Origin: Pegoplata infirma
Lineage: Eukaryota; Arthropoda; Insecta; Diptera; Anthomyiidae
Length of the DNA: 64,000 nt
NCBI GenBank assembly: GCA_963921195.1
Contig: OY992540.1
Span: forward strand, 14,143,136 to 14,207,135
Direction: 5' to 3'
Shown here: positions 1-64,000 of the stretch, piece after piece
Layout: the number at the start of each line of letters is the position of its first letter
Numbering within the stretch: position 1 is the first letter of the stretch
Translations under genes and position numbers: made by a program
The notes under the pieces: generated by a model
Databases searched by the model: none
Told to the model about the DNA's origin: nothing
The model's input: only the letters and a program-made list of their open reading frames with translations

Positions 1-24
1 CGGATTTGACATTGAATGCCCCAT
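1..24. mobile_element. Terminus of a foldback element cut by the window edge
   Basis: The first 24 bases match the reverse complement of the terminal inverted repeat of the large foldback at 57022-59751. GATTTGACAT is followed by one mismatch and then GAATGCCCCAT, 21 of 22 positions by eye. The rest of this copy would lie to the left of the window. It could also be a solo terminus. Confidence 0.6.
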
Positions 25-54
25 ACATTTCCTATTTCCATCACGTGAATTCGA

Positions 55-200
55 GCCTGAGAAAAATCGGACGCAAGGAAATAAAGTTTGTTCATGAAGA
101 ACTATATGAAACTTTCATTAATGTTTTGTTTACAAATGAAACATTTTTATGTCAGTAGAAGTTCAATGTCCTTCCTGCACTTGGACCCTAGGGATTAACT
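55..200. repeat. Fragment of the repeat family found whole near 61.4 kb
   Basis: The stretch resembles 61620-61770 in order and wording. Shared landmarks are AAAATCGGAC, then TTTTTATGTCAG, AGAAGTTCAA and a TTGGA-CC-AGG segment. The copy is diverged and has no clear ends. It is judged by eye only. Confidence 0.45.
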
Positions 201-618
201 AATTTTATCATTTATTAATGTAATGATAAAATTGTATTTTGAAGTACAAAAATTTTATTAAATGAATTTGTTAATCGCGAGATATAAGGTGTACACTGGC
301 GAACCACCTACCCACATAAAATAACGCTCCTTTTTTTAACTATTTCTTACTTATTTAAAAATTGTTTAGCGTATTTTTTATAAACTCCATGATTTTGATA
401 TTAATTAATATCAATTTAAAAAATTTAACATAATTTAGTTTGTTGGAATATTGTATATTTGACAAGATATTTAGCACAGACCCATTTTTAAATTTCAATT
501 GGTATTTTTAGAAATATTAATAAATATGTATGTTCATATTTTCCATATGTGTTTGTTTGACAAAAAATATAAATGGTAAAATTAAAATAAAATATGTTTA
601 ATAATAAAAAAGACTTTT
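201..618. other. AT-rich presumed intron of the zinc-finger gene
   Basis: If the donor at 619-624 is used, this is intron sequence read on the minus strand. I see no further zinc-finger codons, no second exon on either strand and no repeat family here. Confidence 0.5.
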
Positions 619-624
619 ACTTAC
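619..624 (-). other. Splice donor GTAAGT ending the zinc-finger exon
   Basis: Read on the minus strand, the exon runs ...CACAA and then GTAAGT, a perfect donor hexamer. The apparent stop codon TAA (623-621) lies inside the donor, so the real protein most likely continues in the next exon. The coding sequence before the donor ends in an inter-finger linker, which fits another finger following. Confidence 0.8.
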
Positions 625-2624
625 TTGTGCAACTTAACACCTGAATGCAATTTGGAGTGTCCCCTTAATGATGCCAAAGCACTAAATTGTTTGCCACATA
701 TTTCACAGGTTAAATTAACATTCTCATTATGAATCTTTTTATGGACTTTGAAATACTCGAAACTCATAAACTCCTTGTGACATACTTCACACTTGTATTT
801 ATGACGTTCGGACTGTTGTCCGGTGTGGACACGCATATGCTTAATAAAATTGGGACGAAAACGTACAACACGGCCACATATTTGGCACTCGTATGGTTTG
901 CAGCGTAAACAATGTTTTTCATAGTTTTTCAAAGATTTCAATACCATATTGCAGATGGCGCATTTCATATTATTGGCATGGCCGGAACGATGTATTTCAT
1001 ACAGTTCTTTATTATCGAATTTCTCAACACATTCTACGCATTGATAAATGGCGCCCGTAGAAGGATTTGAAGTGGACGAGGGCGAAGCAGACGAGGAGGA
1101 AGAGGGTGGTGAAGTTGAGGCTGTATTGCGAGAATATGTTGTATGATGATTTAAAGCTGCCTGGGCTGCTTGAGCTGATGTTGAAGCAATGGGATGCTGT
1201 GCAGTAGCAGATGATCGTGGTGGTGATCTTGTTGTTGATATGGCAGCATTAGTTGTTGAGGTTGATGTTGAGCTGTTTTGTATAGTCATTATTGTTGTTG
1301 GTTGTTGATGATGATTGGTCGTTAAAGCATTTGTTAGGATTTGTGTATTGGAAGATGATAATGATGGAGAAGTATTTCCTGTAATTTCTGTAGTAGTTTG
1401 TTGCTGCTGTTGCAGTTGCTGCTGGAGCTGGTGTTGCGCCTGTTGCGTAGTAGTTACCAACATTTGGGTACCGGTGGAGTTGTTGCCATTCGACATGGGA
1501 GCTGCTTGTAATATAAGTTGAGTGGTCTGACCATTAGCGCCAACTTGTTGTTGTACCACATTTAATACCGCCATAGAGCCATTGCGACTGAGAACAGCTG
1601 GCATTCGTACTAAAGTTGTACCACCAACATTGGCCATACCATTACTAATAAAAACTGGACGTCTTTGTAAGTGAGCCAATTCAGACATTGGTACTGTAAC
1701 TGTACGTGTACTAGTGCTTACTATGGAACCAGCTGGTAACACCAGTTGAGTAGGATGACCATCTGCATCAGTGGTGGTCACTGTTGTGGCTGAACTTGTA
1801 TAAGCCAACCTGGGAGTTTGATCATTGGTGGTTTGTACCTCCATATTTTCCACTTTTATCTGTGCTGCCTCCAATAAAGGTGGTTCTTCATCGAGTTCTG
1901 ATGCTTTAACTTCATCTTCGAATTCTTGAAGATTTTCATCATTTAATTCTGGATCTTCTTCATCATCATCTTCAGCATCCAATGAATTTGGATTGGCCGC
2001 CGATAAGGATAGAGAATTATTATAATCGTGAATATCCGATGAGCGTACAATTATACCACGACCATTAAGGAAATGATTTTGCCGACGTGATTGCTGTTGT
2101 GGTCGGGATGTGTGATGAGTTTGAATAATGGATTGTTCGACATCTTGACTGGTCTGACTTAAATCGGAAGCGCTTGTTATTGGTGTAGTAGAATTCGGTG
2201 GGGTCTCTAGTTTAATAACACTGGCAACACCAGAAGCTGCAGCCGCCGCTGCTGCTGCCGATGATGATATGGCCCCCTGGGAATTACTTGTTTCAGTATC
2301 CATTTGTAATTGTTGATGATGAGCACCACCAATTTTGGTGGTCACCACCACATTGTGCTGTTGTTGGCGAGATTGGTGTTGGTATATTACCTGCTGGTTA
2401 CGATTAATATCGTCGACATTATCATTGTCGTCATCGTCTGAATGCTCCATGGGAGCATCTTGTAATATAAATTCGATTTGTTGTGACAATGCACTATCGT
2501 TCATGGCCATAAGGCCTTCTAGATCTTTAGAAGCCATAGAGGAACCATTACTTATTGCAAATAATGAGGGAAGACTGCGCGAAGATAAACCTCCCGTTGT
2601 GATATTATTATGAGAGCCATCCAT
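625..2624 (-). CDS. First coding exon of a C2H2 zinc-finger protein (partial)
   Basis: This is probably a nuclear DNA-binding regulator; its target is unknown. About 666 residues are encoded. The N-terminal 500 are low complexity: an acidic DDDDNDN stretch near residue 65, an Ala run near 125, a second strongly acidic patch near 215-255, a Gln-rich block near 395-412 and Ser/Thr-rich sequence up to about 520. Five fingers follow at roughly 529-549, 555-575 (C2HC rather than C2H2), 580-600, 612-632 and 640-660. They use C-x2-C-x12-H-x3-H/C spacing, with TGQQSER and SGVKL linkers. The start has A at -3 and G at +4, and an in-frame TAA lies 18 bases upstream. The exon runs into a GTAAGT donor, so more fingers probably follow outside the window. 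An orthologue should exist in other flies, but I cannot name it. Confidence 0.88.
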
Positions 2625-3819
2625 ATTTTTAATAAAAAATTATTCATATATATTTAATTGTAGCATTTATTTCAAAAAAAATCCATTAATTGTATAAAAA
2701 ATGTAGCGTGTTTTTTAGTTTATTTGTTACTTTTCGTTTCGATTGGTTTTAATTCACACTCATTAAAATATTTAATTTTTTCTTAACTTCCTTTTTTTCA
2801 CAGAATGTTTTTCTTTTTTGTTTTGTACTCATTTATATTCATATTTTTTCTCATAAATTTAATTCAATTGTTACTATTTCAGTCAATTTTATTCAATTCT
2901 TTAGTTTGTTTAAATCTTTTTAATTATTTTCAGTTAATTAATTACATTTTTCTATTTATAAAAAAAAGTATAAAATTATTTTACTACGCATAATTTTTTT
3001 TTTCTTTCACACTTCAAATATTTTACTCGATTTTCTTTTTCTTCATTTTCCTTTTAATAGTTTTTCAAAGTTCACCTTTTTCACGCACACACTCTCACAG
3101 ACACTTTTTTACAGCAGTCAAACTCTTTTTCTTCATGGAAAACATCAATGATTGAAATAAATTTTCTTTGAAAATGGAAAAACTTTTTTTATTCGTTTTT
3201 TTCCTATTTTCGCTTTACATGATTTCTTTGTTTCTCTGTTTCCTTTGCCCATCAATCATCAATTTTCTTTTCATAAACAAAATTTGCACAATCTTTATAG
3301 GGTTGCAATGGGATAGTACCTAAAGCTTAGTGTTGTATTTTAGGGTACTTGGTGCTAAATAAATTTTTAAAATAAGGGCTTCCACGATCTATGGGTATTT
3401 AGATCGTGAAAAAGCTCGATTGGCACATTTGCTTGCACTTTTGGATTATTTAACCCCAGTTTCTTGTTATTATCCGTTTTTTGTTGGCATAATTATCAGT
3501 GTTCTACCATACAAAGTTCACATTAGTGTTAACGCTCAAAATTCTAGAAGTTAAAAATTAACTTGCATACATTGTGAATGACATAGAGAAACATAGAGGC
3601 GAAGGTGAGAGAAAAAACAATATTGCTATCTTTTTCTTATTTCTCACACGTACGTTGTCGATGTGAATTCACCACACAATACATGTTTACAAGTCGTACT
3701 TTGTCAACAAATACATGTAAACAAGTTGTACTTTGACAACTCAATTTTTTACGCCTTCGCGTAAAAAATTGATTGGTGAATGATTTTCTTATTGTTAATG
3801 GCTTTCTTTGGTATTAATA
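2625..3819. other. AT-rich 5' flank of the zinc-finger gene
   Basis: This lies just upstream of the minus-strand start codon and should hold 5'UTR and possibly the promoter. It is full of T and A runs. I could not recognise a TATA box, initiator or 5'UTR splice acceptor with confidence. A diverged direct repeat of about 28 bases (ACATGT-ACAAGT-GTACTTTG) occurs twice between 3680 and 3740. Confidence 0.4.
3741..3772. repeat. Perfect 14-bp stem, 4-base loop hairpin
   Basis: TCAATTTTTTACGC, a CTTC loop, then the exact reverse complement GCGTAAAAAATTGA. It probably belongs to a small palindromic repeat family, since an ACGC/GCGT-rich palindrome recurs at 4789-4945. It has the shape of a bacterial terminator, but that reading makes no sense in this genome. 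Confidence 0.7.
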
Positions 3820-4450
3820 AACAAGTAAGAGAATTATAGTCGGTCAAGACCGACCATATAACACCCTACACCAGAGATTCCCGGAAAATGGGTCCCATGC
3901 ACCGATTAGATCTATATTTTGTCAAATCTTTAATAAGTGTAAAAAACATTCACAAATGCAATTTGAGTGAAAAAGGCTTCTATTTGTTGGCAATAAACCG
4001 CTTGAACTGAATATCAGGCCAAATTTTCACAAGGGGCCTAAGTCCAAAACTAGTCCGATAATTTCAGATTTGATAAGGTTATTTAAGTACGCGTTTAACA
4101 TACCCAAACAAAATTTTAATTAAATATTTTCTATTTTCATGAAATTTGAGAGATTTATGTGAAAATCGGGAAGGTGGTTTGTATGGGGGCTACAAGAAGA
4201 ACTGGACTTTTCCCAATTTCAATAGGCTTCGCCCTTGGGCCAAGAAAGGCTAAAGTTTCAAATTTCAAGTCAATTTATTAAAAATAGCGACCTGTATCCT
4301 GTTTACACCGTTTACTTGGACAGACAAACGGACGGACGGACATCGCTAAATCAAATTAAAAAAGTGATTCTGAGTCGATCGGTATACTTAAAGGTGGGTT
4401 CAGGACCAATATTTCGGGTAGTTACAAACATCAGGGTGTAGGGTATAAAA
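3820..4450 (+). mobile_element. DINE/INE-like repeat, diverged copy
   Basis: It starts AACAAGTAAGAGAATTATAG and continues into a GTCGGTC/GACCGAC stem-loop and ATATAACACCCTAC. It contains a short GACAGACAAACGGACGGACGG core near 4320 and ends in ATCAGGGTGTAGGGTATAAAA. This is the order seen in the other copies: start hairpin, GTCY core, and an end that can pair with an internal CCCTAC. The resemblance to Drosophila DINE-1/INE-type nonautonomous Helitron-like elements is from known family layout. The assignment is an inference. Confidence 0.65.
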
Positions 4451-4788
4451 AGATAAATGTTTTTGTGTTGCTTTCAAGCTAAATTACGTCTAATAAACTA
4501 ATTTTATCAACATTTCATCGAAAATGTGTAATATTTTACAAAACTATTCCAAAACGACGCTAAATTAAATTGAGAAATTTATGGAAGTTAAGGAGTTGTT
4601 TTTTTCGTTTTGATGCATGGTAACAAAGTTTGCCAACAAAAAAGGCCTATTGTAACTACAACAAAATATAAGCAAATTCGTAGCAGTCGAAAGACGTTCG
4701 TGTTACAGAAACTGTGGGTTAAGAACTTGTTAGTCAACTGGTAAAGTAATCAAGTAACAAGATGCTTTAGATTTTCATGTAAGCGTCC

Positions 4789-4945
4789 AACCTAAATCAA
4801 ATTACATCGCGTAAGGCGTAACCCACAATATTTTTTCGTTTCTAATATTTAAATGTACCTCATTAAATGTACCTAAATCAAACGGACGTTAAAATTTCAA
4901 ATATTGTTTTTTTTACGTCTTGCGCGACGCAATTTGATTCTGGTT
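4789..4945. repeat. 157-bp palindromic repeat
   Basis: The left arm begins AACCTAAATCAAATTACATC and contains GCGTAAGGCGTAA. The right arm is its imperfect reverse complement, ending GCGACGCAATTTGATTCTGG. The arms are about 50 bp each with an AT-rich centre. It is probably a small foldback MITE. Confidence 0.65.
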
Positions 4946-5449
4946 CAACCCTAAGATGTTACTTTAAAATATGTACACATTTTCACTCATAACTTTTGAA
5001 CGGCTGAAATACAATAACAAACTTGTTAAAGGAACTACGAGCAAATATGTTAAGTAACAGTCATTTCAGTGCAATCGCTATTTGAAAAGACAGACACACG
5101 GACATTGCTGCCACCATATACCCAGGACATTTCTGAGACATTTGTTTCTGAATGTCTGTAAACGTTTGTCAACGCTTCTCGTACTTTTCCAGGTCTCGCA
5201 TGCATATTACAGAACTGATTTTATATTAAGAGTTAAAAATTCTTAGTTTTGAATTTGTTTGCTATTTGGCTAGATTGCCAAATGTTATTTAACATTCCAA
5301 ACGTAGATTTGACTTTGTTAATCTGGTTCGTTTCATCTTATTCAGCTCCACTTATATTACCAACAGTACTGCCAATGTAGTTGATATCCTTACTACCAAT
5401 TTTTAAAGTTGGTTGATCTAGGTTAGGTTAGGTTGTAAGTGGCTGCTGA

Positions 5450-5683
5450 CAGGGCTGTCAGATATGGCGATTTCTCGCCAATTTGGCGATTTTGGCGATA
5501 AATCTAAACACTGATTTTAGCATGAAGAACTTGTTTATTTTGCAAAACAAAATTATAATTAAAATCGTCACATGTTGTATTTTCTAACATAATTATTAAA
5601 TTTTGCAAAAATAGACAAATTATATTATAAGGTTTTTTTTAAAAGTTTGGCGACAACAACAACAAAAAAATCTGACAACCCTG
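5450..5683. mobile_element. hAT-type MITE, 234 bp, with perfect 8-bp duplication
   Basis: The ends are CAGGGCTGTCAGAT and ATCTGACAACCCTG, one mismatch as an inverted repeat. Both flanks carry GCTGCTGA (5442-5449 and 5684-5691). A CAGGG start with an 8-bp target duplication is the hAT hallmark. The interior is non-coding and includes a short TGGCGA-rich block near the left end. Confidence 0.92.
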
Positions 5684-5964
5684 GCTGCTGACGTTTTACG
5701 TCAACACACGTAGACTCTGAGGTCCATTGTGATACCACGGGTATCACAATGTATTGGTTGATCTAAGGCACTACAACAGTGATGGGCATTTTTGAAATTC
5801 CTATTCCCGCGGGAATAGGCTAAAAAATGCTGCCTGTGCGCAATCGACACACGAACACTATAAAGTTCTGTTGCTTGAGCAAATTTGTTGACTTTTTGCT
5901 TGCTACTACCCACACAATCATAAATGTTATAGTATCTGTGTGCGCACCACTGCACTACAACCAC

Positions 5965-7077
5965 CATACATAAATCGTGTCTTCTTTATATTTATCTCAA
6001 GTCTTGCAATTTTAGCGTTTTCGTTTAGTTTCGTTAGGTTATCCTGGAGGTTGCTAAGTTTTTAATTTACCAAACATATATCGACAGCATATTCGATGTC
6101 TTCGAAATGTGTAAATGGTTTCCATTGGATTCCTCTCTTACTTTGGTTTGGTTAGCACTTCTTATTACTTCGTCTAGGATCAAAATTAACTAAAGTGGTA
6201 ACAGTATACATCCTTGTGTTACTCCAGATTCCACATCGATTGTTTCAGAAAGCATGCCTTGGTGAAGTACTCTACAGCAAAATCTATTATACATGGCTTT
6301 ACAATATAATTGGCTTTCCTCTGCTTTCTAAGATATTCCACAAAAATTATCTCTAATGATATCGAAAGCTTTCTTAAAATCAATAAAAGCCAAATATACA
6401 GATGTAATGAATTCATTGAATTGTTTAAAAATTATTTGATATCAACACAGGATCTATTTTTTTGGGACCCGAATTGGTTTTCGAGGCAAGTTTTAAATAA
6501 TGCTTCTGAAATTCGGGATAGTATAATTTCTTTATTCCACATCCTTTGTAATAATGGAAGCCACATTGACGTAGATCATTTAGAATCACTCGTAATGACT
6601 TCAGCAGTTATGTTATCGTTGCCAGGATCTTTTACACTTTTCAAACTTTTTTATTATTCAATACTTCTGTTCTTCTTATCACATCATAGTAATTAACATA
6701 AAAAGAAGGTTGTTGTTGTGTTCATCACGGTACTGAATATGAGTGAAATGTTCCATCCATTTGATAAGTTGTTTATCAGCAACGGCTGTCAACATTCCAT
6801 CGATGTCTCTGATGGAGAAGCAGTAAGCTGGTTTTCTGATACACATCTAGTTATTTGGTATAACTTTTTAACATGCACTTTACAACAGCTATTTAATTGT
6901 TCATAAAATCTTATCTTTATACTCATCAGAGCAGTTCTCAGTTGGAGCACAATATTTAATGACAACCATTTTCAAAGCTCTGGTTTTATTTTTATTGTAA
7001 TTATTCTTTCATTTACAGGTATTCAATTATGCTTTTTGCAATCTTCTTCATCTAAAAACCAACACCTCTTGTGCGAC
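5965..7077 (-). pseudogene. LINE relic: endonuclease and reverse-transcriptase fragments
   Basis: In shifting minus-strand frames the text of a non-LTR retrotransposon can be followed. Near 6930-6960 it reads VIKYCAPTENCSDEYKDK, like the endonuclease YAPT...D segment. At about 6740-6850 it reads RDIDG then IKWMEHF. At 6500-6650 it reads DPGNDNITAEVI. At 6330-6410 it reads YLAFIDFKKAFDII. Near 6200 comes GVTQGCILLPL, and near 6080-6110 DIEYAVDICLV, a decayed YADD box. Many stops and frameshifts are present, so it is dead. The motif style suggests an RTE or L2-like clade, but the clade is uncertain. A hAT-like element at 7078-7901 interrupts the endonuclease end. Confidence 0.8.
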
Positions 7078-7901
7078 CAGGGCACTCACCGATTATTCTG
7101 AAACTTGCACATAGGAAAGAGGGGAGCAAAATAAGAGTTACCTGTTTTTTTCAGCTTCCCAATCTCACATTTAGTGGGTCAAAGGGGTGGAAGAAAAACG
7201 GGATTTTTTTCGTTTTTTTTTTAATTTTTCCCATTTCTTCAAAAGAAACTATGGCCGCTGTTCCAAAAAAAGTAATTCACATAAAAAATGTGAAAATGAA
7301 AATTTCCGAATTTTTTTGGTGTTCTAGATTTCACATCCGAATTTCTTTTTCGTTTTGTTTCACATAAATAAAATTTGGTGAAAGTAAAACGAATGCATTT
7401 TTTCCTTATAATTTTTAAATTATAATTATTCGATTTCAACTTCGAATGAAAACGTGATCAAAAAAACACTAATCTTGATTTCATGTGATTCGGAAATTTT
7501 CATGTGAATTGAAAAGTTGTGAAAGACAGAACAGAGGCCTATATAAACATTTTATACAGATTGAAAGGTTTAAGGCCTATCCAAGGGTGTTTCGGTCGTG
7601 TCAAAATTCGGCTTCGTCAAGTTCGTTTTTGTCAAAAATATATAATCTTTGGGGTAGTTTTTATGGGGATATATATACGAATGACCGCCAAAATTATAAA
7701 TAATAATCTCTATCAAAATTAAGCAGACCCGTATTTTTTCGTTTGGGGAAATTCCTGCTAGCTTGGATTTTACACGGATTTTCCGAAAGCCCTTAATTTT
7801 TCATAAATTTGAGATTGGATAGCTAAAAAAAAAACAGGTAACTCTTATTTGTTCCCCATCATTCCTATATTTAAGTTTCAGGGCAATCGGTGGGTGCCCT
7901 G
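7078..7901. mobile_element. hAT-like MITE, 824 bp, inserted in a LINE relic
   Basis: The termini are CAGGGCACTCACCGATTATT on the left and its near reverse complement AATCGGTGGGTGCCCTG on the right. Similarity continues inward for about 80 bp to GAGTTACCTGTTTTTTT. The flanking 8-mers TGTGCGAC and TGAAAGAC agree at 5 of 8 positions, a possible decayed target duplication. The short open frames inside are not protein-like. Confidence 0.75.
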
Positions 7902-8054
7902 TGAAAGACATTCCTTTATAGATATTATTATAGGTAGCAGCGATATTGGTATATATGATTTGACATAAAATTATGTGACAAGTTCTAAAACTTCGGTATA
8001 CCGAACTTGTTATATAATTTTATGTCAAATATATATACTATATAATGTATATAT
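7902..8054. other. AT-rich gap, possible LINE remainder
   Basis: It may hold the upstream end of the LINE relic split by the element on its left, but no convincing peptide is readable. The sequence is short, AT-rich and partly palindromic (TATATAA runs). Confidence 0.3.
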
Positions 8055-8261
8055 TACACTGAAAAAAAAAACCTTCGTGATTTTAATGACACGGATTCAT
8101 TATTTTGTTTTCATTAAAACAATGAAGGAATTTATAAGCTCATTGAAAAATCATACATATTGGAAACGAATTTCATAAAATTTGCTTCATAAGATTTCGT
8201 AGTTTCATTAAAAAAATTTCATTAAATTTTGTTTATAAAACTTGTAATTTTTTGACACCTG

Positions 8262-8310
8262 TCGTGTCGCATCTGTATAGTCTGTACGTGTCGCGTCTGT
8301 TTAGTCTGTA
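8262..8310 (-). repeat. Fragment of the ACAGACTA-ended MITE
   Basis: It reads ACACCTGTCGTGTCGCATCT then GTATAGTCTGTA. This is a reverse-orientation match to the terminus of the MITE seen at 27960-28257 (ACAGACTA...GACAGGTGTC). A second GTCGCGTCTGTTTAGTCTGTA follows directly, so the terminus is duplicated. Confidence 0.55.
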
Positions 8311-8666
8311 CAAAATGTACAAAAAAAACAGCTGATCGAGCCCGCAAAAATTAATTTCGTGACAATTATAAGAACAAGAAGTATTTATTTATTGTTGTTT
8401 TCGTGTTTATACAAAATTTAAAATGAAATGTAACTCATTAATTATATATGTACGTTACTTTATATAATATCGTGGTTTAAATTATGTATTAAAATAGTAA
8501 AACTTTGTGTGAAAAAATGCAGTGAAGTTAATAAAAATGTGAAATGTAAACTCGTATTTAACTTGTTTTTTTTTTTAGACTATAAATGAAGCGTAAATTA
8601 TTAATTTTATATTCACTAAAATCCGCTATGTTTTATATTATTTCGTGATTTTAATGCTTTACAATT

Positions 8667-8888
8667 TAAGGCGAAATTGAAGTTTATGGGGCACTCTAAA
8701 ATTGCAAAACTAACAACGCCACCAGTTCTGGAATTAAAAAAGAATAAAATAATGATTAGTGCCTCCGGACGCATACCACCCCCCCCAGATCCTCAGGGTC
8801 CAGGAGTGCCTGGTATGTGTTGGTACTTAATTTAAAGATTTTTTTCAATTTCGCTGTGCCCCATAAACTGCAATTTAGCCCAATTTAA
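8667..8888. repeat. Inverted repeat around a GC-rich exon-like block
   Basis: The arms are AATTTAAGGCGAAATTGAAG plus TTTATGGGGCA on the left and TGCCCCATAAACTGCAATTT plus AGCCCAATTTAA on the right, each about 30 bp. Between them is the only GC-rich, proline-coding stretch for kilobases, with a run of eight C near 8789. Confidence 0.6.
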
Positions 8889-9062
8889 GGTTGAAGTAAA
8901 ACTTTGTGTGAGAAAACTAAGTGAAACCCATTAAAAAATGTGCAATTCAATAAAATTTTAGTGACTGTTACATGTGCCTCAACAAAAATTGTTATTAATG
9001 AAAATTTTCATTCATTTCAATTCAAGGTTGCAATTTTCCTTCACTTATGAGTGTATGATACT

Positions 9063-9168
9063 TGCTTTTTTTAAGTAACTAGTTCCTAACTTTATTAGGG
9101 GTTTTCTATGAAAATTTTCTAATAGAAAAAAACTAATAAAGTTAGCAACTAGTTACTTTTAAAAAGCA
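9063..9168. repeat. Small foldback, ~37-bp arms
   Basis: TGCTTTTTTTAAGTAACTAG plus TTCCTAACTTTATTAGG on the left mirrors CTAATAAAGTTAGCAACTAG plus TTACTTTTAAAAAGCA on the right, with a roughly 30-base AT-rich loop. It is probably a palindromic MITE nested in the larger element. Confidence 0.75.
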
Positions 9169-9430
9169 ATTATTATATGCACATTACCAACTTATATTCC
9201 ACATTGATTCAATGAATATTTTCATACATTTCATGAAAAACTTCATACAACGTTTCGAACAAGTTCTAAGAACATTTTCATTATTTATATGCAAGTTTTC
9301 ATAAAAAGGAAATTTAATGACACACGTTTCATTAATCAAATGAAACCTGTCTTCGGTTGAAAACGTGAGTCATTTTTCATTAAGGTTATGTCAATTTTCA
9401 TTAATTTCACGAAGTTTTTTTTTCAGTGTA

Positions 9431-10560
9431 TACATATACCATATAAAAAGAATAAACGAAATCGACTAAACACCTTAAAATGCCAACTAAACAAATTCAT
9501 TCGATTTGCCTGGTAAACGATCAGTGGGCACAAAAGTTAAATTATTCTCCATTTATTTGGAAAATGGTTTTACTCAAGAACCCAACAATATGCCATATGC
9601 AATATAAGACCAACATCGCGGGGAAAATATCGAAATCTCTCAGAAATTACATTTTGGTCTTAAAATAAAAAAAAATCCTGGTTTCGACCTTATTACTATA
9701 GTACTATATATAGTACTTTTTCGTTGGATTCTACTCGAAAAGAGCTACTGCCAGCCAAAAAGTTGTTCCAAAATGTCCAAGCGTCAAAAAAAAATCAAAT
9801 TGCAACTTAAGTCGTAGAACGGTAACCCTAGTTTCATAACAATTAAAATCCATAGATCGTGAAATCCTTAATTTATTGATCGTTTAACCATACAAGTTTG
9901 CCGCTCTTAAACTGTCGTTAAGCTAAAACAGCAATCAAATTGGCTTTTTCTACTTAAATTTATTGATTAATTCGCAAAAATTTTAATTTCTATAACAGAA
10001 ATTCAATTTGAAAAAAAAAATTTAGCATAAAAAACAGTTGTCCGAAAAATCACAACCATGTTTTTTGGCTTTTGTTAATGTTTAGCTTTTCACCTGTATT
10101 TCTTTCATGGTTTATTTTTATCAATCAATCCCTTCTGTTTCATATTCTTTATTTTTTTCTCACCTTTATGAACTATTCTTTTTATTTGTTATTTTTCTTT
10201 TATGTGATAATCACTTTTTCGCTCGTGTTTTTTGTTTTCTCCATTTACCACTAACCAAACAACTTTTTGCATCTCTTTCGCACACTCAGTCCCTTTCACT
10301 TACACTTGCATGCACTTGCAAGCACAAACAAGAATAAAATCTGTTTAATTTTCATTGACTTGGAGCTCTCGGCGGGGTGGGTAGGTTTTTTTTGATTTTA
10401 TTGAACACTTTTTATTCGCTTTTTATTTTGGGGTTGAATTTCAATGGAAGCCGCAAACAAAATATTTTTTAAAGAGGATGATTGAAGGGCAAAGAGGATG
10501 CGGCGTAAAATTCAATAAAGGCACAAATAAAACACAGCACACAAGAATGAAACGATTAAA
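9431..10560. other. AT-rich non-coding DNA
   Basis: I see no exon or TIR pair here. Around 10260-10330 there is a CACACTC/ACTTGCATGCACTTGCA-type stretch with short direct repeats, of the kind common in fly introns and promoters. Confidence 0.4.
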
Positions 10561-11180
10561 AACAAGTAAAAAAGTTAAATTCGGCCTTGCCGAATGTAGT
10601 GATACCCTCCACAATTTCAAAAAGATTATTGCAAAAAACATTATTTAAAAGGAAATTACTTTTGAAAAAAAAAAATTTTTTTGAAAAAAAAATTTTCGCG
10701 AAAAAAAATTTTGGTAAAAAAAATCCGCGATTTTTTTTTTGTGTGTTCGTACTTCTTTAAATACCATTTGGTGTTCAATTATGTTCACATATGCCAACCA
10801 GAAGCCGAATTATAGCATTTTGTATTTTTAGGTTATGTTGAATGTACTGAAATTTTTGAGGTGTGCTTACATTTTCGTTCATAACTTTTGAACCGCTGAA
10901 CCGATATCGCTCAAATGCAATACCAAACTTCTCGGGAGAACTTCCAATAAATATGTTAAGTTTCAGTCATCTCTGTGCAATATTTTGTCCGCGACAGCAT
11001 TTTCCACAGACAGACAGACAGACGGACAGACGGACAGACGGACATCGCTAGAATGTCTTAAAATCGATCGGGCATCATGAATATATATACTTTATGGGGT
11101 CCCAGATCGATATTTCGATGAGTTACAAACAGAATGACAAACTTATATATACCCTCTATCACTAGAGTGGAGGGTATAAA
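10561..11180 (+). mobile_element. DINE/INE-like repeat, copy a
   Basis: It begins AACAAGTAAAAAAGTTAAAT followed by the stem-loop ATTCGGCCTTGCCGAAT, then GATACCCTCCAC. A 4/8-base microsatellite of ACAG/ACGG units occupies 11006-11044. The end TACCCTCTATCACTAGAG plus TGGAGGGTATAAA is a second stem-loop. The copy at 32876-33585 is nearly identical for most of its length, and 50800-51346 is the same in reverse. The DINE/Helitron-like assignment is an inference from layout. Confidence 0.75.
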
Positions 11181-11941
11181 AATCACAATTCAAGCGAAAA
11201 AAGATGAGGAATGAAAAAAGTTTCATTGCTTCCATTTTTAAAGAAATTTTCTTTGTTTATTTTATAATTTCCACTTGATTTCAAATCCACACAAATTTTT
11301 TATTGCACCACTGTTTTTATAAACACCTATTTTAAACTTTTTTTTTTGTTGTATGTTAATGTAATTGATTTGTTTATTTTATGATAATAAAATTTTATTT
11401 AAGATTTTTCCACAAAATTCGTTGAAACAAAAACGTCCGCCGTAAGTTTTTTTTTTCCACCATTTACTTTGGCTTCATTCTTTTACGTTTATTGATTTCC
11501 TTACCGAATAAAAAAATTATTGCAAATGAAGTTTTTAGTCTTTACAATTTATTAAATACAAGTTTTAAATTCACGAATTTATTATTAATTTTTATATAAA
11601 AATGTTTGCAGGTTATTTAAATACTGTTTGCACTTTAGAAAACTATTAAATTTGTAAAATTTTCCATTGAAAATTACAAAGAAAAATTGTAAAAGGATTT
11701 TTTCAAAAGACTTTTTCCCAGCACTGACTGACTGCGTTATTTCAATTTATTTTTTGTTCGTCGCTTTGAATTCTGCCTTTAATTGCTTCTTCGTTGGAGA
11801 ATTAGCACTGCAGAGTTGTATTTTTCTATCAATTGGCTTTTGGAGACTAAATACAACTCTGTGTATTTCCGTTAACAGTACAGACTAGTATGCAAACAAT
11901 GGTGCTAATTACGGTTGGGAAATGTGTCACAGAGAATAATC
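11181..11941. other. AT-rich non-coding DNA
   Basis: No coding exon or clear repeat ends are visible. The TATGTTAATG and long A/T runs are typical background for this window. Confidence 0.35.
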
Positions 11942-12704
11942 ACAATTGGAGCGGGAAGCGGTTTTCCGCCACTCTCCCCATACATTTTGTATGAAAACAA
12001 AATTCCGCGGCGTTTTTCCGTCGAAATAGATTCTATTCTATTTTCATGGCGTTTTTTCTCTCTCTCTCATTTTTCCTCTCATTTTATTTTTTGGCGTTGC
12101 CGGATTCTAAGCAAAAAAAGTATTGTTTTTCAGTACAGTGTTGCAAAATATAGTTTTAGTACAAATTTTTTGGCAGATGAAAATAAACAACAAAGCAAAA
12201 CATGAAAAAAAAAATGCTTGGGAATTGTCAAAAAAAAAATATGGAAAATTATTTAAACAATGGAGTTTGCTGAAAAATTAAAAGAAATTGTTAAAAAATA
12301 TGTTTTTATGAATTTTTCAAGTTTTAAAAGATGCAATATGTAAAATGTGTTTTAACTATTGTGTATTTTATTTTTTATTGTTTTGAATAAATTATTTGTG
12401 CTGTTCTTTTTAATTATTTTCTTGTTATTTAACTGTTTTATAAGATTTTTTTATCTCTTGTATCTCGATCTTAATTGAATGAGTTTTTAAATATTAAAAA
12501 AAAAATTATTGTTTAAATATAAAAAAAATTTTCTTGCCAAAAGTAAAATTCTAAATAAAATTAAAATAATTATCACATCAAATATACATTTCCAAGTATG
12601 TATGTAAATAAGTACATACTGCGGAAAACCGCAAACCGCTTGACGCTTAATTTAAATTAATCGCTCGATTTTTGACGCGTTTTTCCGCTTCCCGCTCCAA
12701 TTGT
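11942..12704. mobile_element. TIR element, 763 bp, ends ACAATTGGAGCGGGAAGCGG
   Basis: The 20-base end ACAATTGGAGCGGGAAGCGG is perfectly inverted at the right end. A second, subterminal GTTTTCCGC/GCGGAAAAC pairing lies just inside. No transposase frame is present, so it is nonautonomous. The flanks do not give an unambiguous target duplication, so the superfamily is left open. Confidence 0.8.
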
Positions 12705-13140
12705 AATTAATCTCACAATAGGGCCTTTTTAGGCACTATTGGATGGTGAGTGGCACCACAAATTAAAGTTTTGGCTCTTTTTAATTCTCTCCAAGTATTA
12801 TAAAAAAATATTTTTAAAAAAATTTATGTATTACAAAAACTACAAAAAGTATCAGTCGTTCCCCTTTTAAGAATCCTACACGCAAAAAAAAATCTATGTC
12901 GGAGTGAGCAAGAATCTGGAATAATTTTACCAAAAATATGTTAAAACTACAACCGACGAAATAGTTTTCGTAATTTAGCCAAAACGCTTATGTAAAAAAT
13001 TTTGAAGAAAATGCTAATGCTATTTAAACAAAAACTTGGTAAAATGTACCAAAAGAAATATGTAATATACCAAAATTATTAGAAAAGGTGACTAAAAATA
13101 ATGCTAAAAATTACCACATTTATGCTACAATAATTTTTTT
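12705..13140. other. Non-coding stretch left of the nested element
   Basis: It contains ACCAAAA/TACCA-rich repeats from about 12930 to 13090 that may be the inner part of the outer inverted-repeat element. No gene is visible. Confidence 0.35.
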
Positions 13141-14912
13141 ATTAGCGGTTCTCACCCTTGATAGAAAACATAAAAATAATCGGAGAAATTAAGAAAACAA
13201 GAAAATGTTTGACAGATACAACAATAAAATACATGTACACTCATAGAAATATCTTAGTAGAAAAATTAGTAAACCCATTGTAGATCAAGTTTTACAGAAT
13301 ATTGCCGTATTCAACAAAAATTAATGTTGATATCGTTGAATAATCAGTAAATTTGAATCAACTATTTACAACGCTTATACAGAATTCAATAGATAAAACC
13401 AAAACAGAAAAAACAACCCTGTTTGTTCAATTTTGTATTATTAAGTTGGTACACTCATAGAAATATCTTAGTAGAAAAATTAGTAAACCCATTGTAAATC
13501 AAGTTTTACAGAATAATGCCTTATTCAACAAAAATTAATGTTGATATCGTTGAATAATCAGTAAAGTTGAATCAACTTTTTACAACGCTTATACAGAATT
13601 CAATAGATAAATCAAAATAGAAAAAACAACCCTGTTCGTTCATTTTTTTTATTATTAACGAGTGACGAGTGAGTTTGTAGCAATGTGAAATGTTTGTCTC
13701 TTATAAAATTATTTGATGTGTTTGTTTTTTATAAAAATATCTGATTTGTAAATATTTGGTAAGTAAAAAAATACACTGATTACTTTATGTATTCATACCA
13801 TATTAAAACTTTTTTGTTTTTTTTTAAGGATTTTGTTTGGTATCATCAGAAAACTGGAGAATGGCTTATGAGTGCATAACATGAATAAACGAAGTATGTG
13901 TAAAAATCTTTGTGAACATCTTCAAATATTGCAGCTTAAAAAGCCGACGATAATACAAAAATATTGTGATTTATGCTTAATAAAAGAATATTTACAAATA
14001 ACAACAAGTTTTTTTAATTAATAAAATTTCTTATATTAACAAAAATATGAGTTGAATTTACAAAAAAAAGAGTTGATTTACAAAAAAACGAGTTGATCAA
14101 CTTTTACAAAAACTGACAATAATTTTTATTGAAATCAACATAAATATTTGTAGGGTCAAAATCAACGATGATTTCTGTTGAATTTACAACGATTTTCTTT
14201 GGGAATACAATGATTTTTGGTTGAGTGTAGCAATGCATTGCAATGTGAAATTTGTTTGTCTCTTATAAAATTATTTTATGTGTTTGTTTCTTATAAAAAT
14301 ATTTAATATTATAAAAATAAATAAAAATAGGATCTGATGATCAGATTCTGATCTGTAAATATTTGGTAAGTAATAAAATACATTGGTTACTTTATGTATT
14401 CATACTATATTATATTTTTTTTGTTTTTTTTTTTTAAGGTTTTTGATTTGGTGTCATTAGAAAACTGGAGAATGGCTTACGAGTGCAAAACATAAATAAA
14501 CGAAGTGTGTGTGAAAATCTTGTTTAAATATTGCAGCTTAAAAAGCCGGTGATAATTCTAAAAAATATTGTGATTTATACTTAATAAAAGAATATTTACA
14601 AATAACAACAAGCTTTTTTTTTGATAAAATTTCTTATATCAACAAAAATATGAGTTGAGTTTACAAAAAATACGAGTTGATTTACAAAAAAACGAGTTGA
14701 TCAACTTTTACAAATACTGACAACAATTTTTATTGAAATCAACATAAATATTTGTAGGGTCAAAATCAACAATGATTTCTGTTGAATTTACAGCGATTTT
14801 CTTTGGGAATACAATGATTTTTGGTTGAGTGTATTTCTGTCAAACATTTTCTTGTTTTCTTCATTTCTTCGATTCTTTTTTTGTTTTCTATCAAGGGTGA
14901 AAACCGCTATTA
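13141..14912. mobile_element. Outer inverted-repeat element split by a CACTCA element
   Basis: The arms 13141-13219 and 14834-14912 are inverted copies of about 78 bp. The left arm reads TAGCGGTTCTCACCCTTGAT and then AGAAAACAAGAAAATGTTTG; the right arm carries CAAACATTTTCTTGTTTTCT and TATCAAGGGTGA. They meet at the insertion site of 13236-14833. True outer ends were not found. Confidence 0.65.
13236..14833. mobile_element. TACACTCA-ended element, locally duplicated
   Basis: The left terminus TACACTCATAGAAATATCTT occurs twice (13236 and 13450), each followed by about 210 near-identical bases. The right terminus ACAATGATTTTTGGTTGAGT plus GTA also occurs twice (ending at 14229 and 14833), each preceded by a ~550-600-bp near-identical body starting TAGCAATG. 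The order is therefore left, left-body-right, body-right. The copies share AACAAAAATATGAGTTGA and similar landmarks. Confidence 0.8.
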
Positions 14913-15614
14913 AATTTTTGTAAAAAATTGTATATTGAATTTAAAATTTTCACACAATAAATCCATATTAATATTATAAATGTTGTGTAGGATTTAATTT
15001 ACCACCGACCAACTGACCCTTTTTGTACAATTTTTCCCAGTAACTGCTGCCTACGATTTTTCTTGAAGTGAAGGATCCGCTATAGCTTCACGAATTAATT
15101 TAAAAGCATCCTGAAAAAATAGAAAATTATAACAAAATACAAATTTTTAATTTAAAAAACTAATTAACCCCATTGGTCTCTTGGTTAGGAGGAACACTAC
15201 TTTGTGATTCCATTTGTAACTCATCAAAACAGGTCTGGACTCCATTGGCTTTGCTATATAAATGAGTTTTTAGGTTTTAATTTTAATTTATTTAGCAGTA
15301 CCCTGTAAAAATAGAAAATTATTACCAAAAGCTAATTTTTAACTAAAAATCTATTAAACCTTATTGGTGTCTTCTGGGACTCTATTGGTTTTGATAAATG
15401 AATTGTGTTTTAAGTTATGACAGCAAAATTAACTTTAGCATTTTTTTATCTTACATTTATTTATCTTTTAAAAAACTAATTTTTTATTAATTTATTTTAA
15501 TTTTATTTATCAATTTCGTTTTTACGTTTTTATAACACAAAAAATAAACGAACCACGCACACAAAAATACAAAATGGAAATGTATCTGTTTTTTTTTTTT
15601 TTTTTTGTTGTTTT
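14913..15614. other. AT-rich non-coding DNA
   Basis: Two diverged direct repeats of about 130 bp can be seen (CTGAAAAAATAGAAAATTAT near 15110 and CTGTAAAAATAGAAAATTAT near 15304). Both are followed by AACC-CATTGGT-TCTT. No gene is visible. Confidence 0.4.
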
Positions 15615-16025
15615 CAAGGATGGGTACCAATTCGATAAAAGTATTGGTATTGGTATTGGTTTTTAAAATTATATTAGTATTGGTATAGGTATTGGTTTTC
15701 ATTTTTTGTTGAATTGGTATAGGTTTCGGTATTGGTTTTGAATTATTTAGGTATTGGGTATTGGTATTGGTTTTAGCCTCGAATCGGTATCGGTTTTTAA
15801 TAAGTATTGGTATTTATCTTATATCGGTTTTGGAATTTGTATCCAAAAGGTTTTGTCGTTAATATTAATTAATTTAACGTACGTAGTCCTTCTGTCCGCC
15901 CCACAGTGGAGAAAATTATACGTTTATGTGCAATTTTTAACCGAGTTTAGTTTTGATTTTAAGCCATCGATCGGACATGGTGGATTTTTGAATAATGATT
16001 TATTTTTTATTTTTCTTATATTAAG

Positions 16026-16594
16026 TAGAGATGGGCTCATGAGCAGATTAGAGCGTGATTCACGCGTGAGTGTGACTGAATTCAATTTTATTCACGTGAT
16101 TGTGAGTGAGTGTGAGTGGAGAAAAAAATTGCGTGAGTGAGTGTGCGTGAGTAAGATTTTTGCGTGCGTGAGTCGATTTTTTTGCGTGAGTTTGCGTGAT
16201 TTATTTTCTCTTCATATTTCCTTTCGTACAAAAAAAATGTACAAAAAAATTGTAAAATTTGGCTTAACTTTAGATTTCATCCCGAAAAAAGCAAAAAAAA
16301 AATTGTAAAATTTCTCTGAACTTTAAATTTTGTTTAAAATTTTGAAAGATTTTTCAAAATTTTAGTTTTTGAATTTTTTTTTGTATAAATAAGAGTTTTG
16401 TGAGTGTGAGTCAACGTGAGTGTGAGCGAAGCTTGCGTGAGTGCACGTGAGTGTGAGTTGTGTTAAATTTACTCACTTGATTGTGAGTGAGTGAGTGTGA
16501 GTAGAAAAAATATGCTCGTGAGTGAGTGTGCATGATTCAAAAATTCCTGTCGTTAGCGTGAGTGAGTCAAAAATCACTCACGCGCCCATCTCTA
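16026..16594. mobile_element. Nested hAT-like MITE rich in GTGAGTGAGTG
   Basis: The ends are TAGAGATGGGC and GCCCATCTCTA. The flanking 8-mers ATATTAAG and ATATTAGA agree at 6 of 8 positions. The terminal 150-200 bp on each side are built of CGTGAGTGAGTGTGAGT-like repeats. A left-end copy of the same element is at 23391-23690. It sits inside the 3.4-kb element. Confidence 0.8.
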
Positions 16595-17246
16595 ATATTA
16601 GACATTTTTCAGTATTTTTTCTTTAAAAAAATTAATAGGCAAGGGTATTTGAACCCCTTATTAATGATGTAAATAGCATTTGTTATATAATTTTAGTTTT
16701 TATAACCAAATTAAAATTCAAACAGCCTCACCACAAGTCCTCAAAAAATCGATAAAATCGACTTCTAAAATATATTTTTAATAGTCGACTTTATATTTAA
16801 AATTTTAAGTCGCTGGAGGGAATTTGCAAAGTTTTCGTTTTTTCTTTAAACAATTTCTGTGCTGATGAACATTGCATTTAATGCACATATAAATTGCGGT
16901 GGCCAAGGAGAGATATTTTTTAATTGCAGAAAGTTGAGACTTAACATTCTTTACAAAATATACCTGAAATTCATCCTTTTCATACATAAATATTTTTTGA
17001 ATAGGTGATCGAAATAGGTTATCGTGGAGGCCTCTTTTTCCATTTTAGATCTTTTGGTAATTGCGATTACACGGGTAATTGTTTTCTTATATGGGGTTCA
17101 AACTTACGATCTTAAACAAGTTATTATTATTATTCATTTAAACTAGTTTAATTATGTGTCTTCCCCATACAATTTAAAGCACTTTATCTGTCAAAATAAA
17201 ACGGTGGTTTATTTTGACGTTTAAATTGTATGGGGAAACCCAATAA
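16595..17246. other. Interior of the 3.4-kb hAT-like element
   Basis: No gene is recognised. A palindrome lies at 17150-17250, where CCCCATACAATTTAAA is mirrored by TTTAAATTGTATGGGG. Confidence 0.4.
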
Positions 17247-17250
17247 TTAA

Positions 17251-17875
17251 ACTACCCAGGCAGAAAAATACGAACGGGAGAGCGCTGGCAAAGTACCTTT
17301 TATGGTCGCTTGTGTGCTGGGAAAGCATCACAGTTTAGTACTCTCCCAGCGTCCAAAATGATAAACACGGTAAACGGTATGCCGTTGCTATTTTAAAGCG
17401 CCTTGTGGTACAGGCTATAACGAGTTTATGCTTATGTTTGAAACTACCCGAAATAATAGTCCTAGATTAAACTTTTAGCAAAAGTACCGAAAAAAAAGTG
17501 ATGTATTGAACCGAAACGTGTTGTTTTCCAAAAGGATAGACCCAGTGGCATTTCACATGTGATGTATCCGGAGTTTAAGACACTTCCTCACAAAAGAAAC
17601 GTGTTTTTATATAAAAGGTGTCAAGTTTTCGATAGGAATTGTGTCTAAGTGGCATATCACGAGAGCTTTTAAGGACCAATAACTAATACTGCAGGGAAAT
17701 GAAAAATATTCCAATTGTTATGAAAATTAATAAATTTTAATTACAATTATACTTTGAACGGATTTAAATAGAAAACATTGGCAGAGCGCTTTTTTTCGTA
17801 CTACCTTATACACAAAAAATAAAGTGCTTTGCCGAGACTTTTTTGTGGAACGGTTGGCAGTTTCTGCTTGGGTAG
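17251..17875. mobile_element. TTAA-flanked MITE, 625 bp
   Basis: The ends CTACCCAGGCAGAAA and TTTCTGCTTGGGTAG form an inverted repeat with one mismatch. TTAA sits directly outside both (17247-17250 and 17876-17879). A TTAA target is typical of piggyBac and of Kolobok; the ends do not decide between them. The interior is non-coding. Confidence 0.8.
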
Positions 17876-18222
17876 TTAAAAATGAGTGCGAACATCGTTT
17901 TGAAGAATAAAAACGTAATGGATACAGAACAAAGATTTTTTTAAACACGTAACTCTTAAACTCTCAAAAATAGCAAGTGTGAACCGCACACTAAAATAAA
18001 ATAAATTCTTATATAATATGACTGTGCCCGGCACAGTGTGCCTCTAATAAAACAAAAAAAAAAAATTTTTTGGATTCTGGTGTTGTGACATAAAATTTTG
18101 TAACGACTGCTTGATTGGAATTTCCAAAAAAGGACATTAGTATTTTTTTTACAACCTAAAGAACAGTGCAGTGACACTTAATGTATATCAAATATAAACA
18201 ATGTTTGCAAAAGAAAAAATTT

Positions 18223-18705
18223 CATCACAGAAAAGGTCTAAATTTTTTAAGATCTACTTTTATTAGGGGTCATAAAAATCAAATTTGGTTAAAAAGAAGT
18301 AAAAAAAAATATTTTTTTTTATGTTTTTATGGCTTTTTAAATTCAAGTAGCTAACGCCTTTTTGTTATATGACATTGCATGCAAACGATTACTGATCGAT
18401 GTAACATCTTTTCTGAACATCTTTAGCAATTCGTTAGTCAGGTAAAACCTAATATCAATTATCAATATCAAAAATTTATCACAGAAAAGGTCTAAATTTT
18501 TTAAGATCTACTTTTATTAGGGGTCATAACAGTCAAATTGGGTTAAAAATAAGGATATGGTACGTGACAAAAAAAAATTGTTTTATGTTTTTATGGCTTT
18601 TAAAATTCAAATAGCTGACTCCTTTTTGTTATGTGACATTGCATGCAAACTATTACTGATCGATGTAACATCTTTTGTGAACATCTTTAGTCAGGTAAAA
18701 CCCAA
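18223..18705. repeat. Tandem direct duplication of about 255 bp
   Basis: Two successive copies start TCACAGAAAAGGTCTAAATT (near 18223 and 18479). They share GACATTGCATGCAAAC, ACTGATCGATGTAACATC and GTCAGGTAAAACC. The second copy has small deletions. There is no coding potential. Confidence 0.8.
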
Positions 18706-19022
18706 TAGTGTGATGGAAAGAAAATGTTTAAATTCATAATTAAAACAAACGAAAATAAGAATACAAAAAACCGAAACAAAACCGATACGAAAGTAGAAAA
18801 AAATTAATTGGTATTGGTTTTTTATTGGTATTGGTTTTGAAGAATAAAAGTATTGGTTTTTAATTGGTATTGGTAGTGGGGAATCGGTATTGGTTTTTTT
18901 TATCGGTATTGGTATCGCACAAATAAAGGTATTGGTTTTTAATTGGTATTGGTTTTCAATTTGAATTGGTATTAACGGGTATTGGTATCGAAAAGGTATT
19001 GGTACCCATCATTGGTTGTTTT

Positions 19023-20484
19023 CGTTCGATAAATTTTTGTGCAAGTAATTTGCGAGAAATAGTTTTTGCCTTCAGTAGTTTTTTTCATATCACTCATTGT
19101 TTTCGAGATAAGCTTAAAATGTAAATATTTTTTCAAAAACGGCGCTGACGAAGATTTTGATTTTCGTCGAAATATAGTAGTGGATCACTCCAGATTCATA
19201 TTCAAGAAAGACATTAACAGTGTTTGGAACTTGAAGTTGGTTCGGCCAAGACGTGAAAAGTCAGCTTATATTCATTAGACCAGCTGTTGCCAATCTTTTT
19301 GGCTCGCGTACCCCTAATTTTAAATTTTATCAGCCGCGTACCCCCAAACGAGTTTTTTGTTTTCATAAAAGAAACTTCACATATAAATATTAGAGTTCAT
19401 ATTGAAATATTTTATCTGCGGGTATTATAATTTTTTTGAAGGATTTAGGGGAGATCAAAATAATGGTGGTATTTTTTTGGAAAAATGTTCGCTCCTTAGG
19501 GTGGTTCAATGCATCTGAAACGCGAATTTTGAGCTGATTTTTATGCCAAGCAAAAACGAAAATTTAGCATTTTTTGATTTTCGGCTTTTAATTTTTTTGA
19601 CTAATTAAAATTTTTTTAGATTTAAGTTATTATTCCACTAATTTCACAAATTCCACTAATTTTAATTATTTTGAAACTATTTATTTTGATAATAATGAAA
19701 TAAATTCATAAAATTGCAAATAAATCCAAGTATTAAAATTGCATAAAAAGTTGAAATGCAGGCTTTTCTGGGAAAACGGCACATTGAAATTTTTTTTTAC
19801 AAGATTTTTGAGATCAGCGGGTGCTAATTACCCTAAAAAAGTACCTTTTTCCAAAAAACAAAAATAAAATTGAATCTTTGTCCAAAATGGGTTAACAATT
19901 GAAATTAAGAAATTTTAATAAACTGCTGGAAACAGTTATAGAAAAAACGCCATCTGGTGAACAGTAATAAGAAGAAGCATTTTCTGCATCTTTATTTTAT
20001 ATGTCTTTGCAGTTTCCGGCAGGTTATTAAAAGTTTTTAATTTCATTTGTTTGTGACTAAAATCTTGATTACCACATAAAAAATCAATAAAAGCAAATAA
20101 AAATAAATCGTTTTTACACTTCTTCAATTTTTATTTGTTTATTTTTCGAATAATACCTATTATTATTGTCTCTTCCGTTTCCGGAATTTACTGGAAAAAT
20201 AAGCAAGTGCCATCTACACTTACACCGCGCAAACAAACCCTAGCGGTCTGGAATTAACTGTTTTGCAAGCCATCTTGCGTGTGAATTAAGAAATTGCTGT
20301 ATAAAAAATAGTGTAAAAACGACAACACTTACCAACACTGGTACCAATGTAAGTACGCTCTTATATTTTCTAATTGGAATTTTAACTAAAAGGAAATGAA
20401 AAACTAAAAAAAACTGACAGTTTTAAACTTCCGTTAAATAATTCGTTGACTTTATTTATAAAATATTTTGCGATTTTTTAATTC
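19023..20484. other. Non-coding DNA between elements
   Basis: It starts with CAGCTGTTGCCAATCTTTTT, GGCTCGCGTACCCC wording at 19282 that looks like a hAT-type left end, but no right end was found. No exon is visible. Confidence 0.35.
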
Positions 20485-21225
20485 TATAACACTGTACTAC
20501 AAAATAAACAAAATCGAATATACTTTTGAAATGAGCTAGTCATGGTTGTAGGTCTGGTCAAAACGGTCCAAAAAATGCCAATCAAACTTGCCAGTTATTG
20601 TCAAAAAACGTTTTTTTGGGACTTGTTTCGCTAAACCACGTGTAACTCAAGAAACTTTTAAACCGATTTTCAATTTTTTAACTATTTTTAATGACAGGGC
20701 TTTTCATGTGTGTGAATTGGTCTATAGAAGACATCTATGGATTTTTTCAAAAATAAATAAAAGCATCAAAAAGATGCTTTTTGAACATTTTGTCTGGGTA
20801 ATCCAAACATCGATTTCCAGTAAAATCTTAATTTTATTAAAAAAAAAAAAATATTACAACTCTGCCAATTGTTATCCGATTTTTGCGGGATAAAGATCAA
20901 AGTATTCAGAATTAAATTTTCTTTAAGAAAACGTTTATAAATATGAAGGTTGTTGAACGAACTATAGCAGACAAAATCGATGAACTCGAAAAATGTTCAA
21001 AAAATTAGATATTTTTAAAAAAATTAATACATATCTATCTTATATGCGAAAAGCCTTATCCTTTTATCCAAAACAGTTAAAAAATTGAAAATTGGTTTTT
21101 AAACTTTCTGAGTTACACGTGAATTAGTGAGAAAAATCCCCCAAAAAAACGTTTTTTGACAAGAACATTTAAATTTGAGGGTGTCTGCCAAGTTTGATGG
21201 GCATTTTTGTGATCTACTCGACAAA
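20485..21225. mobile_element. Foldback element, copy 1
   Basis: The left arm (TGCCAATCAAACTTGCCAG, GTCAAAAAACGTTTTTTTGG, CGTGTAACTC, CGATTTTCAATTTTTTAAC) is mirrored by the right arm ending near 21225 (ACGTTTTTTGACAAGAAC, CCAAGTTTGATGGGCATTTT). The arms are about 300 bp. The flanking TAACACTGTACTACAAAA reappears inverted beside copy 2 (TTTTTGTAGCACAGTGTTA), so the element end is near 20486. It is non-coding. Confidence 0.7.
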
Positions 21226-21286
21226 ACAAACAAAATATACTGTGTCACATCAAAAGTATTTTTCCACTGTTTGAAAACAACTACAC

Positions 21287-22362
21287 TACACTCAAAAAAG
21301 TATGTCGGTAAAATCTACTACAAAAGACAGTTGTTTTGACTACATTTTGTCGTTGAAAAGGCGTCCACTACATAAACGGTAAAAACAACTGAACATGTTG
21401 TTGTTTTTAACTATTGATTTTCAACTACAAAATGTAGTAAAAACTACTACAAAACTGTTTAATACAGTTGTTTTTTCTACAATTGCCTTAATTTTATTTA
21501 AAAAATTTCTTAAACGTTTTAATGATTGATATTTATTTATTTAAAAAGCAATACATTTCAGTTGGTTGTATAGAATTTCGACATGATGACAATTTTTTGA
21601 TGTATTTATCTGGAATTATAGAAGAAAAAAAATTATATTAATAAAATGTTAAACAAAATAAATTGATTGTATTTACCTTTGTTTTTTTAATAGTTCATTT
21701 CAAATTTTCACCGCTACTGATCAAAATTTGTCTGGAATAAAAAAAAAACGAAATGCTTTGGCAAAATTGATTTATAAAAAAAAAGAATTAATTTGAAATG
21801 TTTCAAAAAAGTATGTACCTGCTCTGTTGTGTATACAAAGAAAAGAAAGATGGCGCGCTCATAAGAAAACAAAACACTGCACACATTTTATTTTGTTTTT
21901 TTCCGATTGGTTTTTACGCACGCTTATGTCAGCGCTATATTATACACACTTGTTATCTCATTTATCCACTTATTTTCTTTCGCTCAAGAATATTTTTCCA
22001 AAAACATATTTTTTGTTATAATTAAATTTAATAAATTGTAATTTAATTTATTTAGATATTATTTATTTGGTATAAAAATAATTCCTTCCGCATCCCGCAC
22101 GACCAACTCGCTCGACACATTCGTTTGCAATAAAAATTTCTAGAAAAAAACGAGTTTTAGAAAAAAAAACTAAAAACAACTACATAAATCAACTATTGCT
22201 ACAGTGTAGTATATTTTTTGTAGTTATTTTTTGAAACTACTACAAAAAAAGTTGTTTGAGATTTTTTCATACAAAAACGACCGAAATTGTAGTTAAAAAC
22301 AACAGCTACTACTTACTACACAAACGACCGTCATGTAGTAACTGCAATAATTTTCTGAGTGT
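21287..22362 (+). mobile_element. CACTCA-ended element rich in GTAGTT, copy 1 (1.08 kb)
   Basis: The left end TACACTCAAAAAAGTATGTC GGT and the right end (reverse complement TACACTCAGAAAATTATTGC AGT) form a loose inverted repeat. Subterminal blocks of about 200 bp repeat ACTACA/TGTAGT and TTGTTTTTAACTA motifs. The middle (about 21490-22130) is absent from the two shorter copies, so it may be the longer parent's body or a later insertion. Confidence 0.7.
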
Positions 22363-22757
22363 AAGAAAAAAAAATATTAAAATCAAACAGAAACAACTTT
22401 AAATTAAATATAAAACAGTGACGAAATAGAACAAAGTTTGTTTTTATTTAATTTAAATATGTTTCTAATTGTTTTTAACATGACACGATTAGTAGACAAC
22501 ATGTTAAAATTAAGATGTAACAATATTGTTTTAAAATTGGCCATGCTAAATTTAAATATGCAACAAATTTTAATTTAAAGTTGATCAATATTAATTTTAA
22601 TATGCAAATTTTTTTTCTTTTGCAGCTTTTTACTTACCTAAAAACCATGAAACTTAAAATAAAACAATACACATTTTTGTTTTAATTTTTTTTTTAATTA
22701 TTTTTACAATATTTTTTAATAACACATCAAAAAAATTAACACTACTCTAATTGTACA

Positions 22758-22867
22758 TCTAAGGTAGAATTACATCCAAGGCTTTGGCTTTAAATATTGC
22801 TTGTTGGCTTTATTTTTTGCTATACATAAAAAAATCAAAGCCAAAGCCTTGGATGTACTTCTACCCT
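22758..22867. repeat. Small foldback with ~31-bp arms
   Basis: AAGGTAGAATTACATCCAAG plus GCTTTGGCTTT is mirrored by AAAGCCAAAGCCTTGGATGT plus ACTTCTACC with one or two mismatches. The loop is about 40 bases. It is flanked by CTAATTGTA on both sides, a possible target duplication. Confidence 0.75.
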
Positions 22868-23390
22868 AATTGTAGCACTACATCTAATTACAACAAATGT
22901 AATTAAATACCAAAAATTAAAAATAAACATACTTAAATTAATACTATATACCATATATAAAAAACTAAAGTTACAAGTTTTCATTTTCTGCCAATTACAT
23001 ACATAGATACATCCCCTCCTCTTCTCTTCTTTGTCTTTTTCACTTGGTTTTTTTTACTTTTTTTCAGTTTTATTTTTGTTTTAATTGTTAATAATATTCT
23101 TTTTCACTTTAGTTTTTAAATTTTTAATTTTACTTTAGTTAATTTAATTAATTTCACTTAAAACTCGCCACATTTAGAGATGTGAAAAATGTGCGTCTTT
23201 TTTTTAATGAAAAAATATTTTAACAATGTATCTACTTAAAATAAAATTGCCCAACTTTACTATATTTCTTGAAAAAAAAACTTTAAATGTCAAAAAACAA
23301 AATTGTCCAACTTTAAAATAACCACGAAAAATATTGTTTTTAATACAAATATTTGAATAAGATTTTTTTAAATTTTTAACGACTTTTAAT
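22868..23390. other. AT-rich non-coding DNA
   Basis: No gene or element ends are seen. It is mostly T/A runs with one CT-rich stretch near 23013. Confidence 0.35.
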
Positions 23391-23690
23391 TAGAGATGGG
23401 CGCTGGTCACGTGATTTGCGTGATTCACGTGAATCACGCGTGAATCACGCGTGAGTGTGAGTGATTTTCATTTCAATCACTTGATTGTGAGTGAGTGTGA
23501 GTTGAAAAAAAATCTGAGTGAGTGATTAGTGAGTGAGTCATTTATTTTTTGCGTGAGTTTTCGTGATTAGATTTTCTGATTTGCCCAATTTTTTTTTAAT
23601 TTTTTGTAAAAAATTTTTTTTTGGAATTTTTTCCTTTTTTTTTGTAAGAAATTTTATTGCGTGAGTAGATTTTTAAATTTTTCCAAAAAT
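23391..23690. mobile_element. Truncated left end of the GTGAGTGAGTG MITE
   Basis: It begins TAGAGATGGGCGCTGGTCAC and continues in CGTGATTCACGTGAATCACG and GTGAGTGAGTGTGAG repeats, matching 16026-16594. No right end follows, and the foldback at 23700 is inserted into its apparent tail. Confidence 0.7.
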
Positions 23691-23699
23691 ATGTAGCAT
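23691..23699. other. Target-site duplication ATGTAGCAT, left
   Basis: ATGTAGCAT is repeated exactly at 27055-27063, directly outside the two ends of the foldback element. Its 9-bp length is typical of Drosophila foldback (FB) and Mutator-like elements. Confidence 0.88.
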
Positions 23700-23892
23700 T
23701 AGGGGTGGGATAGTGCACGAGTTTTCGATTTCGACACGCTAGAACCGCTTATTTTGTGAGGTTCGTAAAAAAAATGCATGGGCCAAAAAATGGGGCAGAT
23801 CGGATAGGATCTAGGGGTCGCTCATCGGGGTCAAAGTTGGGCGTAGAGGGGAAAAAATCCACAAAAAGGCCCACAACTCACCTGGTTTTGCT

Positions 23893-24650
23893 CCTAGAGG
23901 GGTCAAATGTGAGACCGGCCCCCATTATTTTTTCCCCCTGAAAACTTTTGCCAAACATACCTAAGCTCTATCTCCAATCCCTAAGGGGGGTCCCATACAA
24001 AGGTTCAATTTTTAAAAAATCTTACTTCTACCGCTCTAGTTGTCCTAAAAGTCACCCTAGAGGAATCAAATGTATGACCGACCCCCAATATTTTTTCAAC
24101 CCCAACATTTTCTTAGAACATACCTACCCCCTATCTTCAATCCTTAGGGTGGTCCCCATACATTTTTTTTATTTTTTCTTAAATTGACATATTAAATCAG
24201 CTCCTACCGGTCCAATGGTGCCTCCTAGAGGGGTCATTATCAAGACCAACCCCCATTAATTTTTAGCCCCCAACACTTCTTCTGAACATACCAATTCCAT
24301 ATCTCCAATTCCTAAGGGGTCTCCCACACAAAACTACATTTTTGTAAATCTTGCTCCCACCGCTCTAACTATCGCAGGGGTGACCCTAGAGAAGTTAAAT
24401 GTGTGACCGACCCCCAATATTTTTTCAGCCCCAACATTTTCCCCAAACAAACCTACCCTCTATTTTTAAGCCTTAAGGGTGTCCCCACACAATTTTTTTT
24501 ATAAAATATGCGCCTACCTCTCCCACTGTGCCTTTTAGGGACGGGAAATGCAGACTGACCCCCATTAATTTTTGCTCCCTACATTTTTTCTGAACATACC
24601 TACGCCGTATTTCCACTTTGTAGGGGTACTCCCCTGGGGAAAACTAAGTG
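23893..24650. repeat. Degenerate ~160-bp tandem units of the left foldback arm
   Basis: Marker positions CTAGAG/CTAGAGG/TTAGGG occur at about 23893, 24057, 24225, 24386 and 24535, with spacings of about 164, 168, 161 and 149. Each unit reads CC-ACCGCTC-, then the marker, then GACCGACCCCCAATATTTTT, then CCCCAACATTTT, then GAACATACCTAC-CC, then ATCTCCAATCCTTAAGGG. Adjacent units alternate between two sub-types (one with AATATT, one with ATTAAT). Confidence 0.8.
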
Positions 24651-25829
24651 TTTGAAACCAAATTCGGCAAAACGTGTGGACCAGGATTGCTAATGTTTGC
24701 GCGTTTTAAAGAGCAGTGGGAAAATATAAAAGACAAACCGTACAGTCTTGGCATATAAGATGAGGAAGTGGCAGGCAACATACCAGCTCAAGTCCAAACT
24801 GACATCAAGTTGTTTTTTTGGGCTCAAATAAAAGAAAAGCAACCAAGAGACGACTACAAGGAGTTTCTTGAAATTATTTTATTATACCTTGGCGAAAATA
24901 TTCCAAATAAGCATTTTAGCCCACCAGGACCCATCAGTCATGCTCGATGGATGGCAAAAGGCATATATTGCCTAAAAATGTTTTTGTTCCGAAAATATAT
25001 CGGTTTGGCCAAAAAAGAGTTAAATGCACTTCTTGATGTGACCGTTTTCATCATAACAATTTACGTAAAAGCTTGGTTTAGCGCTACCAAAGCAATAGAA
25101 GCTCCAAATAATGATTTGAATTTTTTGAAAGCGATTGCCAATTATGCTTCAATTGATAAGATTCTGTCGCAACGATTGGTCAAGAGATTCTGTGGACATC
25201 TCTGGTATCTCAGTGGCGAAGCTGTTGCTCTCTCACTATTTGATCTGAATATCTCTTGTGAAATAAAACGAAAAATGTCGAATGCAATTCGTATATTTGA
25301 AGAAGAGAAAGAGGAATTGGAGGAAGAGTTATCTGACGATGAGATGGACGAATCGTCTAACGAAGACAGCGAGGAAGAAGAAGACGATGATATCGGGGAA
25401 GAAGATGACTCAGAGGATAGCGGCGACAGTGGCAACAAGGATTGTAATCCTCCAGTACGTATTGTTGGATTCGAAGGTGTGAAAAGAATTAACATGGCAT
25501 AGAAACAAGTGAATCAAGAACTCATGAAAACTGATTTAAGCCACTACGTCACACCTGAGACTCCAAAATTTTTTGCACGCTTCGGAATAACAACAAATTT
25601 CATTGCTTCCGATCCAAATACTTGGGAAAATCGTCAGGACTACCAGCGAGCGCTGCAAATATTACGTAAATTACATGTTGTCAACGACGCTGCCGAAAGA
25701 GGCGTAAAATTAATAGAAGACTATAACAACGTGTTGTGCAGTAACGAGGAGGAAAAAATAGTTTTGCTTTAGGTCGTGGCCAAAAATCGGAAACAATATC
25801 CATCACACGATAAAAATAAATTAATTTGA
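24648..25829 (+). pseudogene. Internal gene of the foldback, frame kept apart from three stops
   Basis: One reading frame runs from 24648 (after a TAA at 24645) to a final TGA at 25827-25829. It is broken only by TAA at 24756, TAG at 25500 and TAG at 25770. No frameshift was found. Apparent starts at 24768 and 25509 are GTG codons, not ATG, so these pieces are segments of one former protein of about 390 residues. Landmarks in order are FARFKEQW before the first stop, DDYKEFLEIILLYLG, SHARWMAKGIYCLKMFLFR, VYVKAW-like IIYVKAWF, NDLNFLK, CGHLWYLSGEAVAL, and a Glu/Asp-rich tract (about 25300-25430). Then come VTPETPKFFARFGITT, NRQDYQRALQILRKLHVVND, AAERGVKLIEDYN and, past the third stop, VVAKNRKQYP. 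I recall similar unnamed proteins in aphid and Hydra transposon-rich genomes, unchecked. A transposase or accessory protein is the likely role. The exact superfamily is unknown. Confidence 0.8.
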
Positions 25830-26071
25830 TTTATAGTTACATATATTATTTATCATTTTTATTATTTTCAAGTTAAAAAAAATATTTTTTTACGCTTAAC
25901 AAAAGTTACTATTAAATTACAAATTAAAGACCTCGGATTTCTCGATAAAGTAAATAAAAAAATTGTGGGGTAACACCTTGAAGATAGAGGGTAGGTATGT
26001 TTGAAGAAACTGTTTTGGCTAAAAAAATATATGGGCAGGTTATTCATTTGACTTCTCTACATACATTACTA
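25830..26071. other. 3' flank of the internal gene
   Basis: AT-rich sequence with AATAAA-like AAATAAATTA just past the final stop and several A/T runs. It contains an extra partial repeat unit (GATAGAGGGTAGGTATG near 25984) before the right arm proper. Confidence 0.45.
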
Positions 26072-27054
26072 ATTTAGTTTTCCCCAGGGGAGCACCCCTA
26101 CAAAGTGGAAATACGGCGTTGGTATGTTCAGAAAAAATGTAGGCGGCAAAAATTAATGGGGGTCAGTCTGCATTTACCGTTGCTAAAAGGCAGAATAGGA
26201 GCGGTAGGCGCAGATTTTATAAAAAAAAAAAATTAAAAATAAAAAAAAATGTGTGGGGACACCCTTAAGGCTTTAAAATAGAGGGTAGGTTTGTTTGGGG
26301 AAAATGTTGGGGCTGAAAAAATATTGGGGGTCATTCACACATTTAACTTCTCTAGGGTCACCTCAGCGATAGTTAGAGCGGTGAGAGCAAGTTTTACAAA
26401 AATGTCATTTTGTGTGGGAGACCCCTTAGGAATTGGAGATATGGAATTGGTATGTTCAGAAGAAGTGTTGGGGGCTAAAAATTAATGGGGGTTGGTCTTG
26501 ATAATGACCCCTCTAGGAGGCACCATTGGACCGGTAGGAGCTGATTTAATATGACAATTTAAGAAAAAATAAAAAAAAATGTATGAGGACCACCCTAAGG
26601 ATTGAAGATAGGGGGTAGGTATGTTCTAAGAAAATGTTGGGGTGGAAAAAATATTGGGGGTCGGTCATACATTTGATTCCTCTAGGGTGACTTTTAGGAC
26701 AACTAGAGCGGTAGAAGAAAGATTTTTTAAAAATTGAACCTTTGTATGGGACCCCCCTTAGGGATTGGAGATAGGGCTTAGATATGTTTGGCGAAAGTGT
26801 TCAGGGGGAAAAAATAATGGGGGCCGGTCTCACATTTGACCCCTCTAGGAGCAAAACCAGGGGAGTTTTGGGGCTTTTTGTGGATTTTTTCCCCTCTACA
26901 CCCAACTTTGACCCCGATGAGCGACCCCTAGATCCTATCGGACCTCCCCCATTTTTTGGCTCATACACTTTTTTTACCAACCTCACAAAATGAGCGGTTC
27001 TAGCGCTTCCTAATATTGCTGCTTAAAATCTCACACGACACTATCCCACCCTTA
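26072..27054. repeat. Right arm of the large foldback
   Basis: It is the inverted counterpart of 23700-24651, running from TAGTTTTCCCCAGGGG to CACTATCCCACCCTTA, with the same ~160-bp units in reverse order. Arm-to-arm differences are scattered single bases and small indels, so the element is not freshly inserted but still well matched. Confidence 0.85.
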
Positions 27055-27063
27055 ATGTAGCAT

Positions 27064-27429
27064 ACTTAAAATAAACATGAAAATATTTGATTTAAATATG
27101 TTTTTTTCCCTCAGTGTAACTACTGTAAAATATACAAACAACTAACATGATTTTTTTTGTTAACAATAAGCAATAACGTCAGCAGAAGAAACAAAATAAA
27201 CACTTTGCGTCTATTTCGATGAATTCCACACAAATGACGTTAAATTTTGATGTTTAATTGCCAGTAATAGTTGCTCAGACATATTGCCATGCAATTATTG
27301 CTGTACACATATATATTGGCGTTATAACAATTTTGACGTTATTGCTAAGTATTTTTATCAGTTTTGGACGAGGTGTAAAGATTTAGCTGGAAATCGATGT
27401 TCGGATTACCCAGGCAAAAAAATTAGCTA
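27064..27429. other. Short non-coding gap
   Basis: No gene is seen. A GTAACTACTGTAAAAT stretch at 27116 resembles subterminal wording of the CACTCA-ended family. TTACCCAGGCAAAAAAATT at 27408 resembles the end of the TTAA MITE. Confidence 0.35.
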
Positions 27430-27941
27430 TATACTTAGAAAATTATTGCAGTTACTACATGACGGTCATTTGTGTAGTAAGTAGTAGTTGTTGTTTTCAA
27501 CTACAATTTCAGTTGTTTTTGTATGAAAAATCTCAAACAACTGTTTTCTGTAGTCGTTTTTAAAAACAAATACAAAAAATTACTACATTGTAGTAACAGT
27601 TGTTTTATGTAGTTGTTCTTAGTCTATAAAAAAACTTATAATTTTCTAGAAATTTTTAGAAAAACAGATGTGCAGGTATTATTTCCAAATAATTTTAAGC
27701 GTTTTCGACGTTTAGATTTTTTTTGTTAATAAAAAAATTAAGACAATTTGAGTTACAGTAAAAACAACTGTAATTTGAAGTAGATTTTACAGTTTTTTGT
27801 AGTTGTTAATCAATAGTTAAAAACAACAACAATTTTTTGTTGATTTTACCGTAAAATGTAATGGACGCCTAAACAACAACAAATGTAGTAGTTTTAACTG
27901 TTTTTTGTAGTGGAATCTACCGTCATAATTTTGTGAGTGTA
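27430..27941 (-). mobile_element. CACTCA-ended GTAGTT element, copy 2 (512 bp)
   Basis: It runs opposite to copy 1. The left end TATACTTAGAAAATTATTGC AGTTACTACATGACGG matches the right end of 21287-22362 read in reverse. It finishes ATCTACCGTCATAATTTTGT GAGTGTA. It lacks the long middle of copy 1. Confidence 0.75.
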
Positions 27942-27959
27942 ATAATCAATGACAGAGCC

Positions 27960-28257
27960 ACAGACTAAAACAGACTCGACATAAGTGACAGGTGTCAAAA
28001 AAGTATTTCTGAACCATATGGTTAATATTTTCAAATTATTCTACGAATTAGGTTAGAAAGAGAAAACTGATATAACGCGCCATAAGAAAAATATATGCCA
28101 GATTGGTTTTTGTTGTTTCACTCACTCCTAAGTCGTAGAAAATGTTGCCATATTAGCGTAAAACGGACTAAAAACCGCTCTGTTTTCTCCTAAAATCGCT
28201 TAGTTTTTGCCCATTTTTTCTTATAAAACTCTACTGTCATGTCTGTTTATAGTCTGT
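27960..28257 (+). mobile_element. ACAGACTA-ended MITE, ~300 bp
   Basis: The ends ACAGACTAAAACAGACTCGA and (reverse complement of the right end) ACAGACTATAAACAGACATG form an inverted repeat of about 22 bases with a few mismatches. Copies or fragments lie at 49556-49703, 50435-50745 and 8262-8310. The interior includes CGCGCCATAAGAAAAATA and CTCACTCCTAAGTCGTAG. It is non-coding. Confidence 0.75.
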
Positions 28258-28600
28258 AACAGAGCTGTAATCATTTTTCTAAAAAAGAAAATTAAGGTAA
28301 AAAAATAACACGAACGAAATTAAAGGTCGCGTACCACAGTGTTAAAGGTTTTTGGCTTGCTGAATCCGAATCGGACCTTAAAATTAGTCTATCGAAAACC
28401 AGATTTTGAGATATTTAACATATCTTTTGATCTCATAAACCATAAAGCAATTTCAAGGTCAAATTCGAATTCCGCGTGCCAAAACCTTAAATATTATGGT
28501 GCACGACCTTTTATGACGTACGTTTTATTTTTTTTTTTGCCTGGGTTTGGCAATTTATGCAAAACCTTAATTTTCTTTTTTTTTTAAATGATCACAGCTC
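28258..28600. other. Unassigned non-coding DNA
   Basis: Relatively GC-richer (GAATCCGAATCGGACC, TTCCGCGTGCC) than its surroundings, but no exon or element can be recognised. The 82-codon open frame at 28339-28587 ends in homopolymer-coded residues and has no features. Confidence 0.3.
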
Positions 28601-29071
28601 TCTGAAATGTTATCCGATTCTATCGATTGTTATCGAATTCAGAATTTAATTTCCTTAAAGAATATTATTTTATATTTGTAAGTTGTTGAATTTTATCAAT
28701 TGTTATCGTATTCAGAATTTAATTTCTTTAAGGACTATTATGAACTATAGCAGAAAAACATCGATAAACTCGAAAAAGTTCCAAAATATATCAAAAAAAT
28801 TATTATTAAAAGGTCAATACATATTTTTCTTATAATTCACACTCGTGGAAAGCCCTATCCTTCTTCCATCCAAAACAAATAAAAAATTGAAAATCGATGG
28901 AAAAGTTTCTGAGAAAAGTCCCAAAAAAAACATTTTTTGACAATAACTTTACAACTTGAGGGTGTCTGGCAAATTTGATGGGCGTTTTTGTAATCTTTTC
29001 GACAAGACCTACTACCTACACTAGCTCATTTGCAAAGTATATTCAATTTTGTTTTTTGTAGCACAGTGTTA
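28600..29071 (-). mobile_element. Foldback family copy 2 (partial)
   Basis: It matches 20840-21225 in order: TTGTTATCCGAT, GTATTCAGAATTAAATTT, AACTATAGCAGA, GATAAACTCGAAAAA, AAATTGAAAATCG, CATTTTTTGACAA, CTGGCAAATTTGATGGGCGT. It ends TAGCTCATTTGCAAAG, TTTTTTGTAGCACAGTGTTA, the inverse of the left flank of copy 1. Only one arm is well preserved. Confidence 0.65.
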
Positions 29072-29080
29072 TTATATGTC

Positions 29081-30215
29081 ATTTACATATACCTCGAAAT
29101 CCAGAAAAAATGGGATTTCAATTAAAATCCAAGTAAATCCCATTACTTTTTTGGATTTCAAATGTCAAATCCCATACAAAAAAAAACTTGGATTTTGGGA
29201 AAATCGTAAAATCGCAATTTAAAATCCCAAAAAATTTCTACTACTTAATTGTACAACTATGGTTTTTCCCAAAATAATCATCCATAATGGTTTATACAAC
29301 GCTGCACACGATTTTTTTTATCAGCTGTTGTTGTTTTTTATTAAGTTGAGGGTGCTGTGACTTAGTGGTTAGCGCGTTGGACTACTAGCCAGTAAGCCTG
29401 GGTTCGATTCCCGGCTCAGGCAGAACAAAATTTTTTTAAGATATTTATTAGTTTCTATTTATAACTAATATCTATCGCAGCACCCTCCTTCGTTGATAAA
29501 TAGCACTAAAAAACGTCAACGAAGTAAAATAATAAAATAATGGCTATAAACACAGCTTCAAAAATAATTCGCCAGATCAATAACAGTTGGCGATGCAACA
29601 ACTGTACTCAAAATTATCAACACGCGCAATTACAGTGTTGCCATACTGAAGCATTTCTATCTTTCAAATCTTTCATCTCTCTTCTATCCCCTTTCCGAAA
29701 GAAACATCACGGTTACAGTAGTAATTTATAGGCAGCATTGCCTGAAAGTAAAAAAACAATTAAAATTTATTTTTTTAAAACTATTAAAAGATTAATAAAA
29801 ACAATGTCTAACAATGTTTCATTTAAAATTTACCATTGCAAATGGTAAACGCACAATTTAGTCCTCATAACAAAGAAAAACACTCAATGGTGGCGGCCCC
29901 AAACTTGGCAAAAATGTTAATTTTCTTGCATTTAAAGAAGCAGCTCTACATAAAAACATATTTTTTGATATTGTGGTCCCAACATATACTAGTGGGATTG
30001 AAAATATTGGCTACGGCAAAGAAAAATCATTGTTTTTAGAAATATTTATAAAATTGGGTAATTTTCCAACTAACAACCCTGTATACAAATCAAAAGAAAA
30101 TACAGAGTTAGTACAAACAAAATCCCGCTAAATGTCAAAAAAGCATATGTAAACAGTATAGATTTTAATTGGATTTGAAATCCAAATTTATTTGGATTTC
30201 GGGGTTTATGTAAAT
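29081..30215. mobile_element. TIR element, 1.1 kb, carrying a tRNA-like insert
   Basis: The ends ATTTACATATACCTCGAAAT and ATTTCGGGGTTTATGTAAAT are an inverted repeat that continues through GGATTT/AAATCC-rich subterminal repeats. The body holds the tRNA-like element 29348-29524 and no coding sequence I can support. Confidence 0.7.
29348..29524 (+). repeat. tRNA-derived (SINE-like) element
   Basis: It has an A box TGACTTAGTGG (29358-29368), a B box GGTTCGATTCC (29401-29411) 32 bases later, a CTGGG/CCCGG T-arm and a seven-T run at 29431-29437. The anticodon and acceptor arms do not fold well, so it is not a working tRNA. The start GAGGGTGCTG returns inverted at 29478-29487. A perfect hairpin CTTCGTTGA/TCAACGAAG (29488-29496, 29516-29524) closes the unit. 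Confidence 0.65.
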
Positions 30216-31979
30216 AGCATATTAGTTTTCCCGAATTAATCCCCAGTTTACCTATGTTTCAACCCACTGTGCGCTGCTGGTAGCACTTAGGCAAAAACTT
30301 GGCAGCACTTAAGAATTAAGAGATTTGTTGTCTCTTTTGTGAAAGAAAGAAACTACAACTATTTCACAAATTTTTTTGTCTCTTTTTTTTCTTATTCGTT
30401 TTGTATTTCTAATAAGGATGGAAAAGTCAGTACTTAAGTACGTTTTTTTTAAGTACTTTTCATAAGATACCGTAGTACCTCCGTCACTGATTTAGTACCA
30501 TTTTTATAATACATTTTCATACATTTGTTTTTTAAAAAAATAAATTTTTGATTTTAGTCAATCATTAATGAGGGTTTCTCAAAAAATAAATGGATAATTA
30601 TGTCAGCAATCAAAGAACTTTTATAATAATTTAATTATTTTAAAACCGTGGAGTGAGAAAATGTACTTTTTTTGATTAAGTTTAAGCACCAGTTCGAAGT
30701 TCTAATTTTCCATCCCTGTTTCCTATTCTTTATTTTTTCTTGTTCCTCTTTTAACGCTTATTCAATTTCATTTCAGTTTTAATTTTTTTTCTACGCGAAC
30801 GGAACATTTCAAAGTTTTTACGCGAAAAAAATTTAAAAATTTAAATTTTTTTCAACGGGTGAACACGGGCGCGTAGTCTTTTAATAAATTGCCTACAGGA
30901 TTTGGGATAATGGTGGATATATATAATTAAATTCCGGGATTTAAGTGGCGAAACGACAGATTAACACAAAAAATAAGTGAAATAAAGCAATTAAACGAGT
31001 TTGTAGAAAAAAAAATCATATATTAAAATTTGCAATAATTTTTTCTTAATGAAAAAACATAAAAGTAAAAGAAAACAGTGCTAAATAATTTGTTAAAAAA
31101 AAAACAAAATAGTTTTAACTAAATTGCAAAAAAAAGATATATTTTAATAAAAATAAAAGTTATATTTAAGGTGTTTTAGAGAAATTTATTAAAAAATAAT
31201 AAAATAAATGTTTTTATTTAACAAAAAATCAATATAAAAACAAATGTGCAAGTAAACTGGTTTCCTTCTTCTTCTTTTGCTTGTTCTTCACTTACTCCAC
31301 CGTGTTGGGTATTTTATACGACGACGACGACGTTGTTGTGTACATCTGTTTATAAACCAAAACACAAAACAAGTGAGAAATAAAGAAAAAAAAAAATACA
31401 AAAAAATAAGAAATTCTTGCACAACTTAAAAGAAAAAATATTTTAAAAAAGAAATAGTTTATAAAATAATTTATTAAAAAAAAAGTTAAAAAAATTACAA
31501 AAATCAAAAAAATTTTATAAAATTCAAAAAAAGTGAAAAATTTAATCAAAATATTAACAAAAAAATGTTTAAATAATATTATTAAATAATTAAAGAAAAT
31601 TAAGTGCAATATATATTAAATATAAATATAAAAATAAAAAAATAATCATTATATGTAATTAAAAAATAAAAAATTAAATTGTTAAAAAAAAAACGAAACA
31701 AAATTAAAAAAATAAATCACCAAAATATTGGCCAAGGTTTAAAAAAAAAAACATATAAATCTTATTATTTATGTATGTTTATTTTATTTAATAATTTTTA
31801 TTTTTTATCTATTTTCTTGTTTTTTGTTTGTTTATGTATTTGTTATTTATTTTTTTATTTTTACAAAAAAAAAGAAAAAATCGATTGTATTGTGTGTGTT
31901 GGTACATTAAAAAAAGGCCAAAACAAAAATAATCTTCTAAAGATAAACAAAAAAACACTTATTGACAAAAACTAAAAAA
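30216..31979. other. AT-rich non-coding DNA
   Basis: No exon was found. The segment 30780-30900 is GC-richer (CTACGCGAACGGAAC, AACGGGTGAACACGGGCGCG). It could be an upstream untranslated exon or promoter of the plus-strand gene, but nothing in it proves that. From 31000 on it is mostly poly-A/poly-T with an ACG trinucleotide run (ACGACGACGACG, 31318). Confidence 0.35.
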
Positions 31980-32262
31980 AAAACAACAAACATAAACCCC
32001 AAATTAATGAATTACAAAATTCTAATTTGATTTTTATTTGTTGTTGTTTTGTGGGATTTTTTGTATGTTTATTCATCTTGCAAATTTCAAATTTCATTCA
32101 TTCAAACAAAATGTACCAAACAAATAAACAGACATCGACAACAAACACAATTTCACGCCCCACCTTTGACTTTTTGCATTTTGTTTGGTTTGTGTATAAA
32201 AAAGTTTACACTCAAAAAATGTTTATCTGTTTAAAAAAAAATTAAAGAAAACAAGTAGAAAA
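31980..32262 (+). repeat. Segmental duplicate, copy 1
   Basis: About 280 bp starting ACAACAAACATAAACCCCAA and ending CACTCAAAAAATGTTTATCT. The same sequence recurs in direct orientation at 33584-33865, with only small indels in TTG and T runs. It includes ACAGACATCGACAACAAACA and CACGCCCCACCTTTGAC. Confidence 0.85.
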
Positions 32263-32500
32263 GTTAAATTCGACTTGGCCGAATCTATAAATAAAATAAA
32301 ATTGAGTAAAAAACTATTTTTTTTGTCTCTTTTGTAAAAAAAAAATAATTTACTATTTTTTTTGAGTGTAAAATTTTTTTGTAGTGTAATTTTTTTTTTT
32401 AGTGTAAAAATATTTCTGAGGGACAAAAATACTCTGTAAAGTAATTTTGTGGCTTATCATTGTTTTTAAAGCTAGTTTTTCTAAAACTCGTTTTTTTTGA
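32249..32500 (+). mobile_element. DINE/INE-like fragment next to segmental copy 1
   Basis: It starts AACAAGTAGAAAAGTTAAAT, then CGACTTGGCCGAAT, and continues in the GTGTAAAAATATTTCTGAG and GACAAAAATAC wording of the copy at 33879-34632. It lacks the GTCY core and the other end. Confidence 0.6.
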
Positions 32501-32875
32501 ACCACTGCACAGTGCCACATTTGGCCAATCTAAGACGACAAAAATCCAATTTTATTTATATTGACTGGAAATTCGGTATACATGTTCGTTTCGGTATACA
32601 TGTTCGTTTCGACTTCAAAAACAACATTATGAAAAATATGGGAGGCCAGTTAACGGCCACGCCCACTTTTTAAACAGACAACTGCCACGCCCACTTTTTA
32701 AAAATATGTTAAAAAAATATGTAAAAAGAAGGTTTACTTATCGCCCCACTGTAGTCGGCGTCGCAGACGGTCGCAAAAGTTAGCCGTTGAAATAAGTACT
32801 AAGGATATTGGTCAATATTTCTGAAAAAGTCCGGCGACCAATAGGGACCAAAAACAAAAGTTCTATTCCATCAAA
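32501..32875. other. Short non-coding gap with repeat-like text
   Basis: It contains a direct 20-base duplicate (GGTATACATGTTCGTTTCG, near 32574 and 32593) and a repeated GCCACGCCCACTTTTTAAA (near 32656 and 32686). Both look like relics of an INE-type repeat. Confidence 0.5.
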
Positions 32876-33585
32876 AACAAGTAAAAAAGTTAAATTCGGC
32901 CTTGCCGAATGTAGTGATACCCTCCACAATTTCAAAAAGATTATTGCAAAAAACTTTATTTAAAAGGAAATTACTTTTGAAAAAAAAAATTTTTTGAAAA
33001 AAAATTTCCGCGAAACAAAATTTTGGTAAAAAAAAAAAATCCGCGATTTTTTTCTTTTTTTGTCAAAAAATATGTTCGTACTTCTTTAAATACCATGTGG
33101 TGTTCAATTATGTTCACATATGTCAACCAGAAGCCGAATTAGAGCATTTTGTATTTTTAGGTTATGTTGAATGTACTGAAATTTTTGAGGTGTGCTTACA
33201 TTTTCGTTCATAACCTTTGAACCGCTGAACCGATATCGCTCAAATGCAATACCAAACTTCTCGGGAGAACTTCCAATATATATTTTAAGTTTCAGTCATC
33301 TCTGTGTAATATTTTGTCCGCGAGAGCATTTTCCACAGACAGACAGACAGACAGACGGACAGACGGACAGACGGACAGACGGACAGACGGACAGACGGAC
33401 AGACGGACAGACGGACAGACGGACAGACGGACAGACGGACAGACGGACATAGCTAGAATGTCTTAAAATCGATCGGGCATCATGAATATATATACTTTAT
33501 GGGGTCCCAGACCGATATTTCGATGAGTTACAAACGGAATGACAAACTTATATATACCCTCTAGCACTAAGTGGAGGGTATAAAA
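32876..33585 (+). mobile_element. DINE/INE-like repeat, copy b, with expanded core
   Basis: It is nearly identical to copy a (10561-11180) outside the core, including the ATTCGGCCTTGCCGAAT hairpin and the TACCCTCTAGCACTAAGTGG, AGGGTA end. The microsatellite is much longer here, 33336-33449 against about 39 bp in copy a. Confidence 0.8.
33336..33449 (+). repeat. (ACGGACAG)n microsatellite, about 114 bp
   Basis: An initial ACAG run gives way to about twelve perfect ACGGACAG octamers. This is the GTCY core of the surrounding repeat, read on the other strand. It is translatable on paper, as Thr/Asp/Arg/Gln repeats, but is not a gene. Confidence 0.9.
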
Positions 33586-33865
33586 ACAACAAAAATAAAC
33601 CCCAAATTAATGAATTACAAAATTCTAATTTGATTTTTATTTGTTGTTGTTGTTGTGTATCTTGTTATGTGGGATTTTTTTTGTATGTTTATCATCTTGC
33701 AAATTTCAAATTTCATTCAAACAAAATTTACCAAACAAATAAACAGACATCGACAACAAACACAATTTCACGCCCCACCTTTGACTTTTTGCATTTTGTT
33801 TGGTTTGTGTATTAAAAAAAGTTTACACTCAAAAAATGTTTATCTGTTTTTAAATAAAATTAAAG
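33584..33865 (+). repeat. Segmental duplicate, copy 2
   Basis: Direct copy of 31980-32262, including ACCCCAAATTAATGAATTAC and CACGCCCCACCTTTGAC. It abuts the end of DINE-like copy b on its left and the start of another DINE-like copy on its right, just as copy 1 does on its right. Confidence 0.85.
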
Positions 33866-33878
33866 GAAACAAGTAGAA

Positions 33879-34632
33879 ACAAGTAGAAAAGTTTAATTCG
33901 ACTTTGCCGAATTTATGAATACCCTCTACAATGCCCTTTTTAAGTGATAGTAAATTTTCTAACGTGAAAAAAATAAAATTTTTGATTAGAAATATTTTAT
34001 TTTGTGTAGAAAAACTTTTTTTTTAAGTAATTTTTGAAGTGTAAAATTTTTTTTGAGTGTATCATTTTTTCGGGTGTATTTCTTTTTTTAGTGTAAACAT
34101 ATTTTTGAGTGACAAAAATACGTTGTAAGATATTTTTGTGTAATATAATGTTTGTAAAACATGTTTAACGGGTTTTCAACACGTGAATTTAAGGTGAAAC
34201 TAATCTGAAATTCACGGTTTTGCTAATAACTTGTGAACCACTGGACCGATTTCGCTGAAATTCAATACGAACCAGGCCAGGGGAACGACATATATATATG
34301 CGAAACATTAGCACCCTTAGAATGATCTTTCGAAAGTGAGAGTGGTTTTTATCTCGTAAATTTGCCAAAAATCCCTGCCGAAATTCACTCTTTTGCTTAT
34401 AACTTTTGAACCACTGGACCTATTTTGCTAAATTGCAATATAAACCTGATTAGGCAAATTACCAACATATATGCCAAACTTCAGAAGCCTCTGTATAGTC
34501 TTTCAAAACTTATCGGATCAAAACAGACGGACGGATCATCTTAAAATCGATCGAGAATCATGAATATATATACTTTATGGGGTCCTAGACCATTATTTCG
34601 AGGTGTTACAAACGGAATGAAAAACTTATATA
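33879..34632 (+). mobile_element. DINE/INE-like repeat, diverged longer copy
   Basis: It begins AACAAGTAGAAAAGTTTAAT, then CGACTTTGCCGAAT and TTATGAATACCCTCTAC. It contains two diverged copies of an ACTGGACC-block (near 34232 and 34412) and a short CAGACGGACGGAT core. It reaches GTTACAAACGGAATGAAAAA, CTTATATA, then stops short of the end stem-loop. Confidence 0.65.
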
Positions 34633-34769
34633 TCCCAGCAAAAACTTCACTTACCAAGTAATTAACGTAAGGGGTTAGCAAAAATATGAGTAACTAGTTA
34701 CCTTCCAATTTCAATGTTAACTACTTTAACACGGTGATATCATTGGAGGTAACCGCATTTTGCATTATT
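34633..34769. other. Short AT-rich gap
   Basis: Contains AAGTAATTAACGTAAG and GTTAACTACTTTAACAC; no element ends and no gene. Confidence 0.3.
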
Positions 34770-35070
34770 TTTTTTAAATTGTCCAAATGTATTTTAAATT
34801 GTCCAAATATATTTTAAAATTGTCCAAATGAATTTTAAAATTGTCCAAATGTATTTAAAAATTGTCCAAATAAATTTTAAAATTGTCCAAATGTACTTTA
34901 AAATTGTTCAAATGTATTATTGGCAATTTTTCAAATACATTTGGATAATTTTTAAATACATTAGGAAATTTTTTAAATACATTTGGAAAATTTTAAAAAA
35001 CATTTGGAAATTTTCAAAATACATTTGGGTAATTTTAAAATACATTTGTAGGATTTGAAAATACGACAAA
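34770..35070. repeat. Inverted tandem array of ~23-bp units
   Basis: About seven units of AAATTGTCCAAATGTATTTT run left to right up to about 34920. The array then switches to the reverse complement (AAATACATTTGGAAAATTTT) for about six units. The whole array can fold on itself, like an array copied by fold-back or strand switching. Confidence 0.85.
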
Positions 35071-35082
35071 AATTGGGACCTG

Positions 35083-35656
35083 TTCACTCAGAAAATTATG
35101 TAAGTTACTACATGTTAGTTGTTTGTATATTTTACAGTAGTTAGTTGTTTTCAACTACAAAGTCAGTTGTTTTTGTATGAAAAATATAATACAACTATTT
35201 CTGTTAGTTATTTTAAGTAGTTTTTTGAATAACTAACAAAAAAGTACTGTGATGTAGTAACAGTTATTAAAAGAAGTTATTTTTTTTATCTCTGAAAAAT
35301 TTTCAAAGTTTTTTTTCCAAAAAATAAAAATAAATTTTCGTTTTTTTTTATTTTTCACAACTTTTTTTTTTTTTTTTTAAAACTTTGAAAAAATTTGGTC
35401 TTCAATTTTTTTTCTGAAAAATTTTTTGAAAAAAAAAAATATTTATTGATTTTTTTATTTTTACTACATTTTATTTGTTTTGACTACAAATGTAAGTAGT
35501 TTTTACTACATAAGTCAGCTGTTTTTTTGTCAGTTAAAATAACTAACATTGTTAGTTGATTTAACTGAAAAAGTAGTTGACCCCAAAACAACTTACAAAG
35601 TAGTTATTTTAACTGACATTTTCAGTTGATTTTACTAACATAATTTTTTGAGTGTG
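35083..35656 (-). mobile_element. CACTCA-ended GTAGTT element, copy 3 (~570 bp)
   Basis: The ends TTCACTCAGAAAATTATGTA AGTTACTACATG and ACTAACATAATTTTTTGAGT GTG form a loose inverted repeat shared with copies at 21287 and 27430. The interior has TTAGTTGTTTTCAACTAC and a T-rich middle. The LINE at 35657 begins right at its right end. Confidence 0.7.
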
Positions 35657-37966
35657 GTCTGCATAGAGGCTGCAACTTAAGAGTTATAAGAAGATGATCA
35701 GAAATGCAAAATGTGATTCTTGGAAAAACTTCTGTGGAAACATAGAAGACGTTTCTGAGGCATACAGGCTGCGCAAGGTTCTGGCTTCTTCTCCTTGCAC
35801 CCTGGGATACCTGAAAGGTCCTAATGGGGTGTGATCTTCCTCTAGTCGAGAGTCGCTGGATCTCCCAAGCATCTGAAATTGCTTCGGTAATAATAAATAT
35901 GCCAACATTAATCTGGGCGATAAAAAGCTTCAGACCCTATAAATCCCCGGGACCTGATGGTATAATCCCGGCTAAGATGCAGCAAGTGTCGGACCATATA
36001 GCCCCGTTGCTGTATAGTCTAAACACAGCATGCATCAACTGGTCGTATATTCTTTTAAAATGGAGGGATACCAGTCGTCTTTATCCCGAAGGCTGGGAAA
36101 AGTTCCCACACAGCTCCGAAGGATTTCACACCAATTAGTCTGTCTTCTTTTTTGTTAAAGACAATGGAACGAATGATAGACTCATATTTGCGTAGAGTGA
36201 TTGACCCGAGGTTGCTTCTGACAAAGCAACATGCATACAGCAAGGGTAGATCAACGGAAACAGCTCTGCATGAGCTCGTTGGTACCATCGAGAGATCGCT
36301 TTCGGTAAAGGAGTACACTATCGTGGCCTTTCTTGATATAGAGGGGGCTTTTAATAATGTCATCCCAGACTCTATTATTTTGGCATTGTCTGATCTGGGA
36401 GTAAAGCGTGGATCGTTTTAATGGTGGAACGTATAACGTCTGACTTAGGAGCATCCGTCATATCTCGATTTGTCAATAGGGGCACACCACAAGGAGGTGT
36501 TGTTTCGCCGCTTCTTTGGAACCTGGCACTGAATTCAATGCTGCTATCTCTATAAGCACGTGGTTGTCATGTTGTCGCATATGCGGACGATGTCGCGATA
36601 GCGGTAAAGGGGAAGCATCTGCCAAAATTGAGGGACATTCTTCAGGGTTCTCTGAAAGATCTATCTAAATGGGCAAGAGACTGTGGTGTAGGAGTTAATC
36701 CAAGTAAAACAGAGCTTGTTTTGTTTACAAGGAAAAATAAGATTCCTGCTTTTGATCCTATTTATCTGGACGGCACTGAAATCACCTTCTCAGATGGAGC
36801 CAAGTATCTTGGAGTATTTCTAGATAGGAAGTTGAATTTCAGGCGTAATATTGAGGAACGGGTGAGAAAAGCAACGATTGCTTTATATTCCTGTAAAAGG
36901 GCCATTGGAAAACGATGGGGTGTTAGCCCTCAAGTCGTTCATTGGATCTATACAGCAGTGGTGCGTCCAATTTTGCTGTATGGAATCATTGTCTGGTGGC
37001 CTGCTTTAGAAACAAAAGCGAACTGTGTCTTTATCACGAAGGTACAGAGAATGGCGTCGATGTGCATCTCTGGTGCTCTTCGTACTATACCTACGGCTGC
37101 ATTAGAAATCCTCCTTCACTGATACCATTGGACATATTGGGTAGGCAGTATGCGGCTGCGTCGGCAATTCCACTTAATAGCACTCTGCAATGGAGGAGCA
37201 GCGTTTGTGGTCATAGCGCGATCTTGAAGAAGATAACAATACCACAAAATGTGGACTGTGCTCCCTCTTTGAGCGCCACTTTACCACTATGATACCATCC
37301 AGGGAGTCTTGGATGGGGGACATTCCGGGTAGAGGAGCCACCATAAATTTTTACACAGATGGATCGAGGCTGCACGATCAAGTGGGCTTTGGAGTCTATT
37401 CGGAAGAGCTTGGATTGAGCCTGGCTCGAAGATTGCCAGATCATTGAAGTATTTACCAGGCAGAGATGCTGGCAATAAAGGAAGTGGCTGACTGTTTGAG
37501 CTGCAATGTCTTGTCTACAACCGCAGTCAACATCTATACTGACAGTCAAGCCGCGGTCAAGTCCCTGGATTCAATGTTTCTGAAAACAAGATCTGCCCTT
37601 AACTGCCGCACGTCTTTAAATGAGATGGCCAAGCAGTTTAACATACTACTCATATGGGTCCCAGGGCACAGAGACATTCCAGGGAATTGCAAAGGCGATG
37701 AGCTTGCAAGACTAGGAACTACCTTACAGGTTCCAACAGAATTGGAATGTGTTGAAACTTGCAAGCCTCTAGAAACTTGCAAGCAAAACCTACGGCTTTG
37801 TTCTGCGACGGAGACTAATCAAAGATGGGCAAATGCGACGGAGACTAATCAAAGATGGGCAACACGACTGATTTGGCCAATAATTTTCTTAGCCTGGGGT
37901 TTTGCGAATAAACCCTATTCGCAAGAGCCTACTCGGAGATCGAGTATTATTCATGATTGTGTGTAA
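35657..37966 (+). pseudogene. LINE relic: reverse transcriptase and RNase H
   Basis: The reverse transcriptase can be followed in shifting frames. Landmarks are SEAYRLRKVLAS at 35754, KSPGPDGIIPAKM at 35940, STETALHELV at 36252, FLDIEGAFNNVIP at 36330, NRGTPQGGVVSPLLWN at 36475 and AYADDVAIAV at 36578. Then come SKWARDCGVGVNPSKTEL, GAKYLGVFLDRKL and AVVRPILLYGIIVWWPAL. RNase H pieces follow: FYTDGSRL near 37350, NIYTDSQAAVKSLD near 37530 and WVPGHRDIPGN near 37657. RT plus RNase H fits the I/LOA/R1 group. The endonuclease is missing, so the copy is 5'-truncated. Stops (for example at 36553) and frameshifts make it inactive. A 30-bp direct duplication sits at 37804-37863. Confidence 0.9.
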
Positions 37967-38029
37967 TACTCCTCATATCTTTAACATCGGTAAAGCTTGG
38001 CCTATGATTAAAGAAAATCAAAGTCGTTG

Positions 38030-38235
38030 AGAAAGAACGGAACCTTGCGGACCCCTGCATTTAGATGCAATTCATCTGATTAGATCTCATCTATAACAAC
38101 ACGTATAGTGAGGTCTCTGAAAAAGTTCGAGAGAAATCACTACCGACATCATAGGCAATTAGCTTCGAAACGAATACAACGTGCCACACACAATCTAACG
38201 CCTTGGAAATATATCAACCACCTTTCTTTCATTTA
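38030..38235 (-). pseudogene. LINE relic: Jockey/CR1-type reverse-transcriptase fragment
   Basis: On the minus strand it reads LDCVWHVVFVSKLIAYDVGS, matching the FDRVWH...KL.AYG segment, and later NAGVRKVPFFLND, a decayed N.GVPQGSVLSP. Stops and frameshifts are present. It is a different clade from the RNase H-bearing relic just upstream. Confidence 0.7.
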
Positions 38236-39084
38236 GCTGGTGAAATCTCTTGAAAAAAAAAAATACACCAAATTTATAATTTAACTGCTAAAATTCTTTG
38301 AGCGTATATTGCACTTTTTTCACACAAATTGACACAAACATTATCATCAGCATTAAATATTTGAGGGTGGCTACGAATGACGTATAAAAACCAAATGCTT
38401 CGTTTGACTGACTTGACTACTTGTCAACAAAGTTTTTTTTCGCAAAGACAAAAACACTTACGCATAGCAAAAAAAAATCGTAATTTATCATTTGCTTAAG
38501 CAAATGCATAAAAACTGCATTATTACACAATGCATATATTTTCTTTCATTTTTTTTGTTCATTCTTTGAACTTATTTAATAAAAGAATTTGCATAAGAAT
38601 CAAATATGTATGCAAACGAAACGAAATGAAACAAATCCAAAAACAACAACCAGCATATTGCCAAAGCACATGACAACACTTGGGGAATTTTGCAAATGAT
38701 ATGATAAAAAAAAAAACACTACCAGAGATGAAGAGAGAGGTAGAGAGTAAAATATGTCACAGACATTTTTTATAGAGTAAGAGAGGGTGAAATTGTGATG
38801 TTAAAGTGACCAGGTGTTTGAAATAAATATTTATGAATAAAATTAACTTTAAGATAAAAATAGAAAATTTGGTTTTATCGTGTATTTTAAGAGATATAGT
38901 GTTAGTTTAGAAATTCGAGAAGTAAACAATAAAATTAAATTAATTGAAAAAGACCGAAAATCGCTAACGATTTGACAAACAACACCCAGGGGATGCCCCT
39001 ACTAATGCAGTGTATTGTGTTGATTTCAAGAAAATAGGTTATGAGAAGGAAAGAGGTAGTGGTGTTTGGGGGATATTTGACTTT
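38236..39084. other. AT-rich non-coding DNA
   Basis: No gene is seen. Short GAGAGA stretches occur near 38725-38780, and GCATAAGCAAATG-type direct repeats near 38490-38530. Confidence 0.35.
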
Positions 39085-39420
39085 AATTTATCTACATTCA
39101 AATAAACTGGGCTCAAAAACTTGGGTTCTGGGGATAAGTTCACTTATCTCAGCCGAACATTTTCCATGCAAATATTGATAAATTAAAGCCACAAAACCTT
39201 CATTCCGATGATACTCCAATAAGTCAATAAAGTTGGATACCCCATTGTCATTGATAAGCATCAACGCCATCCTTTGGACACGGTTCAAGCTCTAAAATAG
39301 ACTTTTCAGCCCCTTCCCATATATGGGAGTTATATTCCATCTTCGGGTGGATATAGGTGGTATAAATAGTAAGGCAATCGGCTAAGGGTGAAGTAATTCG
39401 TACAATCGTTAATAAAAACC
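39085..39420 (-). pseudogene. LINE relic: C-terminal RT-thumb fragment
   Basis: On the minus strand it reads YTTYIHPKMEYNSHIWEGAE, then, after a frameshift, LNRVQRMALMLIND, FIDLLEYHRNEG and YQYLHGKCSAEISELIPRTQ. This is the usual C-terminal region of Jockey/CR1-type reverse transcriptases. It lies at higher coordinates than the 38030-38235 relic although it belongs later in the protein, so the two are separate or rearranged copies. Confidence 0.8.
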
Positions 39421-39879
39421 GAGACTTGAATAGTTATTTCGACACTTGACACTTCTTTCGAACGTGCTTATTCCAACGGACTTCTCACTGAGTTTTCATG
39501 CCATCAAGAGTTTCCAATAAAACAACCAATATCCACAAATGATACTGTTGTCTCCACAGACAATATTAGTTCTTTTATCCAGACCCTATTTAAATACATT
39601 CAAATTAGTCCAAAAGTTCCAAGACAGTCAACGAGAACTAGCTTACGGTTGTCAATTTTGGAACAATTTTCTGTCGAAAGTTAATTGTCGCGCAAAACTT
39701 CCTGTTTGGACTGTATTGTGGGTCCTGAGGATTAAAAAAAAGAATCCTCATACAAATTACCAAAATACTTTGTCTACCTTTGCGGTCCTTTGTGAGATGC
39801 GGAATTAAAAAAACTTGTTCACATTAACGGCTTGAATGGGTGTTCGCCTTAATTATCCTACTCCCACTTTGCTACAAAA
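39421..39879. other. Unassigned, probably decayed transposon
   Basis: GC content is slightly higher than the background and it lies between LINE relics, but no motif is readable. The 89-codon frame at 39539 shows nothing. Confidence 0.3.
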
Positions 39880-40110
39880 ATTTACTTCTTTAACCACCCC
39901 GATTTCCTAAGACATTCTGCAGATCCGGACACTCACATAATAAGTGAGTGTCAGCGACATCGTCACAACTCCTTTAATAGTCCCGATCACAGGTTCCCGT
40001 ACGCAAGGCTATGTGGCCGATTACACAATGTCCTGTCAGTACAAACCCTAAGAAGACTTTCTGTCCTCTTAGAGGTTGAAAGTGTCTACAGGGTTTGCGA
40101 TATCCTTCAC
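39880..40110 (-). pseudogene. LINE relic: C-terminal Cys-rich tail
   Basis: The minus strand reads VFLGFVLTGHCVIGHIALRT, then RSCDDVADTHLLCECPDLQN. This matches the GHC..G.H...C..C...ET.EH.LC.CP.L tail found at the end of RNase H-bearing LINEs. One stop is present. It is a further copy, opposite in strand to the one at 35657. Confidence 0.75.
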
Positions 40111-41009
40111 TTAGTCATTGAAATCCAACTATCCTTAATTCTATTCCCTGATATACTGTCAATTATGTTCATTAACTCTACTTAAGAAACAAAGATGCCA
40201 GGTTCTACCTAGAGAGAAGTGGAAGTCCCTTCTTGAAGGAAACAGCATGTCGTGTCAACTTATCGCTTCCGTACAATCGGCGTTATATATTCTAAAACCT
40301 AAATGAGCAGGCGAGGTTTGTATATAATTTTCTTTCAAGGAATAAAGTTCCACCAAAGACCATGGAGCTTAATAGGAAAGATCGGGCAGATTTTTCTTGA
40401 GATGTTGGTGGTACGATGGTAGTACTGGACTTAACCTTATATTACTCATCTGCTTTCCAAATTGTTTCTAGTGTGCAGTGTGAAAGCGCATACCAAGGAA
40501 TGCATTTAGAAACATATCACATTCGAATGCCTGCAACTAGGGACTAATTGTGATCATTCCTATAAATGTTGACTATACTGCTCCAAGAAACCTGCTTTTG
40601 CGACACATCACTTATACAGTACAGGGAGTTCTTCTGGTTTTGATAGATTCCGGAAAGTAGACACCTAAGCAAAGTTCTGTCTGATGTGAGGAATAAATTT
40701 ATAGTTCTAAACCGACCAGTTCTCGTTTGAACCAATAGCTTAATGTTGATACGTTTAAAGCTTTAAGACTTTCCAGATAAATTTTTGGCTCCAAATGATC
40801 GGTTCCAGAACGCATCATAATACCCAGCAACCTATTCCACTTAACATTCCAGAATCAATGATTTTTTTTTTGAAATTGTCCCGAAAGCAATCGTAATTTT
40901 ACATAAACAATTTTGTTGTGCTTACCGTGGAATATATTCAAGAATCTATTGTATTAGGAATCTGTTTCAAATAATTTCCCTGAGTATGCTAATGCCTTAT
41001 GATGTTTAT
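40111..41009. other. Unassigned, probably decayed transposon
   Basis: Mixed composition between two minus-strand LINE relics. I could not read further RT motifs. An in-frame stretch RCQVLPREKWKSLLEGNSMS on the plus strand near 40196 is not recognisable. Confidence 0.3.
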
Positions 41010-41660
41010 TACAACCAGGAGTCGGTTTCAGCCTGCAAGAAAATAAAACTCCAGCTATTTCCGTCTTCTGCATGCTGGCGCCAGTTGTAGACACCAAGTC
41101 CTGTTAGGTTTTGTTGCACCTGGTCGTTCCAACGGTGATTGGGTCACCCTTTTCTGTGTTGCCCGCCGATGGGTTCTTCCTTGTATGCCTTACAGGCCGG
41201 AGCATCATTTTCCATTCGCCCAGTGTGTCCAAGCAAACGAAGTCGCTGAATTTTATGCCCTTGACTATATCTACATCGGCATATAGCTCGTACAACTTGT
41301 GATTCATACTAATAAGGAATCCATCATCAACGCATCCATCCATCTTTTTTCACGAACACTGCGAGCATTGACTCATCTGATATTTTCATTGTCCATGTTT
41401 CATCATCATATTGTAGGATGAACGATTTGTTGAGCGTTATTTTCGTTCGTCGAGATAAGTCTTTATTTCTTAACTGCTCACCAAGCCCTGTTGGCCAGAG
41501 TTATTCTCCGCTTAATTTCATTTTGTTTTGTGGTTGCTCTGCATTTGCTTAAGGAAATTGATATCGTGTTTCTCAGCGAACTTGTATCGAGTCTTTTAAT
41601 ATAACCTGCATGTGACAAAAGAAGGAACTCCTGAAATTTTGTCACCAGTTTTGGAATCAC
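41010..41660 (-). pseudogene. LINE relic: RT C-terminus of an RTE/L2-like element
   Basis: Across frames the minus strand reads NEIKRRITLANRAW (41480-41521), GEQLRNKDLSRRTKITLNKS, ETWTMKISDESMLAVFVKKD, NHKLYELYADVDIVK, IQRLRLLGHTGRMEN and HRWNDQVQQNLTGLGVYNWR. These are the standard landmarks of the C-terminal half of such reverse transcriptases (R..A...., LLSRRTK, SETWTL, DIV..I...RLRW.GH..RM, W.D.V..DL). Several frameshifts and stops are present. Confidence 0.85.
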
Positions 41661-41840
41661 ATAAAAAAATTTCTATCCACACAATGTTCACGAGTTCGGC
41701 AATGTTTTCTGAGAGATCTAGAGCCTTTCTTTGTAAGAAATGGTATTGCGGAATCTTCTTTAATTGAAAAATATATAAACCTTTTGAAAGACAGTGAAGT
41801 CTAAAAGAAAAGAGCTTGTATTTTAGTGGTATTGTTCAGA
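41661..41840. other. Short non-coding gap
   Basis: No recognisable element or exon lies between the LINE relic and the tRNA-like sequence. Confidence 0.3.
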
Positions 41841-41914
41841 GTTCTGTTGGTAGCGTGTTAGCCTTTGAAACTGGGGGTCGTGGGTTCGATTCCCACCAGA
41901 ACCCTTGTTTTTTT
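41841..41914 (+). repeat. tRNA-like sequence with perfect T-arm, D-arm missing
   Basis: The acceptor halves GTTCTG (41841-41846) and CAGAAC (41897-41902) pair perfectly. The T-arm GTGGG-TTCGATT-CCCAC is perfect and includes a B box at 41883-41893. Seven T follow at 41908-41914. Only 62 bases lie between the acceptor ends, so a normal D-arm does not fit. It is either a tRNA relic or the head of a SINE. Confidence 0.55.
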
Positions 41915-42802
41915 CGCTACAACGAGATGGCGGTCATTGTTACCAGTTCTCGTTTAGGTTGAAATTATTAAAAAATGTATTGTAATTAAATGCAAAACAG
42001 TGAAATAAGAATACTTGATCATTGGATCAAATTTATTATTATTATTTCGGATTATAACTCGTGAACTTCATTTATGAGTTTCATTTATGAAAAAAAACAG
42101 TGCGTTAGTTTTTAAGAAACATATAACATCGTTCGACACACTTTTTCACACATGGACCAGACTGATAAATTCTGAAAGCTAGTCCGAAAATATATGTGTC
42201 TTCAAGTTTTTCTACATCAATTTGCGTTTTCACACAAAAAAACCTATAAAAAAGATGTGCGAAAATGTATTAAATCTACTTCTGAACTAAATAATGATAC
42301 ATTAAAAAATTAGTAAAATTTTAAGGCGGTTCTTTTCGTAGAACATATTAACCCTCAATCTAACGTTTAAGGGGAATTTTTAGCTCTTTTTTCCAATATT
42401 CTAATTGAACACCGCTAAAGCACCGTTTTTTAACACCTGCTTCTATACGAATGAGTTGACAAATCGAAATGAAATTTAGCATGTGTTAATATGACGGATG
42501 AACGTTTCCATAATACAAAGATTTTTGCTGTTAATATCGCCATCTCCATGTCAGGCTAAGAAAAATTTGTACTGCCCTCGTACAACCAAAAGGTGAAATT
42601 TGTCGGACGTAATATGTTCAGTGTAATATGTTTATTGTGGCATTAATTACTTTTGGCTGACGAACTTATGGTGGCGACACTTGCCAAAAACTGTCAAAGT
42701 TTTGAAATCTTTTAAAAATGTCCTCACACAATACAATCTGATTTGATTATTTTAATAATACTATGAATTTTAACTACTTTCTTTTTTATAATTTTTTTTC
42801 AG
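41915..42802. other. 5' flank or upstream intron of the plus-strand gene
   Basis: No exon was found. The stretch ends in a polypyrimidine tract and AG (CTTTTTTATAATTTTTTTTC AG) at 42781-42802. Confidence 0.45.
42781..42802 (+). other. Splice acceptor before the second coding gene's first coding exon
   Basis: A long T-rich tract ends in CAG at 42800-42802, 157 bases before the ATG. It implies at least one upstream untranslated exon, in or left of this window. Confidence 0.65.
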
Positions 42803-42959
42803 GCATTTTTTAATAATAAAAATCATAAATTAAATAAAATCTTTTGTAAATAAAAAAGAAGATAATTAAAGAAGAGAAAATAATAATTATAAAACGTGAT
42901 CAATTTAAACGCGTTTGATAAAAAAAAGGAAAACCAAAAATATTACGTGCTAATTAAGC

Positions 42960-43955
42960 ATGTCGACAACTTCGTCCATTGAAACTCCAACTTCACCAAC
43001 GGGTCCACTACAACATCAGCCATTACAACATCATCGTCAACATACATCACATCATCAACATATTACTACGGCTATTGTAGTCAGCGCTGGCGCTGGTCCC
43101 AATACTAATCCCTATACACAAACTACAACCACCACCACTTCAACTAATAGTACTAATAACCCAAACAACACTCATACTAATAATAAACGTTCCCATTCTA
43201 CTTCTTCCTCCACGAACGGGTCTTCGAACGGGTCGTCAGCATCTTATAACCCAATGACCAACAATATGATTTCTAATGCCAATCAGCAACAGCAGCAACA
43301 ATATAATCATAACCAATCTACTCATTCTCTATTAACACCCTCTTCCTCGACTTCTTCGTCGCCCTCTGTATCGGCAACTGCTTCTTCTACGGCTGCCGCT
43401 GTAGCTGTACATCAGCCACAATACTCCACCCACAATACTAATTCATATTCAGCTCAGCAACATCAACAACGTAATAATTCTTCATCATCTACTTCTGCAT
43501 CATCCTCATCATACTCGCATTCTCATCAGCAAAATCATTCACATCATTCGCATCAATATCAACAACAACAACAACTACCACAGCAGCAACAACAACAACA
43601 AAAGCAGCAGCAACAACATTCACAACATCATCATCATCTGCAATTTGCAAGGCCATCGACGTCAATGTCAGCTCCTTGTACTGCCGCCACCTCTTCTTCA
43701 TTAAATTCACAAAATAGCTCGTGTACACCATGTAGCATTAAACGTCATACTACAGATGTTTCTGTATGCTCTTCATCGTCCTCCTCTTGCTGTTCATCGG
43801 CAAGTTCTAATTCTGTATCGGCAGCAGCTGCAGCAACTAACAGTGCTGGTGTTGGTAGTGGTGGCAATGGTGGTTTAGGTGTAGGCCAAGGAAATGCCAA
43901 TATTGTTACTCCGGCCGTGATTACGCAAAAATCGCGTACTATACCCTCGGACAAG
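42960..43955 (+). CDS. First coding exon, Gln/His/Ser/Asn-rich protein (partial)
   Basis: It encodes exactly 332 residues up to AAG at 43953-43955, followed by GTGAGT, so it ends in phase 0 and the gene continues outside the window. The ATG has A at -3 and an in-frame TAA nine bases upstream. The protein is almost all low complexity: Thr/Asn-rich at 50-80, Ser-rich at 80-100, and Gln/His-rich with runs up to seven Gln at about 180-225. A small Cys-bearing segment follows at 255-270 (CTPCSIKRHTTDVSVC), then a Ser/Cys run, an Ala run and a Gly-rich stretch near 300. The last residues, VITQKSRTIPSDK, are the only ordinary-looking sequence. This is typical of the first coding exon of a long fly regulatory protein. 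I do not recognise the gene. The 20 residues read past the donor are intron. Confidence 0.85.
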
Positions 43956-43961
43956 GTGAGT
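43956..43961 (+). other. Splice donor GTGAGT
   Basis: GACAAG followed by GTGAGTAC matches the fly donor consensus. The open frame runs on for another 20 codons into CACACA-rich sequence, which looks intronic. Confidence 0.8.
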
Positions 43962-44720
43962 ACACACACATACCCACAAACACACATGCACTTTACAATG
44001 CAAACTGAAATCATCTAATATTTAAACAATTTTGGAAAAACAAAAGTTTTGTATTTGAATTTTTTTTGTAGCATATGCTAAGGCTTTAAATTTATACAAT
44101 TTTAGAGCATATTTTTAGAAACAGGTACACTGAAAAAAAATTTTTGATTTTTTTTTGTAACAAGAAAAGGGAATACTTTTAAAATTTCGAACAAAACAAG
44201 ATAAAAGATATTTCCAATTTGTCATTTCTATAAAAATTTTGACTAGAAACAACAGCATTAGATGTGTTTACAAATGCTAGATCCTAAAATCGGGAAAAAG
44301 CTGGAATATGGTACTTGAAAAAAAGAGAAAAGTCTATTCGACAATTATTTTTTCCATATGGTTTCAATCTTACGTTTATTGGAGATTAGAAAAAGGCGAT
44401 GAAATTAAAAGCTTTTTATACATACTAGCTTTCACGCAGGTACTTTGTATTGAATAACGGATAAAAGAAGAATTTGGATTGGAGTCCCCAACTTTAAAAT
44501 TCTCCCCAACAAAATCTTAATTTTTAATTATACAAAAATCTTTTACAGAAACTGTTTAAATTAATTTAAACAATAAAATTATGCCCCGTTTAGCCCGGAA
44601 TCATGTTCGTTACGGTAAAAAAATTAAGATAGAAAAAGTACCAAAGAATAAACTTTTATCCCATTAAAGTCTGAACTTCTGACAGGTACTATTTTCAGAA
44701 CGTTTTTGCTGGAGAATCCA
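43962..44720. other. Intron start of the plus-strand gene
   Basis: AT-rich sequence with an initial ACACACAC stretch. No further exon was identified. A CACTGAAAAAAAATTTTTGA stretch at 44128 resembles the CACTGAAAAA element end, without a partner. Confidence 0.45.
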
Positions 44721-44743
44721 ACATTTCAAATAAAGCCATAGGC

Positions 44744-44850
44744 AATAAGGCCATATGGCCTTATTTCCCAAAGATTTGAGAAATAAGGCCATATGGCGTT
44801 ATTACCAACCACTGTTGAAATAAAGCCATATATGGCTTTGTTGCTCATTT
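44744..44850. repeat. Three tandem palindromes around GGCCATATGGCC
   Basis: AATAAGGCCATATGGCCTTA TT at 44744-44765 is a perfect 22-bp palindrome. A copy with one changed base follows (AATAAGGCCATATGGCGTTA, near 44783) and a looser one after it (AATAAAGCCATATATGGCTT, near 44819). A half copy (AATAAAGCCATAGGC) precedes them. Confidence 0.8.
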
Positions 44851-45174
44851 AAATATATTTTAAAAATGTTCATCATTGTTTTGCGGAGAGTGTGGAAATA
44901 TATTTCCACGTAAATCCTGCTACCTAAAAAAAAATATTTTGCGAAGCCGCTAAATTAATTTATGGAGTTTGAAATGGCGTACGGACAAAGCGCCCAAGGT
45001 CTTATCGCCCAAAACCGTAAATGTCATATCGCCCAAGCTGCGACATATAGCCCAAAATGATAGGTCTAAAAATGTTATTTCTCGCAAAAGAAAATTGTCA
45101 AAAAATCCAAAATATTTTTTTTGGGCGAAATGTCGAAATTACGACATCTCTGATTTGTGTTTTTGTAATAAAGG

Positions 45175-45406
45175 TTTTCTGCGTAGCTGGCCTTCGGCCG
45201 GGCTTAGGGATTACATACTTCATGCATTAAACACACCCTCTCTGCAAACCAAAACTATTTTGGTTATCAGGCCTTTTTGAGGCATAAAAAATTTGATAGC
45301 ACAAAGGCCTGCTACCCTAGAAAACTTTACTTTGCGGAGTAAAGTTTTAATGCATGGATTTTGTAATCCCTAAGCCCGGCCGAAGGCCGGCTACACAGAA
45401 AAACTT
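45175..45406. repeat. Foldback with GGCCTTCGGCCGGGCTTAGG arms
   Basis: TTTTCTGCGTAGCTGGCCTT, CGGCCGGGCTTAGGGATTAC on the left is mirrored by GTAATCCCTAAGCCCGGCCG, AAGGCCGGCTACACAGAAAA on the right (arms about 60 bp). It is strikingly GC-rich compared with its surroundings. The TGCATTAAA/TTTAATGCAT continuation pairs too. Confidence 0.8.
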
Positions 45407-45524
45407 TTTTTGTTAAACAATCTTTAAATTAAAAACCCTGCCAATAAAAAAATTGGTACCCCGCTAAGTTCCGAGGTTCCTGGTATATGTGGTTTTTTAA
45501 TTTAAAGTTAGTAAAAAAACTTTT

Positions 45525-45960
45525 TTTTTTCTATATACGAAAAATGTCTTAGAATCTGAGACTTTTTCTATACGAAAAATGTCTCAGAATATGAGACTTT
45601 TTCTATACGAAAAATGCCTCAGAATCTAAGACTCTTTCTATACATCGCATACGAAAAATGTTTCAGAATATAAGACTTTTTTCATATGAAAGTGTCTGAG
45701 AATCTTTGACTTTTTCTATGCGAAAAATGTCTCAGAATCTTAAACTTTGTCCATTCGAAAAATGTTTTAGAATCAAAGACTTTTTCTCACCGAAAAATGT
45801 CTCAGAATCTGAGACTTTTTTCTGAACGAAAAATATCTCTGAATCTGAGACTTTTTCTATACGAAAAACATTTTAGAATCTGAGACCTTTTCTATACGAA
45901 AAATGTCACAGAATCTGTGACTTTTTGTATATAAAAAATGTTTTAGAGTCTGAAACGAAA
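45525..45960. repeat. ~35-bp minisatellite, array 1
   Basis: About eleven imperfect units of GAAAAATGTCTCAGAATCTG AGACTTTTTCTATAC. The core TCTCAGAATCTGAGA is itself near-palindromic. The same unit makes arrays at 52440-53510 and 54205-54420. Confidence 0.85.
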
Positions 45961-45989
45961 AATGTATGTATGGACTTTGAATGTAAAAT

Positions 45990-46358
45990 TCTGAGGGTGC
46001 TGAAGCTTGGCATATATACTTGTCGTCTGGTTGGTATAATTTTCAGCCAAATCGGTTCAGTGGTTCAAAAGTTATTAGTAAAATCGTGAAAGTTATAAAA
46101 ATATCGGTAAGCCACAAAATTACTTTACAAAGTATTTTTGTCACTCAGAAATATTTTTACACTAAAAAAAAATTTTACACTCGAAAAAAATTTTACACTC
46201 AAAAAAAATATTAATTTTTTTTTTTTTTTTTTTTACAAAAATGACAAAAAAAAAAAATTTTTTTCTCAAAATAAAATATTTGTAATCAAAATTGTTTATT
46301 TTTTTCACTTTTAAAAATTTACTATACTTTTAAAAGAGCATTGTGGAGGGTATTCATA
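45990..46358 (-). mobile_element. DINE/INE-like repeat, left part (interrupted)
   Basis: It reads as the inverse of 33879-34300: GGTTCAGTGGTTCAAAAGTT, TTTTGTCACTCAGAAATATT, TTTTACACTC repeats, and GGAGGGTATTCA. It stops at 46358 at TA and resumes at 48208 in AGATTCGGCCATGTCGAATT, TAACTTTTCTACTTGTTTTA. The element between is an insertion. Confidence 0.75.
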
Positions 46359-48207
46359 CACTCAAAATAATCACTTTGTTAAATTACAGAGATGCTCTGC
46401 TGAGCCAGCAGAAAATACCATAGATTTCCAACCAGCAATATTTTTTGTTATTTTACGAAGAAAACTCTGTAAAATGATTTCAATAAAAAACTGTAAATTT
46501 ACAGAATTATCTGTAAAATATTTATAAAAGCGACCAGAACTTTACTATTTTATTTGATTCCTGATTAATTTCTCTTTTCTTAATGTCCAATTAGTGTTGG
46601 AAATTGGGAAATGCCATCGAGTAAATTTGCCCGCTTTAATGCTTCCAAATTGTAAATTTAATTTTTTTAATTTTTGTGAAAATTATGAGTTTTTTTACGA
46701 GTACCTCCAATTTTACACGACATCCTCGTAAAATTGACCAGGTTTTATTGTAATTTAAGACGCCTTTTAAAGAGGGGTGGTACAGGGTTGCAAAAGTTGG
46801 TACAATTGTACTTTTTTTGGTACAATTTGAAGCTCCAAAGTACAATGGTACACCAATGACTCATTTGGTACAATTTAAGAATTTGACCAGAGAATTTTTT
46901 TCCCATAGAATTTCCAGAGTTTAATTTTTTAATTTATTTGCGGTGGCAACTCATAAAGGACAATTTTATGTCAAAGCGTATTGCAGTTGTATTTGTCACT
47001 TCCGATTTTAGTGAAATTCTCCATAGATGTGGTAAATGGATAGTGTACTACAAATTAATATCTTTCCGACTACAAACAAAGAAAGGCCTGTACCTAGAAA
47101 CTAGACCTACTTGTATTCATGTGTTTTGGATGAAATCGACTCTGTCATTAAATTGGAATGCTATCTTCGCCTTTTTTCTCTCTTATAAGAAAAGTTTTCA
47201 AAGTTATACACAAAGGGGTAAAAAATATAAAATCGACCAGTCTGAGCTAATCCGCCTAAATTCACTTTTAAAATGTTAAACGGGTCCCAAAAACAGCCCT
47301 GTCAATTTTTTAATGTATTTTTTAATTCTGTAACATTTAAGAGGGTATAACGGTTTTAAGTAAAAGTAAATTCTCAAGTATTTTTAATTTTTATTAAAAA
47401 TATTAAAATTTTGTTATTTTTTTAAACTTTTAAGTGAACAATAAAAAGGGCTTGTTCTAGTTCTGATGATGAGAAATAATTGGAAAATTCCCGAAACGAT
47501 CGTCCATTCAATGCAGAAAATTTAAAAAAAAAATTGAAAGCAGAAACTTTATTATGAGGATTTGTTGGGAGAATAACTTAAGAAAGAAATTAGAGTTAGC
47601 ATAAGTGCTTGTAATGTGAATTTATTACGGGAACAATAAATGACCTCGAACAAGAATAAACTCTTTCATTGTAAATATAAATTTTTAAGTACAAATTTTA
47701 ATGTTATTGTTTTAAAAACTAATTTTGATGAAAAATGTTTTTGTTAAAAATAAAAAAAAATATGTATATTAAAAAAAAAATTTTTTTGGTACAATTGGGA
47801 TCGAAAAAGTACAATTTGATCAGCTCGTTGGTACAATTTTAAAGTTTTCATTTTGCAACTCTGGGTGGAAATATTTGGAAGCTTTTTGAAGAGATTTTTA
47901 TTTGAAAACTGTATTACGGAGCACTAAGTAAAATTACAAATGAAATTTAGTATTTTGGTTACGAGAATAAAACAAAGTATTTTTCTAAAATTTGTATTTT
48001 AACAAAAAACTCTGTTTATTATCTGTAAAATAGAGATTACAAAGTATAAAATAAAATTACAGATAACATTTTGTTTTTTTGGTTACAAGAAAATTCAAAG
48101 TATTTTCTTAAAATCTATATTTCGACAAATAACTTTGTCAAATATCTGTCGAATTGAGATTACAGTCATTTTACAGAGTATTTAACAGAGTAATTATTTT
48201 GACTGTA
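46359..48207. mobile_element. TA-inserted TIR element, 1.85 kb, inside a DINE-like repeat
   Basis: The ends CACTCAAAATAATCACTTTG TTAAAT and (reverse complement of the right end) CAGTCAAAATAATTACTCTG TTAAAT are an inverted repeat. TA flanks both sides. The paralogous empty site at 33900-33925 (inverse reading GGTATTCATAAATTCGG) has one TA at the same place, so TA was duplicated on insertion. The interior repeats CTCTGTAAAAT motifs. It holds a nested hAT-like element and no transposase frame. Confidence 0.85.
46783..47863. mobile_element. hAT-like element, 1.08 kb, GGTACAATT-rich ends
   Basis: The ends CAGGGTTGCAAAA and TTTTGCAACTCTG are inverted with one mismatch. Subterminal GGTACAATTGTAC and GTACCAA motifs are shared with the element at 49704-50434. 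The flanking 8-mers GGGTGGTA and GGTGGAAA do not match cleanly. The 113-codon frame at 46938-47279 shows no domain. Confidence 0.7.
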
Positions 48208-48244
48208 GATTCGGCCATGTCGAATTTAACTTTTCTACTTGTTT
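48208..48244 (-). mobile_element. DINE/INE-like repeat, right part
   Basis: This completes the repeat interrupted at 46358, ending with the start hairpin region read in reverse (ATTCGGCCATGTCGAAT) and ACTTTTCTACTTGTTTTA. A further fragment with GACAGACTGACGGATAGACA follows near 48348. Confidence 0.7.
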
Positions 48245-49555
48245 TATCATGGGCTCAGATTTTGGAAAATCATCTTAATGACCTTATATGTTTTTGTGTT
48301 AAACTTCAGTGGTTAAGCTCTTCTGGTTTAAACAGCTGCCTTCAAGAGACAGACTGACGGATAGACATGCCTAGACTCGATCAAGGAAAAGGCCCATATA
48401 AAATTACAAGTTGATGAAGCTTTTTTCATTAATTTTGATGAGACATTTCATCATACTGTTAAAAAGCTTCCTATATGTTATTAAATGTAATAATTTGTAA
48501 TAACCGGTAATGAAACAATTTCATTAATATGATGAAAAATTTTTCTTTCTATGTATGAAAGTTTCAATCTATTGAAAATGTTTCTTTAAAACTTAATATA
48601 TTTTTTTAAAGTGTATTAGTTTTTTTTTCTCTTCTCTTTATTTTTATTGTTGCTACTTGCTCTGATGCATTGCATCTGGGTTTTAGAGTTTTTTTTTTGC
48701 AAATGTGGGTGGTTGGGATTCATTCGTTCTGTATTTTTTTTTTACATCATCTTTTGTTCATTTTCAAAAGGCCTTGCAAAGCTTTTTATTTTTATATTGA
48801 TTTTTTTTTCGTTCCTTCATGCTGTAGAAATACACACACTCTCTCACACACACATACACTTATACAAATACAATAAAAAAGCATTTCAATGTTAACTTTT
48901 GTAAAAATTGTTGAAAAACCATTTTGCAACTAGCGCATATTTTTTCCGGAGTACATTTTGCTTGATACTTTTCTTTTTTTTTGCTATTTTGCTATAGGTG
49001 TGGGTGGTTTTGGATTGGGGTTATAGTCATATGTTTTGGTTTTTAATATGGATGCTGTGATTTTTATTTTATTTTTCATACAGTTTTTTTTTTGTAATTC
49101 TGCTGTAACCGATAAGATATATTACATTGTGCTGATGAAATATGTATGAAAAATGGGAATGGGGGTGTATGTATGACATACACGAGTGTGGTTAAATATT
49201 GTTTTTGCTGTTTTTTGTTTTTTTTCATTTTATTTTTGTTATATGCCCTTCAGTAAGGATTTTTGTTAGATTTGTGTGCCAATAGTTTATTGGCAATATT
49301 TATTATTTTTAATGTATTTACTAAAGCCTTTTTTTTATTTTTTTGTTATATTTAACAAGGGATTTTTCAAACTTTAAGTTGTTATACGAGTTTATTTTTT
49401 ATAAAAGTTAAGTAACTTTTTGTTGTACATATTTAAATAAAATTTGCAACAATTTTAATTTAAGGGGAATTTTTGTTTAAATCATTTTGGCACAGTTAAC
49501 ATATTTAATTTGAGTTTTTAAATTAAACTTTGTGGAAAGTAAAGCTCTAAGCTCA
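48245..49555. other. T-rich non-coding DNA, probably intron
   Basis: No exon or element ends are seen. It includes CACACACTCTCTCACACACA near 48831 and long T runs. Confidence 0.35.
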
Positions 49556-49703
49556 GACTAATACAGACTCGACATAAGTGACAAGTGTCAAAAAAGTAGT
49601 CTTGAAAGAGAAAACTAATACAGCGCGCCATTAGAAAAATAGATTCCAGATCGGTGTTTATTGTTTCATTCACTCCTAAGTCGAAAAAAGTGTTCCCACA
49701 GAC
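49556..49703 (+). mobile_element. Truncated ACAGACTA MITE, tandem with the next copy
   Basis: It starts ACTAATACAGACTCGACATA and follows the 27960-28257 family to CTCCTAAGTCGAAAAAAGTG TTCCC. It then breaks off and joins the start of a second copy (ACAGAC). The hAT insertion at 49704 lies exactly at that junction. Confidence 0.7.
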
Positions 49704-50434
49704 CAGGGATGTTAAAGTTGGTACAATTGTACTTTTTTTGGTACATTTTGACCTTCAAAAGTACCGTGGTACTACCGCGACTCATTTGGTACAATTTTAA
49801 AATTTTCAAATTCTTTCTTTATAACTCATGGAAATATCGGTAAAAGAACCCAGCTTTTTTCTTAACAAAAAAAAAAAGGAAATGCTCACAAGGCTACTAA
49901 TTTCAGACCGATTTACACAATAAATGAGACTTTTTTTAAGTTTTACCCCTTGTTTTAAAACAGTTTAAAGAAGTTTTCAAATAAAATTTTTCTAAAATTT
50001 TTTTACAAAAATTTCCGGATGCTAAAAACTTATTTTTATAGAAAAAGTATCAGAATTTGACACTTTGGGAAAAATTCTTACTCACTTTTATCAAAAAAAG
50101 GTCTCAGAATTTTCCACAATTCTAACAGTCAGTTATTTATAGACAATTAATGAAGATAGTATAAATTGCAAAATTTGAGACCTTTTATCTTTAGAAGAAT
50201 TCTCAGATCTTGATACATTTTTCGTGTTTACGCAACCATACAAATTTTTCCTATTAATTTGTGTGGGGGGGGGGGGGGGGGGGGGTATATCCGATTTTGG
50301 GGAATATACAAAATTTAGTACAACCGAATTAACACTCTCAAAAAAATAAAAAAAATTGGTACCGTCAGTGTCCAAAAAGTACAATTTTTTTTTGAAAGTT
50401 GGTACAAAATTGAAAACCCCATTTAACATCCCTG
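49704..50434. mobile_element. hAT element, 731 bp, perfect 8-bp duplication
   Basis: The ends CAGGGATGTTAAA and TTTAACATCCCTG are a perfect 13-bp inverted repeat. CCACAGAC flanks both sides (49696-49703 and 50435-50442). Subterminal GTTGGTACAATTGTAC motifs link it to 46783-47863. The interior has a run of 21 G at 50265-50285. It is nonautonomous. Confidence 0.93.
50265..50285 (+). repeat. Run of 21 G
   Basis: It is followed by TATATCCG. It is the only long G run in this AT-rich window and may be a sequencing-length uncertainty or a G-quadruplex former. Confidence 0.9.
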
Positions 50435-50745
50435 CCACAGACTAATACAAACTCGACATAAGTGACAGGTGTCAAAAAGTAGTTCTTAACCATATGGTTC
50501 ATTTTTTAAATAATTCTACGAATTAGGTTAGAAAGAGAAAGCTAATATAATGCGCCATTAGAAAAATAGATGCCAGATCCGTTTTTATTGTTTCACTCAC
50601 TCCTACGTCGTAGAAAGTTTTGCCATGTTAGCTTAAAAATAGCTAAAAAACGCTCTGTTTTTTTCCTAAAATCGCTTATTTTTCCCCGTTTTTTGTAATA
50701 AAACTCTACTGTCGAGTCTGTGTATATCTGTATATGTTAGATTAA
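50435..50745 (+). mobile_element. ACAGACTA-ended MITE, second tandem copy
   Basis: It matches 27960-28257 end to end (GACATAAGTGACAGGTGTCA, CCATATGGTTCA, AATTCTACGAATTAGGTTAG, CTCTACTGTCGAGTCTGTG). A further partial copy of its interior (AGCTAAAACCTATCTATTTT, CTCTTAAAATCGCTTAG) follows to 50797 before the DINE-like repeat. Confidence 0.75.
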
Positions 50746-50799
50746 AACTAGCTAAAACCTATCTATTTTCTCTTAAAATCGCTTAGTTCTTCCCCATTT

Positions 50800-51346
50800 T
50801 TATACCCTCCACTCTAGTGATAGAGTGTATATATAAGTTTGTCATTCCGTTTGTAACTCATCGAAATATCGGTCTGGGATCCCATAAAGTATATATATTC
50901 ATGATCCCCGATCAATTTTAAGACATTCTAGCGATGTCCGTCTGTCCGTCGGTCTGTGGAAATGGTTATCAAGGCCAAAATATTACACGGAGATGACTGA
51001 AACTCAACATATTTATTGGAAGTTCTCCCGAGAAGTTTGGTATTGCATTTAAGCGATATCGGTTTAGCAGTTCAAAAGTTATGAACGAAAATGTAAGGAC
51101 ACCTCAAAAATTTTAGTACATTCAACATAACCTAAAAATACAAAATGCTTTAATTCGACTGCTGGTTGACATATGTGAACAGAATTGAACACCAAATGGT
51201 ATTTAAACAAGTACGAACATATTTTTTGCAAAAATAATAAAAAAATCACGGAGTCATTTTTAAAAAAGTTTTTTGCAATAATCTTTTTGAAATTGTGGAG
51301 GGTATCACTACATTCGGCAAAGCCGAATTTGACTTTTTTACTTGTT
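50800..51346 (-). mobile_element. DINE/INE-like repeat, copy c, reversed
   Basis: It reads TATACCCTCCACTCTAGTGA at its start and ends CATTCGGCAAAGCCGAATTT, GACTTTTTTACTTGTT, the inverse of copies a and b. Its core is short (GTCCGTCTGTCCGTCGGTCT, 50936-50956). Confidence 0.8.
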
Positions 51347-51373
51347 TTTATTAATTTTTGCAAAAAAAAAAAA

Positions 51374-52440
51374 TGACTGCGAATTTTGTACTCTTGCCCA
51401 CAACATTAAATCATTATAATGTTTTGCGGAAGGTTTGGGTGTACTTGCCAAAGCAAAGTTTTTTTTTTTAGAAAAAATAATATTATATTACTTTGCTATT
51501 CCCTGCAAAACGAATTGAAATATCAGTCGAGGACCCACACACAAAAAATTTGTTTTTTTCATGAACGATTTTCATAGTATTTATGAACAAATTCATACAA
51601 TTTATAAACTTTTTCATAATATTTATAAACTTTTTCATAGTATTTATGAAAAATGTTAAAAATTCTTAAATTTCACATATTATGATTTATTCATAAATAC
51701 TATGAAAAAGTTTATAAATATTATGAAAAAGTTAATAAATTATATGAATTTGTTCATAAATACTATGAAAATCGTTCATGGCAAAAAAAAATTTTTGTGT
51801 GCATCCCATTAAGTTTATATATTATTGATCCATTTCTAAGACACTCTAGCTAAATATATCCGTCCATCTGACTGTGGAAAGCAAGATGCAGTCCAAACCA
51901 AAAGAGCTGTACATTTGATAAATGAGTGCAAAAATAAGTGCCAAAACATTTTGGAGAGCATAAAATATTCGGCACCGAAGAATTTAACACTCACACTTGT
52001 TTTATGTACATTTGATAAACAAATGGAACATTTTTATGAGAAAAGTTTAGACTTGTTGAAAAAGTAGTTTTGGTAAAAAAAGGGGAAAAATGATTTTTGG
52101 TGAAAAAAATGTTTAATGAAAAAAAATTTTTGATGAAAAAAACAAAATTTTTTATAAAAAAAAAAATTTTATGAAAACAATTTTTTTTTTTTTAAAAAAA
52201 AATTGAGTAAAACTATTTTAATTAAAAAAAATTTGAATGAAAAAAAATTTTGATGAAAAATTTTTTGATGAAAAAAAACATTTTTTGATGTAAAAAAATT
52301 GATGAAAAAAAGTTTATGAAAAAAAAACAAATTTTTGATAAAAAAACTAAAAAGTTTATACAAAAAAAAAATTTGATAAAAAAAAAATTTATTAAAAAAA
52401 AAAACAAATTTGATAAAAAAATATAATGAAAAAAAAAAAT
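51374..52440. repeat. Arm 1 of a ~1-kb inverted duplication
   Basis: The sequence runs inversely to 62500-63550. Paired landmarks are TTTTGTACTCTTGCCCA with TGGGCAAGAGTACAAAA, CAAAGCAAAGTTT with AAACTTTGCTTTG, and TACATTTGATAAACAAATGG with CCATTTGTTTATCAAATGTA. Both end in ATGAAAAAAAATTTTTG/CAAAAATTTTTTTTCAT simple repeats. Arm 1 carries an extra foldback at 51538-51802 and a longer central repeat segment. Confidence 0.75.
51538..51802. repeat. Foldback of CATAGTATTTATGAA units
   Basis: Left-arm landmarks GAACGATTTTCATAGTATTT and ATAAACTTTTTCATAATATT are mirrored exactly on the right (AATATTATGAAAAAGTTTAT, AAATACTATGAAAATCGTTC). The arms are about 115 bp and close on AAATTTCACATATTATG. Both outer ends read CACACAAAAAA and TTTTTTGTGTG. 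It interrupts a repeat of the 61.4-kb family. Confidence 0.85.
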
Positions 52441-53510
52441 GTATCTATAGATAAAATGTCTTAGAATCTGAGAATTTTTCAATACGAAAAATGCTTCAGA
52501 ATCTGAGAATTTTTTAATAGGAAAAATGTTTTAGAATCTTGAATTTTTTTATAGAAAAAATGTCTCAGAATCTGGGATTTTTCTATAGAAAAAATGTCTC
52601 AGAATCTAAGAATTTTTCTGTAGGAAAAATGTGTCAGAATCAGAAAATTTTTCAATAGAAAAAATATCTCAGAATCTAAGGATTCTTCTTTAGGAAAATG
52701 TCTTAGAATATGAGCTTTTTTAAAAAAAAAACATCAGAATATGATACTTTTTTAACAGGAAAAATGTGAGTCTGATACTTTTTCTTTAGAACCTGATGGT
52801 TTTTCTTTAGGAACAATGTATCAGAATCTGATACTTTTTATAGGAATAGGAATGTATTAGAATATAAGACTTTTTCTATAGGAAAAATGACTTTTTCGAT
52901 AGGAAAAATGTACAGAATCTGAAATTTGTTCTATAGGAAAAATGCCCAGAATCTAAGACTTTTCCATTTGGAAAATATCTTAGAATCTGAAAATTTTTTA
53001 TAGGCAAAATGTCTCAAAATCTAAGACTTTTTCTATAGAATAAATGTCTAAGAATCTGAGACTTTTTCTTAAGGAAATATGTCTAAGAACCTGATAATTT
53101 TTCTTTTGAAAAAATGTCTTAAAATCTGATACTTTTTCCTTAGGAAAAATGCCTCAGAACCTAAGACTTTTTCTATGAAAAAATGTTTCAGAATCTGAGA
53201 CTTTTTTAAGGAAAAATGTATCAAAATCTAAAACGTTTTCTATAAAAAATGTTTCGGAATCTGAGACTTTTTCTAACGAAAAAAAGTCGCAAAATCTGAG
53301 ACTTTTTCAATATGATAAATATCTTAGATTCTAAGACTATTTCTACTTGAAAAACGTTTCAGAATCTGAGACTTTTCCTATAGAAAAAATGTCTACGAAT
53401 CTAAAATTTTTCTATAGAAGAAATGTATCAGGATCTGAGACTTTTTTTATAGGAAAAATTTTTCAGAATCTGAGGCTTGTTCTATAGGAAAAATGCACAG
53501 AAAATAATAT
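52440..53510. repeat. ~35-bp minisatellite, array 2
   Basis: About 28-30 imperfect units of GGAAAAATGTCTCAGAATCT GAGACTTTTTCTATA with variable A and T runs. The unit is the same as arrays 1 and 3. The array is too diverged between neighbours to be recently homogenised. Confidence 0.85.
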
Positions 53511-54204
53511 CGTATATTTTATTTTAATTAAAATTTTAATTGTTTTTGAATTTAATATTAATTAAACTTTTAATTAATATAATTAATTGTTTAATTAACT
53601 TTTTAACTTTATTTTAATTAATATTTTAATTGTTTTCAAATTTAATATTAATTAAGTATTTAATTTATATAATTAAATGTTTAATTAAATTTCTAGCTTT
53701 ACTTATTTTTTTTGTTTTGTTTTCCGTGTGTGTGCGAGTGTGTGTTTTTCTCTTGCATTGTATTACATACAAAAAAAAAAAAACACATAAGTATAAAAAC
53801 TTTGTTGAAAGTTTTTTTTATTTTTCACATAGGTTTTTGAATTCTCATTTTGTTTATAGTTTTATGTGTATGTATATGAAAGGTTTATAATCAACTTTAT
53901 AAAATCATCTCACTGACTATGTCTTTACGCCATAAATAAATTTGGTAAAGTTTGAAGAAATATAATATTTTAAATTAATTTTTTTAATTTATACAATTAA
54001 AATTTTAATTATTTTTTTTTAAATTTTAATTTAATTTTTTAATTTATAGTATTAAGTTTTTAATTAAATAAATATCCATTTATTTTTAATTAACGACATA
54101 CAAATATTTTTAATTTATTTGCGCATTTTAGTGATTGGTCCGGATTTAATTAATTTTTTAATTAAATCTACGAATTTTTTAATTAAATATTTTTTTTATT
54201 TTTT
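53511..54204. repeat. TTAATTAAA-rich low-complexity DNA
   Basis: Repeated TTTAATTAATAT/AATTAAATTTAA words occur over two stretches (53520-53690, 53960-54190), separated by a GTGTGTGTGCGAGTGTGTG stretch near 53726. No gene is visible. Confidence 0.6.
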
Positions 54205-54420
54205 TCTGTGTGTATCAGATTCTGAGACTTGTTCCATAGGGAAAATGTCCAAGAATGTGATTTATTCTATAGAAAAAATATCTCAGAAGCTGGGACTTTT
54301 TCTATAGGAAAAATGTTTTTGAATTTAAGACTTTTTCTATTAAAAAAATGTCTGAAAATCTGCGACTTTTCTATAAAAAAAATGTCTCAGAATCTGGCAC
54401 TTTTTCTATAGAAAAATGTC
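54205..54420. repeat. ~35-bp minisatellite, array 3
   Basis: About five to six units of the same GAAAAATGTCTCAGAATCTG-type repeat. Array 2 ends at 53510, so arrays 2 and 3 may be one array split by the AT-rich block between them. Confidence 0.8.
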
Positions 54421-55678
54421 TTAAGTATGTACATTAGGGCGTTTCATCAAAAACTTTTTTTTGGATTTTTGCAACTCTTGAAGCGGGATATGAATTCTTA
54501 TGGCCTAAAAGATTTTTGAGATTTTTTTCAGATTTTTGGAAGGTCGTGATCAACTCGCTCAAATCGATTTTATCCAAAAAATGAGGTTATGAAACATCAT
54601 TTTATTTTATTTTTTTCCCCTGGTGCCTTTTTTACAAAACTGGATACATTACTTCTAAATGTTGCTAGCCTCCTAAAAAAAATTTTCGCGGTCAAAATTA
54701 TAAGTTCAAGGGTCACTAAGATGACCTTAAAAGTAAAAATTCAAAATTTCCCGTGTTTTAACCTCAATAATTCGAGAAATAAGCTATGTATGAACGTCAT
54801 GTTGAATCCGTTAGATAGGTCTTTAAAACACCTTTCATTTAAAACCAATCTGACTATTGTCACTTTTGTAGAAATGTTAAAAAAAATAAAAAAACTGGGA
54901 AAAACTCATTTTCTCCCCCATTTTATCGAAAATTGAACTGGTGCATTAAGTAGTTTTTTTTTTGTAAAGTTAAAATAATACCTTTAAAAGACTTTTTATA
55001 GATTGTAGTTAGTGTTTCCAAGCCGGTTAACCTAAAAACCGGTTTTTTGTCAAAAAAACCGGTTTGACAAAAACCCGGTTTTCGGGTTTGGAAACACTAA
55101 TTGCAATCAAAAAACTTCTTTTAAGTTTATTATTTCAACTTTACAAAAAAACTACTAATGGATTCCCTTCGATTTTCTGTAAAATGGGGGAAAAAATGAG
55201 TTTATCTTAGTTTTTTAATATTTCTACTAAAGTGACAAATGTAATTTTGGTTTTAAATTAAAGGTATTAGAAAGACCTATCTAACGGATTCATCATTACG
55301 TTCATATATTGCATATTTCTCAAATTATTAAGGCTGGAACACGGGAAATTCTGAAGTTTTACTTTAAAGGTCATCTTAGTGACCCTTGAACTTATTATTT
55401 TGACCGCGAATATTTTTTTTTAGGAGGCTAGCAACATTTAGAAGTATTATATCCGGTTTTGTTAAAAAAAGGCACCAGAGAACAAAAAAAAAAAAAAATT
55501 TTGTTTCATAACCTCATTTTTTTGATAAAATCGATTTGAGCGAGTTGATCCCGACATTCCAAAAATCTGAAAAAAATCTCAAAAATCTTTTAGGTCATAA
55601 GAATTCATATTCCGCTTCAAGAGTTGCAAAAATCCAAAAAAAAGTTTTTGATGAAACGCCCTAATGTACATATCTTAA
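54421..55678. mobile_element. Foldback element, 1.26 kb, arms ~600 bp
   Basis: TTAAGTATGTACATTAGGGC GTTTCATC on the left is mirrored by GATGAAACGCCC, TAATGTACATATCTTAA on the right. Pairing continues all the way to a small centre at about 55025-55065 made of ACCGGTTTT units. The 115-codon frame at 54589-54936 is inside the left arm and shows no domain. No clear target duplication was found, because the outermost bases also pair. Confidence 0.88.
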
Positions 55679-57021
55679 AATTTTTTAAATTTTTGGGCCC
55701 CCTGCGAAATAAAATCCTGGATACGCCCCTGGTGGAGGGTATTAATCATTCAGCAAAGGCTGAATTTTACTTTTTTACCTATTTTTAATATGAGATTTTT
55801 TTTGATTGATTTGAAATTTTTTTCCTAGTGTATAGTTTTGTCCCCAAAATAAATGCTTTAGTAAATAAATATGTATTTACAATCTTTACTCATTTAATTT
55901 TAATATGATCTTAAAATAATTAGAAATTTCCAAGAGTAAATCTTCCAATATTTACAAACCTAAGCCGCTTTTCTTATTAAAAACACAGAAAAAAATAGTG
56001 GCCAAGCAGTTTTAATTTTAATTTTGCGAAAAAGGGGTTTGTGGGAATGCCACGCCCCTTTTTGAAATCTAAATCTTATTTACAGGGTTTAGAAAGAATA
56101 AAATAAATATGTCAAATTTCAATCAAATATGTTTAACAAAAGGCAAGATAAAGGATTTTAAAATTTTTGAATATGCGTTAGATTTAATTTGTAAATGGAC
56201 CAGATCGGGCCAAACTGAAAAATTTCAATATGGCAACTTTTTAGAAAAAAAATATATATAATTTTTTAACGGATTAAAAAATGCGTTTTTTGATGGATTC
56301 TTATTACAAAATTTTTTTAAATTAATTTGGTTAAGTTAATTTTATAAAAGTTTTCTCCTATACTGCAGTTTACGGTGCGTATTATTGATAATATCATTTA
56401 TACTATACATTAATAATACGCACCGTATACTAAATTAATGATGATATAATGGAATAATTGTAAAACACATTTTAAAATGTATTAAAACAAACATTTTAAT
56501 TACCAATAATTTTTCAGTTTTTTTTTTTCTGTGTATGCAATTTTCTGTAATTTTCTGTAAAGTAATATAATCAAATAAGTATGTGTACAAGTACATTTAT
56601 AGTATGTGTAGGAAGTTGAAAGTATATTGAGAGAGAGAGAGAAAATGAATAAAACTTAATTAACTGAAGAAAAAATACCAAAGTATAATACTTTTATCCT
56701 TGAAAAGACGAATAAGAAAATTAAAGAAAACCATACAAAAAAAAGGACAAGTAAATCACTAAAAACTTGAATGCGTATAAGTAACAACAACTTACAAAAA
56801 AAAAAAAGTCATGAAAAATCTACTTTATTGTAAATTAAAGATAATATTTTTTTGTAATAAAAAAGAAAAATGAAAACACAACAACAAGTAACAAAAGTCG
56901 CGTCATTCAAATGTTACCCAGACTTTTTTAATGGCCGGCTAAGCGCCAGACCCCAACTGTTCATTTAGCTGGCTGAGTGTTGGTCGGACTGTTTTTTTCC
57001 CTTGACTTTTCTTTTTTAAAC
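55679..57021. other. AT-rich non-coding DNA
   Basis: No exon was seen. It starts with a decayed DINE-like end (TGGAGGGTATTAATCATTCA, GCAAAGGCTGAATTT, 55734-55770). It also holds a GAGAGAGAGAGAGA run at 56630. Confidence 0.4.
56371..56427. repeat. 16-bp perfect stem hairpin
   Basis: TACGGTGCGTATTATT (56371-56386) and AATAATACGCACCGTA (56412-56427) are exact reverse complements with a 25-base loop TGATAATATCATTTATACTA TACAT. Flanking AGT/ACT adds weak pairing. It could be a tiny MITE or, less likely, a small structured RNA. Confidence 0.8.
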
Positions 57022-59751
57022 ATATGGGGCATTCCATGTCAAATCGGACACTTTGAAATTTTTTTTTTTTAATTTTCCCAATTTGTTTAAAGTTTTTAGT
57101 ACCCTTCGAAAACTCCTTCGTGGTAAATTTTCAGATTTTTTTGATGACCCGTTAAAAAGATATGGAATTTTTAAAAATTTGTAGTTTGTTCCTTTACTCA
57201 TAACTTCTTCAATAATGGTCCAAATTTCAATTTTTTTTCAAAATTTTTGTTTTTTTACGTACTTTAAAAAAAAAAATCCCAAAAAATTCTTAAAAGCGCT
57301 CTAGTATGCGATTTTTAAGTTTTAAAATTAAAATTTAATTTTTGAAAATTTTTGCACTCTTCGATTTTTTTGAAATTTTTTTGTGTGAAACATCTCTGGA
57401 TTCTACAAATTTTTTGCCCAGGAGGATCGTGGGATAACGATTATTACTATTTTTTTTAATTTTTTGAAAAATTTTATTGTAATTTTTCAATCTTAAAATC
57501 ATTTCTACTGCTCCAATGGTGCGTTATAGAGGGGTCATTTATAAGACTGACCCCCCATTAATTTTTACATCTTAACATTTCTATGGAACAAACTAATACT
57601 CTATATCCAATTTCTAAGGGGCTCCCACACAAAACGACATTTTTTAAAATTTGCTCCAACCGCTCTAACTGCCCTAATAGTGCTCTTAGGGCAATCAAAT
57701 GTATAACCGACCCACAATATTTTTTTAGTCCAAACATTTTCTCTGAGCACACCTACCCTCTATCTTTAACTGTTAAGGCGGTCCCCATAATTTTATTTTT
57801 TATTTTTTGTAAATTTGTTTTATTTAATCTGCTTCTACCGGTCCAATGGTGCGTTCGAGAGGGGTCATTAGTGAGACCGATCCCCATTTATTTTTACCCT
57901 ACAACATTTTTTAAAACGTACCTACGCTCCATCTCCACTCCATAAGTAGGCTACCATTCAAAATTACATTTTTATAAAATTTGCTCCAACTGTTATTTAT
58001 ATGGGAGCCCACTTAGGGAGTGGAGATAGGGCTGTGTATGTTTTAGAAAAATGTTGCAGGGTAAAAATAAATGGGGGTCGGTCTCACTAATGACCCCTCT
58101 CGGACGCACCATTAAACCGGTGGAAGCTGATTAAATAAAACAAAAATACAAAAAATAAAAAAAATTGTATGGGGACCACCTTAATTAAAAATTAAGGAGG
58201 GTTGGTGTGTTCAGAAAAAATGTTTGGACTAAAAAAATATTGTGGGTCGGTCATACATTTTGTTGCTCTAAGGGCACTATTAGGGCAGTTAGAGCGGTTG
58301 AAGCAAATTTTAAAAAATGTCGTTTTGTGTAGGATCCCCCTTAGAAATTGGAGATAGGGTATTAGTTTGTTCCAAAGAAATGTTAAGACGTAAATATTAA
58401 TGGGGGTCGGTCTTATAAATGACCCCTCTATGACGCACCATTGGAGTAGTAGAAATGATTTAAAGATTGGAAAATTACAAAAAAAAAATTTCAAAAAATT
58501 TTAAAAAATAGTAATAATCGTTATCCCACGATCCTCCTGGGCAAAAAAGTTGCTCTAACCGCTCTAACTGCCCTAATAGTGGCCTTAGAACAACAAAATG
58601 TATGACCGATTCACAATATTTTTTTAGTCCAAACATTTTCTCTGAACACACCTACCCTCTATCTTTAACTGTTAAGGCGGTCCCCATACAATTTTTTTTA
58701 TTTTTTGTAAATTTGTTTTATTTAATACGTTTCTACCGGTCCAATGGTGCGTCCGAGAGGGGTCATTAGTGGGACCGACCCCCATTTATTTTTACCCTAC
58801 AACATTTTTTTAAAACATACCTACGCCCTATCTCCACTCCCCATGTAGGCTTCCATTCAAAATTACATTTTTTTTTAATTTGCTCCAACTGTTATTTGTA
58901 TGGGAGCCTACTTAGGGAGTGGAGACCGACCCACATTTATTTTTACCCTACAAATTTTTTTTAAAACCTACGCACTATCTCTACTTCCTAAGTAGGCTCC
59001 CATACAAATAACAGTTGGAGCAAATTTTATGTAATTTTGAATGGAAGCCTACTTAGGGAGTGGAGATGTTTTACAAAAATGTTGTAGGGTAAAAATAAAT
59101 GGGGGTCGGTCCCACTAATGATCCTTCTCGGACGCACCATTGGACCGGTAGAAGCTAATTAAATAAAACAAATTTACAAAAAATAATAAAATAAAAAAAA
59201 TAAATTAAAATTAAAATGTTTGGACTAAAAAAATTTTGTGGGTCGGTCATACATTTTGATGCTCTAAGGGCACTTTTAGGGCAGTTAGAGCGGTTGGAGC
59301 AAATTTTAACAAATGTCGTTATCCCACAATCCTCCTGGGCAAAAATTTGTAGAATCGATAGATGTTTTACAGAAAAAAATTAAAAAAAAAATCGAAGAGT
59401 ACAAACATTTTCAAAAATAAAATTTAAATTTTAAAACTTAAAAATCGCATACTAGAGCGCTTTTAAGAATTTTTGGTGATTTTTTTTTTTAAAAGTACGT
59501 AAAAAAATAAAATTTTGAAGAAAAAAAAATTGAAATTTGGACCATTATTGAAGAAGTTATGAGTAAAAGAAGTTTGAGTAAAGGAACAAACTACCAATTT
59601 TTAAAAATTCGATATCTTTTGAACGGGTCATCAAAAAAAATCTGAAAATTTATCACGAAGGAGTTTTCGAAGGGTACTAAAAACTGTAAACAAATTGGGA
59701 AAATCTAAAAAAAAATTCAAAGTGTCCGTTTTGACATGGAATACCCCATAT
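57022..59751. mobile_element. Large foldback element without a gene, 2.73 kb
   Basis: The ends ATATGGGGCATTCCATGTCA and TGACATGGAATACCCCATAT are near-perfect inverses. Pairing continues through CAAATCGGACACTTTGAA, CGAAAACTCCTTCGTG and CTCATAACTTCTTCAATAAT, about 330 bp of terminal arm. Inside lie many ~160-bp units of the type found in 23700-27054 (GACCGACCCCCATTTATTTT, TACCTACGCCCTATCTCCAC, AGGGGTCATTAGTGAGACCG) in both orientations. Mirror breaks are at about 58005, 58560 and 59000, so the centre is multiply rearranged. There is no internal gene. Confidence 0.88.
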
Positions 59752-61368
59752 ATATTCATGTATGTATTTTGTTTGTACTATTTAAGCCTTAAGTATCTTG
59801 CTAACTGAACGTCTGTCTGTCTAAAAGTCTGTTCAATTTGACAGCTTATTTTTTTGTAAATATCTGGTGAGTGTGAATTTTGTATGTCCTTTAGCTAGTA
59901 ATTTCAATGACGTTATTTCAAAATCTATCTGCTTATATTTGTTTGTTCGTTCGTTCGTTTGTGGCTTAAAAGTACAAAATGAATTTGTATGACATAAAGT
60001 CAGTTAGAGAGGCACACGTTTTTGCAATTTTCTCCCCGTTTTATATATTTTTTTTCCATTCTACCAAATGTGTTTTGAATTTTTTTTTTTTTTTTGCCAT
60101 TGAATTGATGGTTTTGGTATTCATTGGTTTTTGTTCACTGCTGCTATTAGAAGTTCAAATATAAAAGCCATTGACAAAACATGCAGAACAAAATTTTATT
60201 TTTACTATATATTTAGCCTTAAACTGCTGCCAACCAACCAACCGTCCGTCCGACCACCACCTTTTTAAAATTTTGCTAAATATCTGTTTATGTGTGTTCT
60301 TTGTGAATTTAAGTGTGTTTTTATTTGTTATTTTAGATGTTTGTTGGTTTTTTTTTTAAAGAAAAATTGTCAACTTGACCTCTATAATTTTATGTTTTAG
60401 TTTTTTTTTCTTTGTAGATTTTTTTGGTCTTTCTTTTTCTTTTCTCATTGAACAACTCTCTAAAGAAATTTATTTGACAAATAATGTGTAATTTAAGTTT
60501 AAATTTTAATGATAATACAACATTTCATATTCTTTTTGAATTGTTAAAATGTCTTTTAAATAAAACGATTATTTTGTTGTTTTTTTATTATTAAATCTCC
60601 CAAAGGTATGCTTTAATTTTTAAATAATTGAGTAGCACGAAAGTATGCTTTAATTTTTCTGGAATTTATTTTTCTTTGAATATTATGAAAATTTTATTTT
60701 ATTGAGCATACAGAAAAATACTGATATTTTCTTTATGATATTTAAAAAGATTTAAACTTTTTAGAAAATTTTCCACATAAATTTTAAATCAATCTACCGT
60801 TTCTGTACATTTTTAATATCAAATAACTGATACCCAAAGCAAATAAATATATGAGGTAACATTTCGATTTCCTTCTATAAATTCAAATTTTTTTATTTAA
60901 AATTCCTTTAAACAAAACCACTATTATCTTAAATCTCCCTGAAGTATGCATCAATTTGTAAATACTTGAGTAGCTCAAAAGTATACTTTAATTTTTTGAG
61001 ATTTTTTTTTTTGATAACCAAGAAATTTTAATTCACATGAGCATTGAAGTAGCAATTTTCTTCAACTTTTGATTTTACCAAGTGTCCGGGAAAATTTTTA
61101 ACATGATAATGTTTTTAGGCTGGTGTCTAATTTTAAAAAAGTTGCAGGACGCCACCTCAGTTTGACTATATAAGCTAACAATTAACGAAAAAGAAAACAA
61201 GAATTACTATTTTCATTTTCTTGAAAAAAAAAAAAAAAATGGTGAATAAAACTGTTTTTCACTAGCTGGTGAATAAAAAGTAACATAATTATTTTTCAAC
61301 AAAAATATTTTTTTTCATCAATTTTTTTTTTATCAATTTTTTTCCATCAATATTTTTTTCATCAATTT
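59752..61368. other. AT-rich non-coding DNA with an internal direct repeat
   Basis: A (GTTC)n run lies at 59940. A segment of about 110 bp starting AAATCTCCCAAAGGTATGCT (60593) recurs as AAATCTCCCTGAAGTATGCA (60931). Both are followed by AATA-TTGAGTAGC-CGAAAGTAT-type text. No exon is visible. Confidence 0.45.
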
Positions 61369-61891
61369 TTATACCCTCCAACCACAGTATGGGGGTATAC
61401 TCACTTTGTCATTCCGTGTGTAACGCATTGAAATATCGGTCGGGGACCCCATAATGTATATATGTTATTGATCAGTGATCGATTCTAAGACAGCGATGTC
61501 CGTCTGTCCGTCCGTCTGTCTGTGGAGGACACGATACAGTCCAAAATAAAAGAGCTAGACTCCTGAAATTTGGCATGAATATGTCTAACGGTCATAGGCT
61601 GGTTAAGTTCGGAGATGGGCAAAATCGGACCACGGGGGAAAAGTTCCCCCTTAAAGAACTAAATCAACCTCTGAAAAAACACAATTTTTTTTTTTGATTT
61701 TTTGTACTTTTACTTAGCAAACGAAAAATTTTTTATGTCAGAAGAAGTTCAAAGTCGTGTAGTTGGATCCAGGAATGTTGTCTCCCACCACCGAACCCCC
61801 CCCCACACAAAAAAAGACGCCTCTGTTTTTTTTTTAACGTGTTGGAGGGTATACAAGATTCGGCACAGCCGAATTTAACACTCTCACTTGT
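61369..61891 (-). mobile_element. INE-like repeat of a second subfamily, copy 1
   Basis: It starts ATACCCTCCAACCACAGTAT GGGGGTATAC, carries GTCCGTCTGTCCGTCCGTCT (61499-61522), and ends GGAGGGTATACAAGATTCGG CACAGCCGAATTTAACACTC TCACTTG. It follows the DINE-like layout but with a distinct sequence, GGACACGATACAGTCCAAAA and CTTAAAGAACTAAATCAACC in the middle. Confidence 0.75.
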
Positions 61892-61962
61892 TTTTTTTTA
61901 TTAAATTTTTTTCCATCAAATTTTTTTTTTCATAAATTTTTTTTTTTTTTCATTAAATTTTT

Positions 61963-62504
61963 TTATACCCTCCAACCACAGTACGGGGGTACACTCACTT
62001 TGTCATTCCGTGTGTAACGCATCGAAATATCGGTCTAGGACCCCATAAAGTATATATTTTATTGATCAGTGATCGATTCTAAGACATTCTAGCGATGTCC
62101 GTCCGTCTGTAGAGGACACGATACAGTCCAAAATAAAAGAGCTAAACTTCCGAAGTTTGCCACGAATATGTCTGATATTCCTAGGCAGGTTAAGTTCGGA
62201 AATGGGAAAAATCAGACCCAGGGGAAAAAAGTTCCCCTTGGAGAACTAAACCAACCTAAGAAAAACCGCATTTTTTGCATGGTTTTTTGTAATTTTGCTA
62301 AGCAAATGCAAATTTTTAAGCAAATGCAAATTTTCAGAAGAAGTTCAAAATCGCAAGGGGAAGGTGCTTCCTAACTTCTCCCACAAACCCCCCCCCCCAA
62401 AAAAACAAAAGACGCCCCTGATTTTTTCTTTTTATATTGTTTTTTACATTTTGGAGGGTATAAAATATTCGGCAAATCCGAATGTAACACTCTCACTTGT
62501 TTTT
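61963..62504 (-). mobile_element. INE-like repeat of the second subfamily, copy 2
   Basis: It matches copy 1 in order (AACCACAGTACGGGGGTACA, GATCAGTGATCGATTCTAAG, AGGACACGATACAGTCCAAA, ACCCCCCCCCCAAAAAAAC) and ends GGAGGGTATAAAATATTCGG CAAATCCGAATGTAACACTC TCACTTG. The core is shorter. Confidence 0.75.
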
Positions 62505-62870
62505 CATAAATTTTTATTTTTTCATCAACCTTTTTTTCGTAATTTTTTTTTATCAAATTGTTTTTTCATCAATTTTTTTAATCAAATTTTTTTTTCATAA
62601 AATTTTTTTTCTTCATCAAAAATTTTTTTTTTCATCAAAAAAAATGTTTTTTCATCAAAATTTTTGTTTTGGAGGGTATAAAATATTCGGCAAATCCGAA
62701 TGTAACACTCTCACTTGTTTTTCATAAATTTTTATTTTTTCATCAACCTTTTTTTCGAATTTTTTTTTTATCAAATTGTTTTTTCATCAATTTTTTTAAT
62801 CAAATTTTTTTTTCATAAAATTTTTTTTCTTCATCAAAAATTTTTTTTTTCATCAAAATTTTTGTTTCTT
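62453..62870. repeat. Tandem direct duplication of ~219 bp
   Basis: GGAGGGTATAAAATATTCGG CAAATCCGAATGTAACACTC TCACTTGTTTTTCATAAATT starts at 62453 and again at 62672. The following T-rich text is nearly identical for about 200 bases, with one four-base difference near 62540 and 62758. Confidence 0.85.
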
Positions 62871-63250
62871 AATTTTTTTTGTTTTTTTATAAATTTTTTT
62901 TTTTATCAATTTTTTATTCATTATTTTTTTTTTCATTAAATTTTTTTTTCATCAAAATTTTTTTTTTTCATAAATTTTTTTTTATGATATTTTTTTTTCA
63001 TCAAATTTTTTTATAAAATTTTTTATTATCAATTTTTTTCTCACCAAAAATTTTTTTTTTCATCAATTTTTTTTTACATCAAAAAATTTTTGTTTGATCA
63101 AAATCTTTTTTTCATCAAAACTTTATTAAACCAAAAATTTTGGGTTCATTAAATTTTTTTAACATAATTTTGTTTTTCATGAAAAAAATAATCATTTTTT
63201 TTACCAAAACTACTTTTTCGCCAAGTCTAAGCTTTTCGCATAAAAATTTT
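62505..63250. repeat. TTTTTCATCAAAATTT simple-repeat block
   Basis: Dozens of TTTTTTCATCAAATTTTTTT-like units of varying length. On the other strand they read ATGAAAAAAAATTTGATGA, the same text as in 52080-52430. Phe/Ile/Asn/His-rich open frames here are by-products of the repeat. Confidence 0.8.
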
Positions 63251-63560
63251 CCATTTGTTTATCAAATGTACATAAAACAAGTGAGAGTGGTATATTCTTT
63301 GGTGCCGAATCTTTTATACTCTCCAAAATGTAAAAACACTTTTTTGAAATCACGAAATGTAAAGCTCTTTTGGTTTTTTAATGGTGTCCTCGACTGATAT
63401 TTGAATTCGTTTTGCATGGAATAGCAAAGTAATATAACATTATTTTTTCTAAAAAAACTTTGCTTTGGCAAGTTCACCCAAATCTTCCGCAAAACATTAT
63501 CATGATTTGATGTTTTGGGCAAGAGTACAAAATTCACAGGCATTTTTGTGTGTAATCCTT
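63251..63560. repeat. Arm 2 of the ~1-kb inverted duplication
   Basis: It is the inverse of 51374-52020 with the central part and the foldback missing. It carries GTGCCGAATCTTTTATACTC TCC, AAGCTCTTTTGGTTTTT, TCGACTGATATTTGAATTCG TTTTGCA and TTTTGGGCAAGAGTACAAAA. Confidence 0.7.
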
Positions 63561-64000
63561 CTATTTGGCATAAAAATTTTGTTGAACAAGAGTACCACAA
63601 AAACTGTTAGAAAATGGAGTTTTTAACAAGTTTGTTTAGTTTGGTTATTTTAATAAATTTAGTTGTTAATTTAACTAAATAAATAATTGTAACTGTTTTT
63701 TTTCAATAAACATGTTAATAAGATGATTTCATACCTAAAATAATAATAACACTATTTATTTTTCCATCGTTACTTAATTTTTATTAACTTCCCTTATTGG
63801 TCATTGATTTTTATTCCCTTAAATGTTTAACAAAATAAAAAAATTGCAACATTTTTAAAACGACCTAAAAAATTCAAACTACATTTCTATAGTACTGCAG
63901 CAAAACCCATAGGAAAATTCTTTTAGTAAATATATTTAATTTTTAGTATGAAAGTACTTCGGTCGTCGTTTGTAGGTATGTCTTTGGATGTTTTTCACTG
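63561..64000. other. AT-rich non-coding DNA at the right edge
   Basis: No exon or element ends are visible. The last bases (CTTCGGTCGTCGTTTGTAGG) are somewhat GC-richer and could begin another feature outside the window. Confidence 0.35.

Follow-up and report, generated by a model that had tools for sequence, protein, structure and literature searches.

A foldback element with a truncated, putatively hAT-like transposase gene and two core orientations in the fly Pegoplata infirma

Chromosome inversions in flies have been caused by foldback-like elements, Galileo among them. In the FB/NOF elements of Drosophila the arms are built of repeats, which in FB are 31 bp long. In the Tetris and DAIBAM elements of the Drosophila virilis group, each inverted arm has an end domain outermost and tandem repeats inside it; the duplications are 8-10 bp and the copies nonautonomous. 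Their repeats are ~220 bp, no transposase is known for them, and they were put in Mutator from the duplication length and from the earlier view that most foldbacks are Mutator (PMC4079207). Rehavkus elements make 9-bp duplications (PMC6446971), a PHD-finger transposase grouped with MULEs has been reported for them, and Rehavkus-1_TC carries ~164-bp repeats in its inverted ends (PMC10218199). Some copies of Galileo, of the P superfamily, have tandem repeats; the element is further described with long inverted ends, duplications of 7-8 bp and gene pieces incorporated in the arms (PMC4168063), and its enzyme is P-type with a THAP domain (PMC3688188). In Medicago, a comparison of two PIF/Harbinger elements revealed an internal region inverted between the inverted ends (PMC2213677).

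In the present study, we analysed a 64,000-nucleotide stretch (the window; C5:14143136-14207135) of the 1.38-Gb assembly of the anthomyiid fly Pegoplata infirma, which contains an element of this general form. With FB/NOF it shares the foldback form, the repeat-built arms and, in the window copy, a 9-bp duplication; it differs in the length of the units, the length of the duplication and the enzyme. The kinship with FB/NOF suggested by a first-pass annotation of the window is unsupported, and we set it aside: the duplication is not fixed at 9 bp (it is 8 bp in 20 of 28 copies), the arm units are ~165 bp and not short, and the predicted fold of the enzyme is Hermes-like. Rehavkus, for which a 9-bp duplication is a criterion, was set aside on the same count; its likeness, shared by some copies in the duplication and by the arms in the repeat length, is one of form. 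Galileo, with its THAP-type enzyme, was set aside as well; neither a THAP nor a PHD-finger match to Pfam was found in 37 relatives of the present protein, many of which lack the N-terminus. Tetris and DAIBAM were compared by description, not by sequence. In contrast to the two elements of the Medicago case, both forms recur here across a family. What would be new is a hAT-like foldback with a fuller source, and a probably inverting core. A search of titles and abstract openings, with Repbase Reports and most subscription journals outside its scope, found no paper on a hAT foldback, and a literature search for three protein motifs returned no paper.

We consider it probable that the element is a nonautonomous foldback, that a hAT-like DDE transposase from its own lineage moves it in trans, and that its family arose by internal deletion, amplification and inversion of the core across the arms. 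One genome would thus hold the whole chain: a foldback with a fuller gene, the deletion that made the nonautonomous form, and many offspring. Furthermore, because the two ends can be told apart, core inversion can be scored in each copy, and an expected property of the arms becomes a measurable rate.

The element, its arms and its copies

The boundaries proposed earlier were upheld (Table 1): 23700-27054 is one foldback element, present in many copies with real target duplications, and it has the long inverted, repeat-built arms and the target duplication generally required of a foldback. The perfect 9-bp duplication reported at its edges was confirmed. The chance of an exact 9-bp match at two given edges is, by arithmetic, ~4^-9; a third copy of the same nine bases lies away from the element at 43730. 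The tips, TAGGGGTGGGATAGTG at 23700 and TAAGGGTGGGATAGTG on the reverse strand at 27054, are both exact. When tips were sought with up to three mismatches, shuffled sequences were expected to give 0.27 matches in the window, and two matches were reached in 4 of 100 shuffles.

Table 1. Features of the foldback element and its flanks (positions in the window)
Feature	Coordinates	Strand
Target site duplication, left copy, ATGTAGCAT	23691..23699	.
Foldback element, putative deletion derivative, 'away' isomer, 3355 bp	23700..27054	.
Left-type end domain, tip TAGGGGTGGGATAGTGCACG	23700..23891	+
Left arm, five units, types A-B-A-B-A	23892..24647	+
Arm positions 171-767, arms without consistent difference, putative crossover zone	23870..24466	+
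3' part of putative transposase gene (P0001 residues 121-514), fused directly to left arm	24648..25829	+
3' untranslated stretch, also in C2 parent (98 aligned columns, 98% identical)	25830..25942	+
Sixth, innermost unit, type B, on gene's 3' side only	25943..26059	-
Right arm, five units matching left arm	26060..26850	-
Right-type end domain, tip TAAGGGTGGGATAGTGTCGT	26851..27054	-
Target site duplication, right copy, ATGTAGCAT	27055..27063	.

The arms (23700-24647 and 26074-27054, ~0.95 kb) are identical at 895 of 948 aligned bases. Because only 72 of 88 bases agree in the first 100 columns, the term 'near-perfect', which had been applied to the inverted repeats, suits the middle of the arms better than their outermost part. 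The arms are indeed built of repeats: units of ~165 bp (117-169 bp as cut here) that alternate between two types. The left arm holds five of them and the right arm six. Partner units in the two arms are 92-98% alike (five pairs), and different units of the window element 50-78%. By analogy, the units would probably act as multiple transposase-binding sites.

Single-strand folding of three arm stretches was not unusual (z of -0.21, 1.77 and -0.31), a search of Rfam gave nothing at gathering scores, and the unit pattern was not found in viral contigs. We rejected the idea that every unit carries the tip motif TARGGGTGG, which at one mismatch or fewer occurs in three of six independent units and is equalled by shuffles (131 of 1000 for hits, 95 of 1000 for units). 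The motif is absent from three units of a second long inverted-repeat element in the window (57022-59751), whose inner part consists of the same A/B units in several orientations. The outer ~420 bp and the tips (ATATGGGGCATTCCATG) of this second element are unrelated to those of the 23700-27054 element, no duplication was seen by eye, and in L015 (833-1329) the outer part of this element is present but the units are not. A near-palindromic element of ~1.2 kb at 54435-55663 (85% self-complementary, tips TAGGGCGTTTC, with ATGTACAT on both sides) looks, as read by eye, like another foldback with an 8-bp duplication.

The assembly was searched with the left end and with P0001, a relative of the encoded protein. 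For the end query of 201 bases there were 1330 first-look candidates; 40 of these were scored, and every one is 98-100% identical. For P0001 there were 3292, with 84 scored. These candidate numbers are not copy counts, and the two scored lists represent 120 separate places (40 and 84, with four in common). All 84 scored P0001 matches start at residue 118-124, and therefore none of them matches the N-terminal part. We examined the first 20 of the 39 end matches other than the window copy, and 10 of the 84 gene matches (listed as 1 and 3-11, match 2 lying at a contig end).

Both tips, a perfect duplication and gene sequence were present in all 20 end-selected copies, and the gene match came within 21 bases of the arm/gene junction in 19 of them (L023 lacks the first 275). 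Among the gene-selected copies, seven of ten had both tips in the fetched stretch, and all seven had a perfect duplication; a single tip was found in L031, L032 and L035. In total, each of the 27 examined sisters with both ends has a perfect duplication (8 bp in 20, 9 bp in seven) and a truncated gene; the centre lies inside the arms in all 27, rather than only outside such arms, as a mistaken single-element reading would have it. With the window copy (n = 28) the duplication is 8 bp in 20, L033 being ambiguous because it lies in a repeat, and 9 bp in eight. Thus, the search with end and gene proposed in the first-pass annotation did yield many copies with perfect duplications, but they are mostly of 8 bp, so that the 9 bp of the window copy is not fixed in the family, and the gene is truncated. 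Position 2 of the duplication is T in 21 of 21 copies of the first set (window included) and the next-to-last position is A in 20 of 21; each holds in six of the seven gene-selected copies.

The cores differ from their majority sequence by 0.66-2.34% and form a star-like tree (16 copies without large inserts, window included), as a burst would give. Together with the perfect 8-9-bp duplications, this tree points to amplification of a deletion product by cut-and-paste. There is no clear sign of ongoing conversion between the arms of a copy, identity within copies being 96.8% versus 96.6% between copies. The variants common to both arms of a copy number from 0 to 5; the main exception is L027, with five arm variants shared and two unshared, possibly a recent arm-to-arm conversion.

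The truncated gene and its fuller parent

Starting at 24648, the sequence corresponds to the C-terminal ~393 residues of an insect protein family. A protein-family search gave 755 matches; among the best 120 of these, the top identity is 70% and the named sources are ants, an aphid and a psyllid. Homology begins at 24648 with six of six relatives by tblastn and with five of six by blastp (one residue later for P0005). On the left, similarity between the two arms extends to 24647, the junction being 24647/24648. The gene is cut just after CxxH, so that both catalytic aspartates and CxxH are absent while RW and E are kept. In-frame stops occur at 24756, 25500 and 25770, before the natural stop at 25827-25829. 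A long frame starts directly after the stop at 24756 in 9 of 21 copies, and therefore the amplified form probably already had that stop. We do not claim a whole-protein frame under selection, as only 6 of 21 copies have at least 349 open codons. No relative of the transposase was confirmed among 26 pattern matches in viral contigs, and none was found among 39 in prokaryote genome contigs.

With the N-terminal 120 residues of P0001 as query, 43 matches were obtained (323 candidates, 150 scored). The best, on C2, is an element of the same family (C2:156031053-156043830) with both ends, both arms, the missing gene parts and later inserts. On its left side are the left-type tip, the end domain (95.8%) and five units (90.6%). 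One stretch, interrupted by a stop codon, resembles the N-terminal exon of P0034 at 35%, and there is an exon containing both aspartates and CRHH, the last 257 bases of which match the window gene at 95.3%. The remaining gene lies in two further blocks (97.9% and 96.1%) with later inserts between them. On the 3' side, the sixth unit (93%) and the right units (90%) accompany the 3' stretch, and the first 148 bases of the right-type end match at 95.3%; between this end and the units, homology is lost for a short distance. An 8-bp duplication, ATATGCAC, is present on both sides.

Because the C2 locus has the missing gene parts inside both arms, the window copy is most simply read as an internal-deletion derivative of a fuller, C2-like parent, and not as the gene-bearing master of its family. 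For the same reason the centre, judged from its sequence, is the element's own hAT-like transposase and not foreign cargo. The earlier description of a gene relic was thus right about a broken protein-coding centre, but the relic left unnamed is a putative transposase, not a different cargo protein. As comparison with C2 suggests, the deletion in the parent would have taken out the first exon together with the stretch of the main exon in which both aspartates and CxxH lie, so that the left arm was joined to what remained of the gene. Near the arm/gene junction both sides have a run of A, which may have served as microhomology.

Three of the remaining 42 N-terminal matches were retrieved: L039, L040 and L042 (with L043). 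L040, which is diverged, has the tip with one mismatch, an end domain, four units and a rearranged, partly reversed gene whose pieces include the second aspartate region and CxxH. In L039 there are a partial end domain, a fragment of a single unit and a deleted gene. L042/L043 represents a second family of the same transposase, with an open frame of 477 codons (42% to P0034 over 449 columns), inverted ends of ~750 bp (89%), tips TAGAGGTGTCCTTA and TAAGGGTGTCCTTA similar to those of the window family, and an 8-bp duplication, ATGACTAT, on both sides; no internal repeats were found in its arms. For seven more N-terminal matches the surrounding open frame is 554-779 codons long, which suggests that the same genome may contain several other families with uninterrupted genes.

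The C2 catalytic exon (L041, 2476-3090) is 93% identical to P0001 over residues 2-120, and the remaining gene of the window family is ~71% identical to the same protein, which may reflect uneven constraint or a mosaic relative. One C2 insert has a LINE-like frame. In the window, frames at 36059-37966 resemble LINE reverse transcriptase by eye, and the minus-strand frame 37211-37570 and a frame among the C2 gene inserts start with almost identical peptides.

Two orientations of the core

When every copy is turned so that its left-type end lies on the left, the gene points toward this end in 15 of the 20 end-selected copies and away from it in five. The gene-selected copies (n = 7) comprise five toward and two away; with the window copy there are 20 toward and 8 away among 28. 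The window copy and the C2 parent are both 'away'. Among the 20 end-selected sisters, 18 were found to have the sixth unit, in every case on the 3' side of the gene. Since the arm/gene junction is the same in both orientations, one deletion came before the inversions.

We compared 42 arms of 21 copies and retained those columns in which all four groups had a majority base at 70% or above. Thirty differing columns follow the end (arm positions 3-170) and five follow the core (768-846); column 793 fits neither block, and there are 14 unclassified and four 'end' columns beyond the inner end of the arm. No between-group column occurs in arm positions 171-767, the partner of which in the right arm is at ~26274-26872, with the offset estimated from the arm alignment. 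End markers up to 170, core markers from 768 and none between are the pattern of an exchange across an alike stretch of the arms. Recombination across the inverted arms, in a stretch that was alike in the arms of the amplified form, would flip the core and leave the ends in place. The orientations and the breakpoint zone are directly observed, and from them we infer an exchange within one element.

One possible alternative is that the orientations came from exchange between copies, by crossing over or end conversion. We regard this as a possible but less probable source. It agrees with the incomplete linkage of end and core markers: a right-end variant is common to the window copy, L030 and L036, and of these only L036 has four derived core variants of otherwise 'toward' copies (24791, 25229, 25294 and 25316). 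As L036 is itself 'away', at least two switches took place, or one switch and an exchange between copies. The number of switches is not firm, since there are only 55 informative sites, some of them in conflict (e.g. 25740). Both explanations predict the same breakpoint zone and nothing decisive speaks against exchange between copies; however, inversion within an element needs one copy only.

The class of the enzyme

The fold was assessed on a structure model of a relative and not of the window copy. Among the structures listed by Foldseek the best match of this model is Hermes (hAT), with the RNase H-like core and long helical insertion of the hAT fold, at TM-scores of only 0.32-0.51 and a large rmsd. 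The order of motifs in hAT enzymes is D, D, CxxH, RW, E; the same order was found and is conserved in 37 aligned relatives. The element further shares with the hAT superfamily the tips TARGG and duplications that are mostly 8 bp long and have T as second and A as penultimate base; 8 bp is also the length in the C2 parent and in L042. It differs in its long repeat-built arms, in the 9-bp duplications of eight of 28 copies, which are odd for hAT, and in the lack of a match to any Pfam hAT model among the 37 relatives, nine proteins searched at E up to 10 and the L042 frame. For the hAT dimerisation domain this is a profile miss, and the domain may still be present. Searching Pfam and PDB by sequence yielded nothing beyond weak matches, all of them to unrelated families.

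That the element is instead of MULE type (FB/NOF, Phantom or Rehavkus), moved by a Mutator-like transposase, seems unlikely to us. The 9-bp duplications and the 164-bp repeats of Rehavkus would fit, and ISCth4 of the IS256 family, which is kin of Mutator, is among the structural matches. However, when the model is taken as a whole, Hermes matches better, although the fold test is one-sided as no solved MULE is among the structures listed; 8-bp duplications prevail in the copies, the C2 parent and L042; and neither a PHD finger nor a MULE domain of Pfam was matched, the latter in the 37 relatives, the nine proteins (E up to 10) and the L042 frame. Since 8-bp and sometimes 9-bp duplications occur in one family, duplication length alone is a weak basis for assignment to Mutator. 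We prefer mobilisation in trans by a hAT-like DDE transposase, which would be supplied by the element's own lineage. More speculatively, and with considerable doubt, there may be an insect-wide hAT-like clade, unnamed in Pfam, for which the foldback is the normal form and which could be the missing enzyme source for orphans like Tetris and DAIBAM; its arms might act as a switch that repeatedly inverts the core, giving two isomers among perhaps thousands of copies.

Inverted repeats are hard to assemble, and the apparent inversions could be assembly errors; this is very improbable, as the element is just 3.3 kb, the majority end and core markers fall in two clean blocks in 21 copies, and A at 25222 is confined to one orientation group (4 of 8 away, 0 of 20 toward). 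Capture of the gene of an unrelated transposon by arms that another enzyme moves, which the window copy taken alone might suggest with its mere gene fragment between the arms, is already nearly refuted by the missing gene parts inside both arms at C2, by L040, which combines tip, end domain, units and catalytic gene pieces, and by L042, another family of the same transposase that also has long inverted ends and similar tips.

Elsewhere in the window, a C2H2 zinc-finger open frame on the minus strand (621-2639) has its best match in Musca domestica (66%), and 45526-45956 and 52435-53704 are related tandem-like repeat blocks.
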